DNA from: Nonomuraea sp. SBT364
Lineage (GTDB): Bacteria; Actinomycetota; Actinomycetes; Streptosporangiales; Streptosporangiaceae
Reading direction: 5' to 3'
Length of the DNA: 64,000 bases
NCBI RefSeq assembly: GCF_001083785.1
Contig: NZ_LAVL01000005.1
Coordinates: forward strand, 62,001 to 126,000
In this document: positions 1 to 64,000 of the stretch, piece by piece
How the letters are laid out: each line of letters starts with the position of its first letter
Numbering within the stretch: the first letter of the stretch is position 1
Notes under the pieces: generated by a model
Database searches by the model: none
What the model was told of the DNA's origin: nothing
What the model saw: only the letters and a program-made list of their open reading frames with translations
Made by a program: the position numbers and the translations under genes

Positions 1-707
1 CCGCCGGTCAGCTCCCGCACCCGGCCCGCGGCGGCCTCGTCGGAGATCACCGTCTCGTGCGCGCCGATCTCCCTGGCCAGCTCCAGCTTCTCCTCGCTGA
101 TGTCCAGCGCGATCACCCGCGTGGCGCTCGTCGCCCGCAGGATCTGGACCGCCATGTGGCCCAGCCCGCCCGTCCCGATGACCACCGCAGTGCTGCCCGG
201 CAGCAGCTTGCCCAGGCTCCGCTTGATCGCGTGGTACGGCGTGAGCCCCGCGTCGGTCAGCGGCGCCGCCTCGGCCAGGTCCAGCCCGTCCACCGGGACC
301 AGGTGCCGGACGTCGTCGACGATCATGTACTCGGCCATCGCGCCCGGCGCGCCCAGGCCGGGGGGCTTGATGGCGAGCTCCTGGGCGCGGGTGCAGTAGT
401 TCTCGGCGCCCCGGGAGCAGTTGTGGCAGGTCCCGCACCCCCACGGCCCGTACACGACCATGTCCTGCCCCACCTCGACGCCCGTCACCCCGTGGCCGAG
501 CGCCGCCACGGTCCCCGCGCCCTCGTGCCCCAGGATCAGCGGCAGGCTGCCGCCGACGAGCAGCGGGTTCTCGATCACCGCGATGTCCGAGTGGCACATC
601 CCCGACGCCTTGACCCTGAGCAGCACCTCACCGGGTCCGGGCTCGGGATCGGGCACCGTGACGACCTCGGGCATGCTCCCCTGGCCGGCGAACTGGACAG
701 CCTTCAT
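1..707 (-). CDS. Zn-dependent alcohol dehydrogenase, C-terminus cut by window edge
   Basis: The first 235 residues of a medium-chain zinc alcohol dehydrogenase run off the left edge of the window. Visible family marks are the catalytic-zinc GHE motif in LILGHEGAG, the structural-zinc cysteines in GPWGCGTCHNCSRG, and the Rossmann loop VVIGTGGLGHMA. Members oxidise alcohols or reduce aldehydes with NAD(P) in the cytoplasm. The ATG at 707 is preceded by a GAGGAG ribosome site about 5 nt upstream. It is divergent from the ABC transporter genes. The substrate cannot be read from the sequence. Confidence 0.93.
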   Translation of the reverse strand, partial: MKAVQFAGQGSMPEVVTVPDPEPGPGEVLLRVKASGMCHSDIAVIENPLLVGGSLPLILGHEGAGTVAALGHGVTGVEVGQDMVVYGPWGCGTCHNCSRGAENYCTRAQELAIKPPGLGAPGAMAEYMIVDDVRHLVPVDGLDLAEAAPLTDAGLTPYHAIKRSLGKLLPGSTAVVIGTGGLGHMAVQILRATSATRVIALDISEEKLELAREIGAHETVISDEAAAGRVRELTG

Positions 708-847
708 CGCACTCCTCGCTTCCCTAGCCCTCCCCCGGTACATCCCACATAACGGGCATCCGAAATCCCGGAGGTAGTGCTGGCCCCACCCCCGGTTCGG
801 CGGCGTACGGCATGGGGCGCGTCCCGGCGGATCCGTACGTTCGTCGT

Positions 848-1588
848 ATGACCCTCACCACCACCACTGCCGCCGCGGTCTCGTTGCGCGGAGTCAGCCG
901 CACCTACGGCGCCGGGCCCGCCGCCGTGCGCGCCGTCGACGGCGTCGACCTGGCCTTCGCGCCCGGCACCTGGACGGCCGTGATGGGCCCCTCGGGCTCG
1001 GGCAAGTCCACCCTGCTGAACTGCGCCGCCGGCCTGGAACAGGTGGACTCCGGGCAGGTGCTCCTCGGCGACGTCGACCTGGCCCGCGCGAGCGAGGCCG
1101 AGCTGACGGCGCTGCGCAGGACCCGCATCGGCATGGTCTTCCAGAGCTTCAACCTGATCGGCTCGCTCACCGCCGAGCAGAACGTCGCGCTGCCGCTGAA
1201 ACTCGCGGGCCGCCGCCCGCCCCGCGCTGACGTGCTCGGCGTGCTGGCCGCCGTCGGCCTGGGCGACCGCGCCCGGCACCGGCCGCGCGAGCTGTCCGGC
1301 GGCCAGCAGCAGCGCGTCGCCATCGCCCGCGCCATGGTCACCAGGCCCGACGTGCTCTTCGCCGACGAGCCCACCGGCGCGCTCGACTCCACCGCCGCCC
1401 GCACCGTCCTGGACCTGATGCGTTCCATGGCCGACCAGGGCCAGACCATCGTCATGGTCACGCACGACCCGGCCGCCGCGGCCCGCGCGGACGCCGTGGT
1501 GTTCCTGCGCGACGGCCGCGTCGCCGACCGCCTCACCGGGCCCGACGCCCGCACGGTCGCCGACCGTCTCGTGGAACTGGAGCACTGA
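848..1588 (+). CDS. ABC transporter ATP-binding protein (MacB/LolD-like)
   Basis: This 246-aa protein is the cytoplasmic ATPase of an ABC exporter with a FtsX-type permease. Walker A GPSGSGKST lies at residues 47-55, the Q-loop is VFQ at 97-99, the signature LSGGQQQR at 149-156, Walker B VLFADEP at 169-175, and an H-loop MVTHDP follows. The length is normal for the family. I chose the ATG at 848 over an in-frame ATG at 812 because homologous sequence starts there. No good ribosome site is visible, so the mRNA may be leaderless. The permease gene starts 1 nt after the stop, so the two are translationally coupled. Substrate unknown; such pairs usually export lipophilic compounds or peptides. 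Confidence 0.95.
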   Translation: MTLTTTTAAAVSLRGVSRTYGAGPAAVRAVDGVDLAFAPGTWTAVMGPSGSGKSTLLNCAAGLEQVDSGQVLLGDVDLARASEAELTALRRTRIGMVFQSFNLIGSLTAEQNVALPLKLAGRRPPRADVLGVLAAVGLGDRARHRPRELSGGQQQRVAIARAMVTRPDVLFADEPTGALDSTAARTVLDLMRSMADQGQTIVMVTHDPAAAARADAVVFLRDGRVADRLTGPDARTVADRLVELEH

Positions 1589-1589
1589 C

Positions 1590-3488
1590 ATGCTGCGGAT
1601 GAGCTGGGCCGGGTTCCTGGAGCGCTGGACGCTGTTCGTCGGGGCCGCGCTGGCGGTCTGCCTCGGCGTCGCGCTGGTCCAGTCCTCGCTGCTGCTCCTG
1701 ATCTCGGCCGCGACCCTCGACCCGCCGGCCGGACTGGGCGCCGGTGACCGGATGCGGTTCGCGATGCACGCCGAGGCGTCGATCGCGGTCATCGCCCTGG
1801 TGCTGGCGTTCTCGGTGCTGCTGGCGGTGTTCGTCATCAGCTCGACGTTCGCGTTCACCGTCGCCCAGCGCCGCCGCGACCTGGCCCTGCTGCGCCTGGT
1901 GGGCGGCAGCCCCGGGCACGTCCGCCGGCTGCTGCTCGGCGAGGCGGTCCTGCTCGGCGCGATCGGCGTGATCACCGGGGTCCCGGCCGGGCTGGCGGTG
2001 ATGGAGTTCCAGTCCTGGCTGCTCGTGACGCTCGGGTTCGTGCCGCCCGGCTTCGCCGGGGAGTGGCGCGGCTGGATCCTCGCCGTCTCCGCCGGGGCGG
2101 GCCTCGGCCTGGCGGTCGCCGGCGTGCTGGTGGCCGCCCGGCGCGCCGCCCGCGTCCGGCCGCTGGAGGCGCTGCGCGAGACCGGCGAGGCCACCCGCGT
2201 GATGACGGCGGGCCGGTGGGCGCTCGCCCTGCTGTTCGTCGCGGGCGCGGTCACGCTGACCATCCTGTCGCCGATCGGCGGCCCCGTGGGCGGCCAGGCC
2301 ATGGCCTCGACCGCCGCCATCCCCGCCGTCCTGGCCCTGACGGTGCTGGCGCCCGTGCTCGTCCCCGCCGCCGCCCTCCTGCTCCCGATACGGCCCGGCA
2401 GCGTGCTCGGCGAACTCGCCAGGGCCAACCTGCGTGACAGCGTACGGCGCAGCGCCTCCACGGCCGGGCCCCTGATCGTCCTGGTCGGGCTGGTGCTCGC
2501 GCAGGCGGGCGCGGGCACCTCGTTCACCGCGGCCGCCCAGGCGGAACAGCGCGAGCACACGGCGGCCGACCTGGTCGTGGAGGCCACCGGCCCGCTGCGC
2601 GTCGCGGACGTGCCCGGCGTCGCGGCGGCGTCCACCGAGGTCGAGGTGCCCGTCACCATCACCACCGGCAGCGGCGAGGACCAGGACACCTCCGTGGAGC
2701 CCGCCCTGGTCGTCGACCCCGCCGCGTACACGCTCGCCCACCCCGGCAGCGGTTCACTCACCGCGCTGCGCGGCCGCGCCGCGGCCGCCGGGCCGGGCGC
2801 CGACGAGGTGTCGGCCGGCGACCGCATCGAGGTGCGCTTCACCGAAGGCGCGTTCCGGGTGCCGGTCGTCGCCGCCGTCCCCACGACCATCGCCGGCGGC
2901 GCCGAACTGCTGCTCCCCCGCGACCTGGTCGCCGACGCGCTCCTCGCCGACGCGCCGTCGCACACCTTCGTCTCACTGCGGCCGGGGGCCGACCCCTCGG
3001 CGGTACGTGCCGCGCTCGGCCAGGTGGGGACCGTCTGGGAGGTGGACACGTGGCTGGCCCGCGACGGCGCCGCCCGGCAGGCCACCAGCAACGCCGTGTT
3101 CGTGGTCATCATGGGGCTGGGCGCGGTGTACGCGCTGATCGGCGTCGTGAACTCGGGCGTGATCGCGGCGGCCGCCAGACGGCGCGAGTTCGCCGAGGCC
3201 CGCGCCACCGGCCTCACCCGCGGCCAGGTCGTGCGGCTGGCCCTGACCGAGTCGTTCGGGGTGACCGCTGTCGCCCTGCTGCTGGGCGGCCTGGCGGCGG
3301 GCGCCTCGTTCGCCGGGGTGCTGGGAACCACGTCGGCGGTCACCGGGTCCGGCACGCTGGCGCTGCCGTGGGGGCTCGTGGCGGCGGTCGTGGTCGTGGC
3401 GTTCCTGGCCACGGGGGCGACCAGCGTGATCACCTCGTGGTCGGCTACCCGGGGGCGGCCGGTGACCCTCCTGGCCGCCCGCGAATAG
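1590..3488 (+). CDS. ABC transporter permease, FtsX family
   Basis: This 632-aa membrane protein is the partner of the preceding ATPase, whose stop codon ends 1 nt before this ATG. It has the duplicated FtsX layout: an N-terminal TM helix, a first FtsX core near residues 60-200 with the coupling-helix pattern QRRRDLALLRLVGGSPG, a middle pair of TM segments, a periplasm-facing domain at about 310-490, and a second core at the C-terminus with RRREFAEARATGLTRGQV. This organisation is typical of actinobacterial FtsX-like exporters. Together with the ATPase it should form a complete transporter; nothing nearby identifies the cargo. Confidence 0.93.
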   Translation: MLRMSWAGFLERWTLFVGAALAVCLGVALVQSSLLLLISAATLDPPAGLGAGDRMRFAMHAEASIAVIALVLAFSVLLAVFVISSTFAFTVAQRRRDLALLRLVGGSPGHVRRLLLGEAVLLGAIGVITGVPAGLAVMEFQSWLLVTLGFVPPGFAGEWRGWILAVSAGAGLGLAVAGVLVAARRAARVRPLEALRETGEATRVMTAGRWALALLFVAGAVTLTILSPIGGPVGGQAMASTAAIPAVLALTVLAPVLVPAAALLLPIRPGSVLGELARANLRDSVRRSASTAGPLIVLVGLVLAQAGAGTSFTAAAQAEQREHTAADLVVEATGPLRVADVPGVAAASTEVEVPVTITTGSGEDQDTSVEPALVVDPAAYTLAHPGSGSLTALRGRAAAAGPGADEVSAGDRIEVRFTEGAFRVPVVAAVPTTIAGGAELLLPRDLVADALLADAPSHTFVSLRPGADPSAVRAALGQVGTVWEVDTWLARDGAARQATSNAVFVVIMGLGAVYALIGVVNSGVIAAAARRREFAEARATGLTRGQVVRLALTESFGVTAVALLLGGLAAGASFAGVLGTTSAVTGSGTLALPWGLVAAVVVVAFLATGATSVITSWSATRGRPVTLLAARE

Positions 3489-3511
3489 CCCGCCGGGACA
3501 GGTTTGTTGGG

Positions 3512-4363
3512 TCAGAACAGCGTCGGCGGCTCGGCGGGCATGGGCTCGGGCAGCGGCTCCACCTCCGGGAGCCGGGCCCGGACCTCGTCGTGGAAGCGGC
3601 GGGCCAGCGCCAGGGCGTCGGCGTTGTCGGGCGTGTGGACGAAGACCGTCGGCGAGCGCCCCTCACGCAACCACGCGACCACCGTGGCGACCCAGCCCTG
3701 CCAGCCCTCGACCGTGCGATCCGTGGCGTCCCGGCCGAGGTAACGGACGATCGGCCGGTCGGTCAGGGCCCGCGAGCGGCGCGGGACCCGAGGCTTCTTG
3801 GTCCACGCGTCACGCTCGGCGTCGCTGGTCGGCGGGCTCCGGAAGAGCGTCGTGGTGTCGAACGGCACCCACTCGGCCCCGGCGTCCGCCAGCACCCGCT
3901 CCAGCTGCCCGGCCGCCCGCTCGTCCGCGAAGAACGCCTGATGACGCACCTCGACGGCATACCGGTACGCACCCGGCAGCCGCCGGAGGAACGCGGCCAG
4001 CGCCCCCAGGTCGCCCGGCCCGAACGACCCGGGCACCTGCACCCAGAGCGCGTGGACGCGGGGGCCGAGCGGCTCCATCGCGTGCAGGAACGTCCCCAGC
4101 TCCTCGTCCGCCCCGGCGAGGCGGCGCTCGTGCGTGATCGCCTTCGGCAGCTTGACCACGAACCGGAAGCGCGGGTCGGTCTGCGCCGCCCAGCTCTCCA
4201 CCGTGCTCCTGGCCGGGGTCGCGTAGAAGGTCGTGTTGCCCTCCACCGCGTTGCACCAGGTCGCGTACGCCCGCAGCCGCTCCCCCTGCGGAAGCGGATG
4301 GGGGAGGAACCGCCCCTGCCACGGCGTGTGCGTCCACATCGCACAACCCACATGAAGCCGCAT
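3512..4363 (-). CDS. DUF72 (YecE-like) TIM-barrel protein
   Basis: This 283-aa protein matches the DUF72/YecE family: the N-terminal strand RLHVGCAMWTHTPWQG, the segment NTTFYATP, the FVVKLPKAITHER motif and a late FVHTPDNADALA strand. DUF72 proteins fold as TIM barrels with a conserved acidic and aromatic pocket; their biochemical role is not firmly known. The gene converges with the ABC permease, 23 nt apart. The ATG at 4363 begins directly with the first family strand. No clear ribosome site is seen, so the transcript may be leaderless. Confidence 0.9.
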   Translation of the reverse strand: MRLHVGCAMWTHTPWQGRFLPHPLPQGERLRAYATWCNAVEGNTTFYATPARSTVESWAAQTDPRFRFVVKLPKAITHERRLAGADEELGTFLHAMEPLGPRVHALWVQVPGSFGPGDLGALAAFLRRLPGAYRYAVEVRHQAFFADERAAGQLERVLADAGAEWVPFDTTTLFRSPPTSDAERDAWTKKPRVPRRSRALTDRPIVRYLGRDATDRTVEGWQGWVATVVAWLREGRSPTVFVHTPDNADALALARRFHDEVRARLPEVEPLPEPMPAEPPTLF

Positions 4364-4447
4364 GCATCAGACGCTATCGCTACGAGCAGCCGTGGACAGC
4401 CGTCCGCCCGGGGCGGGCGATCTCGACTCCGTCCCGGGCGGTCCGCG

Positions 4448-4798
4448 TCAATCCGGCCAGATGCGCTGGAACGCCACCCCTGCCCACCCGTCGAGCACGA
4501 GCCGGCCCCCGCTCCACCGCCCCCGCACCTCGACCGCCTCGTCCCGGAGGTGGCCGCGCGCCGTGAACGTGACGACGCCGCCGGACAGCTCGTAGCGTGC
4601 CAGGTGCACGCCGCCGAGCAGCGGGTCACGCCGGAGCCACGTCTCGACGAGCCGCCCCTCGGCGGGCCCCGGCGCGGGCTTCACCAGCACGTCGAGCACG
4701 ACACCGTCGGGATAGAACCGGAACACCTGCACACCGGCGGCATATATCCCTGACGGACCTCGTTCACGCACCACACCACGAGCTTTCCATTCCCGCAT
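4448..4798 (-). CDS. Hypothetical protein, 116 aa
   Basis: I do not recognise this small protein. It starts MREWKARGVVRERGPSGIYA and is rich in alternating hydrophobic and charged strands (VFRFYPDGVVLDVLV, VVTFTARGH, VEVRGRWSGGRLVLDGW), suggesting an all-beta fold of the lipocalin or beta-sandwich kind. No signal peptide or TM segment is visible. The ATG at 4798 lies 7 nt after the stop codon of the MFS gene, so it is probably the second gene of that operon. A longer in-frame start at 4927 would overlap the MFS gene and was not used. Confidence 0.7.
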   Translation of the reverse strand: MREWKARGVVRERGPSGIYAAGVQVFRFYPDGVVLDVLVKPAPGPAEGRLVETWLRRDPLLGGVHLARYELSGGVVTFTARGHLRDEAVEVRGRWSGGRLVLDGWAGVAFQRIWPD

Positions 4799-4805
4799 CG
4801 CCACG

Positions 4806-6221
4806 TCACCGTGCCCGGGACGAGCCGCCCGAACGGTTCGCGGCGCGAGCGGTGAGGGCGCCGAGGGCGCAGACGGTCGCGAACCCGAACAGCACGTACC
4901 GTGCCGCGGCCAGCATCGACCCGGCACCGGCGTTGACCAGCACTCCGGCCACCGCCGTGCCGAACGCGATCGACAGGCTCGTCACGGTGGCGACAGCGGC
5001 GGCCGGCGGGCTGCCCTCCGCCGGGTCCCGGGTGCTGGACATCGCCGCCACCGACAGATGCGGGTACGCCAGCCCGATGCCGGCGCCCGCGACGAACAGC
5101 ACCGGCAACCAGGCGAGCACCAGCCAGCCGGGCGCCGCCTCCCGCTGCAACAGCCCCTGGACGAGGAAGCCGAGCGCCAGCACCAGCGGCCCGAGGACGC
5201 ACAGACGCCGCACCGCGCGCCTCCCGGTCGCCGAGGCGCTGCCGAGCTGGGTCAGCGACCAGCCGAGCGAGACGGCCGCGCCGAACAGCCCGGCGGCCAG
5301 CGGAGGCAGCCCGCCCAACTGCTGGGCGAACAGCGGGACGAAGGACTCGACCGCGACCCCGAAGGTCAGCAGCCCGATCGTCAGGTACACCCACTTCAGC
5401 GGCGACCCCGCCCTGTAGGTCGTCCTCGGGAACACCCGCCGCTCGCTGCGCCGTTCGTAGGCGACGAACCCGGCGACCAGCAGCAGCGCCACCACGACAC
5501 CGGCCGCCATCGCCGCGGTGCCGGGCAGCACCCCCGCCAGGCTGACGGCCGCCGTGGCCGCCGTGACCAGCGCCAGCGACACGACGGGGACCGGCGCCCG
5601 CGCCGTGCCGCGTTCGCCGGGCGGCAGCACGCGCGGGACGATCGCGGCGCACACCGCAGCGATCACCGCCATCGCCACGAACGCCAGCCGCCACGAGCCG
5701 AGCTGCGCGAACAAACCTCCGAGCGCCGGCCCGGCGAAGTTGCCGACGCCGTACATGGCCGACATCAGCGCGTTCCCGCGCGTCCACAGCCGCCGGGGCA
5801 GGGCCGAGTGGATGACGGCGAACCCGAGCCCGGACAGCAGCCCCGCCCCGAGCCCCTGGACGCCGCGCCCGGCCAGCAGCACCGGCATCGCCGGGCTCAC
5901 CGCGCAGGCCAGCGACCCGACCAGGAACACGGCGAAGCCGAGCAGGTACGCGCCGACGTTCCCCCAGTGGGAGAGCACCCGGCTGACCAGCATCGTCGCG
6001 ATCACCATGGCGACGAGGTAGAACGTCATGTTCCAGGCGTAGAAGCCGGCGCCCCCGATGTCCGCCACCGCCGTCGGCAGCAGGCTGGAGGCCAGGTAGA
6101 TGTTGATCGCGCCGACGAGCACCCCGCCGGCCAGCACGATCGCCGCCCCGAGATGTCGTGGACCCAGCAGGTCCCGCCAGGACGCTGGAGCGGTTTCAAC
6201 CGCGTTGTCGCCAAGAGTCAT
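4806..6221 (-). CDS. MFS transporter (drug/metabolite exporter type)
   Basis: This protein of about 471 aa has 12-14 predicted TM helices and the MFS pattern. Helices 1-2 hold the AINIYLASSLLPTAVADIGG segment typical of H+ antiporters, and a motif-C-like stretch reads MYGVGNFAGPALGGLFAQLG. It probably effluxes a small molecule across the plasma membrane. The start is ambiguous: ATG 6221 (MTLGDN) or ATG 6233 (MLEVMTLG), with no strong ribosome site for either. It is divergent from the haloperoxidase-like gene and is followed 7 nt later by a small hypothetical gene. Confidence 0.9.
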   Translation of the reverse strand: MTLGDNAVETAPASWRDLLGPRHLGAAIVLAGGVLVGAINIYLASSLLPTAVADIGGAGFYAWNMTFYLVAMVIATMLVSRVLSHWGNVGAYLLGFAVFLVGSLACAVSPAMPVLLAGRGVQGLGAGLLSGLGFAVIHSALPRRLWTRGNALMSAMYGVGNFAGPALGGLFAQLGSWRLAFVAMAVIAAVCAAIVPRVLPPGERGTARAPVPVVSLALVTAATAAVSLAGVLPGTAAMAAGVVVALLLVAGFVAYERRSERRVFPRTTYRAGSPLKWVYLTIGLLTFGVAVESFVPLFAQQLGGLPPLAAGLFGAAVSLGWSLTQLGSASATGRRAVRRLCVLGPLVLALGFLVQGLLQREAAPGWLVLAWLPVLFVAGAGIGLAYPHLSVAAMSSTRDPAEGSPPAAAVATVTSLSIAFGTAVAGVLVNAGAGSMLAAARYVLFGFATVCALGALTARAANRSGGSSRAR

Positions 6222-6367
6222 GACTTCGAGCATCTCGTTGAACCGGCCCCGGAAACTTGGCACCGGCCGACCGGCGGCTGCCCACCCCGAACCCTCCACC
6301 GCCGGTCGAACCCGCGTGGCGAAATCGCGTCCTGTCCAGGAGATCATTGACGGGGTACTTTGCTTGC

Positions 6368-7627
6368 ATGCCCACGTTACGCAAGGCCGTTTGGCCGGCG
6401 GTCGCGATCGTCGTCGCGGCCGGGGCTCCGCCCGCGCACGCGGCGGAATCCCGTACGCCGGAGAATGCCGTCGTCGTCTGGGACAGGAACGCGCAGACCG
6501 CGATCTGGGACGTCGCCCGTCAGCAGCCGCAGGTGCAGGCGCGCAGCTTCGCCATGGTGCACGGCGCCGTCTACGACGCGGTGAACGCGATCGCCGGGAC
6601 CCCTTATCAGCCGTACCTGGTGGCGCCGCGCGCCAAGGGCGGCGAGTCGACGGAGGCGGCCGTCGCGACGGCCGGGTTCGGGGTGCTGAGCGCGCTGTTC
6701 CCGGAGCAGCGGGCGAGGCTGGAGGCGCAGTACGGCGAGTCGCTGGCCGCGATTCCCGACGGCGCCGCCAAGCGGCGCGGGGTCGCCGTCGGCGCCCGGA
6801 CGGCCGCCGCGATGGTCGCCGCGCGGCGGGACGACGGCGCGTTCGGGGACCAGACCTGGGCGGCCGGGACCGCACCGGGTCAGTGGCGGCCGACGCCGCC
6901 CGCCTTCGGGTCCGACGGGGCCTGGGTCGGCGAGCTCAAGCCGTTCCTCCTCCCCCGCGGGTCCATGTTCCGCACGTCAGGCCCGCCGGCGCTGACCAGC
7001 GAGCAGTACGCCCGGGACTTCGACGAGGTCAAGGCGATCGGCTCGGCGGACAGCACGGTACGGACGGCCGACCAGACCCAGGCGGCGATCTGGTGGCATG
7101 ACCGGCACCTGGCCGAGTGGGAGATCAAGCGGCAGCTCGCGACGACGCAGCGGCTGAGCACGCTGCAGACGGCGCGGATGTTCGCGATGGTCGGCATGGC
7201 CGAGGCCGACGCCACGATCGCCTGCTACAACGAGAAGGCGCGGTGGAGCTTCTGGCGGCCGGTCACCGCGATCCGGCAGGCCGACGGCGACGGCAACCCG
7301 GCGACCGTGGCCGATCCCGCCTGGACGCCGTTGCTCGTCACGCCGCCGCATCCCGACTTCACGTCCGGGCACACGTGTTTCAGCGGGGCGGGCATGACGG
7401 CGCTGACGCACTTCTTCGGCAGGGACGACATCCCGTTCAGCGGGTTCAGCGCCGACTCGGGGACGACCAGGCACTTCCGCGGCTTCTCGCACGCGCTGGC
7501 CGAGGTCACCGAGGCCCGGATCTGGGGCGGCATCCACACGCGCGCCGCCGACGTGCAGGGCGCGAAGATCGGCAGGCAGGTCACCGCCTACATGGTCGCG
7601 CACTACTTCAAGCCGAAGAGGCGGTGA
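6368..7627 (+). CDS. Secreted vanadium-dependent haloperoxidase-like (PAP2 superfamily) protein
   Basis: This 419-aa protein has a signal peptide (about residues 1-27, PAVAIVVAAGAPPAHAAES) and the vanadate/phosphate pocket of the haloperoxidase-PAP2 superfamily. The pieces are KARWSFWRP (Kx6RP), HPDFTSGHTCFSGA (TSGH where PSGH is usual) and ARIWGGIHTRAAD (Rx5H). The family includes vanadium haloperoxidases and acid phosphatases. This group of actinobacterial secreted proteins is mostly annotated as haloperoxidase without demonstrated activity. Start: ATG at 6368, which puts the signal peptide at the N-terminus. It converges with katG across a strong hairpin. Confidence 0.9.
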   Translation: MPTLRKAVWPAVAIVVAAGAPPAHAAESRTPENAVVVWDRNAQTAIWDVARQQPQVQARSFAMVHGAVYDAVNAIAGTPYQPYLVAPRAKGGESTEAAVATAGFGVLSALFPEQRARLEAQYGESLAAIPDGAAKRRGVAVGARTAAAMVAARRDDGAFGDQTWAAGTAPGQWRPTPPAFGSDGAWVGELKPFLLPRGSMFRTSGPPALTSEQYARDFDEVKAIGSADSTVRTADQTQAAIWWHDRHLAEWEIKRQLATTQRLSTLQTARMFAMVGMAEADATIACYNEKARWSFWRPVTAIRQADGDGNPATVADPAWTPLLVTPPHPDFTSGHTCFSGAGMTALTHFFGRDDIPFSGFSADSGTTRHFRGFSHALAEVTEARIWGGIHTRAADVQGAKIGRQVTAYMVAHYFKPKRR

Positions 7628-7631
7628 GCGG

Positions 7632-7670
7632 CACGTCCGGACCGGCCCGGCGCGAGCCGGCCCGGACGTG
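7632..7670. terminator. Bidirectional hairpin terminator
   Basis: Arms 7632-7640 and 7662-7670 pair perfectly (9 bp). After one mismatch they continue with 5 bp (7642-7646 with 7656-7660) around a 9-nt loop. The hairpin sits between the convergent haloperoxidase-like gene and katG. There is no U-tract, which is common for actinomycete terminators. Confidence 0.7.
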
Positions 7671-7675
7671 ACCCG

Positions 7676-10373
<2,698 letters not shown>

Positions 10374-10381
10374 GGCCGCCA

Positions 10382-10411
10382 AACTTACCGACACAAAGGC
10401 GAACGATACAA
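10382..10411 (-). promoter_or_regulatory. Putative furA-katG promoter (leaderless)
   Basis: On the minus strand a TTGTAT -35 (10411-10406) and TAAGTT -10 (10387-10382) are 18 nt apart in an unusually A+T-rich stretch. The -10 ends 8 nt before the furA ATG. FurA autoregulation would be expected to act here, but I cannot define its box. Confidence 0.5.
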
Positions 10412-10429
10412 GATAATGAACGGTACAAA

Positions 10430-11767
10430 TTAGTGCCGCGCCGGATACCGGGGTTCCCTCGTCACTCGCCGATCATCCCGGCCGGCCGCGCCCGCCCCGC
10501 CGCGCAACACGCGGACCAGGCACGCCGGTCGCAGGAGCGCCGTGGGACGATCCAGGAGATTGGCCACACGCAGGAAGCGGCGCCCCAGCTCGGCGTCGTG
10601 TTCGGCGGCCCGGTGGAAGCGCTCGAGATAGGCGTTGACCATTCTGATCTTCGCGGTCCGCCGTCCGCGGACCCCGGGCAGCCGCAGGTCGTTGCCGACC
10701 ACGATGTCCCACGGCGCGTCGACGACCCGGGCGATCGACCGGAACAGCTCGCGCGCGGGCCGCTCCCGGCGCGCCCACTCGCCCAGCCGCAGCGCCTCGA
10801 CCGCGGCCACGCTCATGCCCTGGCCGTAGATCGGGTTGAACGCGCACACCGCGTCACCCACGACCGCCAGGCCGCGCGGGAAGCGGGACAGCCGCTCGTA
10901 GCGCCGACGCACGCTGGCGGGCGTGCGATGGTGACACCCGTCGTCCAGCGGCTCGGCCCCGGAGACCAGCTCGTGGATGTCCGGCGCGGGCAGCGACCCG
11001 GCGTAGTCGACGAAGCTCTCGTAGTCGGCGGGCGGCGCGTCGCCGTAACCGCCGATGGTGACGATCCACCGGTCGCCCTCCATGGCCAGCGCCACCCCCG
11101 CACGTGGCACCGCCCTGGTCGCCGCCATGATGACCACCGGATCGCCGGCCAGGTCATCGGCCCGCCTGCGGAACACCCGCGTGGTGTACGTCAGGTCGAT
11201 CTCCACCCGCTCCTCCTCGGGCGCGGCGAACCCGAGGCGCTCCAGCCAGGCCGGCGTCCGCGAGCCCCGGCCCGACGCGTCGACCACCAGCCCGGCGCTG
11301 ATCGTCTCACCGGACACGAGCCGTACTCCCGTGACCCACTCACCGCTGTGGGTGAGGTCGAAGACCTGCCGGTCACCGGCCACCTCCACCCCCGGCAGCG
11401 CGCTCACCCGCCGCCGGATCTGCCCCTCCAGCAGCAGCCGGCTGACCAGCAGCCCCGGCATGTCACCCGGCGCCGGCGCCAGCCGACGCCCCTCGTTGAT
11501 CCACCGGCAGTCGGCCTGCAGATCCCCGCCGAACGCCCCGCGATCCATCAGCTCGGCGGTGAGACCGGGAAGCAGGACCTCCATCACCTCCAGCCCCCGG
11601 GCCAGCAGGCCATGGGCGTGCCGGCTCTGCGCCGTGCCCCGCCGGTGCACGTCCTCCCCGGGCAGCTGGTCCCTGTCGAGCACGGTGACGCGCTCGGCGA
11701 TCCTGCTGAGCGCGGCGGCGGCCAGCAGGCCGGAGACGCTGGCTCCGATGACGACGGCATGCCTCAT
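10430..11767 (-). CDS. FAD-dependent oxidoreductase/monooxygenase
   Basis: This 445-aa flavoprotein starts with a dinucleotide-binding fold (AVVIGASVSGLLAAAALS). It has a mid DASGRGSRTPAWL segment and the second FAD motif VVGDAVCAFNPIYGQGMS, as in group A flavin monooxygenases and the flavin halogenase/geranylgeranyl-reductase superfamily. The reaction and substrate are unknown. No halogenase WxWxIP motif is visible, so I do not call it a halogenase. The ATG at 11767 is preceded by GGAAG; an in-frame GTG at 11776 is less likely. It lies upstream of furA on the same strand, but the intergenic furA promoter separates the units. Confidence 0.85.
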   Translation of the reverse strand: MRHAVVIGASVSGLLAAAALSRIAERVTVLDRDQLPGEDVHRRGTAQSRHAHGLLARGLEVMEVLLPGLTAELMDRGAFGGDLQADCRWINEGRRLAPAPGDMPGLLVSRLLLEGQIRRRVSALPGVEVAGDRQVFDLTHSGEWVTGVRLVSGETISAGLVVDASGRGSRTPAWLERLGFAAPEEERVEIDLTYTTRVFRRRADDLAGDPVVIMAATRAVPRAGVALAMEGDRWIVTIGGYGDAPPADYESFVDYAGSLPAPDIHELVSGAEPLDDGCHHRTPASVRRRYERLSRFPRGLAVVGDAVCAFNPIYGQGMSVAAVEALRLGEWARRERPARELFRSIARVVDAPWDIVVGNDLRLPGVRGRRTAKIRMVNAYLERFHRAAEHDAELGRRFLRVANLLDRPTALLRPACLVRVLRGGAGAAGRDDRRVTREPRYPARH

Positions 11768-11974
11768 GACTTCCACGATGACCGGCCCCCACCCCCGGCC
11801 CCACCCCTAACCTTCGAGGCGAACCCGCTATCGTCGCGCTCGGCATCGCCTCGCCACTGAAGAGGAGACGTGCACCGATCGGTCACCTCGGCCTGAATCC
11901 CGGCCGCACGATATCCTTGGGAACCGCCTCGGTCCGCACATAAGACCGAACGCCCAGGCAAGGACAGAACGCCC

Positions 11975-12835
11975 ATGAGACGACGGGTAACCCTGGCCGC
12001 CACCATGCTGATCGCGCCCGTGCTGATCGCCTCCGCGCCCGTCGCCACGAGCCCCGCCATCGCGCAGGCGTCCGCCCCCGATCCGGTCGGCGCGCTCAAG
12101 CGGCAGCTCCGGGACGAGCACGGCGTCCGGATCTCCGAGACCACCCGCTACTTCTACGGCGAGAAGACCTCCAGGAGCGGGACCCGGATCAACGGCCGCC
12201 TCCGGCTCGGCCGGTCAGGCCCGGTGGCCGCCGACCTCACCTGGCGCGACCTCCCCGCGGCCAAGCCCCACCGGGTGATCCGCGTACGCGACGACGTGTA
12301 CGTCAGCCGCAGCCACCACTCCGGCCCGGTCCCGGACGGCACGAACTGGATCATCTACCCCGAGCACCACCGGGGAAGCCTGGGCCGCGACCTCGCCGAG
12401 GACGCCAGCCTGCAACCCATCGACGTCTACGACCCGGCCCTGGTGAAGGCGCTGCTCAACTGCTCCACGAGCAAGCCCGTCCCCGGCGGCCGCCTCTACA
12501 GGGGCACGATCAGCTACCCGGCGCTGCGCAAGGCGGCCCAGGGCACCCTCGTCAACTGGACCTCCGGGCGGCCCATCACCGCCAGGAGCAAGGGCAAGGT
12601 CTCCTGGCAGCTCTGGGCCGGCCGCGACGGCCTGCCCAAGCGCCTGGTCACCACCGACACCGCCGGGACGGCCAAGAACCCGCTGGTCAAGCGGAGTGAC
12701 ACGCGCTACACCGGGTGGGGGTCCCGCCCCGTCATCACCGCCCCGCCCGCCGGCGAGGTCATCAGCGAAGCCGCCCTGCTGGACTACACCCTCGACCAGA
12801 ACACCCCCATCCCGGAAGACTCGGGCAACACCTGA
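11975..12835 (+). CDS. Secreted protein of unknown function
   Basis: This 286-aa protein has a clear Sec signal peptide (about residues 1-31, ending APVATSPAIAQAS) and no lipobox. The mature part carries strands around RSGTRINGRLRLGR, VRDDVYVSRSHHS, NWIIYPEHHRG and a late KVSWQLWAGRDGLPKRLVT segment. That last pattern recalls the LolA/LprG-like half-barrel proteins of actinobacteria, where a similar phrase precedes the final strands. This is a fold-level guess only. The ATG follows AAGGACAG by 8 nt. The gene is divergent from the FAD oxidoreductase. Confidence 0.8.
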   Translation: MRRRVTLAATMLIAPVLIASAPVATSPAIAQASAPDPVGALKRQLRDEHGVRISETTRYFYGEKTSRSGTRINGRLRLGRSGPVAADLTWRDLPAAKPHRVIRVRDDVYVSRSHHSGPVPDGTNWIIYPEHHRGSLGRDLAEDASLQPIDVYDPALVKALLNCSTSKPVPGGRLYRGTISYPALRKAAQGTLVNWTSGRPITARSKGKVSWQLWAGRDGLPKRLVTTDTAGTAKNPLVKRSDTRYTGWGSRPVITAPPAGEVISEAALLDYTLDQNTPIPEDSGNT

Positions 12836-12975
12836 GCACGGCCGGCCATGGCCGCAAACTCCGTTCCGCCCATTTCGGCGTGGGGACGTATCAGGAAATT
12901 GAGCAGTAATCACTGACATTTGCTGAATAGCTCATGGCAGTCGCCATCCATGGCCTGCTCGGTAATATATCGAGC

Positions 12976-14130
12976 ATGTCGGCACACCCCCCGGTCGCCA
13001 GCTACGCCAGCAAAAGCGTGCGTTGGTATCAATTCGGAAAAAGGGTACTGGAAAGGAGAAAATGGCTGAGGCACCTGCGCTGGCAAGCCGTCTCCCGCGC
13101 CCTCGGCGAGGACGACGCCATCCTGTCCGAGAAGGCAGGGCAAGCGGCCACCGCCTTCTGCGATGCGCTTGACGCCACCGAACTCCCGATCGACCAGGAC
13201 CGTTCCGGCGCGCTCCGGCGCATGGGACGCTGGGTCAGGGAGAAGATAACCTGGGGCGTTCGATTTCCCGATTATCGCGGTCGGCTCAGCCTGACGTTCG
13301 ACGACCGCCTGAAGGCGTGGATAAAGGACACCAGTGAAAGCCCAATCGGGCGAAAGGCGCTCGATTTCGCCCAATATCACGTGAACGAAGAAGACCGCAG
13401 TACGCTGTTCGCCGAAGCGGTTCTCAACGAGGCACACGGCGTGCTCATCGAAGCCCGGGAAGGCGAGACCCCGGGCGCCGCCCGGTGGGAGATGGCCGCC
13501 GAGATCCACCGTTACGTTCCCGACAGCGAGATCCGGCGGCGGCACCAGCGGTGGAAGAGTTCGGCGAGAGCCATCAGCGCCGGTGGCACCGCCGCCGTCA
13601 CCACCCAGGTCTTCACGGAAGACCTGGCCAAGTCCATCACCCTCGGCGTCGCGCTCACGGCTCTGACCGCGATCGTCGAGTTGACGATCTCCTCGCGCAC
13701 CCTGTCCGGCCCGCAGATCGCGGTCCGCGAACAGGTGCGAGCCTGGCTTGAGGAGGCGCTGGTGGCACGCCTGTGGGGCAACCTGCGCTGGGTGGGCGAA
13801 TGGGGCAAGCAGATCGAGGAAGCAGGACGGCCACTGCCCGTCGGCGATCTCATCATGGCCATGGCCAGAAACCTCGTCACGATTCAACCTCTGCAGGACG
13901 ACGCCAAGGTCTTCCGTGACGTGGATCGACTGAGAGAACACGCCCTATCCGTTTCGGACCCCGAACTCCTCGCCTTCCTCGTCCGCCTGGAGACAGCCTT
14001 GCGCCACAAACCGGACACTCTGCCATACGCATTCCGAGCCCTGATCACTTCCGTACGAGAACGGAACATGATCGGCGAAGCCGAGCCGGGAGCCAGGTCC
14101 GTGATGCTGCGGGCGAGCACCGGAGACTAG
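12976..14130 (+). CDS. Hypothetical protein, 384 aa, A+T-rich 5' region
   Basis: I do not recognise this protein. It begins MSAHPPVASYASKSV and has a basic N-terminal third and a central hydrophobic stretch (SITLGVALTALTAIVEL, near residues 215-235) that could cross the membrane once. The C-terminal half is helical and charged. The ATG at 12976 follows a TAATAT -10-like hexamer (12963-12968) by 7 nt, so a leaderless message is plausible; an in-frame ATG at 12934 is possible. The 5' 150 bp are visibly poorer in G+C than neighbouring genes, hinting at acquisition. It may be accessory. Confidence 0.65.
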   Translation: MSAHPPVASYASKSVRWYQFGKRVLERRKWLRHLRWQAVSRALGEDDAILSEKAGQAATAFCDALDATELPIDQDRSGALRRMGRWVREKITWGVRFPDYRGRLSLTFDDRLKAWIKDTSESPIGRKALDFAQYHVNEEDRSTLFAEAVLNEAHGVLIEAREGETPGAARWEMAAEIHRYVPDSEIRRRHQRWKSSARAISAGGTAAVTTQVFTEDLAKSITLGVALTALTAIVELTISSRTLSGPQIAVREQVRAWLEEALVARLWGNLRWVGEWGKQIEEAGRPLPVGDLIMAMARNLVTIQPLQDDAKVFRDVDRLREHALSVSDPELLAFLVRLETALRHKPDTLPYAFRALITSVRERNMIGEAEPGARSVMLRASTGD

Positions 14131-14203
14131 GCGATCCACTGAAAGGCTGATCGTCATCCGTTACCCTGTCCCGGATTGATCATTTCCGGCAGAAGGTGCC
14201 GTT

Positions 14204-15220
14204 ATGCGGGAATCCCTGGCAGAAACGCCATCCCCCGTGGCGGCGGCGCTGCGCGTCGGCGCGGTACTGACCGCGTCCGGCCCGGTGATCCTGACGACCT
14301 TCGGGATCGGCAGGCAGAGCGTCGGCTGGTTCTGTTCGGAAACCAGCTCCACCCCCTTCCTCGCGGAAGGCCCTTACGCGCTGGAGCACGTGCCGGGAGA
14401 ACTGCTGTTCTGGGGCGTTCTCCTGCTGCCGGTCGCCGTGGCCGGACTCCTCCTGCGCGGGTCACGCCGGGCGACGCTCACCGCCGTCGCCACGGTCGGC
14501 GCCGTGCTCGCGTTCGGGCTCGTCACCGCGTACTTCCTGCCGGGCTCCGACCCATGCACCGGGCAGGAACGTACGGTCATGCCGCCTTGGCCCCTCATCG
14601 TCTGCTACCCGGTGACCGCTGGAGCGCTGTGCCTGGCGGCTCGCTCGTCCCTGCCTCGGAGACCGTACGGGATCATCCTGTGGGCGGGCGCCGCCGGCGC
14701 GGCGGCGTGGGGGGCGATGTTCCACCGCTGGACGATCACGTACGGCATGCGCGCGCTCGAGGTCATCTACGTACAGCTTCCGGAGTCCCCCTGGAGCCAC
14801 CTCGACGAGTGGTCCGGTGAGGCCGACCAGAACGGCCTGCCGGTCATCCTCGTCGCCCTGACGGCAGCCGCTTCCCTCCGCTGGGGGCGACGGGCCGGCG
14901 CAGCAGGCGCGGCGGCCCTTGTCCTCTTCCCGCTGCTCGACGTCGCGACGTACATCAGCTGGTACGGCGGCGACTCCGAAATGCCGCTCGCCGATTCGGT
15001 ACGGTGGCCGCTGCTGGTCGCGGCCGTGCTCGTCGCATCGGCCGGTCGGCGCCCTGGAGTGCGGATCACCTGGGCCGAGACAGCGCACCTGGCGCGACGT
15101 GTGATCAGCGGGCGGCCGGAAAGCCTGGCTGCCCGGCGGGCCAGGGATGTCGCCCTCGCAGTCGTGATCGTGGCCGCCGGCCTCTGGATGATCGCCTCCT
15201 CCTTCGCGCCGACGCGTTAG
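14204..15220 (+). CDS. Polytopic membrane protein of unknown function
   Basis: This 338-aa protein has about eight hydrophobic segments (for example LLFWGVLLLPVAVAGLLL, ALVLFPLLDVATYISWY and DVALAVVIVAAGLWMIA) separated by short loops. Extracytoplasmic-type cysteines occur at FCSETS and GSDPCTGQ. No transporter or enzyme motif is recognised. A GAAGG sequence lies about 7 nt before the ATG at 14204. It follows the 384-aa unknown gene by 73 nt and may be cotranscribed with it. Confidence 0.75.
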   Translation: MRESLAETPSPVAAALRVGAVLTASGPVILTTFGIGRQSVGWFCSETSSTPFLAEGPYALEHVPGELLFWGVLLLPVAVAGLLLRGSRRATLTAVATVGAVLAFGLVTAYFLPGSDPCTGQERTVMPPWPLIVCYPVTAGALCLAARSSLPRRPYGIILWAGAAGAAAWGAMFHRWTITYGMRALEVIYVQLPESPWSHLDEWSGEADQNGLPVILVALTAAASLRWGRRAGAAGAAALVLFPLLDVATYISWYGGDSEMPLADSVRWPLLVAAVLVASAGRRPGVRITWAETAHLARRVISGRPESLAARRARDVALAVVIVAAGLWMIASSFAPTR

Positions 15221-15307
15221 AAGCCCCCGGACCTGGCACGCCACCTACGTGGGCGGTTGTTCGCATCGTCCGAATCAGATGGTCAAGGAACGCCCCATCG
15301 GAGGCAG

Positions 15308-15343
15308 AAAAAGGCCCCCGCCAGCGTTTCCGCTGACAGGGGC
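15308..15343 (-). terminator. Rho-independent terminator after tRNA-Arg
   Basis: On the minus strand a GC-rich hairpin with a GAAA tetraloop (CAGCG-GAAA-CGCTG core, extended by GCCCC/GGGGC) is followed by TTTTT (15312-15308). It lies 7 nt downstream of the tRNA 3' end. Confidence 0.85.
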
Positions 15344-15350
15344 TGTGCTG

Positions 15351-15423
15351 TGCGGCCGGAGGTACTCGAAACCCCAACCTTCTGATCCGTAGTCAGATGC
15401 TCTATCCATTGAGCTACGGCCGC
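15351..15423 (-). tRNA. tRNA-Arg(ACG)
   Basis: A 73-nt cloverleaf on the minus strand. The acceptor stem GCGGCCG/CGGCCGC has discriminator A, the D-stem is GCTC/GAGC, and the anticodon stem TCTGA/TCAGA has loop CTACGGA, giving anticodon ACG (read as ICG for CGN codons). The T-loop is TTCGAGT. CCA is not encoded. A terminator follows. Confidence 0.96.
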
Positions 15424-15471
15424 TCGCTGCTTAAGTAAGCATAGCGGGTCCGAAGCGATGCCTCGAACCAG

Positions 15472-16038
15472 TTACGCCGATCGCGCGTCCTCACTCTCCA
15501 CCTTCTTGGGCCACAGCATGTGGCTCACCGGCCAGATCAGCGCGATCGCCGGCACCTTCGCCAGTTGCAGGACGAACGCCGTCAGCGCCTCCGTACGCCC
15601 CGGGTCGCCCACGAGCCAGGTCATGAGCAGGACGACCGCCCACGCGACCCCGTACGCCAGCAGGATCCACAGCCAGTACGCCCACTCGTAGCGCACCCGG
15701 GCCTTGCCGCCGGGAGGGGGCTGCGGCGGCGGGGGGCCGCCGGCGAAGCGGTGGTGGAACTTGGCGTCGGCCCAGCGCAGGGTGCGGTGGCCGAAGACGA
15801 TCGAGTACGCCAGGTACGCCGCCGCGAGGCCGTGCCGGATGTCGGCCGTGGCGCCGCCGCGCATGTCGATCACGGCGGCCGTGAGCAGGACGACGTCCAG
15901 GAGGGGAACGCTGACCAGGAGTGCCGTGCTGAGGCGGCGGCGCTTCCACAGGTAGCGGGAGGCGAGCCCGAGCCCGAGGAGGACCCAGAAGCCGATCTCG
16001 CAGGCGATCAGGATGGCGACAATCACGCTATCCAGCAT
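15472..16038 (-). CDS. Membrane protein of unknown function, 188 aa
   Basis: Four to five hydrophobic segments are seen (SVIVAILIACEIGFWVLLGL, ALLVSVPLLDVVLLTAAVI, WLWILLAYGVAWAVVLLM, and a last one near PAIALIWPVSHMLW). A Gly-Pro-rich cytoplasmic-type loop (GGPPPPQPPPGG) sits between TM3 and TM4. It resembles integral membrane proteins of unknown role common in Streptosporangiales. The ATG at 16038 puts the first TM at the N-terminus. It is divergent from the histidine kinase, and a 12-bp inverted repeat lies between the two genes. Confidence 0.75.
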   Translation of the reverse strand: MLDSVIVAILIACEIGFWVLLGLGLASRYLWKRRRLSTALLVSVPLLDVVLLTAAVIDMRGGATADIRHGLAAAYLAYSIVFGHRTLRWADAKFHHRFAGGPPPPQPPPGGKARVRYEWAYWLWILLAYGVAWAVVLLMTWLVGDPGRTEALTAFVLQLAKVPAIALIWPVSHMLWPKKVESEDARSA

Positions 16039-16078
16039 GCTGGACGTTTTGGGCGATTTCGTCCGCCTTGAAAACGAG

Positions 16079-16110
16079 CCTGTGGATACATCGAAGGGTG
16101 TATCCACAGG
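16079..16110. promoter_or_regulatory. 12-bp perfect inverted repeat between divergent genes
   Basis: Arms CCTGTGGATACA (16079-16090) and TGTATCCACAGG (16099-16110) are separated by 8 nt. The repeat lies 23 nt upstream of the histidine kinase ATG and 40 nt upstream of the divergent membrane gene. It could be the autoregulatory operator of the downstream response regulator. Each arm also contains GTATCCACA, one mismatch from a DnaA box. Confidence 0.6.
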
Positions 16111-16133
16111 CGACCCCGCGAAGGAGGGAATCG

Positions 16134-17318
16134 ATGGCCGGGGGTGGTGGGATAGGAGCCATGAAACGCGTGCCGCTGCTGGCGGGGCTGGCCTTCCTGG
16201 TGGGCCTGCTCCTGATCGCGGCTGGAGCCTACATCCACCGCGATCCGCCCGTCTGGCAGCCGGCCGAGTGGATGCTGGCGGTGCCGCTGGCGATGACGTG
16301 CGCGGCCACGCTGGGGCGCACGCGCCGGCCCCTGGCCTCGCTCGGGCTGGGCACCACGGGGATCCTGCTCGACATCGTGGTGGGGCCGTCGCTGGGCACG
16401 GTGCTCGTCTACACCGACAATCTGTACGCCGCCGCGCTCTACGGTCCGGCCAGGGCGGCGCGGTGGCTGCTGGGCGCCTCGACGGTGATCGCGGTGCTGT
16501 CCGGGGCGGCGGGCGGGTTCCTGACGGGCGACTGGCGCGTGCTGGCGCTGATCAGCGTGCAGTTGGCGCTGGTGCTGGTGTCGCCGGTGACCACGGCGCA
16601 GGTGCTGCGGCAGCAGCGCGACCGGGCGGCCGCCGAGCGCGCCAGGGCCGAGCAGGTGGCGCGGCTGGCCGAGCTCGACCGGCAGGCGGCCATCACGGCC
16701 GAGCGCACGCGGATGGCCCGCGAGCTGCACGACATGATCGCCAACCACTTCAGCGCCATCGCCATCCAGTCCACGGCCGTGCTCTCCCGCAAGGACCTGG
16801 ATCAGGGCACCGTACGGAAGATCATGGAATCCATGCGGGAAAACAGCGTGAAGGGGCTGGCCGAGATGCGGTCCATGATCGGGCTGCTGCGGCAGGCGGG
16901 CGAGGAGTCGGAGGCCGTGCGGCCCCGGCTGGCCGACGCGGAGGGCCTGGTCGAGCGGGCACGCGGGTCGGGGATGGAGACCGCGTTGCGGATCGAGGGT
17001 GAGCCCCGCGAATTGCCCCCGCCTGTCGACCTGGCTGCCTTCCGGATCCTCCAGGAGGCGCTGACCAATGCCCTCAAGCACGGCGAACGGCCGGCGGAGG
17101 TGCACATCGTGTACGAGGCGCGGCAGGTTTCGGTGACTGTGGACAACCGGGTCAACGGGCGTAGGCCACGGCTGCCGGGAGCCGGGGCCGGGCTGGTGGG
17201 CATGCGCGAGCGGGCCGGGCTCGTCGGTGGCACGTTCGAGGCGGGACCGCGGGGTGACGGATGGCGCGTCACGGCGCGGCTGCCGACCTCGGGACAGGAC
17301 GACAGGAGTGTGGGATGA
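16134..17318 (+). CDS. Sensor histidine kinase (HisKA_3/NarL-type)
   Basis: This 394-aa membrane sensor has four to five N-terminal TM helices (residues about 12-155), a coiled region (QRDRAAAERARAEQVARLAE), a HisKA_3 dimerisation box RMARELHDMIANHFS with phospho-acceptor His199, and a C-terminal HATPase with N-box ILQEALTNALKHG and G-box GAGAGLVGMRERAGLVGG. It phosphorylates the response regulator encoded next, whose ATG overlaps its stop (ATGA). AAGGAGG sits 6-7 nt before the ATG at 16134, fixing the start. The stimulus is unknown. The following genes for membrane proteins, an Lgt-like protein and a radical SAM enzyme suggest an envelope signal. Confidence 0.95.
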   Translation: MAGGGGIGAMKRVPLLAGLAFLVGLLLIAAGAYIHRDPPVWQPAEWMLAVPLAMTCAATLGRTRRPLASLGLGTTGILLDIVVGPSLGTVLVYTDNLYAAALYGPARAARWLLGASTVIAVLSGAAGGFLTGDWRVLALISVQLALVLVSPVTTAQVLRQQRDRAAAERARAEQVARLAELDRQAAITAERTRMARELHDMIANHFSAIAIQSTAVLSRKDLDQGTVRKIMESMRENSVKGLAEMRSMIGLLRQAGEESEAVRPRLADAEGLVERARGSGMETALRIEGEPRELPPPVDLAAFRILQEALTNALKHGERPAEVHIVYEARQVSVTVDNRVNGRRPRLPGAGAGLVGMRERAGLVGGTFEAGPRGDGWRVTARLPTSGQDDRSVG

Positions 17319-17944
17319 GCATCAGGGTGCTGGTGGCCGACGATCATGCGGCGGTCCGGGCCGGGATCGTGCTGATCCTCGACGGGGCCGACGACATCGA
17401 GGTCGTGGGCGAGGCCGCCGACGGTGTGGAAGCCGTGGCCCTGGCCAAGGAGGAGCGGCCGGACGTGGTGTTGATGGACGTGCGGATGCCGCGGATGGAC
17501 GGCATCTCGGCCACCAGGGAGCTGGTGGGGGTGGCCGATGTGCTCATCCTGACGACGTTCGATGTGGACGAATACGTGTTCGGGGCGTTGCGGGCGGGGG
17601 CCGCCGGTTTCCTGTTGAAGAACACCGACGCGGATTCGCTGGTCGAGGCGGTGCGGCTGGTGGCCAGGGGGGATGGGCTGATCTCGCCGGCGGTCACGCG
17701 GCGGCTGATCACGGCGTTCGGGGAGCAGGCGCCGGTGCGGAAGGAGCCGGTCGATCCGGCCGGGCTGACGCCGCGCGAGCGGGAGGTGCTCGCCTGCATC
17801 GGGCGGGGGCTGTCCAACGCGGAGATCGCCAGAGAGCTCGACATGGCGGAGGCGACGACCAAGACTCATGTCAGCAGGGTGCTGAGCAAGCTCGGGCTGA
17901 AGAGCCGGGTTCAGGCCGCCATCTACTACTCGGAGGGCCTCTAG
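17315..17944 (+). CDS. NarL/FixJ-family response regulator
   Basis: This 209-aa regulator has a receiver domain (phospho-acceptor Asp55 in VVLMDVRMPRMDG, DD at 9-10, Lys in FLLKNTD) and a LuxR-type C-terminal helix-turn-helix (LTPREREVLACIGRGLSNAE, then TKTHVSRVLSKLGL). The ATG overlaps the kinase stop by 4 nt, so the pair is cognate. It probably controls its own operon and perhaps the divergent membrane gene through the inverted repeat at 16079-16110; that is inference. Confidence 0.96.
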   Translation: MSIRVLVADDHAAVRAGIVLILDGADDIEVVGEAADGVEAVALAKEERPDVVLMDVRMPRMDGISATRELVGVADVLILTTFDVDEYVFGALRAGAAGFLLKNTDADSLVEAVRLVARGDGLISPAVTRRLITAFGEQAPVRKEPVDPAGLTPREREVLACIGRGLSNAEIARELDMAEATTKTHVSRVLSKLGLKSRVQAAIYYSEGL

Positions 17945-17945
17945 G

Positions 17946-18221
17946 GTGCGGACCTTCTGGCCGGCGCCGGCCGGGGTGCTGGGCTACCTGACGCTCAACG
18001 TGCTCGTGGTGGTCCTCGCCATCTCAACAGGGGCGAAGGCGGCGATCGTCGTGGCGGCCGTGGTGCTGGCGCTGGCGGCGATCGGGGGCGGGCTGGTGCT
18101 CATCATCCTGCGCAAGCCCTGGTCACCGGGGCTGGGGATGGGGCTGATGATCGGCTGGGCGGTAACCTCGATCGTGTCGGCGGGTTGGTGCACCGGCATC
18201 AACCCCGGCTGGTACGTATAG
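17946..18221 (+). CDS. Small membrane protein, 91 aa
   Basis: A GTG-started two- or three-helix membrane protein begins 1 nt after the response regulator stop. Its C-terminal half contains LRKPWSPGLGMGLMIGWA followed by a WCTGINPGWY ending. That is nearly the same as the end of the next gene product (VRKPWAIGLGLGLMIGWA, WCTGLNPALY), so the two are paralogues. Function unknown. The coupling implies co-expression with the two-component system. Confidence 0.8.
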   Translation: MRTFWPAPAGVLGYLTLNVLVVVLAISTGAKAAIVVAAVVLALAAIGGGLVLIILRKPWSPGLGMGLMIGWAVTSIVSAGWCTGINPGWYV

Positions 18222-18272
18222 CCAAGTGAAAGCGCCGCCCCCTAACCTGTGCAGGACCAGGGGGGAGATCCG

Positions 18273-18764
18273 ATGAGCACACCACCGCCACCGCAGGGCC
18301 CCGACGACCCCGCATGGCGGCACCCGTCACCAGGCCAACCACAGGGCCCATCCCAGGGCCCACCCCAGGGCCCACCGCCCGGTCCGCCCCACGGCCCGCC
18401 GCACGGGCCGCACGGGCGGTGGCAGTTGCCGCCTCCGCCGCAGCCGCAGTCCAACTCGGCGGGGATCGTGGTCGGGCTCGCGTTCGCGGGCGCGGCCGTC
18501 TACAGCGTCGTCAACACCATCGTCGTGTTCGGCGTCCTGATGATCGCCGGCAACAACATGGACGGTGACGAGGCCGGTGCCGTGATCGCGGTCGCCGCGG
18601 CGTTCCTCGCCCTGCTCGGGCTCGGCGCCGGTATCGGCCTGGTGCTGGTGCGCAAGCCGTGGGCGATCGGCCTCGGGCTCGGGCTGATGATCGGCTGGGC
18701 GTTGTGGTCGATCATCACGGCCGGGTGGTGCACGGGTCTCAACCCGGCCCTGTACGGCTCCTGA
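18273..18764 (+). CDS. Proline/glycine-rich small membrane protein, 163 aa, paralogue of preceding
   Basis: A cytoplasmic-type N-terminal tail of about 65 residues is built of PQGP/PPGPPHGP repeats. Two hydrophobic helices follow (GIVVGLAFAGAAVYSVVNTI, and one within AVAAAFLALLGLGAGIGLVL), and then the conserved C-terminal module RKPWxxGLGxGLMIGWA...WCTGxNP shared with the 17946 gene. AGGGGGGAGA precedes the ATG. The Pro/Gly tail resembles DUF4190-like actinobacterial membrane proteins. The role is unknown. It ends 1 nt before the Lgt-like gene. Confidence 0.85.
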   Translation: MSTPPPPQGPDDPAWRHPSPGQPQGPSQGPPQGPPPGPPHGPPHGPHGRWQLPPPPQPQSNSAGIVVGLAFAGAAVYSVVNTIVVFGVLMIAGNNMDGDEAGAVIAVAAAFLALLGLGAGIGLVLVRKPWAIGLGLGLMIGWALWSIITAGWCTGLNPALYGS

Positions 18765-18765
18765 G

Positions 18766-19497
18766 ATGCCGCTGCACGAGATCTTCGTCGGCCTCGGCGT
18801 CCTGGTCGCCTCCGTGGTGTTCGTCCGCGAGGCCCGCAGCCGGGGCGCGCTGAACGAGCAGTCGCTGGTGGCGGTCACCGGCGCGCTGGTCGGCGGCGCC
18901 ATCGGCATGCGGCTGGCGGGCTGGCTGGAGACGCTCGACCTGCAGAGCCTCTGGCTGTACGGCTCCCGCAGCATCCTGGGCGGGCTGACCGGCGCCTACC
19001 TCGGGGTGCTCGTGGCCAAGCGGGTCATCGGCTACCGGGAGCGCACCGGCGACCTGTTCGCGCCCGCGGTGGCGCTGGGCATGGCGGTCGGGCGCATCGG
19101 CTGCCATCTCACCGAGGCCCCGGGGCGGCCCACCTCGCTGCCGTGGGGCATCCACGCACCGGCGAGCACCCCCGAGTGCCCCGGCTGCCTGGCGGGCCAG
19201 GCGATGCATCCGTCGTTCGTCTACGAGATCGTCTTCCAGCTCGCCGCGTTCACCGCCCTGGTGTGGGCGCGCAAGCGGCTGACCAGGCCGGGTGAGCTGT
19301 TCACGCTCTACCTGGCGGGCTACGCCGCGTTCCGCTTCCTCGTGGAGTTCACGCGGGCGAACGAGATCCTGTGGCTCGGCCTGACGGGACCGCAGTGTTT
19401 CCTCCTGCCCGGCCTCCTGCTGCTGGGGCTCAGGCTCGGGTACGGCTGGCGGCGCGGATACTACGATGCCCTCTTTGACCGGAAGGTGCACCAGTGA
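18766..19497 (+). CDS. Prolipoprotein diacylglyceryl transferase (Lgt)-like membrane protein
   Basis: This 243-aa polytopic protein has the Lgt family layout: seven hydrophobic segments, the signature region GRIGCHLTEAPGRPTSLPWG, then HPSFVYEIVF, and a late RFLVEFTRAN segment. True Lgt transfers diacylglyceryl from phosphatidylglycerol to lipobox Cys. Here the signature GRxxNFxNxE reads GRIGCHLTEA, so both canonical Asn residues are replaced and the substrate may differ. Four nucleotides (GTGA) overlap the radical SAM gene, so the two are translationally coupled and probably act on the same, perhaps lipidic, substrate. Confidence 0.85.
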   Translation: MPLHEIFVGLGVLVASVVFVREARSRGALNEQSLVAVTGALVGGAIGMRLAGWLETLDLQSLWLYGSRSILGGLTGAYLGVLVAKRVIGYRERTGDLFAPAVALGMAVGRIGCHLTEAPGRPTSLPWGIHAPASTPECPGCLAGQAMHPSFVYEIVFQLAAFTALVWARKRLTRPGELFTLYLAGYAAFRFLVEFTRANEILWLGLTGPQCFLLPGLLLLGLRLGYGWRRGYYDALFDRKVHQ

Positions 19498-21047
19498 GCA
19501 CAGGGATGGAGCTGCGGGGCGACCGCATCCTCCGCTACGTCAACGCGTTCTGCCCGCATTGCCAGGAGCGTGACCTTGACCGGGTGGAGCGGCTGAGCGG
19601 CTATCTGGCGGCCAGGGACGGCCGGGTGTGGCTCGAACGCGGGTGCCGGAAGCACGGCCTGGTGAGGACGCTGTACGACGAGGACCCGGAGATCCTGGCG
19701 TACCTGGAGGAATGGACCGCTCCCACCAAGCAGCACATGCCCGATATTTCGGGAAATTTTGCGCCAGTGCCCGGCGCGTACCTCCACGGGCTCCCCGAGA
19801 TGCAGACCCAGCACACCTGCATCCTCCTGGAGGACATCGCCGAGGCGTGCAACCTGCGCTGCCCCACCTGCTTCGCCGGCAGTTCCCCCGACCTGAGCGG
19901 CATCGTCCCGGTCGCCGACGTGCTGGCCAACGTCGACCAGCGCCTGGCCAGGGAGAACGGCAAGCTCGACGTCCTCATGCTGAGCGGCGGCGAGCCCACC
20001 CTGCACCCCGAGCTGAAGACCCTCCTCGCCGAGCTGGCCGACCGCCCCATCACCCGGATCCTGATCAACACCAACGGCGTGCTGATCGCCCGCGACGACT
20101 CCCTGCTCGACCTGCTCACCGAGCACCGCGAGCGGGCCGAGGTCTACCTCCAGTACGACGGCTCCTCGGCCGAGTCCTCCAGGCATCACCGAGGCGGTGA
20201 CCTGCGCAGGCTGAAGGCCGAAGCCGTACGAAGACTGTCGGAGCGCGAGATCTTCACCACGCTGGTGATGACCGCCGCCCTGGGCGTCAACGACGGCGAG
20301 CTCGGCGACGTCATCAAGCTGGCCCTCGACACCCCGTACGTGGGCGGCGTGTCGCTGCAGCCGCAGTTCGGCTCCGGCCGGTCGGGAGCCATCGACCCGA
20401 TGGACCGCCTCACCCACACCGGGGTGCTCAAGCGGCTCGGCCCGCAGACCGGCGGCCTGGTGACCTGGCGCGACCTGACCGCGCTGCCGTGCTCGCACCC
20501 GCACTGCTGCTCGGTCGGCTACCTGATCCGCGACGACTCCCGGCAGTGGCGCTCTCTGGTGGCACTGATCGGCCACGACCGGCTCAAGGAGAACCTGGGC
20601 CTGGTCTCCAACCGCATCGCCGACTCCGAGATCCCGCGCGAGCTGCGCCTGGCCGTCCAGGAGTCGCTGCTCGGGCTGCTGTCGGAGCAGTCGTCGCTGT
20701 CGCATCCGCGGATCGGCGACGTGTGGCGCACCATCTGTGAGAACTGCGACCTCGGCGTCTCCACCCTGCTGGCGCTGGCCTCGTCCGCGCTGCCCGGCAG
20801 GCGCGCGAAGCTGCGCCGGATGCTCGGCGAGCGGGTGGTGCGGGTGACGGTCAAGCCGTTCATGGACCTCTCGACCATGATCGAGGAGCGGCTGACGCAG
20901 TGCTGCGTGCACGTGGGCACGCGATCCGACCGCGACCAGTGCGCGCCGTTCTGCGCCGTGCAGGCCTGGCCGCAACTGTCGGCCCAGCGGCTGTCGGCGG
21001 TGGCCGCCGAGCCGAGGGTACGGCTTCCGCTGGAGGTGATCACGTGA
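19494..21047 (+). CDS. Cysteine-rich radical SAM enzyme, MJ0619/tetraether-synthase-like
   Basis: This 517-aa protein has three metal regions. An N-terminal CPHC...GCRKHG element sits at residues about 19-54. The radical SAM cluster CNLRCPTC (CxxxCxxC) follows near residue 120 with LSGGEPTLHPEL, and YLQYDG after that. A C-terminal Cys set (CSHPHCCSVG, CENCDLG, TQCCVHVG, QCAPFCAVQ) could bind further clusters. The order CPxC / CxxHG / CNLxCPxCFA / SGGEPT / QxDG matches the archaeal MJ0619 and Tes group, whose studied members do radical methylation or join lipid chains. Assignment is by motif memory. GTG start, preceded by GGAAGG. Confidence 0.85.
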   Translation: MSTGMELRGDRILRYVNAFCPHCQERDLDRVERLSGYLAARDGRVWLERGCRKHGLVRTLYDEDPEILAYLEEWTAPTKQHMPDISGNFAPVPGAYLHGLPEMQTQHTCILLEDIAEACNLRCPTCFAGSSPDLSGIVPVADVLANVDQRLARENGKLDVLMLSGGEPTLHPELKTLLAELADRPITRILINTNGVLIARDDSLLDLLTEHRERAEVYLQYDGSSAESSRHHRGGDLRRLKAEAVRRLSEREIFTTLVMTAALGVNDGELGDVIKLALDTPYVGGVSLQPQFGSGRSGAIDPMDRLTHTGVLKRLGPQTGGLVTWRDLTALPCSHPHCCSVGYLIRDDSRQWRSLVALIGHDRLKENLGLVSNRIADSEIPRELRLAVQESLLGLLSEQSSLSHPRIGDVWRTICENCDLGVSTLLALASSALPGRRAKLRRMLGERVVRVTVKPFMDLSTMIEERLTQCCVHVGTRSDRDQCAPFCAVQAWPQLSAQRLSAVAAEPRVRLPLEVIT

Positions 21048-21283
21048 AGGCCGAGCCGTACGATCCGCTGAGGTTGTGCGTCTATGCGACGATCGCGCTG
21101 CTGGCGTGGTTGTTCGGGCCATGGGCGTTGCTGGCGTTCGCCGGGCTGGGGTTCGCGGGCTACTGGAAGGCGCGGCGGGCCGGGCTGACCCGGAGCAAGT
21201 GCCTGCTCCGGGACACCCGGCTGGTGCTCGCCTACCTCGGACTGCTGGCCGCGGTCGCGGTGGCGGCGATCATCTTCTGGTGA
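21044..21283 (+). CDS. Small membrane protein, 79 aa, last gene of the radical SAM operon
   Basis: A GTG start overlaps the radical SAM stop (GTGA) and GGAGG lies 7 nt before it, so it is a genuine coupled gene. It has two hydrophobic hairpin helices (ALLAWLFGPWALLAFAGLGF and LAYLGLLAAVAVAAIIFW) with a basic loop ARRAGLTRSKC between them. Function unknown. It may anchor the cysteine-rich enzyme to the membrane. Its 3' end overlaps the convergent gene by 14 nt. Confidence 0.8.
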   Translation: MKAEPYDPLRLCVYATIALLAWLFGPWALLAFAGLGFAGYWKARRAGLTRSKCLLRDTRLVLAYLGLLAAVAVAAIIFW

Positions 21284-22556
21284 CGGCCGCCAGGTTCAGC
21301 ACGGTGACCTTCGGGCCCTCGCCCCAGTACATGATCGTCGTGGGCGAGGAAGAGGTTCCGCTGCCGTAGCCGGTGGGCTTGTCCGGCGACATCCGGTGCA
21401 CGCCCCCGATCAGGCCGGTCGCCGGGTCGTAGACCGCCACAGGCGCGACATATTCCTTCGCCGGATCGGCGTCGCCCCTGTTCGGCATGACCGGGGCGAA
21501 CCGGTCGCCCAGGAGCTCGCCGAAGTAGGACAGCGAGGGGAACTGCCTGATGTCGGAGCCGTCGGCGCGCTGCACGACAAGCCCGCCGTCACCGGCGGCG
21601 GCGCCGTAGCACCACTCGGCGGCGCAGGTCAGCTTCGTGGTCGCCGGAGGCACCGGGATCTCGGTCACCTCGCCGGTGACCAGGTTGACCCTGCGGTTCT
21701 GGTTCTTCTGCCCGCGCTCACCCGGGGCGTAGCCGACGGCGTGCGGCCAGGAGGTCAGGTGGAGGCCGTCGGAGCCCTCGACCTTCTCGGCCTGCCCGCC
21801 GGACAGCGAGATGCGGTACACGCCGCCCTGGCGCAGGGACCAGACCAGGGAGTCGTCGGTGACGCCGATCCGCTCCACGTCGGCCGGATCGCCGGTGACC
21901 TCGCCCAGGCGCCGGGCGGTGCCGCCTTCGCGGGGGATGACCCAGAAGTCGGCCCACTTGTCGCTGTTGTTGGGCGTCGTGCCGTACCAGGCGAAGTGCT
22001 CCTCCCCCACCTCGACGCCCTGGACGTAGTAGCCCTTCACCCCCTCGGGGGCGGGCATCTTCCCCACCACCCGCACGTCGCCGGTCGAGGCGTCGTAGAC
22101 CTCCAGGCGGCCCGCCTTCTCGAAGGAGGACTCGGCGGTCAGCAGCACCTCGGTGGGGGAGATCCCGGTCACCGGGCGATATTTCCAGCCGTCGGACGCC
22201 GCGGCGGGCATCGTGAACACCGCCTCCGGCCACACCTCGGCCGCCGGCTTCACCGTGACGTCCTCGGCGGGCTGCACCGTGACCTCCTCGGCGGGCTGCA
22301 CCGTGACCTCCTCGGCGGGCGGCATCGTGGTGACCGCGACCGCCGGCCTCAGCGAGACCGACGGGGTCCCCTGCCACATGGCCGCCATCCCCCCTGCGAC
22401 CAGCACCACAGAGGCGGCCGCCAGCGCCGTCCCGGCCCACTGCCGGCGCCGGCGCGTCCGGCGGCGGGCGGCGACGGCGGCAGCCAGCCCGCCGGACGGC
22501 GTGACGTGCCCGGCCCCGGCACGCAGGGTCCGGACCAGGTCCTCTTCGCTTCTCAT
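21270..22556 (-). CDS. Membrane-anchored beta-propeller-like protein paired with SigE-family sigma factor
   Basis: A 428-aa protein. Residues 1-40 are a cytoplasmic basic segment, one TM lies near 42-62 (GTALAAASVVLVAGGMAAM), and a large extracytoplasmic domain with repeated WD-like strands follows (LVWSLRQGGVYRISLSG, FAWYGTTPN, TTIMYWGEGPKV). The octapeptide PAEEVTVQ is repeated three times (24-nt DNA unit) just after the TM. Start ATG 22556 overlaps the sigma-factor stop (ATGA). Position, topology and the paralogous pair at 24546-26269 suggest an anti-sigma or sensor role; no zinc anti-sigma motif is present. Confidence 0.85.
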   Translation of the reverse strand: MRSEEDLVRTLRAGAGHVTPSGGLAAAVAARRRTRRRRQWAGTALAAASVVLVAGGMAAMWQGTPSVSLRPAVAVTTMPPAEEVTVQPAEEVTVQPAEDVTVKPAAEVWPEAVFTMPAAASDGWKYRPVTGISPTEVLLTAESSFEKAGRLEVYDASTGDVRVVGKMPAPEGVKGYYVQGVEVGEEHFAWYGTTPNNSDKWADFWVIPREGGTARRLGEVTGDPADVERIGVTDDSLVWSLRQGGVYRISLSGGQAEKVEGSDGLHLTSWPHAVGYAPGERGQKNQNRRVNLVTGEVTEIPVPPATTKLTCAAEWCYGAAAGDGGLVVQRADGSDIRQFPSLSYFGELLGDRFAPVMPNRGDADPAKEYVAPVAVYDPATGLIGGVHRMSPDKPTGYGSGTSSSPTTIMYWGEGPKVTVLNLAAVTRR

Positions 22557-23044
22557 CGTGCCTCCTGCAGCATTCGCTTGATCCGGAGCTTGTCCAGGGC
22601 GCGCGCCGCCTGGCTGCGCACGGTGCCGCGGGAGACGCCGAGGATCGCCGCGATCTCCGCGTCGGGCAGGTCCTCGTAGTAGCGCAGCACGAGAACCACC
22701 CGCATCTTGCGCGGCAGCCCCTGGAGCTCCGCCCACAGGTCCGCGTCCTCGTAGCGGTCGAAGCGGCCCTCCTCGGGCACGACGGACACCAGTTCCTCCC
22801 GGTGCCCGCGCCGCCACGAGGCGATGTGCAGCCTGACCATGGTCGTGCGCACGTATCCCTCGGGGCTGTCCTTCTTGCGCACACGCGGCCAGGCGTCCCC
22901 GAGCCGGGCCAGAGCCTCCTGGACGAGGTCGGCCGCGTCCTCCGCGTTACCGGACAGCACGTAGCCGTACCGGAGGAGCGCATCGCCCCGGGTCCGGACG
23001 AACTCGTCGAATTCCGTCGTGTGGTCCACGTATCCAGGGATCAT
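22553..23044 (-). CDS. SigE-family RNA polymerase sigma factor (copy 1)
   Basis: A 163-aa group-4 sigma factor of the actinobacterial SigE family. Region 2 is EFDEFVRTRGDALLRYGY and AEDAADLVQEALARLG; region 4 is LPRKMRVVLVLRYYEDLPDA and EIAAILGVSRGTVRSQAARA. It directs RNA polymerase to unknown promoters. Start ATG 23044 was chosen; ATG 23074 would lie inside the terminator stem of the upstream CHAP gene. The coupled downstream propeller gene is its likely partner. Confidence 0.93.
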   Translation of the reverse strand: MIPGYVDHTTEFDEFVRTRGDALLRYGYVLSGNAEDAADLVQEALARLGDAWPRVRKKDSPEGYVRTTMVRLHIASWRRGHREELVSVVPEEGRFDRYEDADLWAELQGLPRKMRVVLVLRYYEDLPDAEIAAILGVSRGTVRSQAARALDKLRIKRMLQEAR

Positions 23045-23075
23045 CCAGCAAGCGGAGCTGTTGCATGAAAACACG

Positions 23076-23108
23076 AAAAGCGCGCGCCCCCTCTGGGGAC
23101 GCGCGCTT
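23076..23108 (-). terminator. Hairpin terminator after the CHAP gene
   Basis: AAGCGCGCG (23078-23086) pairs with 23100-23108, continuing CCCC/GGGG around a CTCT loop with one bulged A. The minus-strand 3' side is followed by TTTCGTGTTTTC. It is located 15 nt beyond the stop of the CHAP gene. Confidence 0.8.
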
Positions 23109-23122
23109 CTCGAGTACGTGGA

Positions 23123-23779
23123 TCAGGCGGCGTACGACGGGTAGCCGTAGCCGGCGACCTGGGAGGTGGGGCGGACCCGCTCCTCGACCTTGCCGTTGCC
23201 GGTGTTGCCCTCGATCGTGGAGATCGTGCCGTCACCGTTGTCCTTGACCACGAAGCCGACGTGGTCGATGGAGCTGAGGTCCTTGCTGCCGCTCCAGGAG
23301 AAGAAGACCACGGCGCCGGGCTTGGCCTCCTGGCCCCAGCGGTCGTTGGCGGCGAACCACTTGGCGTGGGTCACGGTGTAGGCGTCCCAGCCGACCTGCG
23401 GGCGGGCGCCGGTCTGCTCGCCGACCCAGGAGACGAACATCGAGCACCAGGCGGCGTTCAGGTAGTCTTCACGGCTGCCGCCGTCACGCTGGACGGTCTC
23501 GGCGGCGCGCTGCGAGTTGGCGTACCACTGCTGGAACTTGGTGCCGCCGCCGCTGGCGTTCTCGGAGGTGCCGACCTGCGCCTTGGCCACGGCCAGGACC
23601 TGCGTAGCCGAGGCCTTGACCTGGGTCTGGGCCTTGATGGGCTGGACGGCCTGGGGCTGGGTGTTGGAGGTGGTGGCGCTGGCGTCCGCCGACACGTGGG
23701 CGCCGAAAGCGGTCGCGACGAGCGCGGCGCCGAGGACGGCCTTGGACACGTTGATCTTGGGGGTGCGGATGGGGCGCAT
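23123..23779 (-). CDS. Secreted CHAP-domain peptidoglycan hydrolase
   Basis: A 218-aa exported protein: signal peptide (residues about 1-33, KAVLGAALVATAFGAHVSADA), a short Gln/Thr linker, and a CHAP amidase/endopeptidase domain. The catalytic Cys is in NAAWCSMFVSW and the His in SIDHVGFVV, followed by IEGNTG. CHAP enzymes cut peptidoglycan amide bonds outside the membrane. GAGGAG precedes the ATG. The 5' leader is a c-di-AMP riboswitch, so expression should fall when c-di-AMP is high, as known for Streptomyces wall hydrolases. Confidence 0.95.
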   Translation of the reverse strand: MRPIRTPKINVSKAVLGAALVATAFGAHVSADASATTSNTQPQAVQPIKAQTQVKASATQVLAVAKAQVGTSENASGGGTKFQQWYANSQRAAETVQRDGGSREDYLNAAWCSMFVSWVGEQTGARPQVGWDAYTVTHAKWFAANDRWGQEAKPGAVVFFSWSGSKDLSSIDHVGFVVKDNGDGTISTIEGNTGNGKVEERVRPTSQVAGYGYPSYAA

Positions 23780-23796
23780 TAAGGGTAACTCCTCGC

Positions 23797-23930
23797 TTCC
23801 ATGCCGCTTACCGGGTTAGCTGACGGGTTCGGGCGTGGAAGCTGCCCTACGGCGAAGAGTCTGCCGATTCACCCCGGTGGAACACATGGGTCCCCGGTTC
23901 CGCGTAAAAGCGGATTCAGCGGTCACAGGT
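23797..23930 (-). ncRNA. ydaO/yuaA cyclic-di-AMP riboswitch
   Basis: Read on the minus strand, the leader contains the conserved aptamer blocks in order: GAATCCG, GGAACCGGGGA, GGGGTGAATCGG, ACTCTTC, TAGGGC, then CCGAACCCGTCAGCTAACC and GGTAAGCGGCATGG. The aptamer ends just before the GAGGAG ribosome site of the CHAP gene. The class is known to bind c-di-AMP and switch gene expression off. No separate terminator is seen between it and the start codon, so control may be at translation or by an overlapping stem. Confidence 0.92.
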
Positions 23931-24075
23931 CGGTTCCTGTGGCGGTGGGTCATGACGCCCGAGAGCCGGATGCGTCTACCCGCGTACAGAAATGTCCAAC
24001 ACACCCCTGACCTGGGTAATTCCCCCGTAACGAAATTTCCATGAAACCGGCCGCGGGCGGGGGCCCGCGGCCCGT

Positions 24076-24534
24076 CTACTCCGCGGGAACGTAAAGGCTG
24101 AGGGTCTCCGCGATGCACGCGGGACGCTTCTCGCCCTCGACCTCGATCGTCATCTTGAGGTTGGACAGGTAGCCCGCCGGGGTGCCCTTGACGTCGGTCA
24201 GCTCGGCCACGGCCCGCACCCGCGCCCCGACCGGCACCGGGCGGGGGAAGCGCACCTTGTTCAGGCCGTAGTTGACGCCCATCGCGATGCCCTCGACCCG
24301 CACCAGCTCGAACATGAACGCCGGCAGCAGCGACAGGCTCAGGTAGCCGTGCGCGATCGTGCCGCCGAACGGGCCCTCCTTGGCCCGCTCCACGTCGACG
24401 TGGATCCACTGATGGTCGTCGGTGGCGTCGGCGAAGAGGTTGACCTGCTCCTGAGTGATGGTGCGCCACTCGGTGGGGCCGAACGTCTCGCCGACGCCCG
24501 CCTTGAGTTCCTGTACGTTCGCGAAGGTCCGCAT
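24076..24534 (-). CDS. MaoC-family (R)-specific enoyl-CoA hydratase-like protein
   Basis: This 152-aa protein has a single hot-dog domain with the MaoC catalytic pair in FADATDDHQWIHVD and the hydration motif GPFGGTIAHGYLSLSLLP. It should hydrate 2-enoyl-CoA to (R)-3-hydroxyacyl-CoA in the cytoplasm. The ATG at 24534 lies 11 nt after the stop of the upstream propeller gene, so it probably rides on the sigma-propeller transcript. The stretch from 24035 to its stop holds nothing recognisable beyond a possible 3' untranslated region. Confidence 0.92.
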   Translation of the reverse strand: MRTFANVQELKAGVGETFGPTEWRTITQEQVNLFADATDDHQWIHVDVERAKEGPFGGTIAHGYLSLSLLPAFMFELVRVEGIAMGVNYGLNKVRFPRPVPVGARVRAVAELTDVKGTPAGYLSNLKMTIEVEGEKRPACIAETLSLYVPAE

Positions 24535-24545
24535 GAGGTCGAACG

Positions 24546-25802
24546 CTATTGCGCGGGCGGGACGGCTGCCAAGTTCAGCACCCGGAACTTGTCCGGCTTG
24601 TCGCCCTTGGTGGCTCCCCAGTAGTAGATCGCGCTCGGCTCGGACGAGACGCCCATGCCGTACCAGGTCCCGGTGCCGCCGAACGCGGCCAGCTTGCCGG
24701 TCGCCAGGTCGTACACGGCCATGCTCGCCGGCAGGAAGCGGTCGAGGATCGGATACCGCGCCGGCCCGCCGCTGCTCACCTGGATCCGCCGGGGCGGTTG
24801 CGAGCCGTCGACCCTCGTGACGACCGTCCCGTCCGATCCCCGGCCGAAGCACCAGACCGGGCCGCAGCGCAGGCGCTCCACGCCCGGCGGAGCCTGCACG
24901 GAGACGTTGGAGCCGTCCTCCAGGTTCACCAGCCGGGTCTGGCTGCGCTCCATGTCACCCGGCAGGTCCGCGACGTCGGAGGCCCACGGCCACTTGATCA
25001 GGTGCAGGCCGTCGCTGCCCGGGATCTTCTCGGGCGTGCTCCCGCCGAGCGGATGCCGCCACACGCCGCCGTCGACCTCCGACCAGACGACGTGGTCGCC
25101 GTCGAGGGCGATCGCGTCGAGGTCGGCGTCCTCGCCGACGCGGCTCGTCACCAGCCTGGGGTCTCCGCCGGCCAGCGGGACGGTCCAGATGTCGCGGATC
25201 TGCGTGCCGTCGGCCTGCTCGCCGTACGCGTACCAGGCGAGGTTCTCGCCGTCGACCGTGACGCTCTGCGTGATGTACCTCTTCAGCCGGTCGTCCTCGG
25301 GCACTTCGGCGACGACCCTGGCCGTGCCGGTCGCGCTGTCGTACACCTCGAACTTGCCGGCCTTCTCGAACGACGACTCGGCGCTGAGCAGCACCTCCGT
25401 GGGGCTGATGGCGGTGATGGGGCGGTAACGCCAGCCGTCGGAGTTCTCCGCCGGCATGGTGAACACCGCGTCCGGCCACAGCTCCCCGGCCACCGCGTCC
25501 TGCCGCCTGACCGACTCCGGCGACGTCGTCGCCGATGCCGTGACCGTGGCCGTGACCGTTGCCGACACCTCGGCCGACGCCGTGACCGACCCCTGTGGCT
25601 GCGGGGGGCCGTCGACGGCGGCGCCCCTGATGACCGCCGTGCCCGTACCCGCCACGGCCACCACGGCCGCCGCGGCGAGGAACTGCGCACGTCTCCTGGC
25701 GCGCCGCTTCCGCAACCGGGTGACGCCCGCCAGCAGATCGGACTCCGGCGCCCCTTTCACACCTTCCCGCAGAGCCGTGACCAGCTCGTCCTCTGTCCTC
25801 AC
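24546..25802 (-). CDS. Membrane-anchored beta-propeller-like protein (paralogue of the 21270 gene)
   Basis: This 418-aa protein shares the architecture and many segments of the 21270 gene product: an N-terminal acidic-basic tail MRTEDELVTALREG, one TM (residues about 38-58), a Thr/Val/Ala-rich stalk (VSATVTATVTASATT), then a propeller domain with WPDAVFTMPAENSDGWRYRP, ISPTEVLLSAESSFEKAG and GSDGLHLIKWPW. The paralogue has near-identical counterparts. The GTG start overlaps the sigma stop (GTGA). It is likely an extracytoplasmic sensor or anti-sigma partner; no HExxH-CxxC zinc motif is seen. Confidence 0.85.
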   Translation of the reverse strand: MRTEDELVTALREGVKGAPESDLLAGVTRLRKRRARRRAQFLAAAAVVAVAGTGTAVIRGAAVDGPPQPQGSVTASAEVSATVTATVTASATTSPESVRRQDAVAGELWPDAVFTMPAENSDGWRYRPITAISPTEVLLSAESSFEKAGKFEVYDSATGTARVVAEVPEDDRLKRYITQSVTVDGENLAWYAYGEQADGTQIRDIWTVPLAGGDPRLVTSRVGEDADLDAIALDGDHVVWSEVDGGVWRHPLGGSTPEKIPGSDGLHLIKWPWASDVADLPGDMERSQTRLVNLEDGSNVSVQAPPGVERLRCGPVWCFGRGSDGTVVTRVDGSQPPRRIQVSSGGPARYPILDRFLPASMAVYDLATGKLAAFGGTGTWYGMGVSSEPSAIYYWGATKGDKPDKFRVLNLAAVPPAQ

Positions 25803-26269
25803 GCCCGTCCCCTTTCGAGCATCGCCGGCCTGACCCGGAGCGTGTTGAGCGCGCGGAACGCCTGGCTTCGCACCGTTCCCCGGGAGATGCCGAGAATCGT
25901 GGCGATTTCCTGGTCGGACAGGTCCTCGTAGTAACGCAGCACCAGCACGGCGCGTTGCCGCCGTGGCAGTGTGGCCAGCTCCTTCCAGAGCTCGCCGGTG
26001 GAGTGACGGTCGGTGTAGGAGCCTTCCGGCAGCTCGCCCGTCAGGCGCTCACGCCGCACCTTTCGCCACCAGCTCACGTGCTGGCGGGCCATGATCGTGC
26101 GTACGTACGACTCCGGATTGTCCTTGTTGCGCACGCGCCGCCAGGTGTCGCTCAGCCGGAGCAGCGCCTCCTGCACCAGATCGGCGGCGTCATCGGCGTT
26201 GCCGGTGAGCACGTAGCCGTATCTGAGGAGGGCCGGCCCTCTGGCCCGGACGAAATCCTCGAACTCCAC
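25799..26269 (-). CDS. SigE-family RNA polymerase sigma factor (copy 2)
   Basis: A 156-aa group-4 sigma factor. Region 2 is VEFEDFVRARGPALLRYGY and ADDAADLVQEALLRL; region 4 is LPRRQRAVLVLRYYEDLSDQ and EIATILGISRGTVRSQAFRA. It is very close to the copy at 22553. I prefer the GTG at 26269, which aligns with the other two sigma starts; an ATG at 26326 would add 19 residues. The propeller gene overlaps its end. Confidence 0.9.
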   Translation of the reverse strand: MEFEDFVRARGPALLRYGYVLTGNADDAADLVQEALLRLSDTWRRVRNKDNPESYVRTIMARQHVSWWRKVRRERLTGELPEGSYTDRHSTGELWKELATLPRRQRAVLVLRYYEDLSDQEIATILGISRGTVRSQAFRALNTLRVRPAMLERGRA

Positions 26270-26369
26270 ACCACCATGACGCCCGGGGTGGGCTCGGCTG
26301 TTGCAAACTTCTTTACCCGAAATCATCGCGCACCTGTTCGAGTCCGCGCTACAGTCTTAGGTACTCGAA

Positions 26370-26385
26370 TCGAACATGGGTTCGG
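26370..26385. promoter_or_regulatory. Putative LexA (SOS) box
   Basis: TCGAAC-ATGG-GTTCGG matches 11 of 12 fixed positions of the actinobacterial SOS box TCGAAC-N4-GTTCGA. It lies between the divergent sigma gene and the AAA ATPase. A strong GGGAGGGGG sequence begins a few nt downstream. Confidence 0.5.
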
Positions 26386-26504
26386 CCTGGTGGGAGGGGG
26401 TGTGATCGGTGACCGTGCTTGAGCTCGCCCCTGCCCGGACACGCCGTAGCACTTTCTTCCCAAATCTAAGACGGCCGCTATATCCGGCAATAGAGTCCGA
26501 GAGC

Positions 26505-27686
26505 GTGGACCCCGTGCGCAACCCCTACGCCCCCGGAGCCGGACAGCGTCCGCCGGAGCTCGCCGGGCGCGACCGCGAGCTGCAGCAGTTCGAGGTCGTG
26601 CTGGAGCGGGTGGCCCGCGGCCGCCCCGAGCGCAGCATGGTCGTCACCGGCCTGCGCGGCGTCGGCAAGACCGTGCTTCTCAACACCTTCAAGTCCATGG
26701 CGATGCAGCGGCTGTGGGGCACGGGCAAGATCGAGGCTCGGCCCGACCAGTCGATCCGCCGTCCCGTCGCCGCCGCCCTGCACATGGCGATCCGCGAGCT
26801 GGCCCCCCGCCACCGCGCGCCGGAGCGCATCGAGGAGTTCCTCGGCGTGCTCAAGGCGTTCGCCATGCGCGACCCCGCCGCCGCCAAGGGCACCTCGCAC
26901 TGGTCGCCCGGCATCGAGGTGCCGGCCAGCCGGGGCCGGGCCGACTCCGGCGACCTGGAGATCGACCTGACCGAGCTGTTCGTCGACGCCTCCGGCGTGG
27001 CCACCGACCTGGGCGTCGGCATCGCCCTGTTCATCGACGAGATGCAGGACGTGCAGGCCGCCGACGTCTCGGCGCTCTGCGCGGCCTGCCACGAGCTGTC
27101 GCAGTCGGGCGGGCCGCTCATCGTGGTCGGCGCCGGGCTGCCGCACCTGCCGAGCGTGCTGTCGGCCAGCAAGAGCTACAGCGAGCGGCTCTTCCGCTAC
27201 GCCCGCATCGACAAGCTCGACCGGGAGGCCGCCGACCTGGCGCTGATCCTGCCCGCGCGCGAGGAGGAGGTCGAGTTCACCCAGGAGGCGCTCGACGCCC
27301 TCTACGAGGCGGCCGACGGCTACCCCTACTTCGTCCAGGCCTACGGCAAGGTGGCCTGGGACCTGGCGCTGCGCAGCCCGATCACTCTCGACGACGTCAA
27401 GGTGTCGGCCCCGGAGGCGGAGGAGGAGCTGGCCGTGGGCTTCTTCGGCAGCCGCTACGAGCGCGCCACCCCCGCCGAGCGCGACTACATGCACGCCATG
27501 GCCGAGATCGGCGACGAGCCGGTCCCCACCGCCGACGTGGCCGAGGCGCTCGGCCGCAAGCCGTCCAGCCTCTCCCCCGCCCGCGACAGCCTCATCAAGA
27601 AGGGCCTGATCTACAGCGCCGAACGCGGCCTGATCGCGTTCACGGTGCCGCATTTCGGGAGGTTCCTGCGTGCCCAACCGATGTGA
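26505..27686 (+). CDS. AAA (AAA_16-like) ATPase
   Basis: This 393-aa P-loop protein starts VDPVRNPYAPGAGQRPPELA, the common start of actinobacterial homologues. Walker A is GLRGVGKT, Walker B is IALFIDEMQD, a sensor-like VVGAGLPHLPSV follows, then a winged-helix-like C-terminus (PTADVAEALGRKPSSLSPAR). It looks like a STAND/ORC-type regulatory ATPase; its partner is unknown. A TAGAGT hexamer (26491-26496) would make the GTG at 26505 leaderless. An in-frame GTG at 26409 with a strong ribosome site GGGAGGGGG is the alternative and would add 32 residues. Confidence 0.85.
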   Translation: MDPVRNPYAPGAGQRPPELAGRDRELQQFEVVLERVARGRPERSMVVTGLRGVGKTVLLNTFKSMAMQRLWGTGKIEARPDQSIRRPVAAALHMAIRELAPRHRAPERIEEFLGVLKAFAMRDPAAAKGTSHWSPGIEVPASRGRADSGDLEIDLTELFVDASGVATDLGVGIALFIDEMQDVQAADVSALCAACHELSQSGGPLIVVGAGLPHLPSVLSASKSYSERLFRYARIDKLDREAADLALILPAREEEVEFTQEALDALYEAADGYPYFVQAYGKVAWDLALRSPITLDDVKVSAPEAEEELAVGFFGSRYERATPAERDYMHAMAEIGDEPVPTADVAEALGRKPSSLSPARDSLIKKGLIYSAERGLIAFTVPHFGRFLRAQPM

Positions 27687-27701
27687 GCACCACCCCTAGC
27701 C

Positions 27702-27777
27702 CTCTATTGGGCTGTCTAGTGGGGAAGCTAGACAGCCCAATAGAGTTCAATCGAGCGCTCTATAAGGCTGTCTAGAG
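27702..27777. repeat. 18-bp perfect inverted repeat plus a third related copy
   Basis: CTCTATTGGGCTGTCTAG (27702-27719) and its exact reverse complement (27728-27745) flank 8 nt. A related copy CTCTATAAGGCTGTCTAGAG lies at 27758-27777, touching the stop codon of the convergent MauE-like gene. It is probably a bidirectional terminator hairpin; a mobile-element remnant is less likely. Confidence 0.75.
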
Positions 27778-28572
27778 TCAGGCCGATACCGTCGTATATT
27801 CCGGCAGAGACTCCGCGCTGACCACCGCGACCCGCACCGCGGGCCGCCGCCCGGCCAGATAGACCGCGAAGACCACGTCGTCCCGCTCGTGGTTCTGAAA
27901 GGCGAAGAACCGCCAGCACAGCTCCCGCCAGCTGTCATAGGGCTCCGCACTGGCCAGGTCGGCCTCGTGGGCGCGCCACGGGCCGCTCGACTTGAGCCTC
28001 GCCAGCGACACCCCCTCCTGCGGGCCCCGGCGCTGCTCGCACGGGGCGCGGTGCCGGGCCCGGTCGACCAGCTCGTCGATCTCCGGCGACAGCGCCGCCA
28101 GCACGGCCACACCGGCCAGCGTGAACCCCCAGGCCGGATGGGCGAACGCCATCCACCCCGGCGCCCCGGCCCACACCGCCATCAGGGCCATCCCGGTCAG
28201 CACGACGGTCCTGCCGATCGACCGCAGTCCGACCGGCGCCGAGCTCACCTCGCCGAAGCAGCCGCATCCGGCATCCGGCCGCCGCCTGCGCAGTTCCAGC
28301 AGGACGTACGTGGAAAGGGCGAAGAACGCGACCGTTCCCCACCGGAACAGCGGGTGCGCCGAGACCAGCAGGCCGACGGCGAGCACCAGCTCGCCGGCGG
28401 CGCAGACGAGCAGGGACGGCCGCTGCAGCCGGCCCGGCATCAGGACCGCCGGCCCCAGCCTCGCCAGCGCACCCGGCTCCCGGCCCGACCGGACGACGGA
28501 GATCTTGGCCACCGTCCCCAGGACGAGCAGGACGATCAGGACCGGCACCTGTGAAGCCAGCACGCGTGTCAC
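27778..28572 (-). CDS. MauE/DoxX-like membrane protein with extra C-terminal domain
   Basis: This protein of about 264 aa has four TM helices of the MauE type, including SLLVCAAGELVLAVGLLVSA and the hallmark CGCFGE motif after a basic RRRRPDAG loop. MauE-like proteins are linked to disulfide formation and maturation of secreted proteins. The C-terminal 100 residues (WRELCWRFFAFQNHERDDVV) form a separate soluble domain I do not recognise. A GTG start at 28572 overlaps the upstream gene's stop (GTGA), so it is coupled to the double-psi-barrel gene and may mature that cysteine-rich product. Confidence 0.8.
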   Translation of the reverse strand: MTRVLASQVPVLIVLLVLGTVAKISVVRSGREPGALARLGPAVLMPGRLQRPSLLVCAAGELVLAVGLLVSAHPLFRWGTVAFFALSTYVLLELRRRRPDAGCGCFGEVSSAPVGLRSIGRTVVLTGMALMAVWAGAPGWMAFAHPAWGFTLAGVAVLAALSPEIDELVDRARHRAPCEQRRGPQEGVSLARLKSSGPWRAHEADLASAEPYDSWRELCWRFFAFQNHERDDVVFAVYLAGRRPAVRVAVVSAESLPEYTTVSA

Positions 28573-29516
28573 CCCAATCCGATCTGCGCGTTGAAACACC
28601 CGTTCACCAGGTCGCCGCCCAGCTCCACGTAGCTGGCCGGGGAGAGCTCGGCGATCCGCCCGCGCGGCGAGGTGCCGCACTCGACGCACCGGTCGCAGAA
28701 GCGCCCGGCCACGCAGCCGCACGCGACGATCGGCACGACCGCCGACCGGTTCGCGCACACGTTCTGAACCTGGAGCAGCGAGCCGATGGCCAGGTACGGC
28801 AGAGCTGCGCAGGACACGCCGGCGTCGGGACATCCGGCGTCGGAGCGCTCCACCATCGGGTAGGCGGCGCCGCGCTCCTGCGCGTCGAAGACGTCGGACC
28901 AGGTGACGGTGCCCGAGATGCGCGACTGGGCGCCGGCGTAGGACGGCGGTGGAGGCGGCACGGCCCGCGCGGGATAGGCGGGCTGCGACGTGGCGGGCAG
29001 CAGCGCCAGCGTGGCGCCGTCCTTCCTGATCCCGATCGCGTCGAACAGGAAACCCGGCTCGAACTGGGGATGACGCACCCGCAGCCGACCCGTGGCACGG
29101 TAAGGGATCACGATGGTCCGGTGACCCCGGTGCGGGCCGCAGTCGAGCTCCACGGTCACGTCCTTGCGGCCTTCGACCGACACGATCGTGCCGGTGAGGC
29201 GGACGGTGTCGGCCCAGATCCGCTCGACCACCTTGCCGTCGCGCAGCGCGCGCATCAGGACCGTGGCGTGTACGGGCAGGTCGGCCGGGGCGACGTCACC
29301 GCCGTGCCACGCGGTCGCCCACGGCGCGATGACCAGCCGCTCCTGCCTGCCGTCCGGGGTCTCGATGGCGATCAGGTGAGGGCTCACGTCGAGGATCTCG
29401 CCGGTGACCGCGTGCAGGGGATCGCCGCCCTCCGGTCCCGGCCCCGGAGCCGCCGCCTCGCGGCCCAGCGCCGCGGCGGCCAGCACCCGGCGGCGCTCAA
29501 CACTCGGATAGCCCAT
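28569..29516 (-). CDS. Cysteine-rich protein with double-psi beta-barrel-like C-terminus
   Basis: This 315-aa protein begins MGYPSVERRRVLAAAALG after a GGGAGGGG ribosome site at the chosen ATG 29516. The middle holds an all-beta segment (residues about 40-170). The C-terminal half has at least eight cysteines (RSDAGCPDAGVSCAAL, VACGCVAGRFCDRCVECGT) and ends RIAELSPASYVELGGDLVNG. This resembles the last strands of RlpA/barwin-type double-psi barrels. Disulfide-rich composition suggests export, although the signal peptide is weak. It is coupled to the MauE-like gene. The exact activity is unknown. Confidence 0.75.
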   Translation of the reverse strand: MGYPSVERRRVLAAAALGREAAAPGPGPEGGDPLHAVTGEILDVSPHLIAIETPDGRQERLVIAPWATAWHGGDVAPADLPVHATVLMRALRDGKVVERIWADTVRLTGTIVSVEGRKDVTVELDCGPHRGHRTIVIPYRATGRLRVRHPQFEPGFLFDAIGIRKDGATLALLPATSQPAYPARAVPPPPPSYAGAQSRISGTVTWSDVFDAQERGAAYPMVERSDAGCPDAGVSCAALPYLAIGSLLQVQNVCANRSAVVPIVACGCVAGRFCDRCVECGTSPRGRIAELSPASYVELGGDLVNGCFNAQIGLG

Positions 29517-29693
29517 CCGCCCCTCCCTCGTCCCGCCTACCAGGGTCACACGAGTGCGGCTGGACTCCCGCCTTACGGCGCACAGGGGAGCAAAATACGC
29601 ATCCCCTGGGGAAGGAGATGACATCCGGCGTCATACAAACTGCCACCGACCTTGACTGACCTTTATCCACGGCGGGCCGAATCCTGAATTGCG

Positions 29694-29706
29694 GTTCAGC
29701 CTGAAC
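29694..29706. promoter_or_regulatory. 13-bp palindrome upstream of sigma factor gene
   Basis: GTTCAG-C-CTGAAC is a perfect palindrome 28 nt before the sigma-factor ATG at 29735, suited to a repressor or activator site. The rest of the 218-nt divergent spacer (29517-29734) shows a TTGACT at 29653 but no matching -10. Confidence 0.4.
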
Positions 29707-29734
29707 ACGGCTCCAGGCTGGGATTCTGGCCGGG

Positions 29735-30223
29735 ATGCAGAGATTCGACGAGGAGTTCCGCGAGTACGTGGTGGCGCGCGGCCCCGCGCTGCTGCGTGCC
29801 GCCAAGCAGCTCACCGGACACCCGCTGGACGCGGAGGATCTCCTGCAGAGCGCACTGACCAAGACATACCTCGCATGGGACCGCATCCAGGACCGGGGGG
29901 CGCTCGACGGGTACGTGAGGCGGGCGATGGTCAACATCAACATCTCCCAATGGCGGCGTCGCAAGCTGGAAGAGTACCCGTCCGACGACCTTCCCGAGGT
30001 CATTACGCCGGCAGAAGCCTGCGGCGACGTGCACGAGCGGCTCGAACTGGCCCTGCAGCGGCTGCCCGAGCGGATGCGGGCGGCGATCGTGCTGCGCTAC
30101 TACGAGGACATGACCGAGCCGGAGATCGCCAGCACGCTGGGGATAAGCGTGGGCACGGTGAAGAGCACGGTGTCGCGGGCCATGGCCAAGCTCAGGAGTG
30201 AACTGGGTCTGCCCCGGCCGTAG
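29735..30223 (+). CDS. SigE-family RNA polymerase sigma factor (copy 3, solo)
   Basis: A 162-aa group-4 sigma factor. Region 2 is FDEEFREYVVARGPALLRAA with LDAEDLLQSALTKTYL; region 4 is LPERMRAAIVLRYYEDMTEP and EIASTLGISVGTVKSTVSRA. It belongs to the same SigE family as the copies at 22553 and 25799 but has no propeller gene beside it. Its 3' end overlaps the convergent MarR gene by 32 nt. Confidence 0.93.
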   Translation: MQRFDEEFREYVVARGPALLRAAKQLTGHPLDAEDLLQSALTKTYLAWDRIQDRGALDGYVRRAMVNINISQWRRRKLEEYPSDDLPEVITPAEACGDVHERLELALQRLPERMRAAIVLRYYEDMTEPEIASTLGISVGTVKSTVSRAMAKLRSELGLPRP

Positions 30224-30674
30224 CGCAGGGCCGGACGACCTGCCTGATCTTCCTGAGCGTGGCCAGGAACGTCTCCAGCTCGGCGGCGTTCAGCAACCCG
30301 GTCAGACACTCGTCGATGTCCTCCAGATGCCGGGGCAGCACCTCGGCCAGCTTGTCGCGGCCCGGATCGGTCAGCGTGGCGTAGGAGGCCCGCCGGTCGG
30401 TGGCGCACGCCTGCCTGGCGACCAGGCCGTCACGTTCCAAACGGTCGATCACGCGGGTCACGCCACTCGTGGACAGGCCGGTCTGCGCGGCCAGATCGGT
30501 CATCCGGAGCTGCTGCCGCGGCGAACGCCCCAGCCTGACCAGGGTCTCGAAGTCGATGTCCGACAGTCCGGCCGCACTGAACACCGGCTGCATCCTGGCC
30601 GTCAGCCCGGCATGCACCTCCGCCAGCAAGCCCATGGCCGTCAGCCTGGGGTCGTCGATGTGGGTCACGCTCAT
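30192..30674 (-). CDS. MarR-family transcriptional regulator
   Basis: This 160-aa winged-helix regulator has the recognition region MTDLAAQTGLSTSGVTRVID, the wing RLERDGLVARQACATDRRAS and YATLTDPGRDKL, a typical MarR DRR-type wing. MarR proteins are dimeric repressors relieved by small ligands. It is divergent from yceI; a perfect 14-bp palindrome 4 nt in front of its ATG overlaps the likely yceI promoter. ATG 30674 has no strong ribosome site. It probably represses itself and yceI. Confidence 0.93.
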   Translation of the reverse strand: MSVTHIDDPRLTAMGLLAEVHAGLTARMQPVFSAAGLSDIDFETLVRLGRSPRQQLRMTDLAAQTGLSTSGVTRVIDRLERDGLVARQACATDRRASYATLTDPGRDKLAEVLPRHLEDIDECLTGLLNAAELETFLATLRKIRQVVRPCATAGADPVHS

Positions 30675-30677
30675 ACC

Positions 30678-30721
30678 CTAACGGACGTTAGTTGACGTGC
30701 GGAATATTCCTCGTGTAGACA
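30678..30721 (+). promoter_or_regulatory. yceI promoter with overlapping palindromic operator
   Basis: CTAACG-GA-CGTTAG (30678-30691) is a perfect 14-bp palindrome. It abuts a TTGACG -35 (30692-30697), 18 nt upstream of TAGACA (30716-30721). This is a good fit for MarR control of the divergent yceI gene. Confidence 0.6.
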
Positions 30722-30769
30722 TTTGTTGGCGCAAACGTCCGCACATCAAGCTCCTTCCGGAGGAACCCC

Positions 30770-31333
30770 ATGACCACTCGCACCTGGGACGGCCTCACCG
30801 TCCCCGCCGCAGGCACCTACACGCTCGACGTCGCCCACACCAGCATCGGCTTCGTCGTCAAGCACATGATGGTCAGCAAGGTACGCGGCAACTTCTCCGA
30901 CTTCTCCGGTTCCGTCACGATCGCTGAGAACCCGCTCGAGTCGACCGCCGAGCTCACGATCAAGACCGAGAGCATCTCCACCGGCGTCGGCGACCGCGAC
31001 GGCCACCTGCGCAGCGACGACTTCCTGGCCGTGGACAAGTTCCCCGAGATCACCTTCAGGAGCACCCGCGTCACCGACCACTCGGGCGACGAGTTCACCG
31101 TCGTCGGCGACCTGACGATCCGCGAGGTCACCAAGGAGGTCGAGCTCACCGTCGAGTACGGCGGCGCCGGCACCAACCCGTGGGGCCAGGCCGTCTGGGG
31201 CTTCTCCATCAACACCGAGTTCGACCGCGAGGACTTCGGCCTCACCTGGAACCAGGCCCTGGAGACCGGCGGCGTCCTGGTCGGCAAGAAGATCAAGGTC
31301 GAGATCGAGGGCGAGGCGAACCCCGCCCAGTAG
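30770..31333 (+). CDS. YceI-family polyisoprenoid-binding lipocalin-like protein
   Basis: This 187-aa protein has the YceI strand order: YTLDVAHTSIGFVVKHMMVS, KVRGNFSDFSGSV, ISTGVGDRDGHLRSDDFL, FPEITFRST and FDREDFGLTWNQALETGGVL. It is a ten-stranded lipocalin-like barrel that binds amphipathic isoprenoid chains. No signal peptide is present, so it is cytoplasmic, as in many actinobacteria. CGGAGGA precedes the ATG. Expression is likely controlled by the divergent MarR protein. Confidence 0.95.
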   Translation: MTTRTWDGLTVPAAGTYTLDVAHTSIGFVVKHMMVSKVRGNFSDFSGSVTIAENPLESTAELTIKTESISTGVGDRDGHLRSDDFLAVDKFPEITFRSTRVTDHSGDEFTVVGDLTIREVTKEVELTVEYGGAGTNPWGQAVWGFSINTEFDREDFGLTWNQALETGGVLVGKKIKVEIEGEANPAQ

Positions 31334-31423
31334 TATCCACAGCACAGTTATCCACAGCCCTGAGCCCGCTCCCGACCAGGAGCGGGCTTTGTCCACAGGC
31401 GGTTACCCACAGGCTGTGGACAA
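31333..31423. repeat. Cluster of five DnaA-box-like 9-mers
   Basis: In 91 bp there are GTATCCACA (31333-31341), TTATCCACA (31348-31356), TTGTCCACA (31389-31397), TTACCCACA (31403-31411) and, inverted, TTGTCCACA (31415-31423, minus strand). Three are perfect DnaA boxes. The cluster surrounds the yceI terminator and lies just before tRNA-Ser. dnaA and dnaN are absent, so this is not the usual oriC context. Confidence 0.75.
31363..31390 (+). terminator. Hairpin terminator after yceI
   Basis: AGCCCGCTCC (31363-31372) pairs perfectly with GGAGCGGGCT (31379-31388) around a 6-nt loop, followed by TT. It lies 29 nt past the yceI stop, inside the DnaA-box cluster. Confidence 0.8.
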
Positions 31424-31504
31424 CCGGCCGGACAGACCCGCGGCCGAACCACTTTGCCGCCTCGCCAGAAGGCCGGTACGCTGTCCTGAGCCACGTGGCT
31501 ACCA

Positions 31505-31593
31505 GGAGGATTCGCCTAGTCAGGTCTATGGCGCCGCACTGCTAATGCGGTTTGGTGGCAACACCATCCGGGGTTCAAATCCCCGATCCTCCG
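31505..31593 (+). tRNA. tRNA-Ser(GCT)
   Basis: An 89-nt class II tRNA. The acceptor GGAGGAT/ATCCTCC has discriminator G, and the anticodon stem CCGCA/TGCGG has loop CTGCTAA, giving anticodon GCT. The long variable arm is GGTGG-CAA-CACC and the T-loop is TTCAAAT. CCA is not encoded. Confidence 0.96.
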
Positions 31594-31600
31594 CAGGTGA

Positions 31601-31634
31601 AAGGCCCTCGCCCGTTCGTCGGGTCGAGGGCCTT
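31601..31634 (+). terminator. Hairpin terminator after tRNA-Ser(GCT)
   Basis: AAGGCCCTCG (31601-31610) pairs perfectly with CGAGGGCCTT (31625-31634) around a 14-nt loop, 8 nt after the tRNA. The remaining spacer to 31798 holds nothing I recognise. Confidence 0.8.
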
Positions 31635-31798
31635 CGTCGTTCCCGAGACGTCACGGCGCCAGGCACACCGCCGTCCCCCATTCCTGGCGCTGCATCGACA
31701 CGTCGAGGCGCGGTCGATCTCGGGTTCGGCACGCGCGTGGGAGCGACCTTCCGCGCACCGGAACAATGCGCGGAAGGCGCGGCGGGATTGTCGCGGGG

Positions 31799-32367
31799 TC
31801 AGTTCCAGGTGGCGCGCTTGATGGCGCCCGCGAGGCCGGGGGTGTCCCAGCCATCCTCGATGACGATCTTTTCCTTCGGCAGGTACCACTCCCGCTGGAC
31901 GAACTTCCTGGTCACCCGCCGCTTCTTTTCGTCGTAGCATTCGCCGGCCCATTCGTAGTATCGGGCCTTGTGCCCCTTGCCCACCTGCCGGTGGCCGGAC
32001 GCCAGGGTCTGGTCTCGGGATGGAAGGGATAGTCGCCGGGCTTGTAGACCTCCCCGATCCAGTTCGGATCCTTGGAGCCGTGGATCATTTTGGGCCCGCC
32101 GATCCTGAAGGATGGGCAGCCGGTCTTCTCGGGGTCGCAGTTGGGCTTGGTCTCGACATGAAGAATGTCCCAGCGCTTGTCCTTGGTCACCTTCCACTCG
32201 GATGGGACGGTGATATTCATGCCCCGGAAAGAGAGCGTCTTGGTCTTGTCGGCGGTGGTGGACGTGCCTCCGAAGGCGGGCAGCGCCGTGGAGGCGGCCA
32301 GGGAGGCGCTCAAGATGGTCGCAGCGGCCGTCCACGTCGTCACGCGCTTGCTCAATCGAGAATCCAT
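31799..32367 (-). pseudogene. Secreted protein gene interrupted by a frameshift
   Basis: Two reading frames together make one exported protein. From the ATG at 32367 comes a signal peptide (TAAATILSASLAASTALPAF) and a domain with ITVPSEWKV, CDPEKTGCPSFRIGGPK and GDYPFHPETRP. In the -1 frame it continues GHRQVGKGHKARYYEWAGEC, then FVQREWYLPKEKIVIEDGW and DTPGLAGAIKRATWN to the stop at 31799. The frame switch falls near 31990-32020. The upstream frame alone runs on to a stop at 31912 after unrelated residues. Either a sequencing error or a recent mutation; the function of the family is unknown. Confidence 0.75.
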
Positions 32368-32373
32368 GGCTGT

Positions 32374-32799
32374 TCAGACACACGACAGTGTGGCAAGGTT
32401 TCGGCCCACGGGCGCCAGGCCACTCTTTGGCGAGAATGCGGCGGACCGTGGCGGGTAAGCGTCGCCGGGGTCGCGGAGTGCGAGGGCCTCGGCCTCGGAC
32501 AGCCCTCCGCGTGCCGCCATCCGGCGTCGTGCCCGTACCTGCGCCTTCGTACGCGGCCGGTACTTGGGGTCTCTGGAGCAGCCGCAGGTCGCGAAGCCGT
32601 CGTAGCGCAGGCCGGCCTCCAGGACGGCGGTGACGGCCGCCCACTCCCGGTCCTTGGTCTTACGCGGTGCGGCGAAGTCGTGGCCGGCGAAGAGCATCGG
32701 CGTCCGGCATCGGGTGCATAGGTGCTCTCGACCGTCCCACGGCGATTTGCGGCTCTGACGGCAGGCGACGCACACGTAGTGGACCTTGTGGACGACCAT
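32374..32799 (-). CDS. Zinc-ribbon-containing hypothetical protein
   Basis: This 141-aa protein starts MVVHKVHYVCVACRQSRKSP and has paired CxxC motifs (YVCVACRQS and LCTRCRTPML) typical of a zinc ribbon. A later CGCSRDPKYRPRTKAQVRAR basic region follows. It resembles small actinobacterial proteins annotated as hypothetical; nucleic-acid binding is plausible. An in-frame start at 32814 is possible. The C-terminal 25 residues may be less conserved. It lies 6 nt upstream of the frameshifted secreted-protein gene. Confidence 0.7.
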   Translation of the reverse strand: MVVHKVHYVCVACRQSRKSPWDGREHLCTRCRTPMLFAGHDFAAPRKTKDREWAAVTAVLEAGLRYDGFATCGCSRDPKYRPRTKAQVRARRRMAARGGLSEAEALALRDPGDAYPPRSAAFSPKSGLAPVGRNLATLSCV

Positions 32800-32818
32800 C
32801 GCGTACCTACACACGGAC

Positions 32819-33400
32819 TCAAGGGTAGATCTTCTTGTGCTCCCGCAGCATCGCGACGAACTTCTCGATGCGGGCCGCCCGGGTCGCGGGCCTCTTGGCG
32901 TCGCCGACGCGGTAGAGGATCGCGAAGCGGTTCGCCTTGTCCAGCGTCGCGAAGAACTCCGCCGCGGCCGGATCGGCGTCGAGCGCCGCCTGGAGGTCGT
33001 CGGGTACGGTCGCGGTCCTGGGCGAGGCGTAGGCCGCGTCCCACCTGCCGTCGGCCTTCGCCTTCTCGATCTGCGCGAGACCGGCCGGGCGCATCGCCCC
33101 GCCGGCGATGAGCTGCTCGACCCGGCCGCAGTTCACCTGCGACCACCTGCTCCTAGGCTTGCGCGGGGTGAACCGCTGCAGCCAGTGCTCGGCGTCGAAC
33201 TTGGCCTTCTGCCCGTCGATCCAGCCGAAGCACAGCGCCACGTCGAGCGCCTCGGAGTAGCTGACGGAGGGAATCCCGGAGTCCTTCTTGGCGATCTTCA
33301 GCCAGAGCCCCGGCGACACGTCGTGCTCGGCTTCGAGCCACTTCTCGAACGCGGCCTGGGAAGGAAAGGCGATGGTGGGGAGATCGTGCTTCTCCGTCAC
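32819..33400 (-). CDS. YdeI/OmpD-associated (DUF1801-like) family protein
   Basis: This 193-aa protein matches the YdeI family: FPSQAAFEKWLEAEHDVSPG, LWLKIAKKDSGIPSVSYSEA, LDVALCFGWIDGQKAKFD, WLQRFTPRKPRSRWS and the C-terminal TRAARIEKFVAMLREHKKIY. The biochemical role is not established; members occur in stress-related loci. The GTG at 33400 is used because the family sequence begins there; GGAG lies 11 nt upstream. Confidence 0.9.
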   Translation of the reverse strand: MTEKHDLPTIAFPSQAAFEKWLEAEHDVSPGLWLKIAKKDSGIPSVSYSEALDVALCFGWIDGQKAKFDAEHWLQRFTPRKPRSRWSQVNCGRVEQLIAGGAMRPAGLAQIEKAKADGRWDAAYASPRTATVPDDLQAALDADPAAAEFFATLDKANRFAILYRVGDAKRPATRAARIEKFVAMLREHKKIYP

Positions 33401-33567
33401 GACTTGAGGCGCTCCTTCGACGGGGGAACCAGCGGCGCCAGGTGGGGCGCGCCGCCTGCGATGGCAACCCGCCCGTACGTTAAGCACCTTGAAGTGCGTA
33501 CTTCCCGATAGAGAGTAGCTCTCCATACGGTCGTCACCCAAGTCACGCAACGTCTGGAGAGAGTCTC

Positions 33568-34503
33568 ATGCGCGCAGTTGTCGTACGTGCCTTCGGGGGG
33601 CCCGAAGTTCTGCAGATCGCGGACCTGCCGTCGCCGGTCGCGGCAGAGGGGCAGGTTCGCATCCGGGTCGAGGCCGCGACGGTCAACCCGGTCGACCTGG
33701 CCACGCGGTCCGGCGCGCTCACCGAGGCGGGCTTGCTGCCGGCGCGCGACGTGATCGGCATCGGGTGGGATGTCGCCGGAACCGTCGAACAGACGGGCCC
33801 CGGGGTCACCGGCATCCGGCGCGGGGATCAGGTGATCGGGCTGTCCGACCGGTTGGACGTACCGATCGGCGCTCAGGCCGAACACGTCGTGCTCGACGCA
33901 GACGCGGTCGCAGCCGCGCCTGCGGGCGTCTCGCCCGCGCAGGCGGCCACGCTGCCCCTGAACGGCCTGACGGCCGCGCAGGCGCTCTCCGGGCTCGCCC
34001 TGGGCGCCGGGCAGACGCTGCTGGTGACCGGGGCGGCCGGTGCCGTCGGCGGTTTCGCGATCCAACTGGCCGTCGCGCGGGGGCTCCGGGTGGTCGCGGT
34101 CGCCGGAGCCGACGACGAACCGCTCGTCCGCAGGCTCGGAGCCGAGGTGTTCGTGCCGCGCACGGCACGGCTGGGCGAGGCGGTCCGGTCGCTCGTACCC
34201 GGCGGCGTGCACGCGGCGCTGGACGCTGCCGTGGTCGGAGCGGCGGCCCTCGACGCGGTCCGGTCGGGGGGCGCCTTCGCCGCGCTGGTCGCGGGAGGGG
34301 CGCCGCATCCGCTGCGCGGCATCCGGGTCTTCAACCACTGGATCCGCGCTGACAGTGCTCTCCTGTCCGAGCTCGCCGCCATGGCCGAAGCGGGCTCCCT
34401 GGCCCTGCGCGTCGCCGGGACCATGCCCCTCGACCAGGTCGCCGCCGCCCACCGACGCCTCGCCGGAGGTGGCCTCCGGGGGCGTCTCGTCCTCACTCCC
34501 TGA
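33568..34503 (+). CDS. NADP-dependent quinone oxidoreductase-like MDR protein
   Basis: This 311-aa medium-chain dehydrogenase/reductase has no catalytic zinc ligands. Its GroES-like domain starts MRAVVVRAFGGPEVLQIADL, and the Rossmann motif is VTGAAGAVGGFAIQLA with VVAVAGADDE for NADP. The fold and lack of Cys/His ligands place it with zeta-crystallin/quinone reductases. GGAGAGA precedes the ATG. The 5' region holds small dyads (for example GAGAG-TAG-CTCTC, about 50 nt upstream) that could bind an HxlR or TetR regulator, but none is encoded beside it. Confidence 0.92.
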   Translation: MRAVVVRAFGGPEVLQIADLPSPVAAEGQVRIRVEAATVNPVDLATRSGALTEAGLLPARDVIGIGWDVAGTVEQTGPGVTGIRRGDQVIGLSDRLDVPIGAQAEHVVLDADAVAAAPAGVSPAQAATLPLNGLTAAQALSGLALGAGQTLLVTGAAGAVGGFAIQLAVARGLRVVAVAGADDEPLVRRLGAEVFVPRTARLGEAVRSLVPGGVHAALDAAVVGAAALDAVRSGGAFAALVAGGAPHPLRGIRVFNHWIRADSALLSELAAMAEAGSLALRVAGTMPLDQVAAAHRRLAGGGLRGRLVLTP

Positions 34504-34563
34504 CCGGATCCGCGGACGGGACGGGGCTTTCTCCGCGATCAGGTCGTATGCCATGCTCTCGCT

Positions 34564-34794
34564 GTGTCCGAACCAGAGGAGCCGGTCCTCGGCCGTCCCG
34601 CCCCGGAGTTCGACCCGATCGCCACCCTGCGCTGGTGGGGCACCGTCATCATGTCGGGCGGCGCGATTCTCGCGCTGGGGATTCTCGTGTTCTCCCGCCG
34701 CGATCCATCGTGGCCATGGCTGGTGACCTGCCTCGTGGCAACCCTGGCCGGCCTCGGCCTCCGCCTGGAAGCGGCGCTTCGCGACCACTCCTGA
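34564..34794 (+). CDS. Small two-helix membrane protein, 76 aa
   Basis: Starts with GTG (SEPEEPVLGRPAPEFDPIAT) and has two hydrophobic helices: LRWWGTVIMSGGAILALGIL, then a basic turn FSRRDPSW and PWLVTCLVATLAGLGLRL. It recalls DUF2530-like actinobacterial membrane proteins, but this is weak. It lies 60 nt after the quinone reductase gene. It is antisense to the open frame that continues from the damaged gene at 34800-35288; hydrophobic periodicity favours this strand. Confidence 0.6.
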   Translation: MSEPEEPVLGRPAPEFDPIATLRWWGTVIMSGGAILALGILVFSRRDPSWPWLVTCLVATLAGLGLRLEAALRDHS

Positions 34795-34799
34795 GACTC

Positions 34800-35288
34800 C
34801 TTACGAATCCCCTCAGTAGTCGCACGCTCACAGTGAGCGGTTATCCGAGTGAGGAGGCGCGCAGTGGGCAGGCACGAGGGCGAAAAGGCAAGCTGAAGCC
34901 CATTCGAGCCGCCGGAAGAGGAGAAGAACAAAGGCGACGCGGCCGGGCTTCGGTCGGCGGGGCCGTCGCCGGTGCGCTGCGGGCCTTCTGTCATCGTCAC
35001 GCAGCTCGACGGCGGCGCGACCGACATCCGCGGCGTGGAAGGGCGCTCCACCTCGTCCAACTCCGCCAAGCAGACGTGCGGGTCGATTCTCTCGATGTGC
35101 ACCCCCAGCAGGGGGAACGTCTCGATCAGGCCCTTGGTGGAGTCGAGGTCGACGTCCGGCAGCGGCTGGAAGCGTTCCCCGCGCAGGCCGTCGAGATGAT
35201 CGGCGTCGTCGATTTCGCGGCTGATCCGCACCGGCTCACCGGCACGTCGTGCCCTCTCCAGGTCCTTGTGGACCGCCCTTTCGGACAT
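34800..35288 (-). pseudogene. Probable frameshifted hypothetical gene
   Basis: An ATG at 35288 preceded by GGAGAGG starts a frame with strong G/C third-position bias for about 100 codons (MSERAVHKDLERARRAGEP, ISREIDDADHLDGLRGERFQ, STKGLIETFPLLGVHIERID). Coding character then fades near 34950 while the frame stays open to 34539, where it overlaps the membrane gene on the other strand. I read this as a real gene that has lost its proper end. The protein is soluble and charged with no recognised domain. The rest of the 34795-35386 gap holds nothing else. Confidence 0.45.
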
Positions 35289-35386
35289 GTCTATCGCCTC
35301 TCCAACAGGTCTCCTCGAGCATGATTCTTTGACAAGTAACCCCACCCCCGTCGCGAGCGTTTGCCAAGGCGGCACATACTGGAGGG

Positions 35387-35614
35387 GTGAAGCCAGCTAG
35401 CGGCGCGCCCCGCCGTCACCTGCCTACAAGTCCCTTCAAACCCCCGCCACCCGCCCCACCCGTCGAGCGGCTAAGCCTGAATGACCAGGTGACGCACGAT
35501 CGGTACGGGCTTGGCGTCGTCATCGGCGTGGAAGACGAGATCGCTGTTGTCGTCGACTTCGGATCACGGCAGGAGCGAATCACGACACCCTTCCACAAGC
35601 TGTACAAGCTTTAG
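35387..35614 (+). CDS. Small conserved protein with SH3/CarD-like beta domain
   Basis: This 75-aa protein starts with GTG directly after TGGAGGG. A Pro-rich N-terminal 27 residues precede a compact beta domain (DQVTHDRYGLGVVIGVEDEI, VVVDFGSRQERITTPFHKLY). The pattern VTHDxYGLGxVxGVE...VDFGS is frequent in actinobacterial small proteins and resembles the C-terminal Tudor/SH3-like module of UvrD or CarD. An RNA polymerase or nucleic-acid contact is possible but unproven. Confidence 0.75.
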   Translation: MKPASGAPRRHLPTSPFKPPPPAPPVERLSLNDQVTHDRYGLGVVIGVEDEIAVVVDFGSRQERITTPFHKLYKL

Positions 35615-35673
35615 CACTGCCAAACCTCGGGGAGCACCCGCCTAGGTGCCCCCGGACGTACGGTCATGCCCTG

Positions 35674-36075
35674 ATGGATTCCGAGACGGCGCGCCGGCTG
35701 TTCCGAGCCGCGCGGGTCGCCCGGCTCGGCACCGCCGATCCTGACGGGGTGCCGCACGTCGTGCCCGTCACGTTCGCCGTCGTCGGCGACCGGGTGATGA
35801 CGGCGGTCGACCACAAGCCGAAGCGCAGCGCCGACCTGCGGCGTCTGCGTAACATCCGTGCCAACCCGCACGTGTCGCTGCTGGTCGACCACTATGAGGA
35901 CGACTGGACGCGCCTGTGGTGGGCGCGCGCCGACGGGAGCGCCTGGATCGCGGAGGAGGATCGCGAGGAGGCGCTCGACGCGCTCGTGAGCAAGTACGGC
36001 CAGTACGCCGTGCGTCGCCCCGAAGGGCCGGTGGTCATCGTGGAGGTGACCCGCTGGTCCGGATGGCGGTACTAG
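35674..36075 (+). CDS. PPOX-class F420-dependent-type oxidoreductase
   Basis: This 133-aa split-barrel flavin/deazaflavin protein has RVARLGTADPDGVPHVVPVT, VMTAVDHKPKRSADLRRLRN and IRANPHVSLLVDHYEDDWT, ending VEVTRWSGWRY. This matches the TIGR03668 (Rv0121-like) group of pyridoxamine-phosphate-oxidase-fold proteins in F420-producing actinobacteria. F420 is the expected cofactor; the substrate is unknown. It is followed after 62 nt by the YiaAB gene. Confidence 0.92.
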   Translation: MDSETARRLFRAARVARLGTADPDGVPHVVPVTFAVVGDRVMTAVDHKPKRSADLRRLRNIRANPHVSLLVDHYEDDWTRLWWARADGSAWIAEEDREEALDALVSKYGQYAVRRPEGPVVIVEVTRWSGWRY

Positions 36076-36087
36076 GTACTGAATACT

Positions 36088-36103
36088 CAGGTACGCGTAC
36101 TCA
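36088..36103. promoter_or_regulatory. Putative MacR-type operator
   Basis: CAGGTACGCGTACTCA matches 11 of 14 fixed positions of the TGAGTAC-N2-GTACTCA palindrome that I recall for Streptomyces MacR. It lies 34 nt upstream of the YiaAB gene, whose product is a membrane protein, and the macRS-like genes are adjacent. A second imperfect GTAC/ATAC element is at 36076-36087. Confidence 0.5.
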
Positions 36104-36137
36104 TGCGCCCGCCGGGCCGGTGTCAGATCCTCAAGGC

Positions 36138-36428
36138 ATGACCAAACCAGTCCAGCCCACCATGACCGCCGCCTACTTCGCGCAGTGCGTCATCTCGTTC
36201 GCCGTGGCGCTCGGCAGCGTGGCGCTCGGCATCATCTTCCTGCCGATCGACCCGTGGGTCCGCGCGTTCCTGGCGATCGCGGTGCTGTACACGGTGACGT
36301 CGGCCTTCGGCCTGGCCAAGGTCGTGCGCGACCGGCAGGAGATCGCCCACATGTCCAGCCGGGTCGACCAGGCGCGCCTGGACAAGCTGCTCACCGAGCA
36401 CGACCCGTACAAGGTCGACAGTCTCTGA
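36138..36428 (+). CDS. YiaA/YiaB two-helix-domain membrane protein
   Basis: This 96-aa protein has two TM helices (QCVISFAVALGSVALGIIFL and VRAFLAIAVLYTVTSAFGLA) around a short loop PIDPW, then a charged C-terminal tail. It is the YiaAB two-helix domain. Function is unknown. AAGG precedes the ATG. It converges with the response regulator gene 4 nt away. A putative MacR operator upstream suggests control by the adjacent two-component system. Confidence 0.88.
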   Translation: MTKPVQPTMTAAYFAQCVISFAVALGSVALGIIFLPIDPWVRAFLAIAVLYTVTSAFGLAKVVRDRQEIAHMSSRVDQARLDKLLTEHDPYKVDSL

Positions 36429-36432
36429 CCAG

Positions 36433-37083
36433 TTAAGCCTGGTCGAGTCCGCGTTCGATGGCGTAGCGGACGAGTTCGACGCGGTTGTGAAGCTGGAGCT
36501 TGTTCAGAGTGTTCTGTACGTGGTTCTGCACGGTGCGGTGGCTGAGCACGAGGCGTTCGGCGATCTGCTTGTAGGACAGGCCTTTGGCGACGAGGCGCAG
36601 CACCTCGGTCTCGCGGTCGGTGAGGCTCGGCCCGTCGGCGGCGGGCCGCTGGGTGGCGAGGCGGCGATACTCGCCGAGGACGAGCCCGGCCAGGCCGGGG
36701 GTGAAGACCGGTTCGCCTTCGGCGGTGCGCCGGACGGCTTCGAGGAACTCCTCCCGGCTCGCCGACTTGACCAGGTAGCCGGAGGCTCCGGCCTTGACCG
36801 CCTCCAGCACGTCCTCGTGTTCGCCGCTGGCCGACAGCACCAGGACGCGGGGCGGGTGCTCGGTCGCGGCCAGCCCTCTGGCCACCTCCACCCCGGGCAG
36901 GTCGGGCAGGTGCAGGTCGAGGATGACCACGTCGGGGCGGATGGCGCCGGCGACGCGAAGCGCCTGACGACCCTCGCCGACCGTCGCCACCACCTCGTAC
37001 GCGGCGTTCTCCAGGTCGCGGGCGACCGCGTCCCGCCACATCGGGTGGTCGTCCACCACCATCACCCGCAGAGCTTTGGTCAC
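36433..37083 (-). CDS. NarL-family response regulator, MacR-like
   Basis: A 216-aa regulator: receiver domain with DD at 11-12, phospho-acceptor Asp56 (DVVILDLHLPDLPG) and Lys in GYLVKSAS; LuxR C-terminal domain LTDRETEVLRLVAKGLSYKQ with HRTVQNHVQNTLNKL. The GTG start overlaps the kinase stop (GTGA). The partner kinase has the MacS layout, so MacR is the likely assignment; Streptomyces MacR controls genes for membrane and lipoproteins involved in morphogenesis. Confidence 0.93.
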   Translation of the reverse strand: MTKALRVMVVDDHPMWRDAVARDLENAAYEVVATVGEGRQALRVAGAIRPDVVILDLHLPDLPGVEVARGLAATEHPPRVLVLSASGEHEDVLEAVKAGASGYLVKSASREEFLEAVRRTAEGEPVFTPGLAGLVLGEYRRLATQRPAADGPSLTDRETEVLRLVAKGLSYKQIAERLVLSHRTVQNHVQNTLNKLQLHNRVELVRYAIERGLDQA

Positions 37084-38183
37084 TTCGCCACTTTAATCTC
37101 GACCTCGGTCCCCTGACCGGGCACGGAGGTGAACGCGACGGTGCCGCCGAGGCCGGCGACCCGGCCCCGGATCGACTGCGCGATGCCGAGCCTGCCCTCC
37201 GCCTCGGCCTCCGCCAGGCGGCCCTCGGGGATGCCGGGGCCCTCGTCGCGCACGGTGATGGTGATCGAGACGTCGTCGTTCTCGGCGAAGACCCAGGCCC
37301 TGGCGTCGTCGCCGCAGTGCCACCGGACGTTGTCGAGCGCCGCGCCGACGGCCGCCTCGACCTCGCGGGCGTGGGCGGCGGGGAGCGGCAGCGGCGTGGC
37401 GGGCGTCGACACGGTGACCGTCGGCGTGGTGAAGCGGCGTAGCCGGGCGCCCACGTCGACCAGGCCCGCGTCGTCCTCCGCTCCGGCGGGACCGCTGCGG
37501 ATCAGCTCGCGCACCGCGGCTTCCTGCTCGCCGGCGAGCCGGCCCAGCTCGGCGGCCTCCCCGCCGAGCTCCAGCCCGCGCCGCTGCACCAGCGCCAGGA
37601 CCTGCAGGACCGAGTCGTGGATGCCGCGCGCGATCCGCTCGCGCTCGCGCCCGGCCGCCTCCCGCTCGACCGCCCGTTGCAGCCGTTGCTCCGCGTCCTT
37701 GGTGAGCCTGGCCACGTGGCCGACGACGGTCCCGGCGAGGATGAGCAACACGGCGCCGTTGACGGGGACGGAGAGGTTGAACCCGTGCGGGCCGCGCAGC
37801 CACAGGTCGGCGAGCGACAGCACGATCGCCGCGACCGCCCCCGCGCGCCGCCCGCCGTGGACGGCCCAGGCGAGCACCGGCCCGCCGACCCAGGTGGCGG
37901 TGACCGGCATCAGCCCCGGCCCGGTGTCAGCCCCCTGGACGTACGGCGAGGCCGCCATGCAGCCGAGCGTGACGAGCACGTCGACCACCAGCAGGGAACG
38001 GCTCCGCGAGGTCGAGTAGGCGATGGTGGTGGCCACGGTCCAGACGGTCATCACGCCCAGCACGAGCCAGCCGGCGACGGGCCGCTGGTAGCCGCCGGCG
38101 CTCACGAGCAGCAGCGCGGCGTAGCCCAGGGAGGCGAAGCGATAGACCGCGATGGCCCGCCAGAACGACCCTTCGATCCCCAT
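37080..38183 (-). CDS. MacS-family sensor histidine kinase
   Basis: This 367-aa kinase has about five N-terminal TM helices (residues 10-160, the DUF5931-like region of MacS), the phospho-acceptor His in RERERIARGIHDSVLQVLAL, and a C-terminal HATPase with DNVRWHCGDDARAW and DEGPGIPEG, ending GTVAFTSVPGQGTEVEI. The short N-terminal MGIEGSFWRAIAVYRFASLG is typical of the family. It is coupled to the regulator gene. The ATG at 38183 is used. It probably senses a membrane or envelope state. Confidence 0.93.
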   Translation of the reverse strand: MGIEGSFWRAIAVYRFASLGYAALLLVSAGGYQRPVAGWLVLGVMTVWTVATTIAYSTSRSRSLLVVDVLVTLGCMAASPYVQGADTGPGLMPVTATWVGGPVLAWAVHGGRRAGAVAAIVLSLADLWLRGPHGFNLSVPVNGAVLLILAGTVVGHVARLTKDAEQRLQRAVEREAAGRERERIARGIHDSVLQVLALVQRRGLELGGEAAELGRLAGEQEAAVRELIRSGPAGAEDDAGLVDVGARLRRFTTPTVTVSTPATPLPLPAAHAREVEAAVGAALDNVRWHCGDDARAWVFAENDDVSITITVRDEGPGIPEGRLAEAEAEGRLGIAQSIRGRVAGLGGTVAFTSVPGQGTEVEIKVAK

Positions 38184-38203
38184 ACGGCCCGACTATAGGG
38201 GCC

Positions 38204-38641
38204 TCAGCTCAGCACCAGCAGGACGTGGCCGTCGGGGTCCGTGCCGGTCCGCTGGAAGCCGCAACGCTCCAGCAGCCGGACGGACCCGACGTTGCCCTCG
38301 TGGGGGTCGGCATGAAGCGGGCGCGTCGGCTCCAGCTCCAGGAACCGGGTCAGCGCCAGGGTGCCGACGCCCTTGCCCCAGAACTCCCGGCCGAGCCAGT
38401 AGCCGATGAACCGGCGCTCACCCGCCCACCAGGCGACGATGTTGCCGGCCAGGGCGCCGTCGACGACGACCGCCTGGACGAAGCCCGTCGGATCGCCGAG
38501 GACCTTGTTCTTCCAGTGGGTGATGAAGGCATCGTGCTCCCGGGGCCGCCACCGGGCCCGCCGGGCCGCCTCCGGGTCGCACTCCTGCTCGTGGAAGGTT
38601 TCCAGGTCGGCCTCGGTCACATCTCGCAAACTCACGTCCAT
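38204..38641 (-). CDS. GNAT-family N-acetyltransferase
   Basis: This 145-aa acetyltransferase of the RimJ/RimL type has SLRDVTEADLETFHEQECDP at the N-terminus, and the acetyl-CoA loop REFWGKGVGTLALTRFLE, then NVGSVRLLERCGFQRTG. It transfers acetyl from acetyl-CoA to an unknown amine. It lies 20 nt upstream of macS on the same strand and could share its transcript. Confidence 0.93.
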   Translation of the reverse strand: MDVSLRDVTEADLETFHEQECDPEAARRARWRPREHDAFITHWKNKVLGDPTGFVQAVVVDGALAGNIVAWWAGERRFIGYWLGREFWGKGVGTLALTRFLELEPTRPLHADPHEGNVGSVRLLERCGFQRTGTDPDGHVLLVLS

Positions 38642-38674
38642 GCCGCCCGAGTGTGCCGGCCACGACCGACAGAA

Positions 38675-39046
38675 CTACTCCTCCTGCAGCACGGACAGGA
38701 CGTTGCCCGCCGGGTCGGTGAACCAGGCGATGAGCGGGCCGCCGCCCCGGAAGATCCCCCGCTCGTCGGCCTTCAGGTGCTCGTACCGCTCGAAGCGCAC
38801 CCCCCGGCGCACCAGCTCGTCCACGGTCTGCTCGATGTCGTCGACCGGGAAGTTCAGGATCGTGTACGTGGCCGGTACGTGATTCTCCTTCGGGTAGACC
38901 AGGATGTCCCGGCCGCCCGCGATGTGCAGAGTGAGCAGGCCGTGCTCCTCCGACACGTCGATGCCGAGGGTCTGGCCGTAGAACTCCTTGGCCTTGGCGA
39001 GGTCGTCCACCGAGAAGCCGCTGAACGCCTTGGTCGTGCCGAACAT
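38675..39046 (-). CDS. VOC-family (glyoxalase/bleomycin-resistance fold) protein
   Basis: A 123-aa VOC protein with paired beta-alpha-beta-beta-beta modules: [40 protein letters not shown] and [18 protein letters not shown] folds include metal-dependent isomerases and binding proteins; substrate unknown. Its ATG overlaps by 1 nt the stop of the preceding VOC gene (TGATG), so the two are coupled. Confidence 0.92.
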
Positions 39047-39423
39047 CACATCGCCGCCCTGTGCTCGTCGCTGAGCTGGATGATCTGGACGTAGTTGCCG
39101 TCCGGGTCGAGGGCCGTGGCGAACAGGCTGCCGTCGCGGTCCTCCAGCTCCGCCACCCACGTCGTGCCGGCGCTCTCCATCCGCGTCACCACGGCGCGCG
39201 CGTCTTCGACGTCGAAGTTGAGGATCATCCTGCCGGGCTCGGGGTTCTTGTCCGAGATGTCCGATCGCGTGTCGATGATCAGGTGGACGCTCCCGTACTT
39301 CAGCACCCGGTAGTCGTCGACGTCGGCCGTCTCCGTCGGGTCGAGGGCCGATTCGTACCAGGTGGCGAGCCTGCGCGGGTCTGCGCTGGCCAGGAGCATG
39401 CCGTCAAGTGCGGGCCGCTTCAT
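39046..39423 (-). CDS. VOC-family protein
   Basis: A 125-aa VOC protein: [40 protein letters not shown] and [28 protein letters not shown] lies 4 nt before the ATG at 39423. It is the first of two tandem VOC genes that may form a heterodimer or act in sequence; no other pathway gene is nearby. Confidence 0.92.
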
Positions 39424-39488
39424 GGTCTCTCCTTGCGGGTCGGTGTCGCTGTCACCCATGTAGACCAGGCTGCCCGCCGAAACTCATC

Positions 39489-39516
39489 GGAGCCCGGCGA
39501 CGCGCCGCCGGGCTCC
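39489..39516 (-). terminator. Hairpin terminator after the S1 protease gene
   Basis: GGAGCCCGGCG (39489-39499) and CGCCGGGCTCC (39506-39516) pair perfectly around 6 nt, 9 nt beyond the protease stop on the minus strand. No U-tract. Confidence 0.8.
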
Positions 39517-39525
39517 GACCGTGGG

Positions 39526-40656
39526 TCAGCCTGTCCGAAGTGTCAGGCCGTACCTGCTGAGGATCTCGTTGACCGGCTGGTGGTACGTGGTCCCGCCGAC
39601 GCTGCAGTTGCCGGAGCCGCCGGAGGTGACGCCCTGGGCCTGGCTGCCCGAGATGAACGAGCCGCCGGAGTCACCCGGCTGGGCGCACGCGCTGGTGCGG
39701 GTCAGGCCGCTGACCGTGCCCTGCGGGTACGTGACGCTGGCGTTGTGCTGCTGGATGGTTCCGCAGCGCCAGCCGGTGGTGGAGCCGGAGCGGCAGATGG
39801 ACGAGCCCACGGACGCCTGCGTGGAGCCGCGGACGGTGACCAGCGAGCCGCCGGCGCCGCGGACGTACGGGGTCGGGTTGTGGCCGGGGGCCGCCACCCA
39901 GGCGTAGTCGTTGCCCGGGAAGGAGGAGCCCTGGAAGGTGCCCGTCGGGTTGCTGGTCCGGGCGCCGGCCCTGCCGCAGTGCCCGGCGGTCACGAAGCCG
40001 GGGGTGCTGCCGCGGGTGACGGCGAAGCCGACGCTGCACCGGCTGCCGCCGATGTAGAAGGGGGAGCCGCCGATGATGTCCATGTACGGCTGCGGGCGCT
40101 CGGCGCTCACGGCGACCTGGACCGCGCTCCGGTCGACGCCCGCGGCGGCGGCCAGGGCCTCGGCGGCCTCCAGCTGGGCGGCGAGGACGACGACGCTGTT
40201 GGTCGTCACGTCGACGTACCAGAGCGAGGCGCCGGTCCGTGCCTTGCGTGGCGCCTGGTCGAGCTTGGCCTTGGTCTCGTTGAGCTGGGCCAGCGTGCGG
40301 GTCACGACGACCGGCTCGGCGCCCTGGGCCTCGATGGCCGGCTTGGCGGCGGAGTCGGTGGTGGCGACCATGAGCTTGGAGGCGTCGGCGTTCAGCCAGG
40401 CGCCGCCGTAGGAGTCGCCTAACGAGGCGGTCAGCGCGGTCTCGACCGCCGCGGCGCGCTGCTCGTTGGCGAGCCTGGTGACGACCTGCTGCTCGGTGAG
40501 GCCGAGGTCACGCTCGAGTGCGTCGATGACGGCGGGCGGGGTGTCCGCCGGTGCCGCCGCTTGGGGTGCCGGTTCGGCCAGCGCGGGGGTGGGGGGTGTT
40601 GCGAGGCAGGCGGCCAGGATGGCGGCTCCTGCCAGCGCACAGCGTTTACCCAACAT
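39526..40656 (-). CDS. Secreted chymotrypsin-like (S1E, alpha-lytic/streptogrisin type) protease
   Basis: This 376-aa preproprotease has a signal peptide (about residues 1-28), a pro-region (VIDALERDLGLTEQQVVTRL through about residue 180, the alpha-lytic pro fold), and a mature S1 domain with His in FVTAGHCGRAG, Asp in GNDYAWV and Ser in QPGDSGGSFI. Cysteine pairs fit streptogrisin-type disulfides. AAGGAG precedes the ATG at 40656. It is exported and self-processed; it probably digests extracellular protein. Confidence 0.96.
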   Translation of the reverse strand: MLGKRCALAGAAILAACLATPPTPALAEPAPQAAAPADTPPAVIDALERDLGLTEQQVVTRLANEQRAAAVETALTASLGDSYGGAWLNADASKLMVATTDSAAKPAIEAQGAEPVVVTRTLAQLNETKAKLDQAPRKARTGASLWYVDVTTNSVVVLAAQLEAAEALAAAAGVDRSAVQVAVSAERPQPYMDIIGGSPFYIGGSRCSVGFAVTRGSTPGFVTAGHCGRAGARTSNPTGTFQGSSFPGNDYAWVAAPGHNPTPYVRGAGGSLVTVRGSTQASVGSSICRSGSTTGWRCGTIQQHNASVTYPQGTVSGLTRTSACAQPGDSGGSFISGSQAQGVTSGGSGNCSVGGTTYHQPVNEILSRYGLTLRTG

Positions 40657-40793
40657 GTGCACTCCTTGATGGGGGTGCTGTCAAGTTACCGGAGCGTACG
40701 TCGGCCGCCACGTACCAAACGACCCCTATTACGGAGTTATGGGACCCCTTGCGGTCACAGACCGGAATCTTCCATGCTCCGGAATATATCCAC

Positions 40794-40824
40794 TTGCCGA
40801 GCGGCTAGTAAACGGGCGTATACT
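40794..40824 (+). promoter_or_regulatory. Promoter of the MFS operon
   Basis: A perfect TATACT -10 (40819-40824) with TTGCCG (40794-40799) 19 nt upstream. Transcription should begin near 40831, which lies beyond an in-frame ATG at 40828 and so rules that start out. Confidence 0.65.
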
Positions 40825-40854
40825 CCAATGCGGACTAAGAGGGGAAGTGGTGTC

Positions 40855-57206: not shown

Positions 57207-58127
57207 TTAGACGTCGCCGGCGCGGACCCGGGCCAGCCAGCCCTCGGCCTCGGCGAACTCCGCGTCGGCCGTGCCCCGCTTGATCTGCGGAGCCACCCCG
57301 TCGGCGCGCGGATAGCTGCCCAGGAAGCGCACCTCGCCGCAGATGCGACGCAGACCGGAAATCGCCTCGCCGACCCGCGCGTCGGCCACGTGGCCCTCGA
57401 AGTCGAAGTGGAAGAAGTAGCGGCCGATGCCGTTGCCGGTGGGCCGCGACTCGATCCGGCTCAGGTTGACGCCACGCACCGAGAACTCGGTCAGCATCTC
57501 CAGCAGCGCGCCCGGATGGTCGTCGGCCAGGAAGACGACCAGCGTCGTGCGGTCGGAGCCGGTCGGCTCCGGCAGCGGCCCCGGCCGGCTCACCCTGACG
57601 AACCTGGTCACGGTGTCGGACCGGTCGCCGATGTCGCCCACCAGCTCGACCAGCCCGTAGTGCTCGCCCGCGATGCGGGCGGCGATGGCCGCGTCGTACG
57701 GCGAGCCCGGCAGCGACACCTCCTGGGCCGCGGCCGCGGTCGACGGCGCGGACACCACGACCGCGTCGGGCAGCTCGCGGGACACGAACGCCCGGCACTG
57801 CGTGATCGCGGCCGGATGCGTGTAGACGCGCTTGATGTGCACCAGCTCGGTGTCGGGCCTGGCCAGCAGCGAGAACCGCACCGGCAGCAGCAGCTCGGCG
57901 GTGATCAGCAGCGGGTCGCCCCAGGCGAACTCGTCGAGCGTCGTCGTGATGCCGCCCTCAAGGGAGTTTTCCAGCGGCACCACGGCCCCGTCGGCCTCCC
58001 CGCTGCGGACCGCGTTGAGCGCGGCCGGGACGGTGCCGCACGGCAGACGCTCGGCACCGGGCTCCAGCAGCCGCAGGGCCTCCTCGGTGAAGGTCCCCTC
58101 CGGTCCGAGATACGCGAGTCTGGGCAT
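57207..58127 (-). CDS. pheA: Prephenate dehydratase
   Basis: This 306-aa enzyme converts prephenate to phenylpyruvate in phenylalanine synthesis. The catalytic domain has YLGPEGTFTEEAL, VPLENSLEGGITTTLDEF and the essential Thr-Arg-Phe in DRSDTVTRFVRVS. The C-terminal ACT domain (HPGALLEMLTEFSVRGVNLS, RIESRP) binds phenylalanine for feedback inhibition. ATG 58127 starts 2 nt after the stop of the GT87 gene, so the two are coupled. Confidence 0.98.
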   Translation of the reverse strand: MPRLAYLGPEGTFTEEALRLLEPGAERLPCGTVPAALNAVRSGEADGAVVPLENSLEGGITTTLDEFAWGDPLLITAELLLPVRFSLLARPDTELVHIKRVYTHPAAITQCRAFVSRELPDAVVVSAPSTAAAAQEVSLPGSPYDAAIAARIAGEHYGLVELVGDIGDRSDTVTRFVRVSRPGPLPEPTGSDRTTLVVFLADDHPGALLEMLTEFSVRGVNLSRIESRPTGNGIGRYFFHFDFEGHVADARVGEAISGLRRICGEVRFLGSYPRADGVAPQIKRGTADAEFAEAEGWLARVRAGDV

Positions 58128-58129
58128 GC

Positions 58130-59353
58130 TTACAGGGTATCCGCAGGTTGACGCGCCGCGTCGGGTATTGCGGAACGCCGTTTCGGCAGCCACCAGCCCA
58201 GCAGCCAGACCAGGGCCAGCGCCCCCAGCCCGAAGCCGTTCTGCACGATCTTCCCCAGGACCGGGCTGACCACCGGAATCTCGGCGGCCTTCAGCGACAC
58301 CCCCCACCACGGGACCGGCACCACGTAGTACAGCCACACCCCCGCCGCCACCCGCAGCCTGACCGGATCGCGCCCGTCGCCCACGATCGCCCCCAGCACC
58401 ACGACCACCCAGGCCAGATGGTGGATCCAGGCGACCGGCGAGAGCAGCACCGCCATCAGCCCCACGAGCGCCACCGCGCGCACCCCGTCGCCCGCCCGGT
58501 ACGCCTCACGAGCCGCGCGGAACCCGTACCACCCGACCACAGCCACCAGCGCCAGCCAGATCACGGTCGTCAGCGCGTCGGGCATGTAGAGGCGGATCAG
58601 CATGCCGCGCATCGACTGGTTGGTGGTGGCGGCGTTGGCGCCCAGCCGCTCGGAGTCGAGCAGCGCCCCGAACCAGAAGCCCACCGCGTCCTGCGGCACC
58701 ACCGCGAACGGCAGCAACGTCAGCAGCGCCGTCACGAACGACGCCATGAACAAGGTCCGCCACTGCCGCGTCACCAGCAGATAGATCAGGAAGACGCCCG
58801 GCGTCAGCTTCACCGCCGTGGCCAGCCCGATCAGGAACCCCCTCGGCCACCACGGCCGCCGCGCCACGCAGTCGGCCAGGCACAGCGCCACCAGCAGGAT
58901 GTCGACCTGCCCGAACCGCACCTGGTCGCGGATCGGCATCAGGTACGTGCACGCCACCATCAGGAACGCGAACACCCACGGCGCGTACCTGCCGCCCAGC
59001 ACCCGCCGGAACGCGAACCCGACGGCCACGGCCAGCGCGACGAAGATCCCGGCCGTCCACGCCCACTGTGCCGTCTCCCACGACATCGCCGCCAGCCCCG
59101 TCGCCAGCATCGCCGCCACCGGCGGATACGTGAAGGGCAGCAACTGCGGCGCCGGCGTGAAGTAGTCGTAGACCGGCCGTCCGTCGAGCAGCATCTGCCC
59201 GCCGGTACGGTAGACGTCGAGGTCCACGAGGCGCTGGTCGTCCGGGTTCGTCAGCCACTGCTGCACCAGCGGCGCCACCGCCGCCGCCGCGACCAGCACC
59301 GCCACGGCCCATGCCCACCACTGCCGCCGCCACGGCGCCTCGACACTCGTCAC
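58130..59353 (-). CDS. GT87-family polyprenyl-phosphate-mannose-type glycosyltransferase
   Basis: This 407-aa membrane protein has about ten TM helices and the GT87 (DUF2029) marks: the extracytoplasmic acidic motif VDLDVYRTGGQMLLDGRPVY, FTYPPVAAML, QVRFGQVDILLVALCLAD and LATAVKLTPGVFLIYLL. GT87 enzymes (PimE and relatives) add mannose from polyprenyl-phosphate-mannose to envelope glycolipids outside the membrane. GTG start at 59353. It is coupled to pheA, an unusual partner, and divergent from the large phosphatase-fold protein. Confidence 0.92.
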   Translation of the reverse strand: MTSVEAPWRRQWWAWAVAVLVAAAAVAPLVQQWLTNPDDQRLVDLDVYRTGGQMLLDGRPVYDYFTPAPQLLPFTYPPVAAMLATGLAAMSWETAQWAWTAGIFVALAVAVGFAFRRVLGGRYAPWVFAFLMVACTYLMPIRDQVRFGQVDILLVALCLADCVARRPWWPRGFLIGLATAVKLTPGVFLIYLLVTRQWRTLFMASFVTALLTLLPFAVVPQDAVGFWFGALLDSERLGANAATTNQSMRGMLIRLYMPDALTTVIWLALVAVVGWYGFRAAREAYRAGDGVRAVALVGLMAVLLSPVAWIHHLAWVVVVLGAIVGDGRDPVRLRVAAGVWLYYVVPVPWWGVSLKAAEIPVVSPVLGKIVQNGFGLGALALVWLLGWWLPKRRSAIPDAARQPADTL

Positions 59354-59413
59354 GGTGTGGCACGTTACCGTGGCTGTTGTTCACCGAGCGCGCCAACACC
59401 GGGGGTTCCGCAC

Positions 59414-62155
59414 ATGCCGCAAGCCACCTTCAGCGCGCCCCACCAGCGCCGGTGCGGCGAGCATCCCGTGCGGTGGAGCTCGGCGCGACGAGTACGGCGA
59501 CCGGCCCTGCGTGTGCTGGCCGCCCTGCTGCTCACGCTGGTGCCGGCCGCCTTCCTGACTCTCCCCGCCTCCGCCGCCGCCTCCGCCGCCCAGGGCCGTG
59601 TGGCCCTCGTCGGCGTCCCCGGCCTGGAGTGGAGCGACATCGACGAGTCCCGCACCCCGAACCTGTGGAAACTCGCCGCCGAGGGCGGCTCGGCCTCCAT
59701 GTCGACCCGTGCCGTCCCGCCGCCGGACCGCGGCATCACCTGTCCCGTCGCCGGCTGGCTCACCGTCTCCGCGGGTCAGCGCGCGGGCACGCCCGGCAAG
59801 GGCTGCCCGCCCACCCCGATCCCCCGGGCCACGCCGGACGGCGGCGCCACCGTACCGGGCTGGGCCGGGCTGTCCGCCCACCAGGCCGACACCGGTTACG
59901 CCGCCCAGCTGGGCACCCTCGGCCAGAGCATCGCCGAGGCGGGCGGCCGGACGGCCGCGATCGGCCCCGGAGCTGCGCTCGCCGCCGCCGACAAGTCCGG
60001 AAATATCGCCCAATACGCTGAAGCGCCCGAGTCCCTCGCGGACCCCTCCGCCTACAACCTGATCGTCCTGGAGGCCCCCGAGCTCGCCGCCGCCTGGGCC
60101 CGTCAGCCCCTCGACCAGTACGGCGTCCCCACCTCCATGCCGGCGGCCACCCGGCGGGCCGCGGCGGCGGAGGCCGACCGGCGGATCGGCGCGTTCCTCG
60201 CCACCCTCCCGTCCGGCTTCACCACCCTCGTGGCGGGCATCTCGGACGTCACCCCCAGCGCCCACCTCCACGTGGCCATCGCCCGCGGCCCCTCGCCCAC
60301 GGGACAGCCGTACGGGCCCGGCCACCTCACCGCCACCTCCACCCGGCAGGACGCGCTGGTCACCATCTCCGACCTGACGGCCACCGCCATCCAGCTCACC
60401 GGCGCCCAGCCCCCCAGACCGGACTTCGGCCGCCCCTGGCAGCCGGACGGCGCCGCCGCCACCCCGGCCGACACGGTCGCCGGCCTGGCGGACGCCGACC
60501 TGGCCAGCCAGGTCCTCCGCGAGGTCCGCGGCCCCTTCTTCGCCGTGTTCGTCGCCGTCCAACTCCTCTTCTACGCCTTCGCCGCCCTCGCCCTCCGCCG
60601 CCGCCGCACCTCCACCCCCCGCCCGGCACACCCCCAGACCCCACCCACCACCGAACAGAACCACCCAACACGAACGGCACAGATCACCGCCCCCGACAGC
60701 ACGCCGCACCTACCAGAACCCACCTCCGCCGACGGCACAGCCGCCACCGCGGACACCACCCCCACTGACAACGCGGCGCCCGCCGCAGAACCCGCCCCCA
60801 CGGGCGGCACGACGCCCGCCGCAGACACCGCCTCTGCGGGCGGGGCGGGCCTCGCGGCAGGAAGCGGTGCCGCCGACGGTGCGGCGGCTCCCGTACCGGA
60901 GGGCCGTCCGGCGCGCACCGAGGGGACCGGCGCGGGCAGCCCCGCCGTGCCGGACCGCACCACGCATCCGGCGCACGCGGAGGGCACCTCCGGAGGGCAC
61001 CCGGCTCCCGCCGGCGAGAAGCGGCCGGGCCGGGACGGGCCGGTGCGGGCGGGGATCGACGTGGCCAGTGCCTCCCGGCTGCTGGTGGCCGTGCAGGTGG
61101 TGTCGGTGGTGAGCGGGGCCATCGCCGTGTCCACGTTCCTCGCGCAACTGGTGCCGTGGTGGAGCCTGCCGGCGCCGATGACCGCGCTGATCGGCACCAT
61201 CCTGGCCATCGCCGGCCTCGTCACCGTGCTGGCCTTCGCGGGCCCGTGGCGAGCGCACGTGCTGGGCCCGCTGACCGTGGTCGCGGCCGTGACGTCCGTC
61301 GCGATGCTGGTCGACGTGATGACCGGCTCCACCCTCCAGGTGAACGCCGTCTCCGGCTACGAGCCCGTGACCGGGGGCCGCTTCTACGGGTTCAGCAACA
61401 TCGCCTTCGCCATCTACGCCACCGGCACGATCCTCGGCCTGGCGGGGGTCGCGCAGTGGCTGAGCGGCCGGGGCACGCCGAGGATCGTCGTGATGGCGGT
61501 GTGCGCCGCCTATGGGGGGCTGGCGGTGTTCGCCGACGGGTGGCCGTCGTGGGGAGCCGACTTCGGCGGGGTGCCGGCCTTCGTGGTGGGGCTGGCCGTG
61601 TTCGTCATCCTCCTGTCGGGCCGCCGGGTGTCGATCGTGAAGCTGCTGCTGGTCGGCCTGGCCGGGGCGGTGCTGATCGGCGCGATCGCGGTCTTCGACT
61701 GGCTGCGCCCCGACAACCAGCGCACCCATCTGGGCACGTTCGTCCAGCAGATCATCGACGGCCAGGCGTTGACCGTCGTGGCCCGCAAGTTCGGTGCCAT
61801 GGTGGGCGTGACCGTCGGGAACTGGTCGCTGACCCTCCTGTCGCTGGTCGCCCTCGCCTTCCTCTTCCTGGTGCTGAACCGGCCGTCGCGGTGGGGCGCC
61901 TCGGCGCTCGGTCAGGCGTACGCGCAGGCGCCCGCGCTGCGTGCCGGGCTGATCGGCGCGCTCACGTGCGCCCTCATCGGGTTTCTCATGAACGACTCGG
62001 GCATCGCCATCCCTGCCATGGCGCTGACCGTGGCGGTGCCGCTCACGCTCGCGTCGTGCGTAAGGGCCTTGCAGCTCGCCAAGCCCACCACAGCAGGGCC
62101 GAGGTCAGCGCCAGCAGCACCCACGGCGTCACCTGACCCCGCACGACGGTCCTGA
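59414..62155 (+). CDS. Large membrane protein with alkaline-phosphatase-like extracytoplasmic domain
   Basis: A 913-aa protein: a basic N-terminus, a signal anchor (VLAALLLTLVPAAFLTLPAS, about residues 33-55), and a phosphatase-superfamily-like domain (RVALVGVPGLEWSDIDESRT, VAGWLTVSAGQRAG, IVLEAPELAAAW). One TM lies near 375-395, then a 150-residue Pro/Thr/Ala/Gly linker (about 400-550), and then eight to nine TM helices. Homologues are common in actinobacteria and have no assigned activity. ATG 59414 gives the signal anchor. Its 3' end overlaps the convergent mannosyltransferase gene by 113 nt. Confidence 0.88.
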   Translation: MPQATFSAPHQRRCGEHPVRWSSARRVRRPALRVLAALLLTLVPAAFLTLPASAAASAAQGRVALVGVPGLEWSDIDESRTPNLWKLAAEGGSASMSTRAVPPPDRGITCPVAGWLTVSAGQRAGTPGKGCPPTPIPRATPDGGATVPGWAGLSAHQADTGYAAQLGTLGQSIAEAGGRTAAIGPGAALAAADKSGNIAQYAEAPESLADPSAYNLIVLEAPELAAAWARQPLDQYGVPTSMPAATRRAAAAEADRRIGAFLATLPSGFTTLVAGISDVTPSAHLHVAIARGPSPTGQPYGPGHLTATSTRQDALVTISDLTATAIQLTGAQPPRPDFGRPWQPDGAAATPADTVAGLADADLASQVLREVRGPFFAVFVAVQLLFYAFAALALRRRRTSTPRPAHPQTPPTTEQNHPTRTAQITAPDSTPHLPEPTSADGTAATADTTPTDNAAPAAEPAPTGGTTPAADTASAGGAGLAAGSGAADGAAAPVPEGRPARTEGTGAGSPAVPDRTTHPAHAEGTSGGHPAPAGEKRPGRDGPVRAGIDVASASRLLVAVQVVSVVSGAIAVSTFLAQLVPWWSLPAPMTALIGTILAIAGLVTVLAFAGPWRAHVLGPLTVVAAVTSVAMLVDVMTGSTLQVNAVSGYEPVTGGRFYGFSNIAFAIYATGTILGLAGVAQWLSGRGTPRIVVMAVCAAYGGLAVFADGWPSWGADFGGVPAFVVGLAVFVILLSGRRVSIVKLLLVGLAGAVLIGAIAVFDWLRPDNQRTHLGTFVQQIIDGQALTVVARKFGAMVGVTVGNWSLTLLSLVALAFLFLVLNRPSRWGASALGQAYAQAPALRAGLIGALTCALIGFLMNDSGIAIPAMALTVAVPLTLASCVRALQLAKPTTAGPRSAPAAPTASPDPARRS

Positions 62156-63554
62156 GCCAGGCGAGGTCGTCCGGCTGGCCCGCCACCCGGGCCGGCAGAT
62201 AGGCCAGCGACAGCACGAGCAGGTGGACGACGAGGAACCGGTCCAGCGTGGACGCGGCGACCAGCCCCAGCAGCCCGAACGCCAGCCCGTCGTACCAGGG
62301 CAGCACGTACGGCGAAGCGAACAGGTAGGCCACGACCAGCACCAGCGCCACCACCACGGCGGACTCCCCCACCAGCTTTCCCTGCCCTTGAGGTGCCCGG
62401 TCGGCGGTGAGCCGGAAGAGGGACCACGCGATGAAGGCGAGCAGCAGCAGCGACCCGATCTGGATCTCGCCCCGGTAGGCGCTGCCGGTGCCGACGATCG
62501 ACTGCAGCCAGCCCTGGACGAGCTTCCACGGAGAAGCATGGGAGATCGACTTGCTGGTGCGGGTCACGGGCCCGACCGCCTCGGCGCCGACGAGGACGTA
62601 GCCCGCGACCACCACCGCGAGCGCGGCCCCGGCCACCAGCGCCAGCCGCCCCGGGCGGCGTCGCAGCGCCCAGGCCGGCCCGAGGGCCACCAGCCCGACG
62701 TTGACCTTGGCCGCGACCCCCAGCCCCAGCAGCGCACCGCCGGCCAGGGAACGTCTCGTGGACCCGGACGCCGTGGAGAGCCCGCCCGCCAGGAGGGCGG
62801 CCACCACGCAGGCGATGGCCAGCGTGTCGACGTGCATGCCCGCGACGAGCTGGTGGAGCAGCAGCGGGTTGGCGGTCCACAGCAGCGCGGCCCGGGTGCG
62901 TCTGGCCGGGTCGTGCCTGGTGAAACGGTCGATCAGGAGCCCGGTCGCGACGAAGGCGGCGACGTTGACCAGGGCCAGGACGAAGATCGTGAGGCGCAGG
63001 GAGTCACCCCCGACCCAGCCGGCGAGTGCCTGCGCCGCCGTCGCCACGGGCCCGTAGACGCTGGGCTCCTCCCGCCATGGCTCCTCGACCGCATCGGCGA
63101 TGGGATCACCGGGCAGATCGGTGGCGCCGTGCGTGTAGGGGCTCAACCCCAGGGTGAGCATGCGCCCGTAGGCGGCGTAGTTGAGATGGTCACCCGAGCC
63201 GGACGGCGGCAGGAACGCCAGCACCCCGGCGGCCAGGCATCCGAGCACCACGAGGCGGCGGCCGAGGACGCCGGGGGGCGGCAGGGCGGTCAGCCCCGCG
63301 AGCAGCCCGGCGGCGCCCAGGGCGAGCGCGGCGGCGGCCATCGCGATGACCAGGTGCGGGTCGGGCCGGGCGGACAACGAGAACGGCGGGTGCCAGGCCG
63401 CGCCGGTCAGCGCGGGGACCATGGCGGACGGGCCGAGGAGACCGATGGTGATCGTCAGCAGGATCGACGCGACGATCGCCGCCATGGCCAGGCCGGCCAC
63501 CGGCCCGGCGGCCGGCGCGGCGGCGGTCCCGGCACTCCGGGTCTCGGAAGTCAC
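62043..63554 (-). CDS. GT-C mannosyltransferase, MptB-like
   Basis: This protein of about 503 aa has 12-13 TM helices and the GT-C loop 1 acidic motif PPSGSGDHLNYAAYGRMLTL followed by GLSPYTHG. Further segments are WREEPSVYGPVATAAQALAG and WTANPLLLHQLVAGMHVDTL. This order matches MptA/MptB-like alpha-1,6-mannosyltransferases that use polyprenyl-phosphate-mannose for lipomannan-type cores. GTG 63554 with GGAAT upstream is preferred; a TTG at 63575 is possible. It works in envelope glycan assembly with the neighbouring GT genes. Confidence 0.88.
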   Translation of the reverse strand: MTSETRSAGTAAAPAAGPVAGLAMAAIVASILLTITIGLLGPSAMVPALTGAAWHPPFSLSARPDPHLVIAMAAAALALGAAGLLAGLTALPPPGVLGRRLVVLGCLAAGVLAFLPPSGSGDHLNYAAYGRMLTLGLSPYTHGATDLPGDPIADAVEEPWREEPSVYGPVATAAQALAGWVGGDSLRLTIFVLALVNVAAFVATGLLIDRFTRHDPARRTRAALLWTANPLLLHQLVAGMHVDTLAIACVVAALLAGGLSTASGSTRRSLAGGALLGLGVAAKVNVGLVALGPAWALRRRPGRLALVAGAALAVVVAGYVLVGAEAVGPVTRTSKSISHASPWKLVQGWLQSIVGTGSAYRGEIQIGSLLLLAFIAWSLFRLTADRAPQGQGKLVGESAVVVALVLVVAYLFASPYVLPWYDGLAFGLLGLVAASTLDRFLVVHLLVLSLAYLPARVAGQPDDLAWLRTVVRGQVTPWVLLALTSALLWWAWRAARPLRTTRA

Positions 63555-63622
63555 CCGCAAATTCCAGCACACCAACCACGCCGGCCCGGACGCCGATCAC
63601 CAGCCTGTGGATAACGTGCCGG

Positions 63623-64000
63623 CTAACGCCGCAGCTTGGCGAGGTTGTCCACGACCACCGGCTCGCGGCCGGCCGGGGCCAGCGCGACGTCCCGCAACTG
63701 CCGGGCCCGGTGCAGCTGCGCCCGCCAGTCGGAGCCGGTCGCCCGGTGGGCCATCTCCACCTCGACCTCGCGGATGCGGAAGCCCTTGCGCAGCAGGTCG
63801 ATGGTCAGCGCGGTCTCCACGCCGAAGCCGTGCGCCAGCGGGCGGGCGGCCTCGAAGGCGTCGCGGGTGAGGCAGCGCTGCCCGTTGAGCGGCTGGGTGG
63901 CCTGGAAACCGGTCGCGCGGCGGATGCCGTCGCGCGAGACGCGTACGACGATGCCGTGGCCGGCGAGCTTGACCCGGGTCGCGAAGACCGCGACGGTCAT
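63623..64000 (-). CDS. GT2-family glycosyltransferase, N-terminus beyond the window
   Basis: The last 125 or so residues of a family-2 glycosyltransferase. Typical C-terminal elements are TQPLNGQRCLTRDAFEAARP, GFGVETALTIDLLRKGFRIR and EVEVEMAHRATGSDW. The family uses nucleotide sugars, often to make polyprenyl-phosphate sugars; a donor-lipid synthase for the neighbouring GT-C enzymes is plausible. An ATG at 64000 is probably internal. A DnaA-box-like TGTGGATAA (63606-63614) follows the stop. Confidence 0.85.
   Translation of the reverse strand: MTVAVFATRVKLAGHGIVVRVSRDGIRRATGFQATQPLNGQRCLTRDAFEAARPLAHGFGVETALTIDLLRKGFRIREVEVEMAHRATGSDWRAQLHRARQLRDVALAPAGREPVVVDNLAKLRR

Follow-up and report, generated by a model that had tools for sequence, protein, structure and literature searches.

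An Lgt-like membrane protein and a cysteine-rich radical SAM enzyme encoded side by side in Nonomuraea and other actinobacteria

What might be made together by a relative of the prolipoprotein diacylglyceryl transferase Lgt and a radical SAM enzyme encoded by overlapping genes? The question is raised by a locus of Nonomuraea sp. SBT364 in the window, the whole stretch of 64,000 nucleotides that was analysed. We infer, with a probability of only about 0.36, that the locus is a small membrane-modification cluster, in which diacylglyceryl transfer to an unusual acceptor would be combined with radical chemistry on lipid chains. Its genes lie on the plus strand in the order histidine kinase/response regulator, X', X, Lgt-like, radical SAM and Y:

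16068..17944, plus strand: histidine kinase and LuxR-type response regulator (Pfam HisKA_3, Response_reg, GerE)
17946..18221, plus strand: X', short paralogue of X, membrane protein ending in AGWCTGINPGWYV (open reading frame)
18249..18764, plus strand: X, proline-rich N-terminus followed by a hydrophobic part ending in SIITAGWCTGLNPALYGS
18766..19497, plus strand: Lgt-like integral membrane protein, 243 amino acids, ATG start, GRIGC at 109-113 (Pfam LGT; model compared with 5azb)
19494..21047, plus strand: radical SAM enzyme of the HMPTM/Tes/TrsS group, 517 amino acids, GTG start
21044..21283, plus strand: Y, small membrane protein, 79 amino acids, GTG start, two invariant cysteines (open reading frame)

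The Lgt-like and radical SAM genes share four nucleotides (GTGA, 19494-19497), and the radical SAM and Y genes share another four (GTGA, from 21044). A first-pass annotation of this DNA had noted the first overlap and, at the far end, an overlapping gene for a small membrane protein. It had also noted an altered signature, GRIGCHLTEA, in the Lgt homologue, and CPHC...CRKHG, CNLRCPTC and a set of C-terminal cysteines in the radical SAM protein. All of these were found in the sequence, and the protein with the altered signature scored 104.3 bits with Pfam LGT (PF01790; cut-off, 24.9).

The X and X' genes, which that annotation did not mention, are counted here as members of the cluster. For X, a start at ATG 18273 is more plausible than the annotated start at 18249. 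The histidine kinase and response regulator are possible regulators, and their membership in the module is uncertain. In locus L034, the two open reading frames at their place had matching frames in just 3 and 4, respectively, of the 22 loci compared with it.

Pairing of the two genes across genomes

The coupling of the Lgt-like and radical SAM genes proposed in the first-pass annotation was borne out by comparison of genomes. We examined the best 80 of 333 loci with confirmed relatives of the radical SAM protein, which cover Nonomuraea, other Streptosporangiaceae, Nocardia and mycobacteria. In 79 of these 80, a Lgt-like gene lay upstream on the same strand, at a distance of 0 to about 1000 bases. 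At the exception, L072, just 443 bases lie before the end of the contig.

In a sample of 394 genomes from the class, 24 contained the radical SAM clade protein (E no higher than 1e-90), and the identical 24 contained the Lgt-like clade protein (E no higher than 1e-50). No genome of this sample carried one clade protein alone at these cut-offs. The two matches were 9-740 bases apart, and the 24 genomes belonged to 11 of the 137 genera. In a phylum sample of 396 genomes, the radical SAM clade (best piece at least 448 bits; next genome, 219) was present in 10 genomes, and the Lgt-like clade (at least 333 bits; next genome, 157) was present in the identical 10, adjacent to it. The chance figure for this co-occurrence, 4e-20, is only a rough guide because the class and phylum draws share at least five of the pair-bearing genomes and the genomes are related. 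One genome, G295, was excluded from these counts; it had a radical SAM fragment (101 bits), broken up and close to where a contig begins, and no Lgt-like relative was detected in the neighbourhood of the fragment.

Within the genus, a long match of high identity was found in 43 of 53 other genomes. In one genome without it (G006), part of the radical SAM gene survives, along with a Y in two frames. The closest named match of the radical SAM protein was from N. ceibae (96-97%), and the module is carried by named species of Nonomuraea and Mycolicibacterium. When neighbourhoods of up to 8 kb were compared, no gene was common to the 23 loci besides the Lgt-like gene, the radical SAM gene, X and, in part, Y. 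A search of a viral collection with patterns for both proteins yielded no confirmed relative.

A related pair was found outside the actinobacteria, in Persicobacter psychrovividus (Bacteroidota). Its plasmid pPP1 carries a GRIGC-containing Lgt-like gene that overlaps one for a radical SAM enzyme, and the products are 34% and 30% identical, respectively, to those encoded in the window. The radical SAM protein of this pair still carries a CPYDCGLC motif. In trees, the Persicobacter proteins were neighbours of the module proteins. Support was low for the radical SAM enzyme (59/76) and higher for the Lgt-like protein, where the two formed a joint group (99/96); the placement is tentative because both rows are long branches.

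Because the pairing is so strict, the Lgt-like and radical SAM enzymes very probably serve one product.

The accessory proteins X, X' and Y

Within its own genome, X' had X as its only good relative (E = 1.7e-16; 59% across 63 residues). The matches that followed had E values of 0.38 and 0.54, and neither X nor X' had other convincing relatives there. A relative of X stood beside the module at all 22 other loci compared, and the cysteine of its CTG/CTA motif was present at all 23. A motif scan that required this cysteine found X in 79 of the 80 loci with a strict pattern and in all 80 with one position relaxed. X preceded the Lgt-like gene in 34 of them (Nonomuraea-type loci and Thermoactinospora) and lay between the Lgt-like and radical SAM genes in the other 46. 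It was not recognised in Persicobacter or, save for one short match in L164, in more distant families, so at some pairs the acceptor cannot be X.

Y was found in 58 of the 80 loci. It was missing within the stretch examined in 22, from mycobacteria and a few others, where a more diverged Y might escape detection. All nine distant-family stretches that extend past the radical SAM gene (L141-L146, L163-L165) had Y. Its two cysteines, C12 and C53, were present in 20 of 20 aligned rows, and no family of Pfam or NCBIfam matched it above its cut-off. Since X and Y are each missing from some pairs, the two enzymes are the only constant members.

One alternative to lipid-chain chemistry is that a protein of the cluster is the substrate of both enzymes. 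The radical SAM enzyme would alter X or Y, for example near an invariant cysteine, and the Lgt-like protein would lipidate the same protein, in a membrane-bound system resembling those for RiPPs. The confinement of X to the module in this genome, its presence at 80 of 80 loci (the best 80 of 333) and the invariant cysteines of X and Y agree with this explanation. The pairs at which X or Y is missing and the kinship of the radical SAM enzyme with the Tes/TrsS group speak against it, and we consider it unlikely.

The Lgt-like protein and the radical SAM enzyme

The identification of the first protein as a Lgt homologue, made in the first-pass annotation, is supported both by sequence and by a structural model. 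The model (pLDDT 69.8) matched E. coli Lgt (5azb; E = 3.4e-05, TM 0.63), the sole PDB match with E below 0.001. The score for the functional equivalog TIGR00544 was 76.8 bits, below the 118.9 required. The same genome has two better-scoring Lgt genes elsewhere (224 and 218 bits versus 104.6), and these presumably serve ordinary lipoproteins.

According to the available text of one study (PMC13251419), the essential residues of E. coli Lgt are Y26, H103, R143, N146, G154 and R239; R143 and R239 are said to position the phosphate of phosphatidylglycerol, and H103 is not general among Lgts. Three of these six (R143, G154 and R239) are retained in the Lgt-like protein, H103 is replaced by Leu and N146 by Cys. 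Y26 aligns with Ile, at a position where the same text reads His in MSMEG_5408. The cysteine at the N146 position, Cys113, was present in 20 of 20 aligned Lgt-like relatives, including Persicobacter, and many other positions were invariant as well.

The view that the changed signature is special to this locus did not hold. Of the 20 actinobacterial Lgt loci that scored next best (L186-L205, chosen for likeness), 19 had GRxGC, and in 17 of the 20 it was followed by GCCYG or GCCCG. In the available text of PMC13251419, the Leptospira Lgt carries N146C and yet partly replaces E. coli Lgt. Since N146C is found in further Lgts, including a partly functional one, the Lgt-like protein might carry out the usual reaction. 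In a tree that included 11 of these 20 Lgts and both Lgts of the host, the module proteins and Persicobacter were separate (99/96). Two candidate arguments were dropped: GRxGC as proof of a reaction other than that of Lgt, because it occurs in other Lgts including that of Leptospira, and a core site formed by the CPGC pair in the window's Lgt-like protein, because the pair is not retained in all distant relatives.

The Lgt-like protein could also be a non-catalytic subunit that binds phospholipid and hands it to the radical SAM enzyme or anchors that enzyme in the membrane. Loss of the essential Y26, H103 and N146 with retention of R143, G154 and R239 agrees with such a subunit, as do the strict pairing and the four-nucleotide overlap at this locus. 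However, C113 in all 20 rows and the many invariant positions resemble an active site, and N146C occurs in a Lgt that is partly functional (PMC13251419, as far as its text is available). We consider a non-catalytic role unlikely.

The radical SAM protein matched Pfam Radical_SAM (66.9 bits; cut-off, 29.5) and Zn_ribbon_HMPTM (37.8 bits; cut-off, 27). Its best solved relative was GDGT-MAS/MJ0619 (7tol; E = 4.7e-29, residues 2-347), and a second matching piece, at 445-492, was weak and not significant alone. The curated models gave 188.2 bits for TrsS (NF045646; 490 required; residues 17-489) and 141.2 bits for Tes (NF045702; 450 required; residues 17-336). Plain membership in either family was ruled out by these scores. 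Of the earlier assignment to the MJ0619/Tes type, the distant kinship stands, but a profile check against the Tes family missed the cut-off, the cysteines of the N-terminal cluster are absent and TrsS fits better.

All 19 aligned module rows had C20, C23, C51 and H54, a rubredoxin-like CX2C...CX2H site, and C119, C123 and C126, the CX3CX2C site of the radical SAM cluster. They further shared C109, C333, C338, C418, C470, C471, C483 and C487, of which C483 is clade-specific (19 of 19 module rows versus 0 of 17 others). The cysteine motif of the N-terminal cluster was absent from all 19 and present in 15 of the 17 other rows, the two without it being L157 and Salinirubellus; a conserved His (H107) is retained near the lost motif. 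C470, C471 and C487 align with cysteines of 7tol; the further cysteines differ, and the predicted structure is poor (AlphaFold, mean pLDDT 49.7). In a tree, the 19 module rows grouped together (100/100), with 3.0 changes per site on the branch leading to them. Fifteen stretches carrying divergent actinobacterial relatives (L148-L162, 25-32%; several of them short) yielded no Lgt, and a methyltransferase gene adjoins two divergent relatives on plasmids. Among the open-access papers listed for TrsS and for class D/MJ0619 enzymes, none was seen to treat this clade.

These kinships allow two other explanations. One, the direction taken in the first-pass annotation, is synthesis of tetraether or other membrane-spanning lipids, in which the tails of two phospholipids would be joined as by Tes and the Lgt-like protein would supply or move diacylglyceryl units. 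GDGT-MAS is the best solved relative, and Tes homologues exist in bacteria, where they are proposed makers of branched GDGTs (PMC8941075, available text). Yet the Tes score is 141 of 450 bits, the N-terminal cluster cysteines present in 15 of 17 other rows are missing from the 19 module rows, and C483 is an addition of this clade. Tetraethers are a possible product that we do not favour, and this explanation is improbable.

We judge it similarly improbable that the radical SAM enzyme belongs to a small-molecule pathway of the TrsS kind with the Lgt-like protein as an ordinary diacylglyceryl transferase alongside. TrsS is the better model over the whole length (188 bits, residues 17-489), the methyltransferase gene beside the two plasmid relatives would suit such a pathway, and Lgt activity is compatible with N146C in the available text of PMC13251419. 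The strict pairing and the restriction of what the 23 loci share, within 8 kb, to the Lgt-like gene, the radical SAM gene, X and partly Y point away from it. Chance neighbourhood is negligible, being ruled out by the co-occurrence of 24/24 and 10/10 with adjacency and contradicted by X, which shifts its position within the cluster yet remains there; no support for it was found.

Proposed mechanism and comparison with known systems

For the preferred reading, a cluster combining diacylglyceryl transfer with radical chemistry on lipid chains, what can be taken from the sequence is the families, the gene order, the strict pairing, the retained arginines predicted to bind phosphate and the cysteines predicted to bind metal. 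The Lgt-like protein would bind phosphatidylglycerol and move its diacylglyceryl group to something other than an ordinary lipobox lipoprotein; a transferase role is suggested because the phospholipid-binding residues are retained. In this family, the best acceptor candidate would be a conserved cysteine of X (AGxCTGxNPxLY), located close to where the last hydrophobic segment of that protein ends. There it would be placed much like the cysteine of a lipobox, at a helix end, and this placement is the reason for giving X the role. For the topology of X, hydropathy was computed and sidedness was a matter of judgement.

The radical SAM enzyme would generate a 5'-deoxyadenosyl radical and, aided by a putative auxiliary cluster at its C-terminus, activate an unreactive C-H bond in lipid chains. 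This role is suggested by its distant kinship to GDGT-MAS/Tes. The targeted chain would belong to the lipid that feeds the transfer or results from it, and would become coupled or otherwise modified. Y may be an accessory membrane partner. We thus infer the lipid substrate, the sequence of steps, the topology and what X and Y do.

This mechanism draws support from the strict pairing, from the kinship to the lipid-coupling GDGT-MAS, from C470, C471 and C487 in 19 of 19 module rows, from the retained R143, G154 and R239, from the two better-scoring Lgts of the genome, from the lack of other convincing relatives of X and X' there and from the related Bacteroidota pair. The distance of the Tes kinship and the better fit of the TrsS model weigh against its lipid part. 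Further points against the mechanism are N146C in other Lgts, the failure to recognise X in Persicobacter and nearly all of the more distant families, and the 22 of 80 loci at which Y is missing within the stretch examined. As a speculative extension, actinobacteria and at least one bacteroidote could combine alkyl-chain radical SAM chemistry with diacylglyceryl transfer to make a new class of lipid or lipid-anchored protein, for example X with a chain-coupled anchor on its C-terminal cysteine. Should the substrate be a lipid, ordinary soil actinobacteria would use radicals to activate the chains of their membrane lipids, and a likely role would be gained for the second Lgt of a mycobacterium, reported as poorly active.

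In open-access literature on Lgt or diacylglyceryl and radical SAM or tetraether, as far as its text was available, we found no paper on this pair, and PMC7641849 contained single mentions. Available parts of other papers report Mss and Tes homologues in bacterial metagenomes (PMC11868695) and name Gms as the GMGT synthase (PMC11186832).

GDGT-MAS/Tes (MJ0619) and the module enzyme share the rubredoxin-like CX2C...CX2H, the CX3CX2C and the C-terminal CC...C cysteines. In GDGT-MAS, the ligands of the N-terminal cluster are C73, C77, C80 and a His, and the chemistry uses the C-terminal cluster (PMC9433317, available text). The module enzyme lacks the N-terminal cluster cysteines and has C483 and PCSHPHCC, the latter absent from 7tol in the alignment. 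TrsS, a radical SAM (seleno)protein, is the best curated model for the module enzyme (NF045646; 188 bits, cut-off 490); unlike TrsS, the module radical SAM gene adjoins a Lgt-like gene.

The other module protein resembles Lgt in its Pfam LGT domain, its match to 5azb and its R143, G154 and R239, and differs from E. coli Lgt in having Leu for H103 and Cys for N146, in the loss of Y26 and in a score below that of TIGR00544. Cys at the N146 position is shared with the Lgts of Leptospira (PMC13251419, available text) and of deep actinobacterial lineages with GRxGC...GCCYG, but the module proteins (GRxGC..TE..G) lack the second cysteine pair of these Lgts and form a separate tree group (99/96). The second Lgt homologue of Mycobacterium smegmatis, MSMEG_5408, carries N146C and Y26H and is presumed to have low Lgt activity (PMC13251419, available text); it is probably the orthologue of the module Lgt-like protein. 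For the MSMEG numbers next to 5408, a single paper was found, on zinc, and PMC13251419 was the only paper found to join MSMEG_3222 and Lgt. The module consists of known kinds of enzymes in an apparently undescribed set with accessory membrane proteins.

Genes flanking the module

Immediately 5′ of X′, the short paralogue of the small membrane-protein gene X, and in the same direction lie two genes that were assigned with Pfam to a histidine kinase and a LuxR-type response regulator. Control of the Lgt-like/radical SAM module by these adjoining upstream genes is possible. Two minus-strand gene pairs downstream are adjacent and alike: each has a gene that by eye resembles one for an ECF sigma factor, and the partners, of about 400 residues, have phrases in common; the arrangement looks like a duplication.

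16068-17944, plus strand, histidine kinase and LuxR-type response regulator
21270-23074, minus strand, ECF sigma factor-like gene and partner of about 400 residues
24546-26326, minus strand, ECF sigma factor-like gene and partner of about 400 residues

Decay and further occurrence of the module

The module has decayed in one genome of the same genus (G006; L167 6635-6946), where the radical SAM gene survives only in remnants and the small membrane-protein gene Y is split over two frames. It is also plasmid-borne in M. avium and M. branderi (L172, L173), where two X-like genes accompany it and transposase genes are close by. A short contig labelled Nocardia aurea (L049) has a module that matches that of the window as closely as the Nonomuraea lactucae modules do (L045, L046); it is perhaps a contaminating contig.

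On the Persicobacter plasmid (L171, 8370-18010), a large ketosynthase gene (Pfam ketoacyl-synt), with acyl-carrier-like repeats recognised by eye, lies about 2 kb from the Lgt-like/radical SAM pair, with one gene on the opposite strand between them.

Lgts with a cysteine signature

MSMEG_5406, numbered two away from the second Lgt gene of M. smegmatis (MSMEG_5408), is among the strongly changed genes of this species under zinc starvation that are named in PMC7174638. In Lgts of other actinobacterial lineages (L186-L205), GRxGN is often replaced by GRxGC...GCCYG, a signature like that of the Leptospira Lgt variant.
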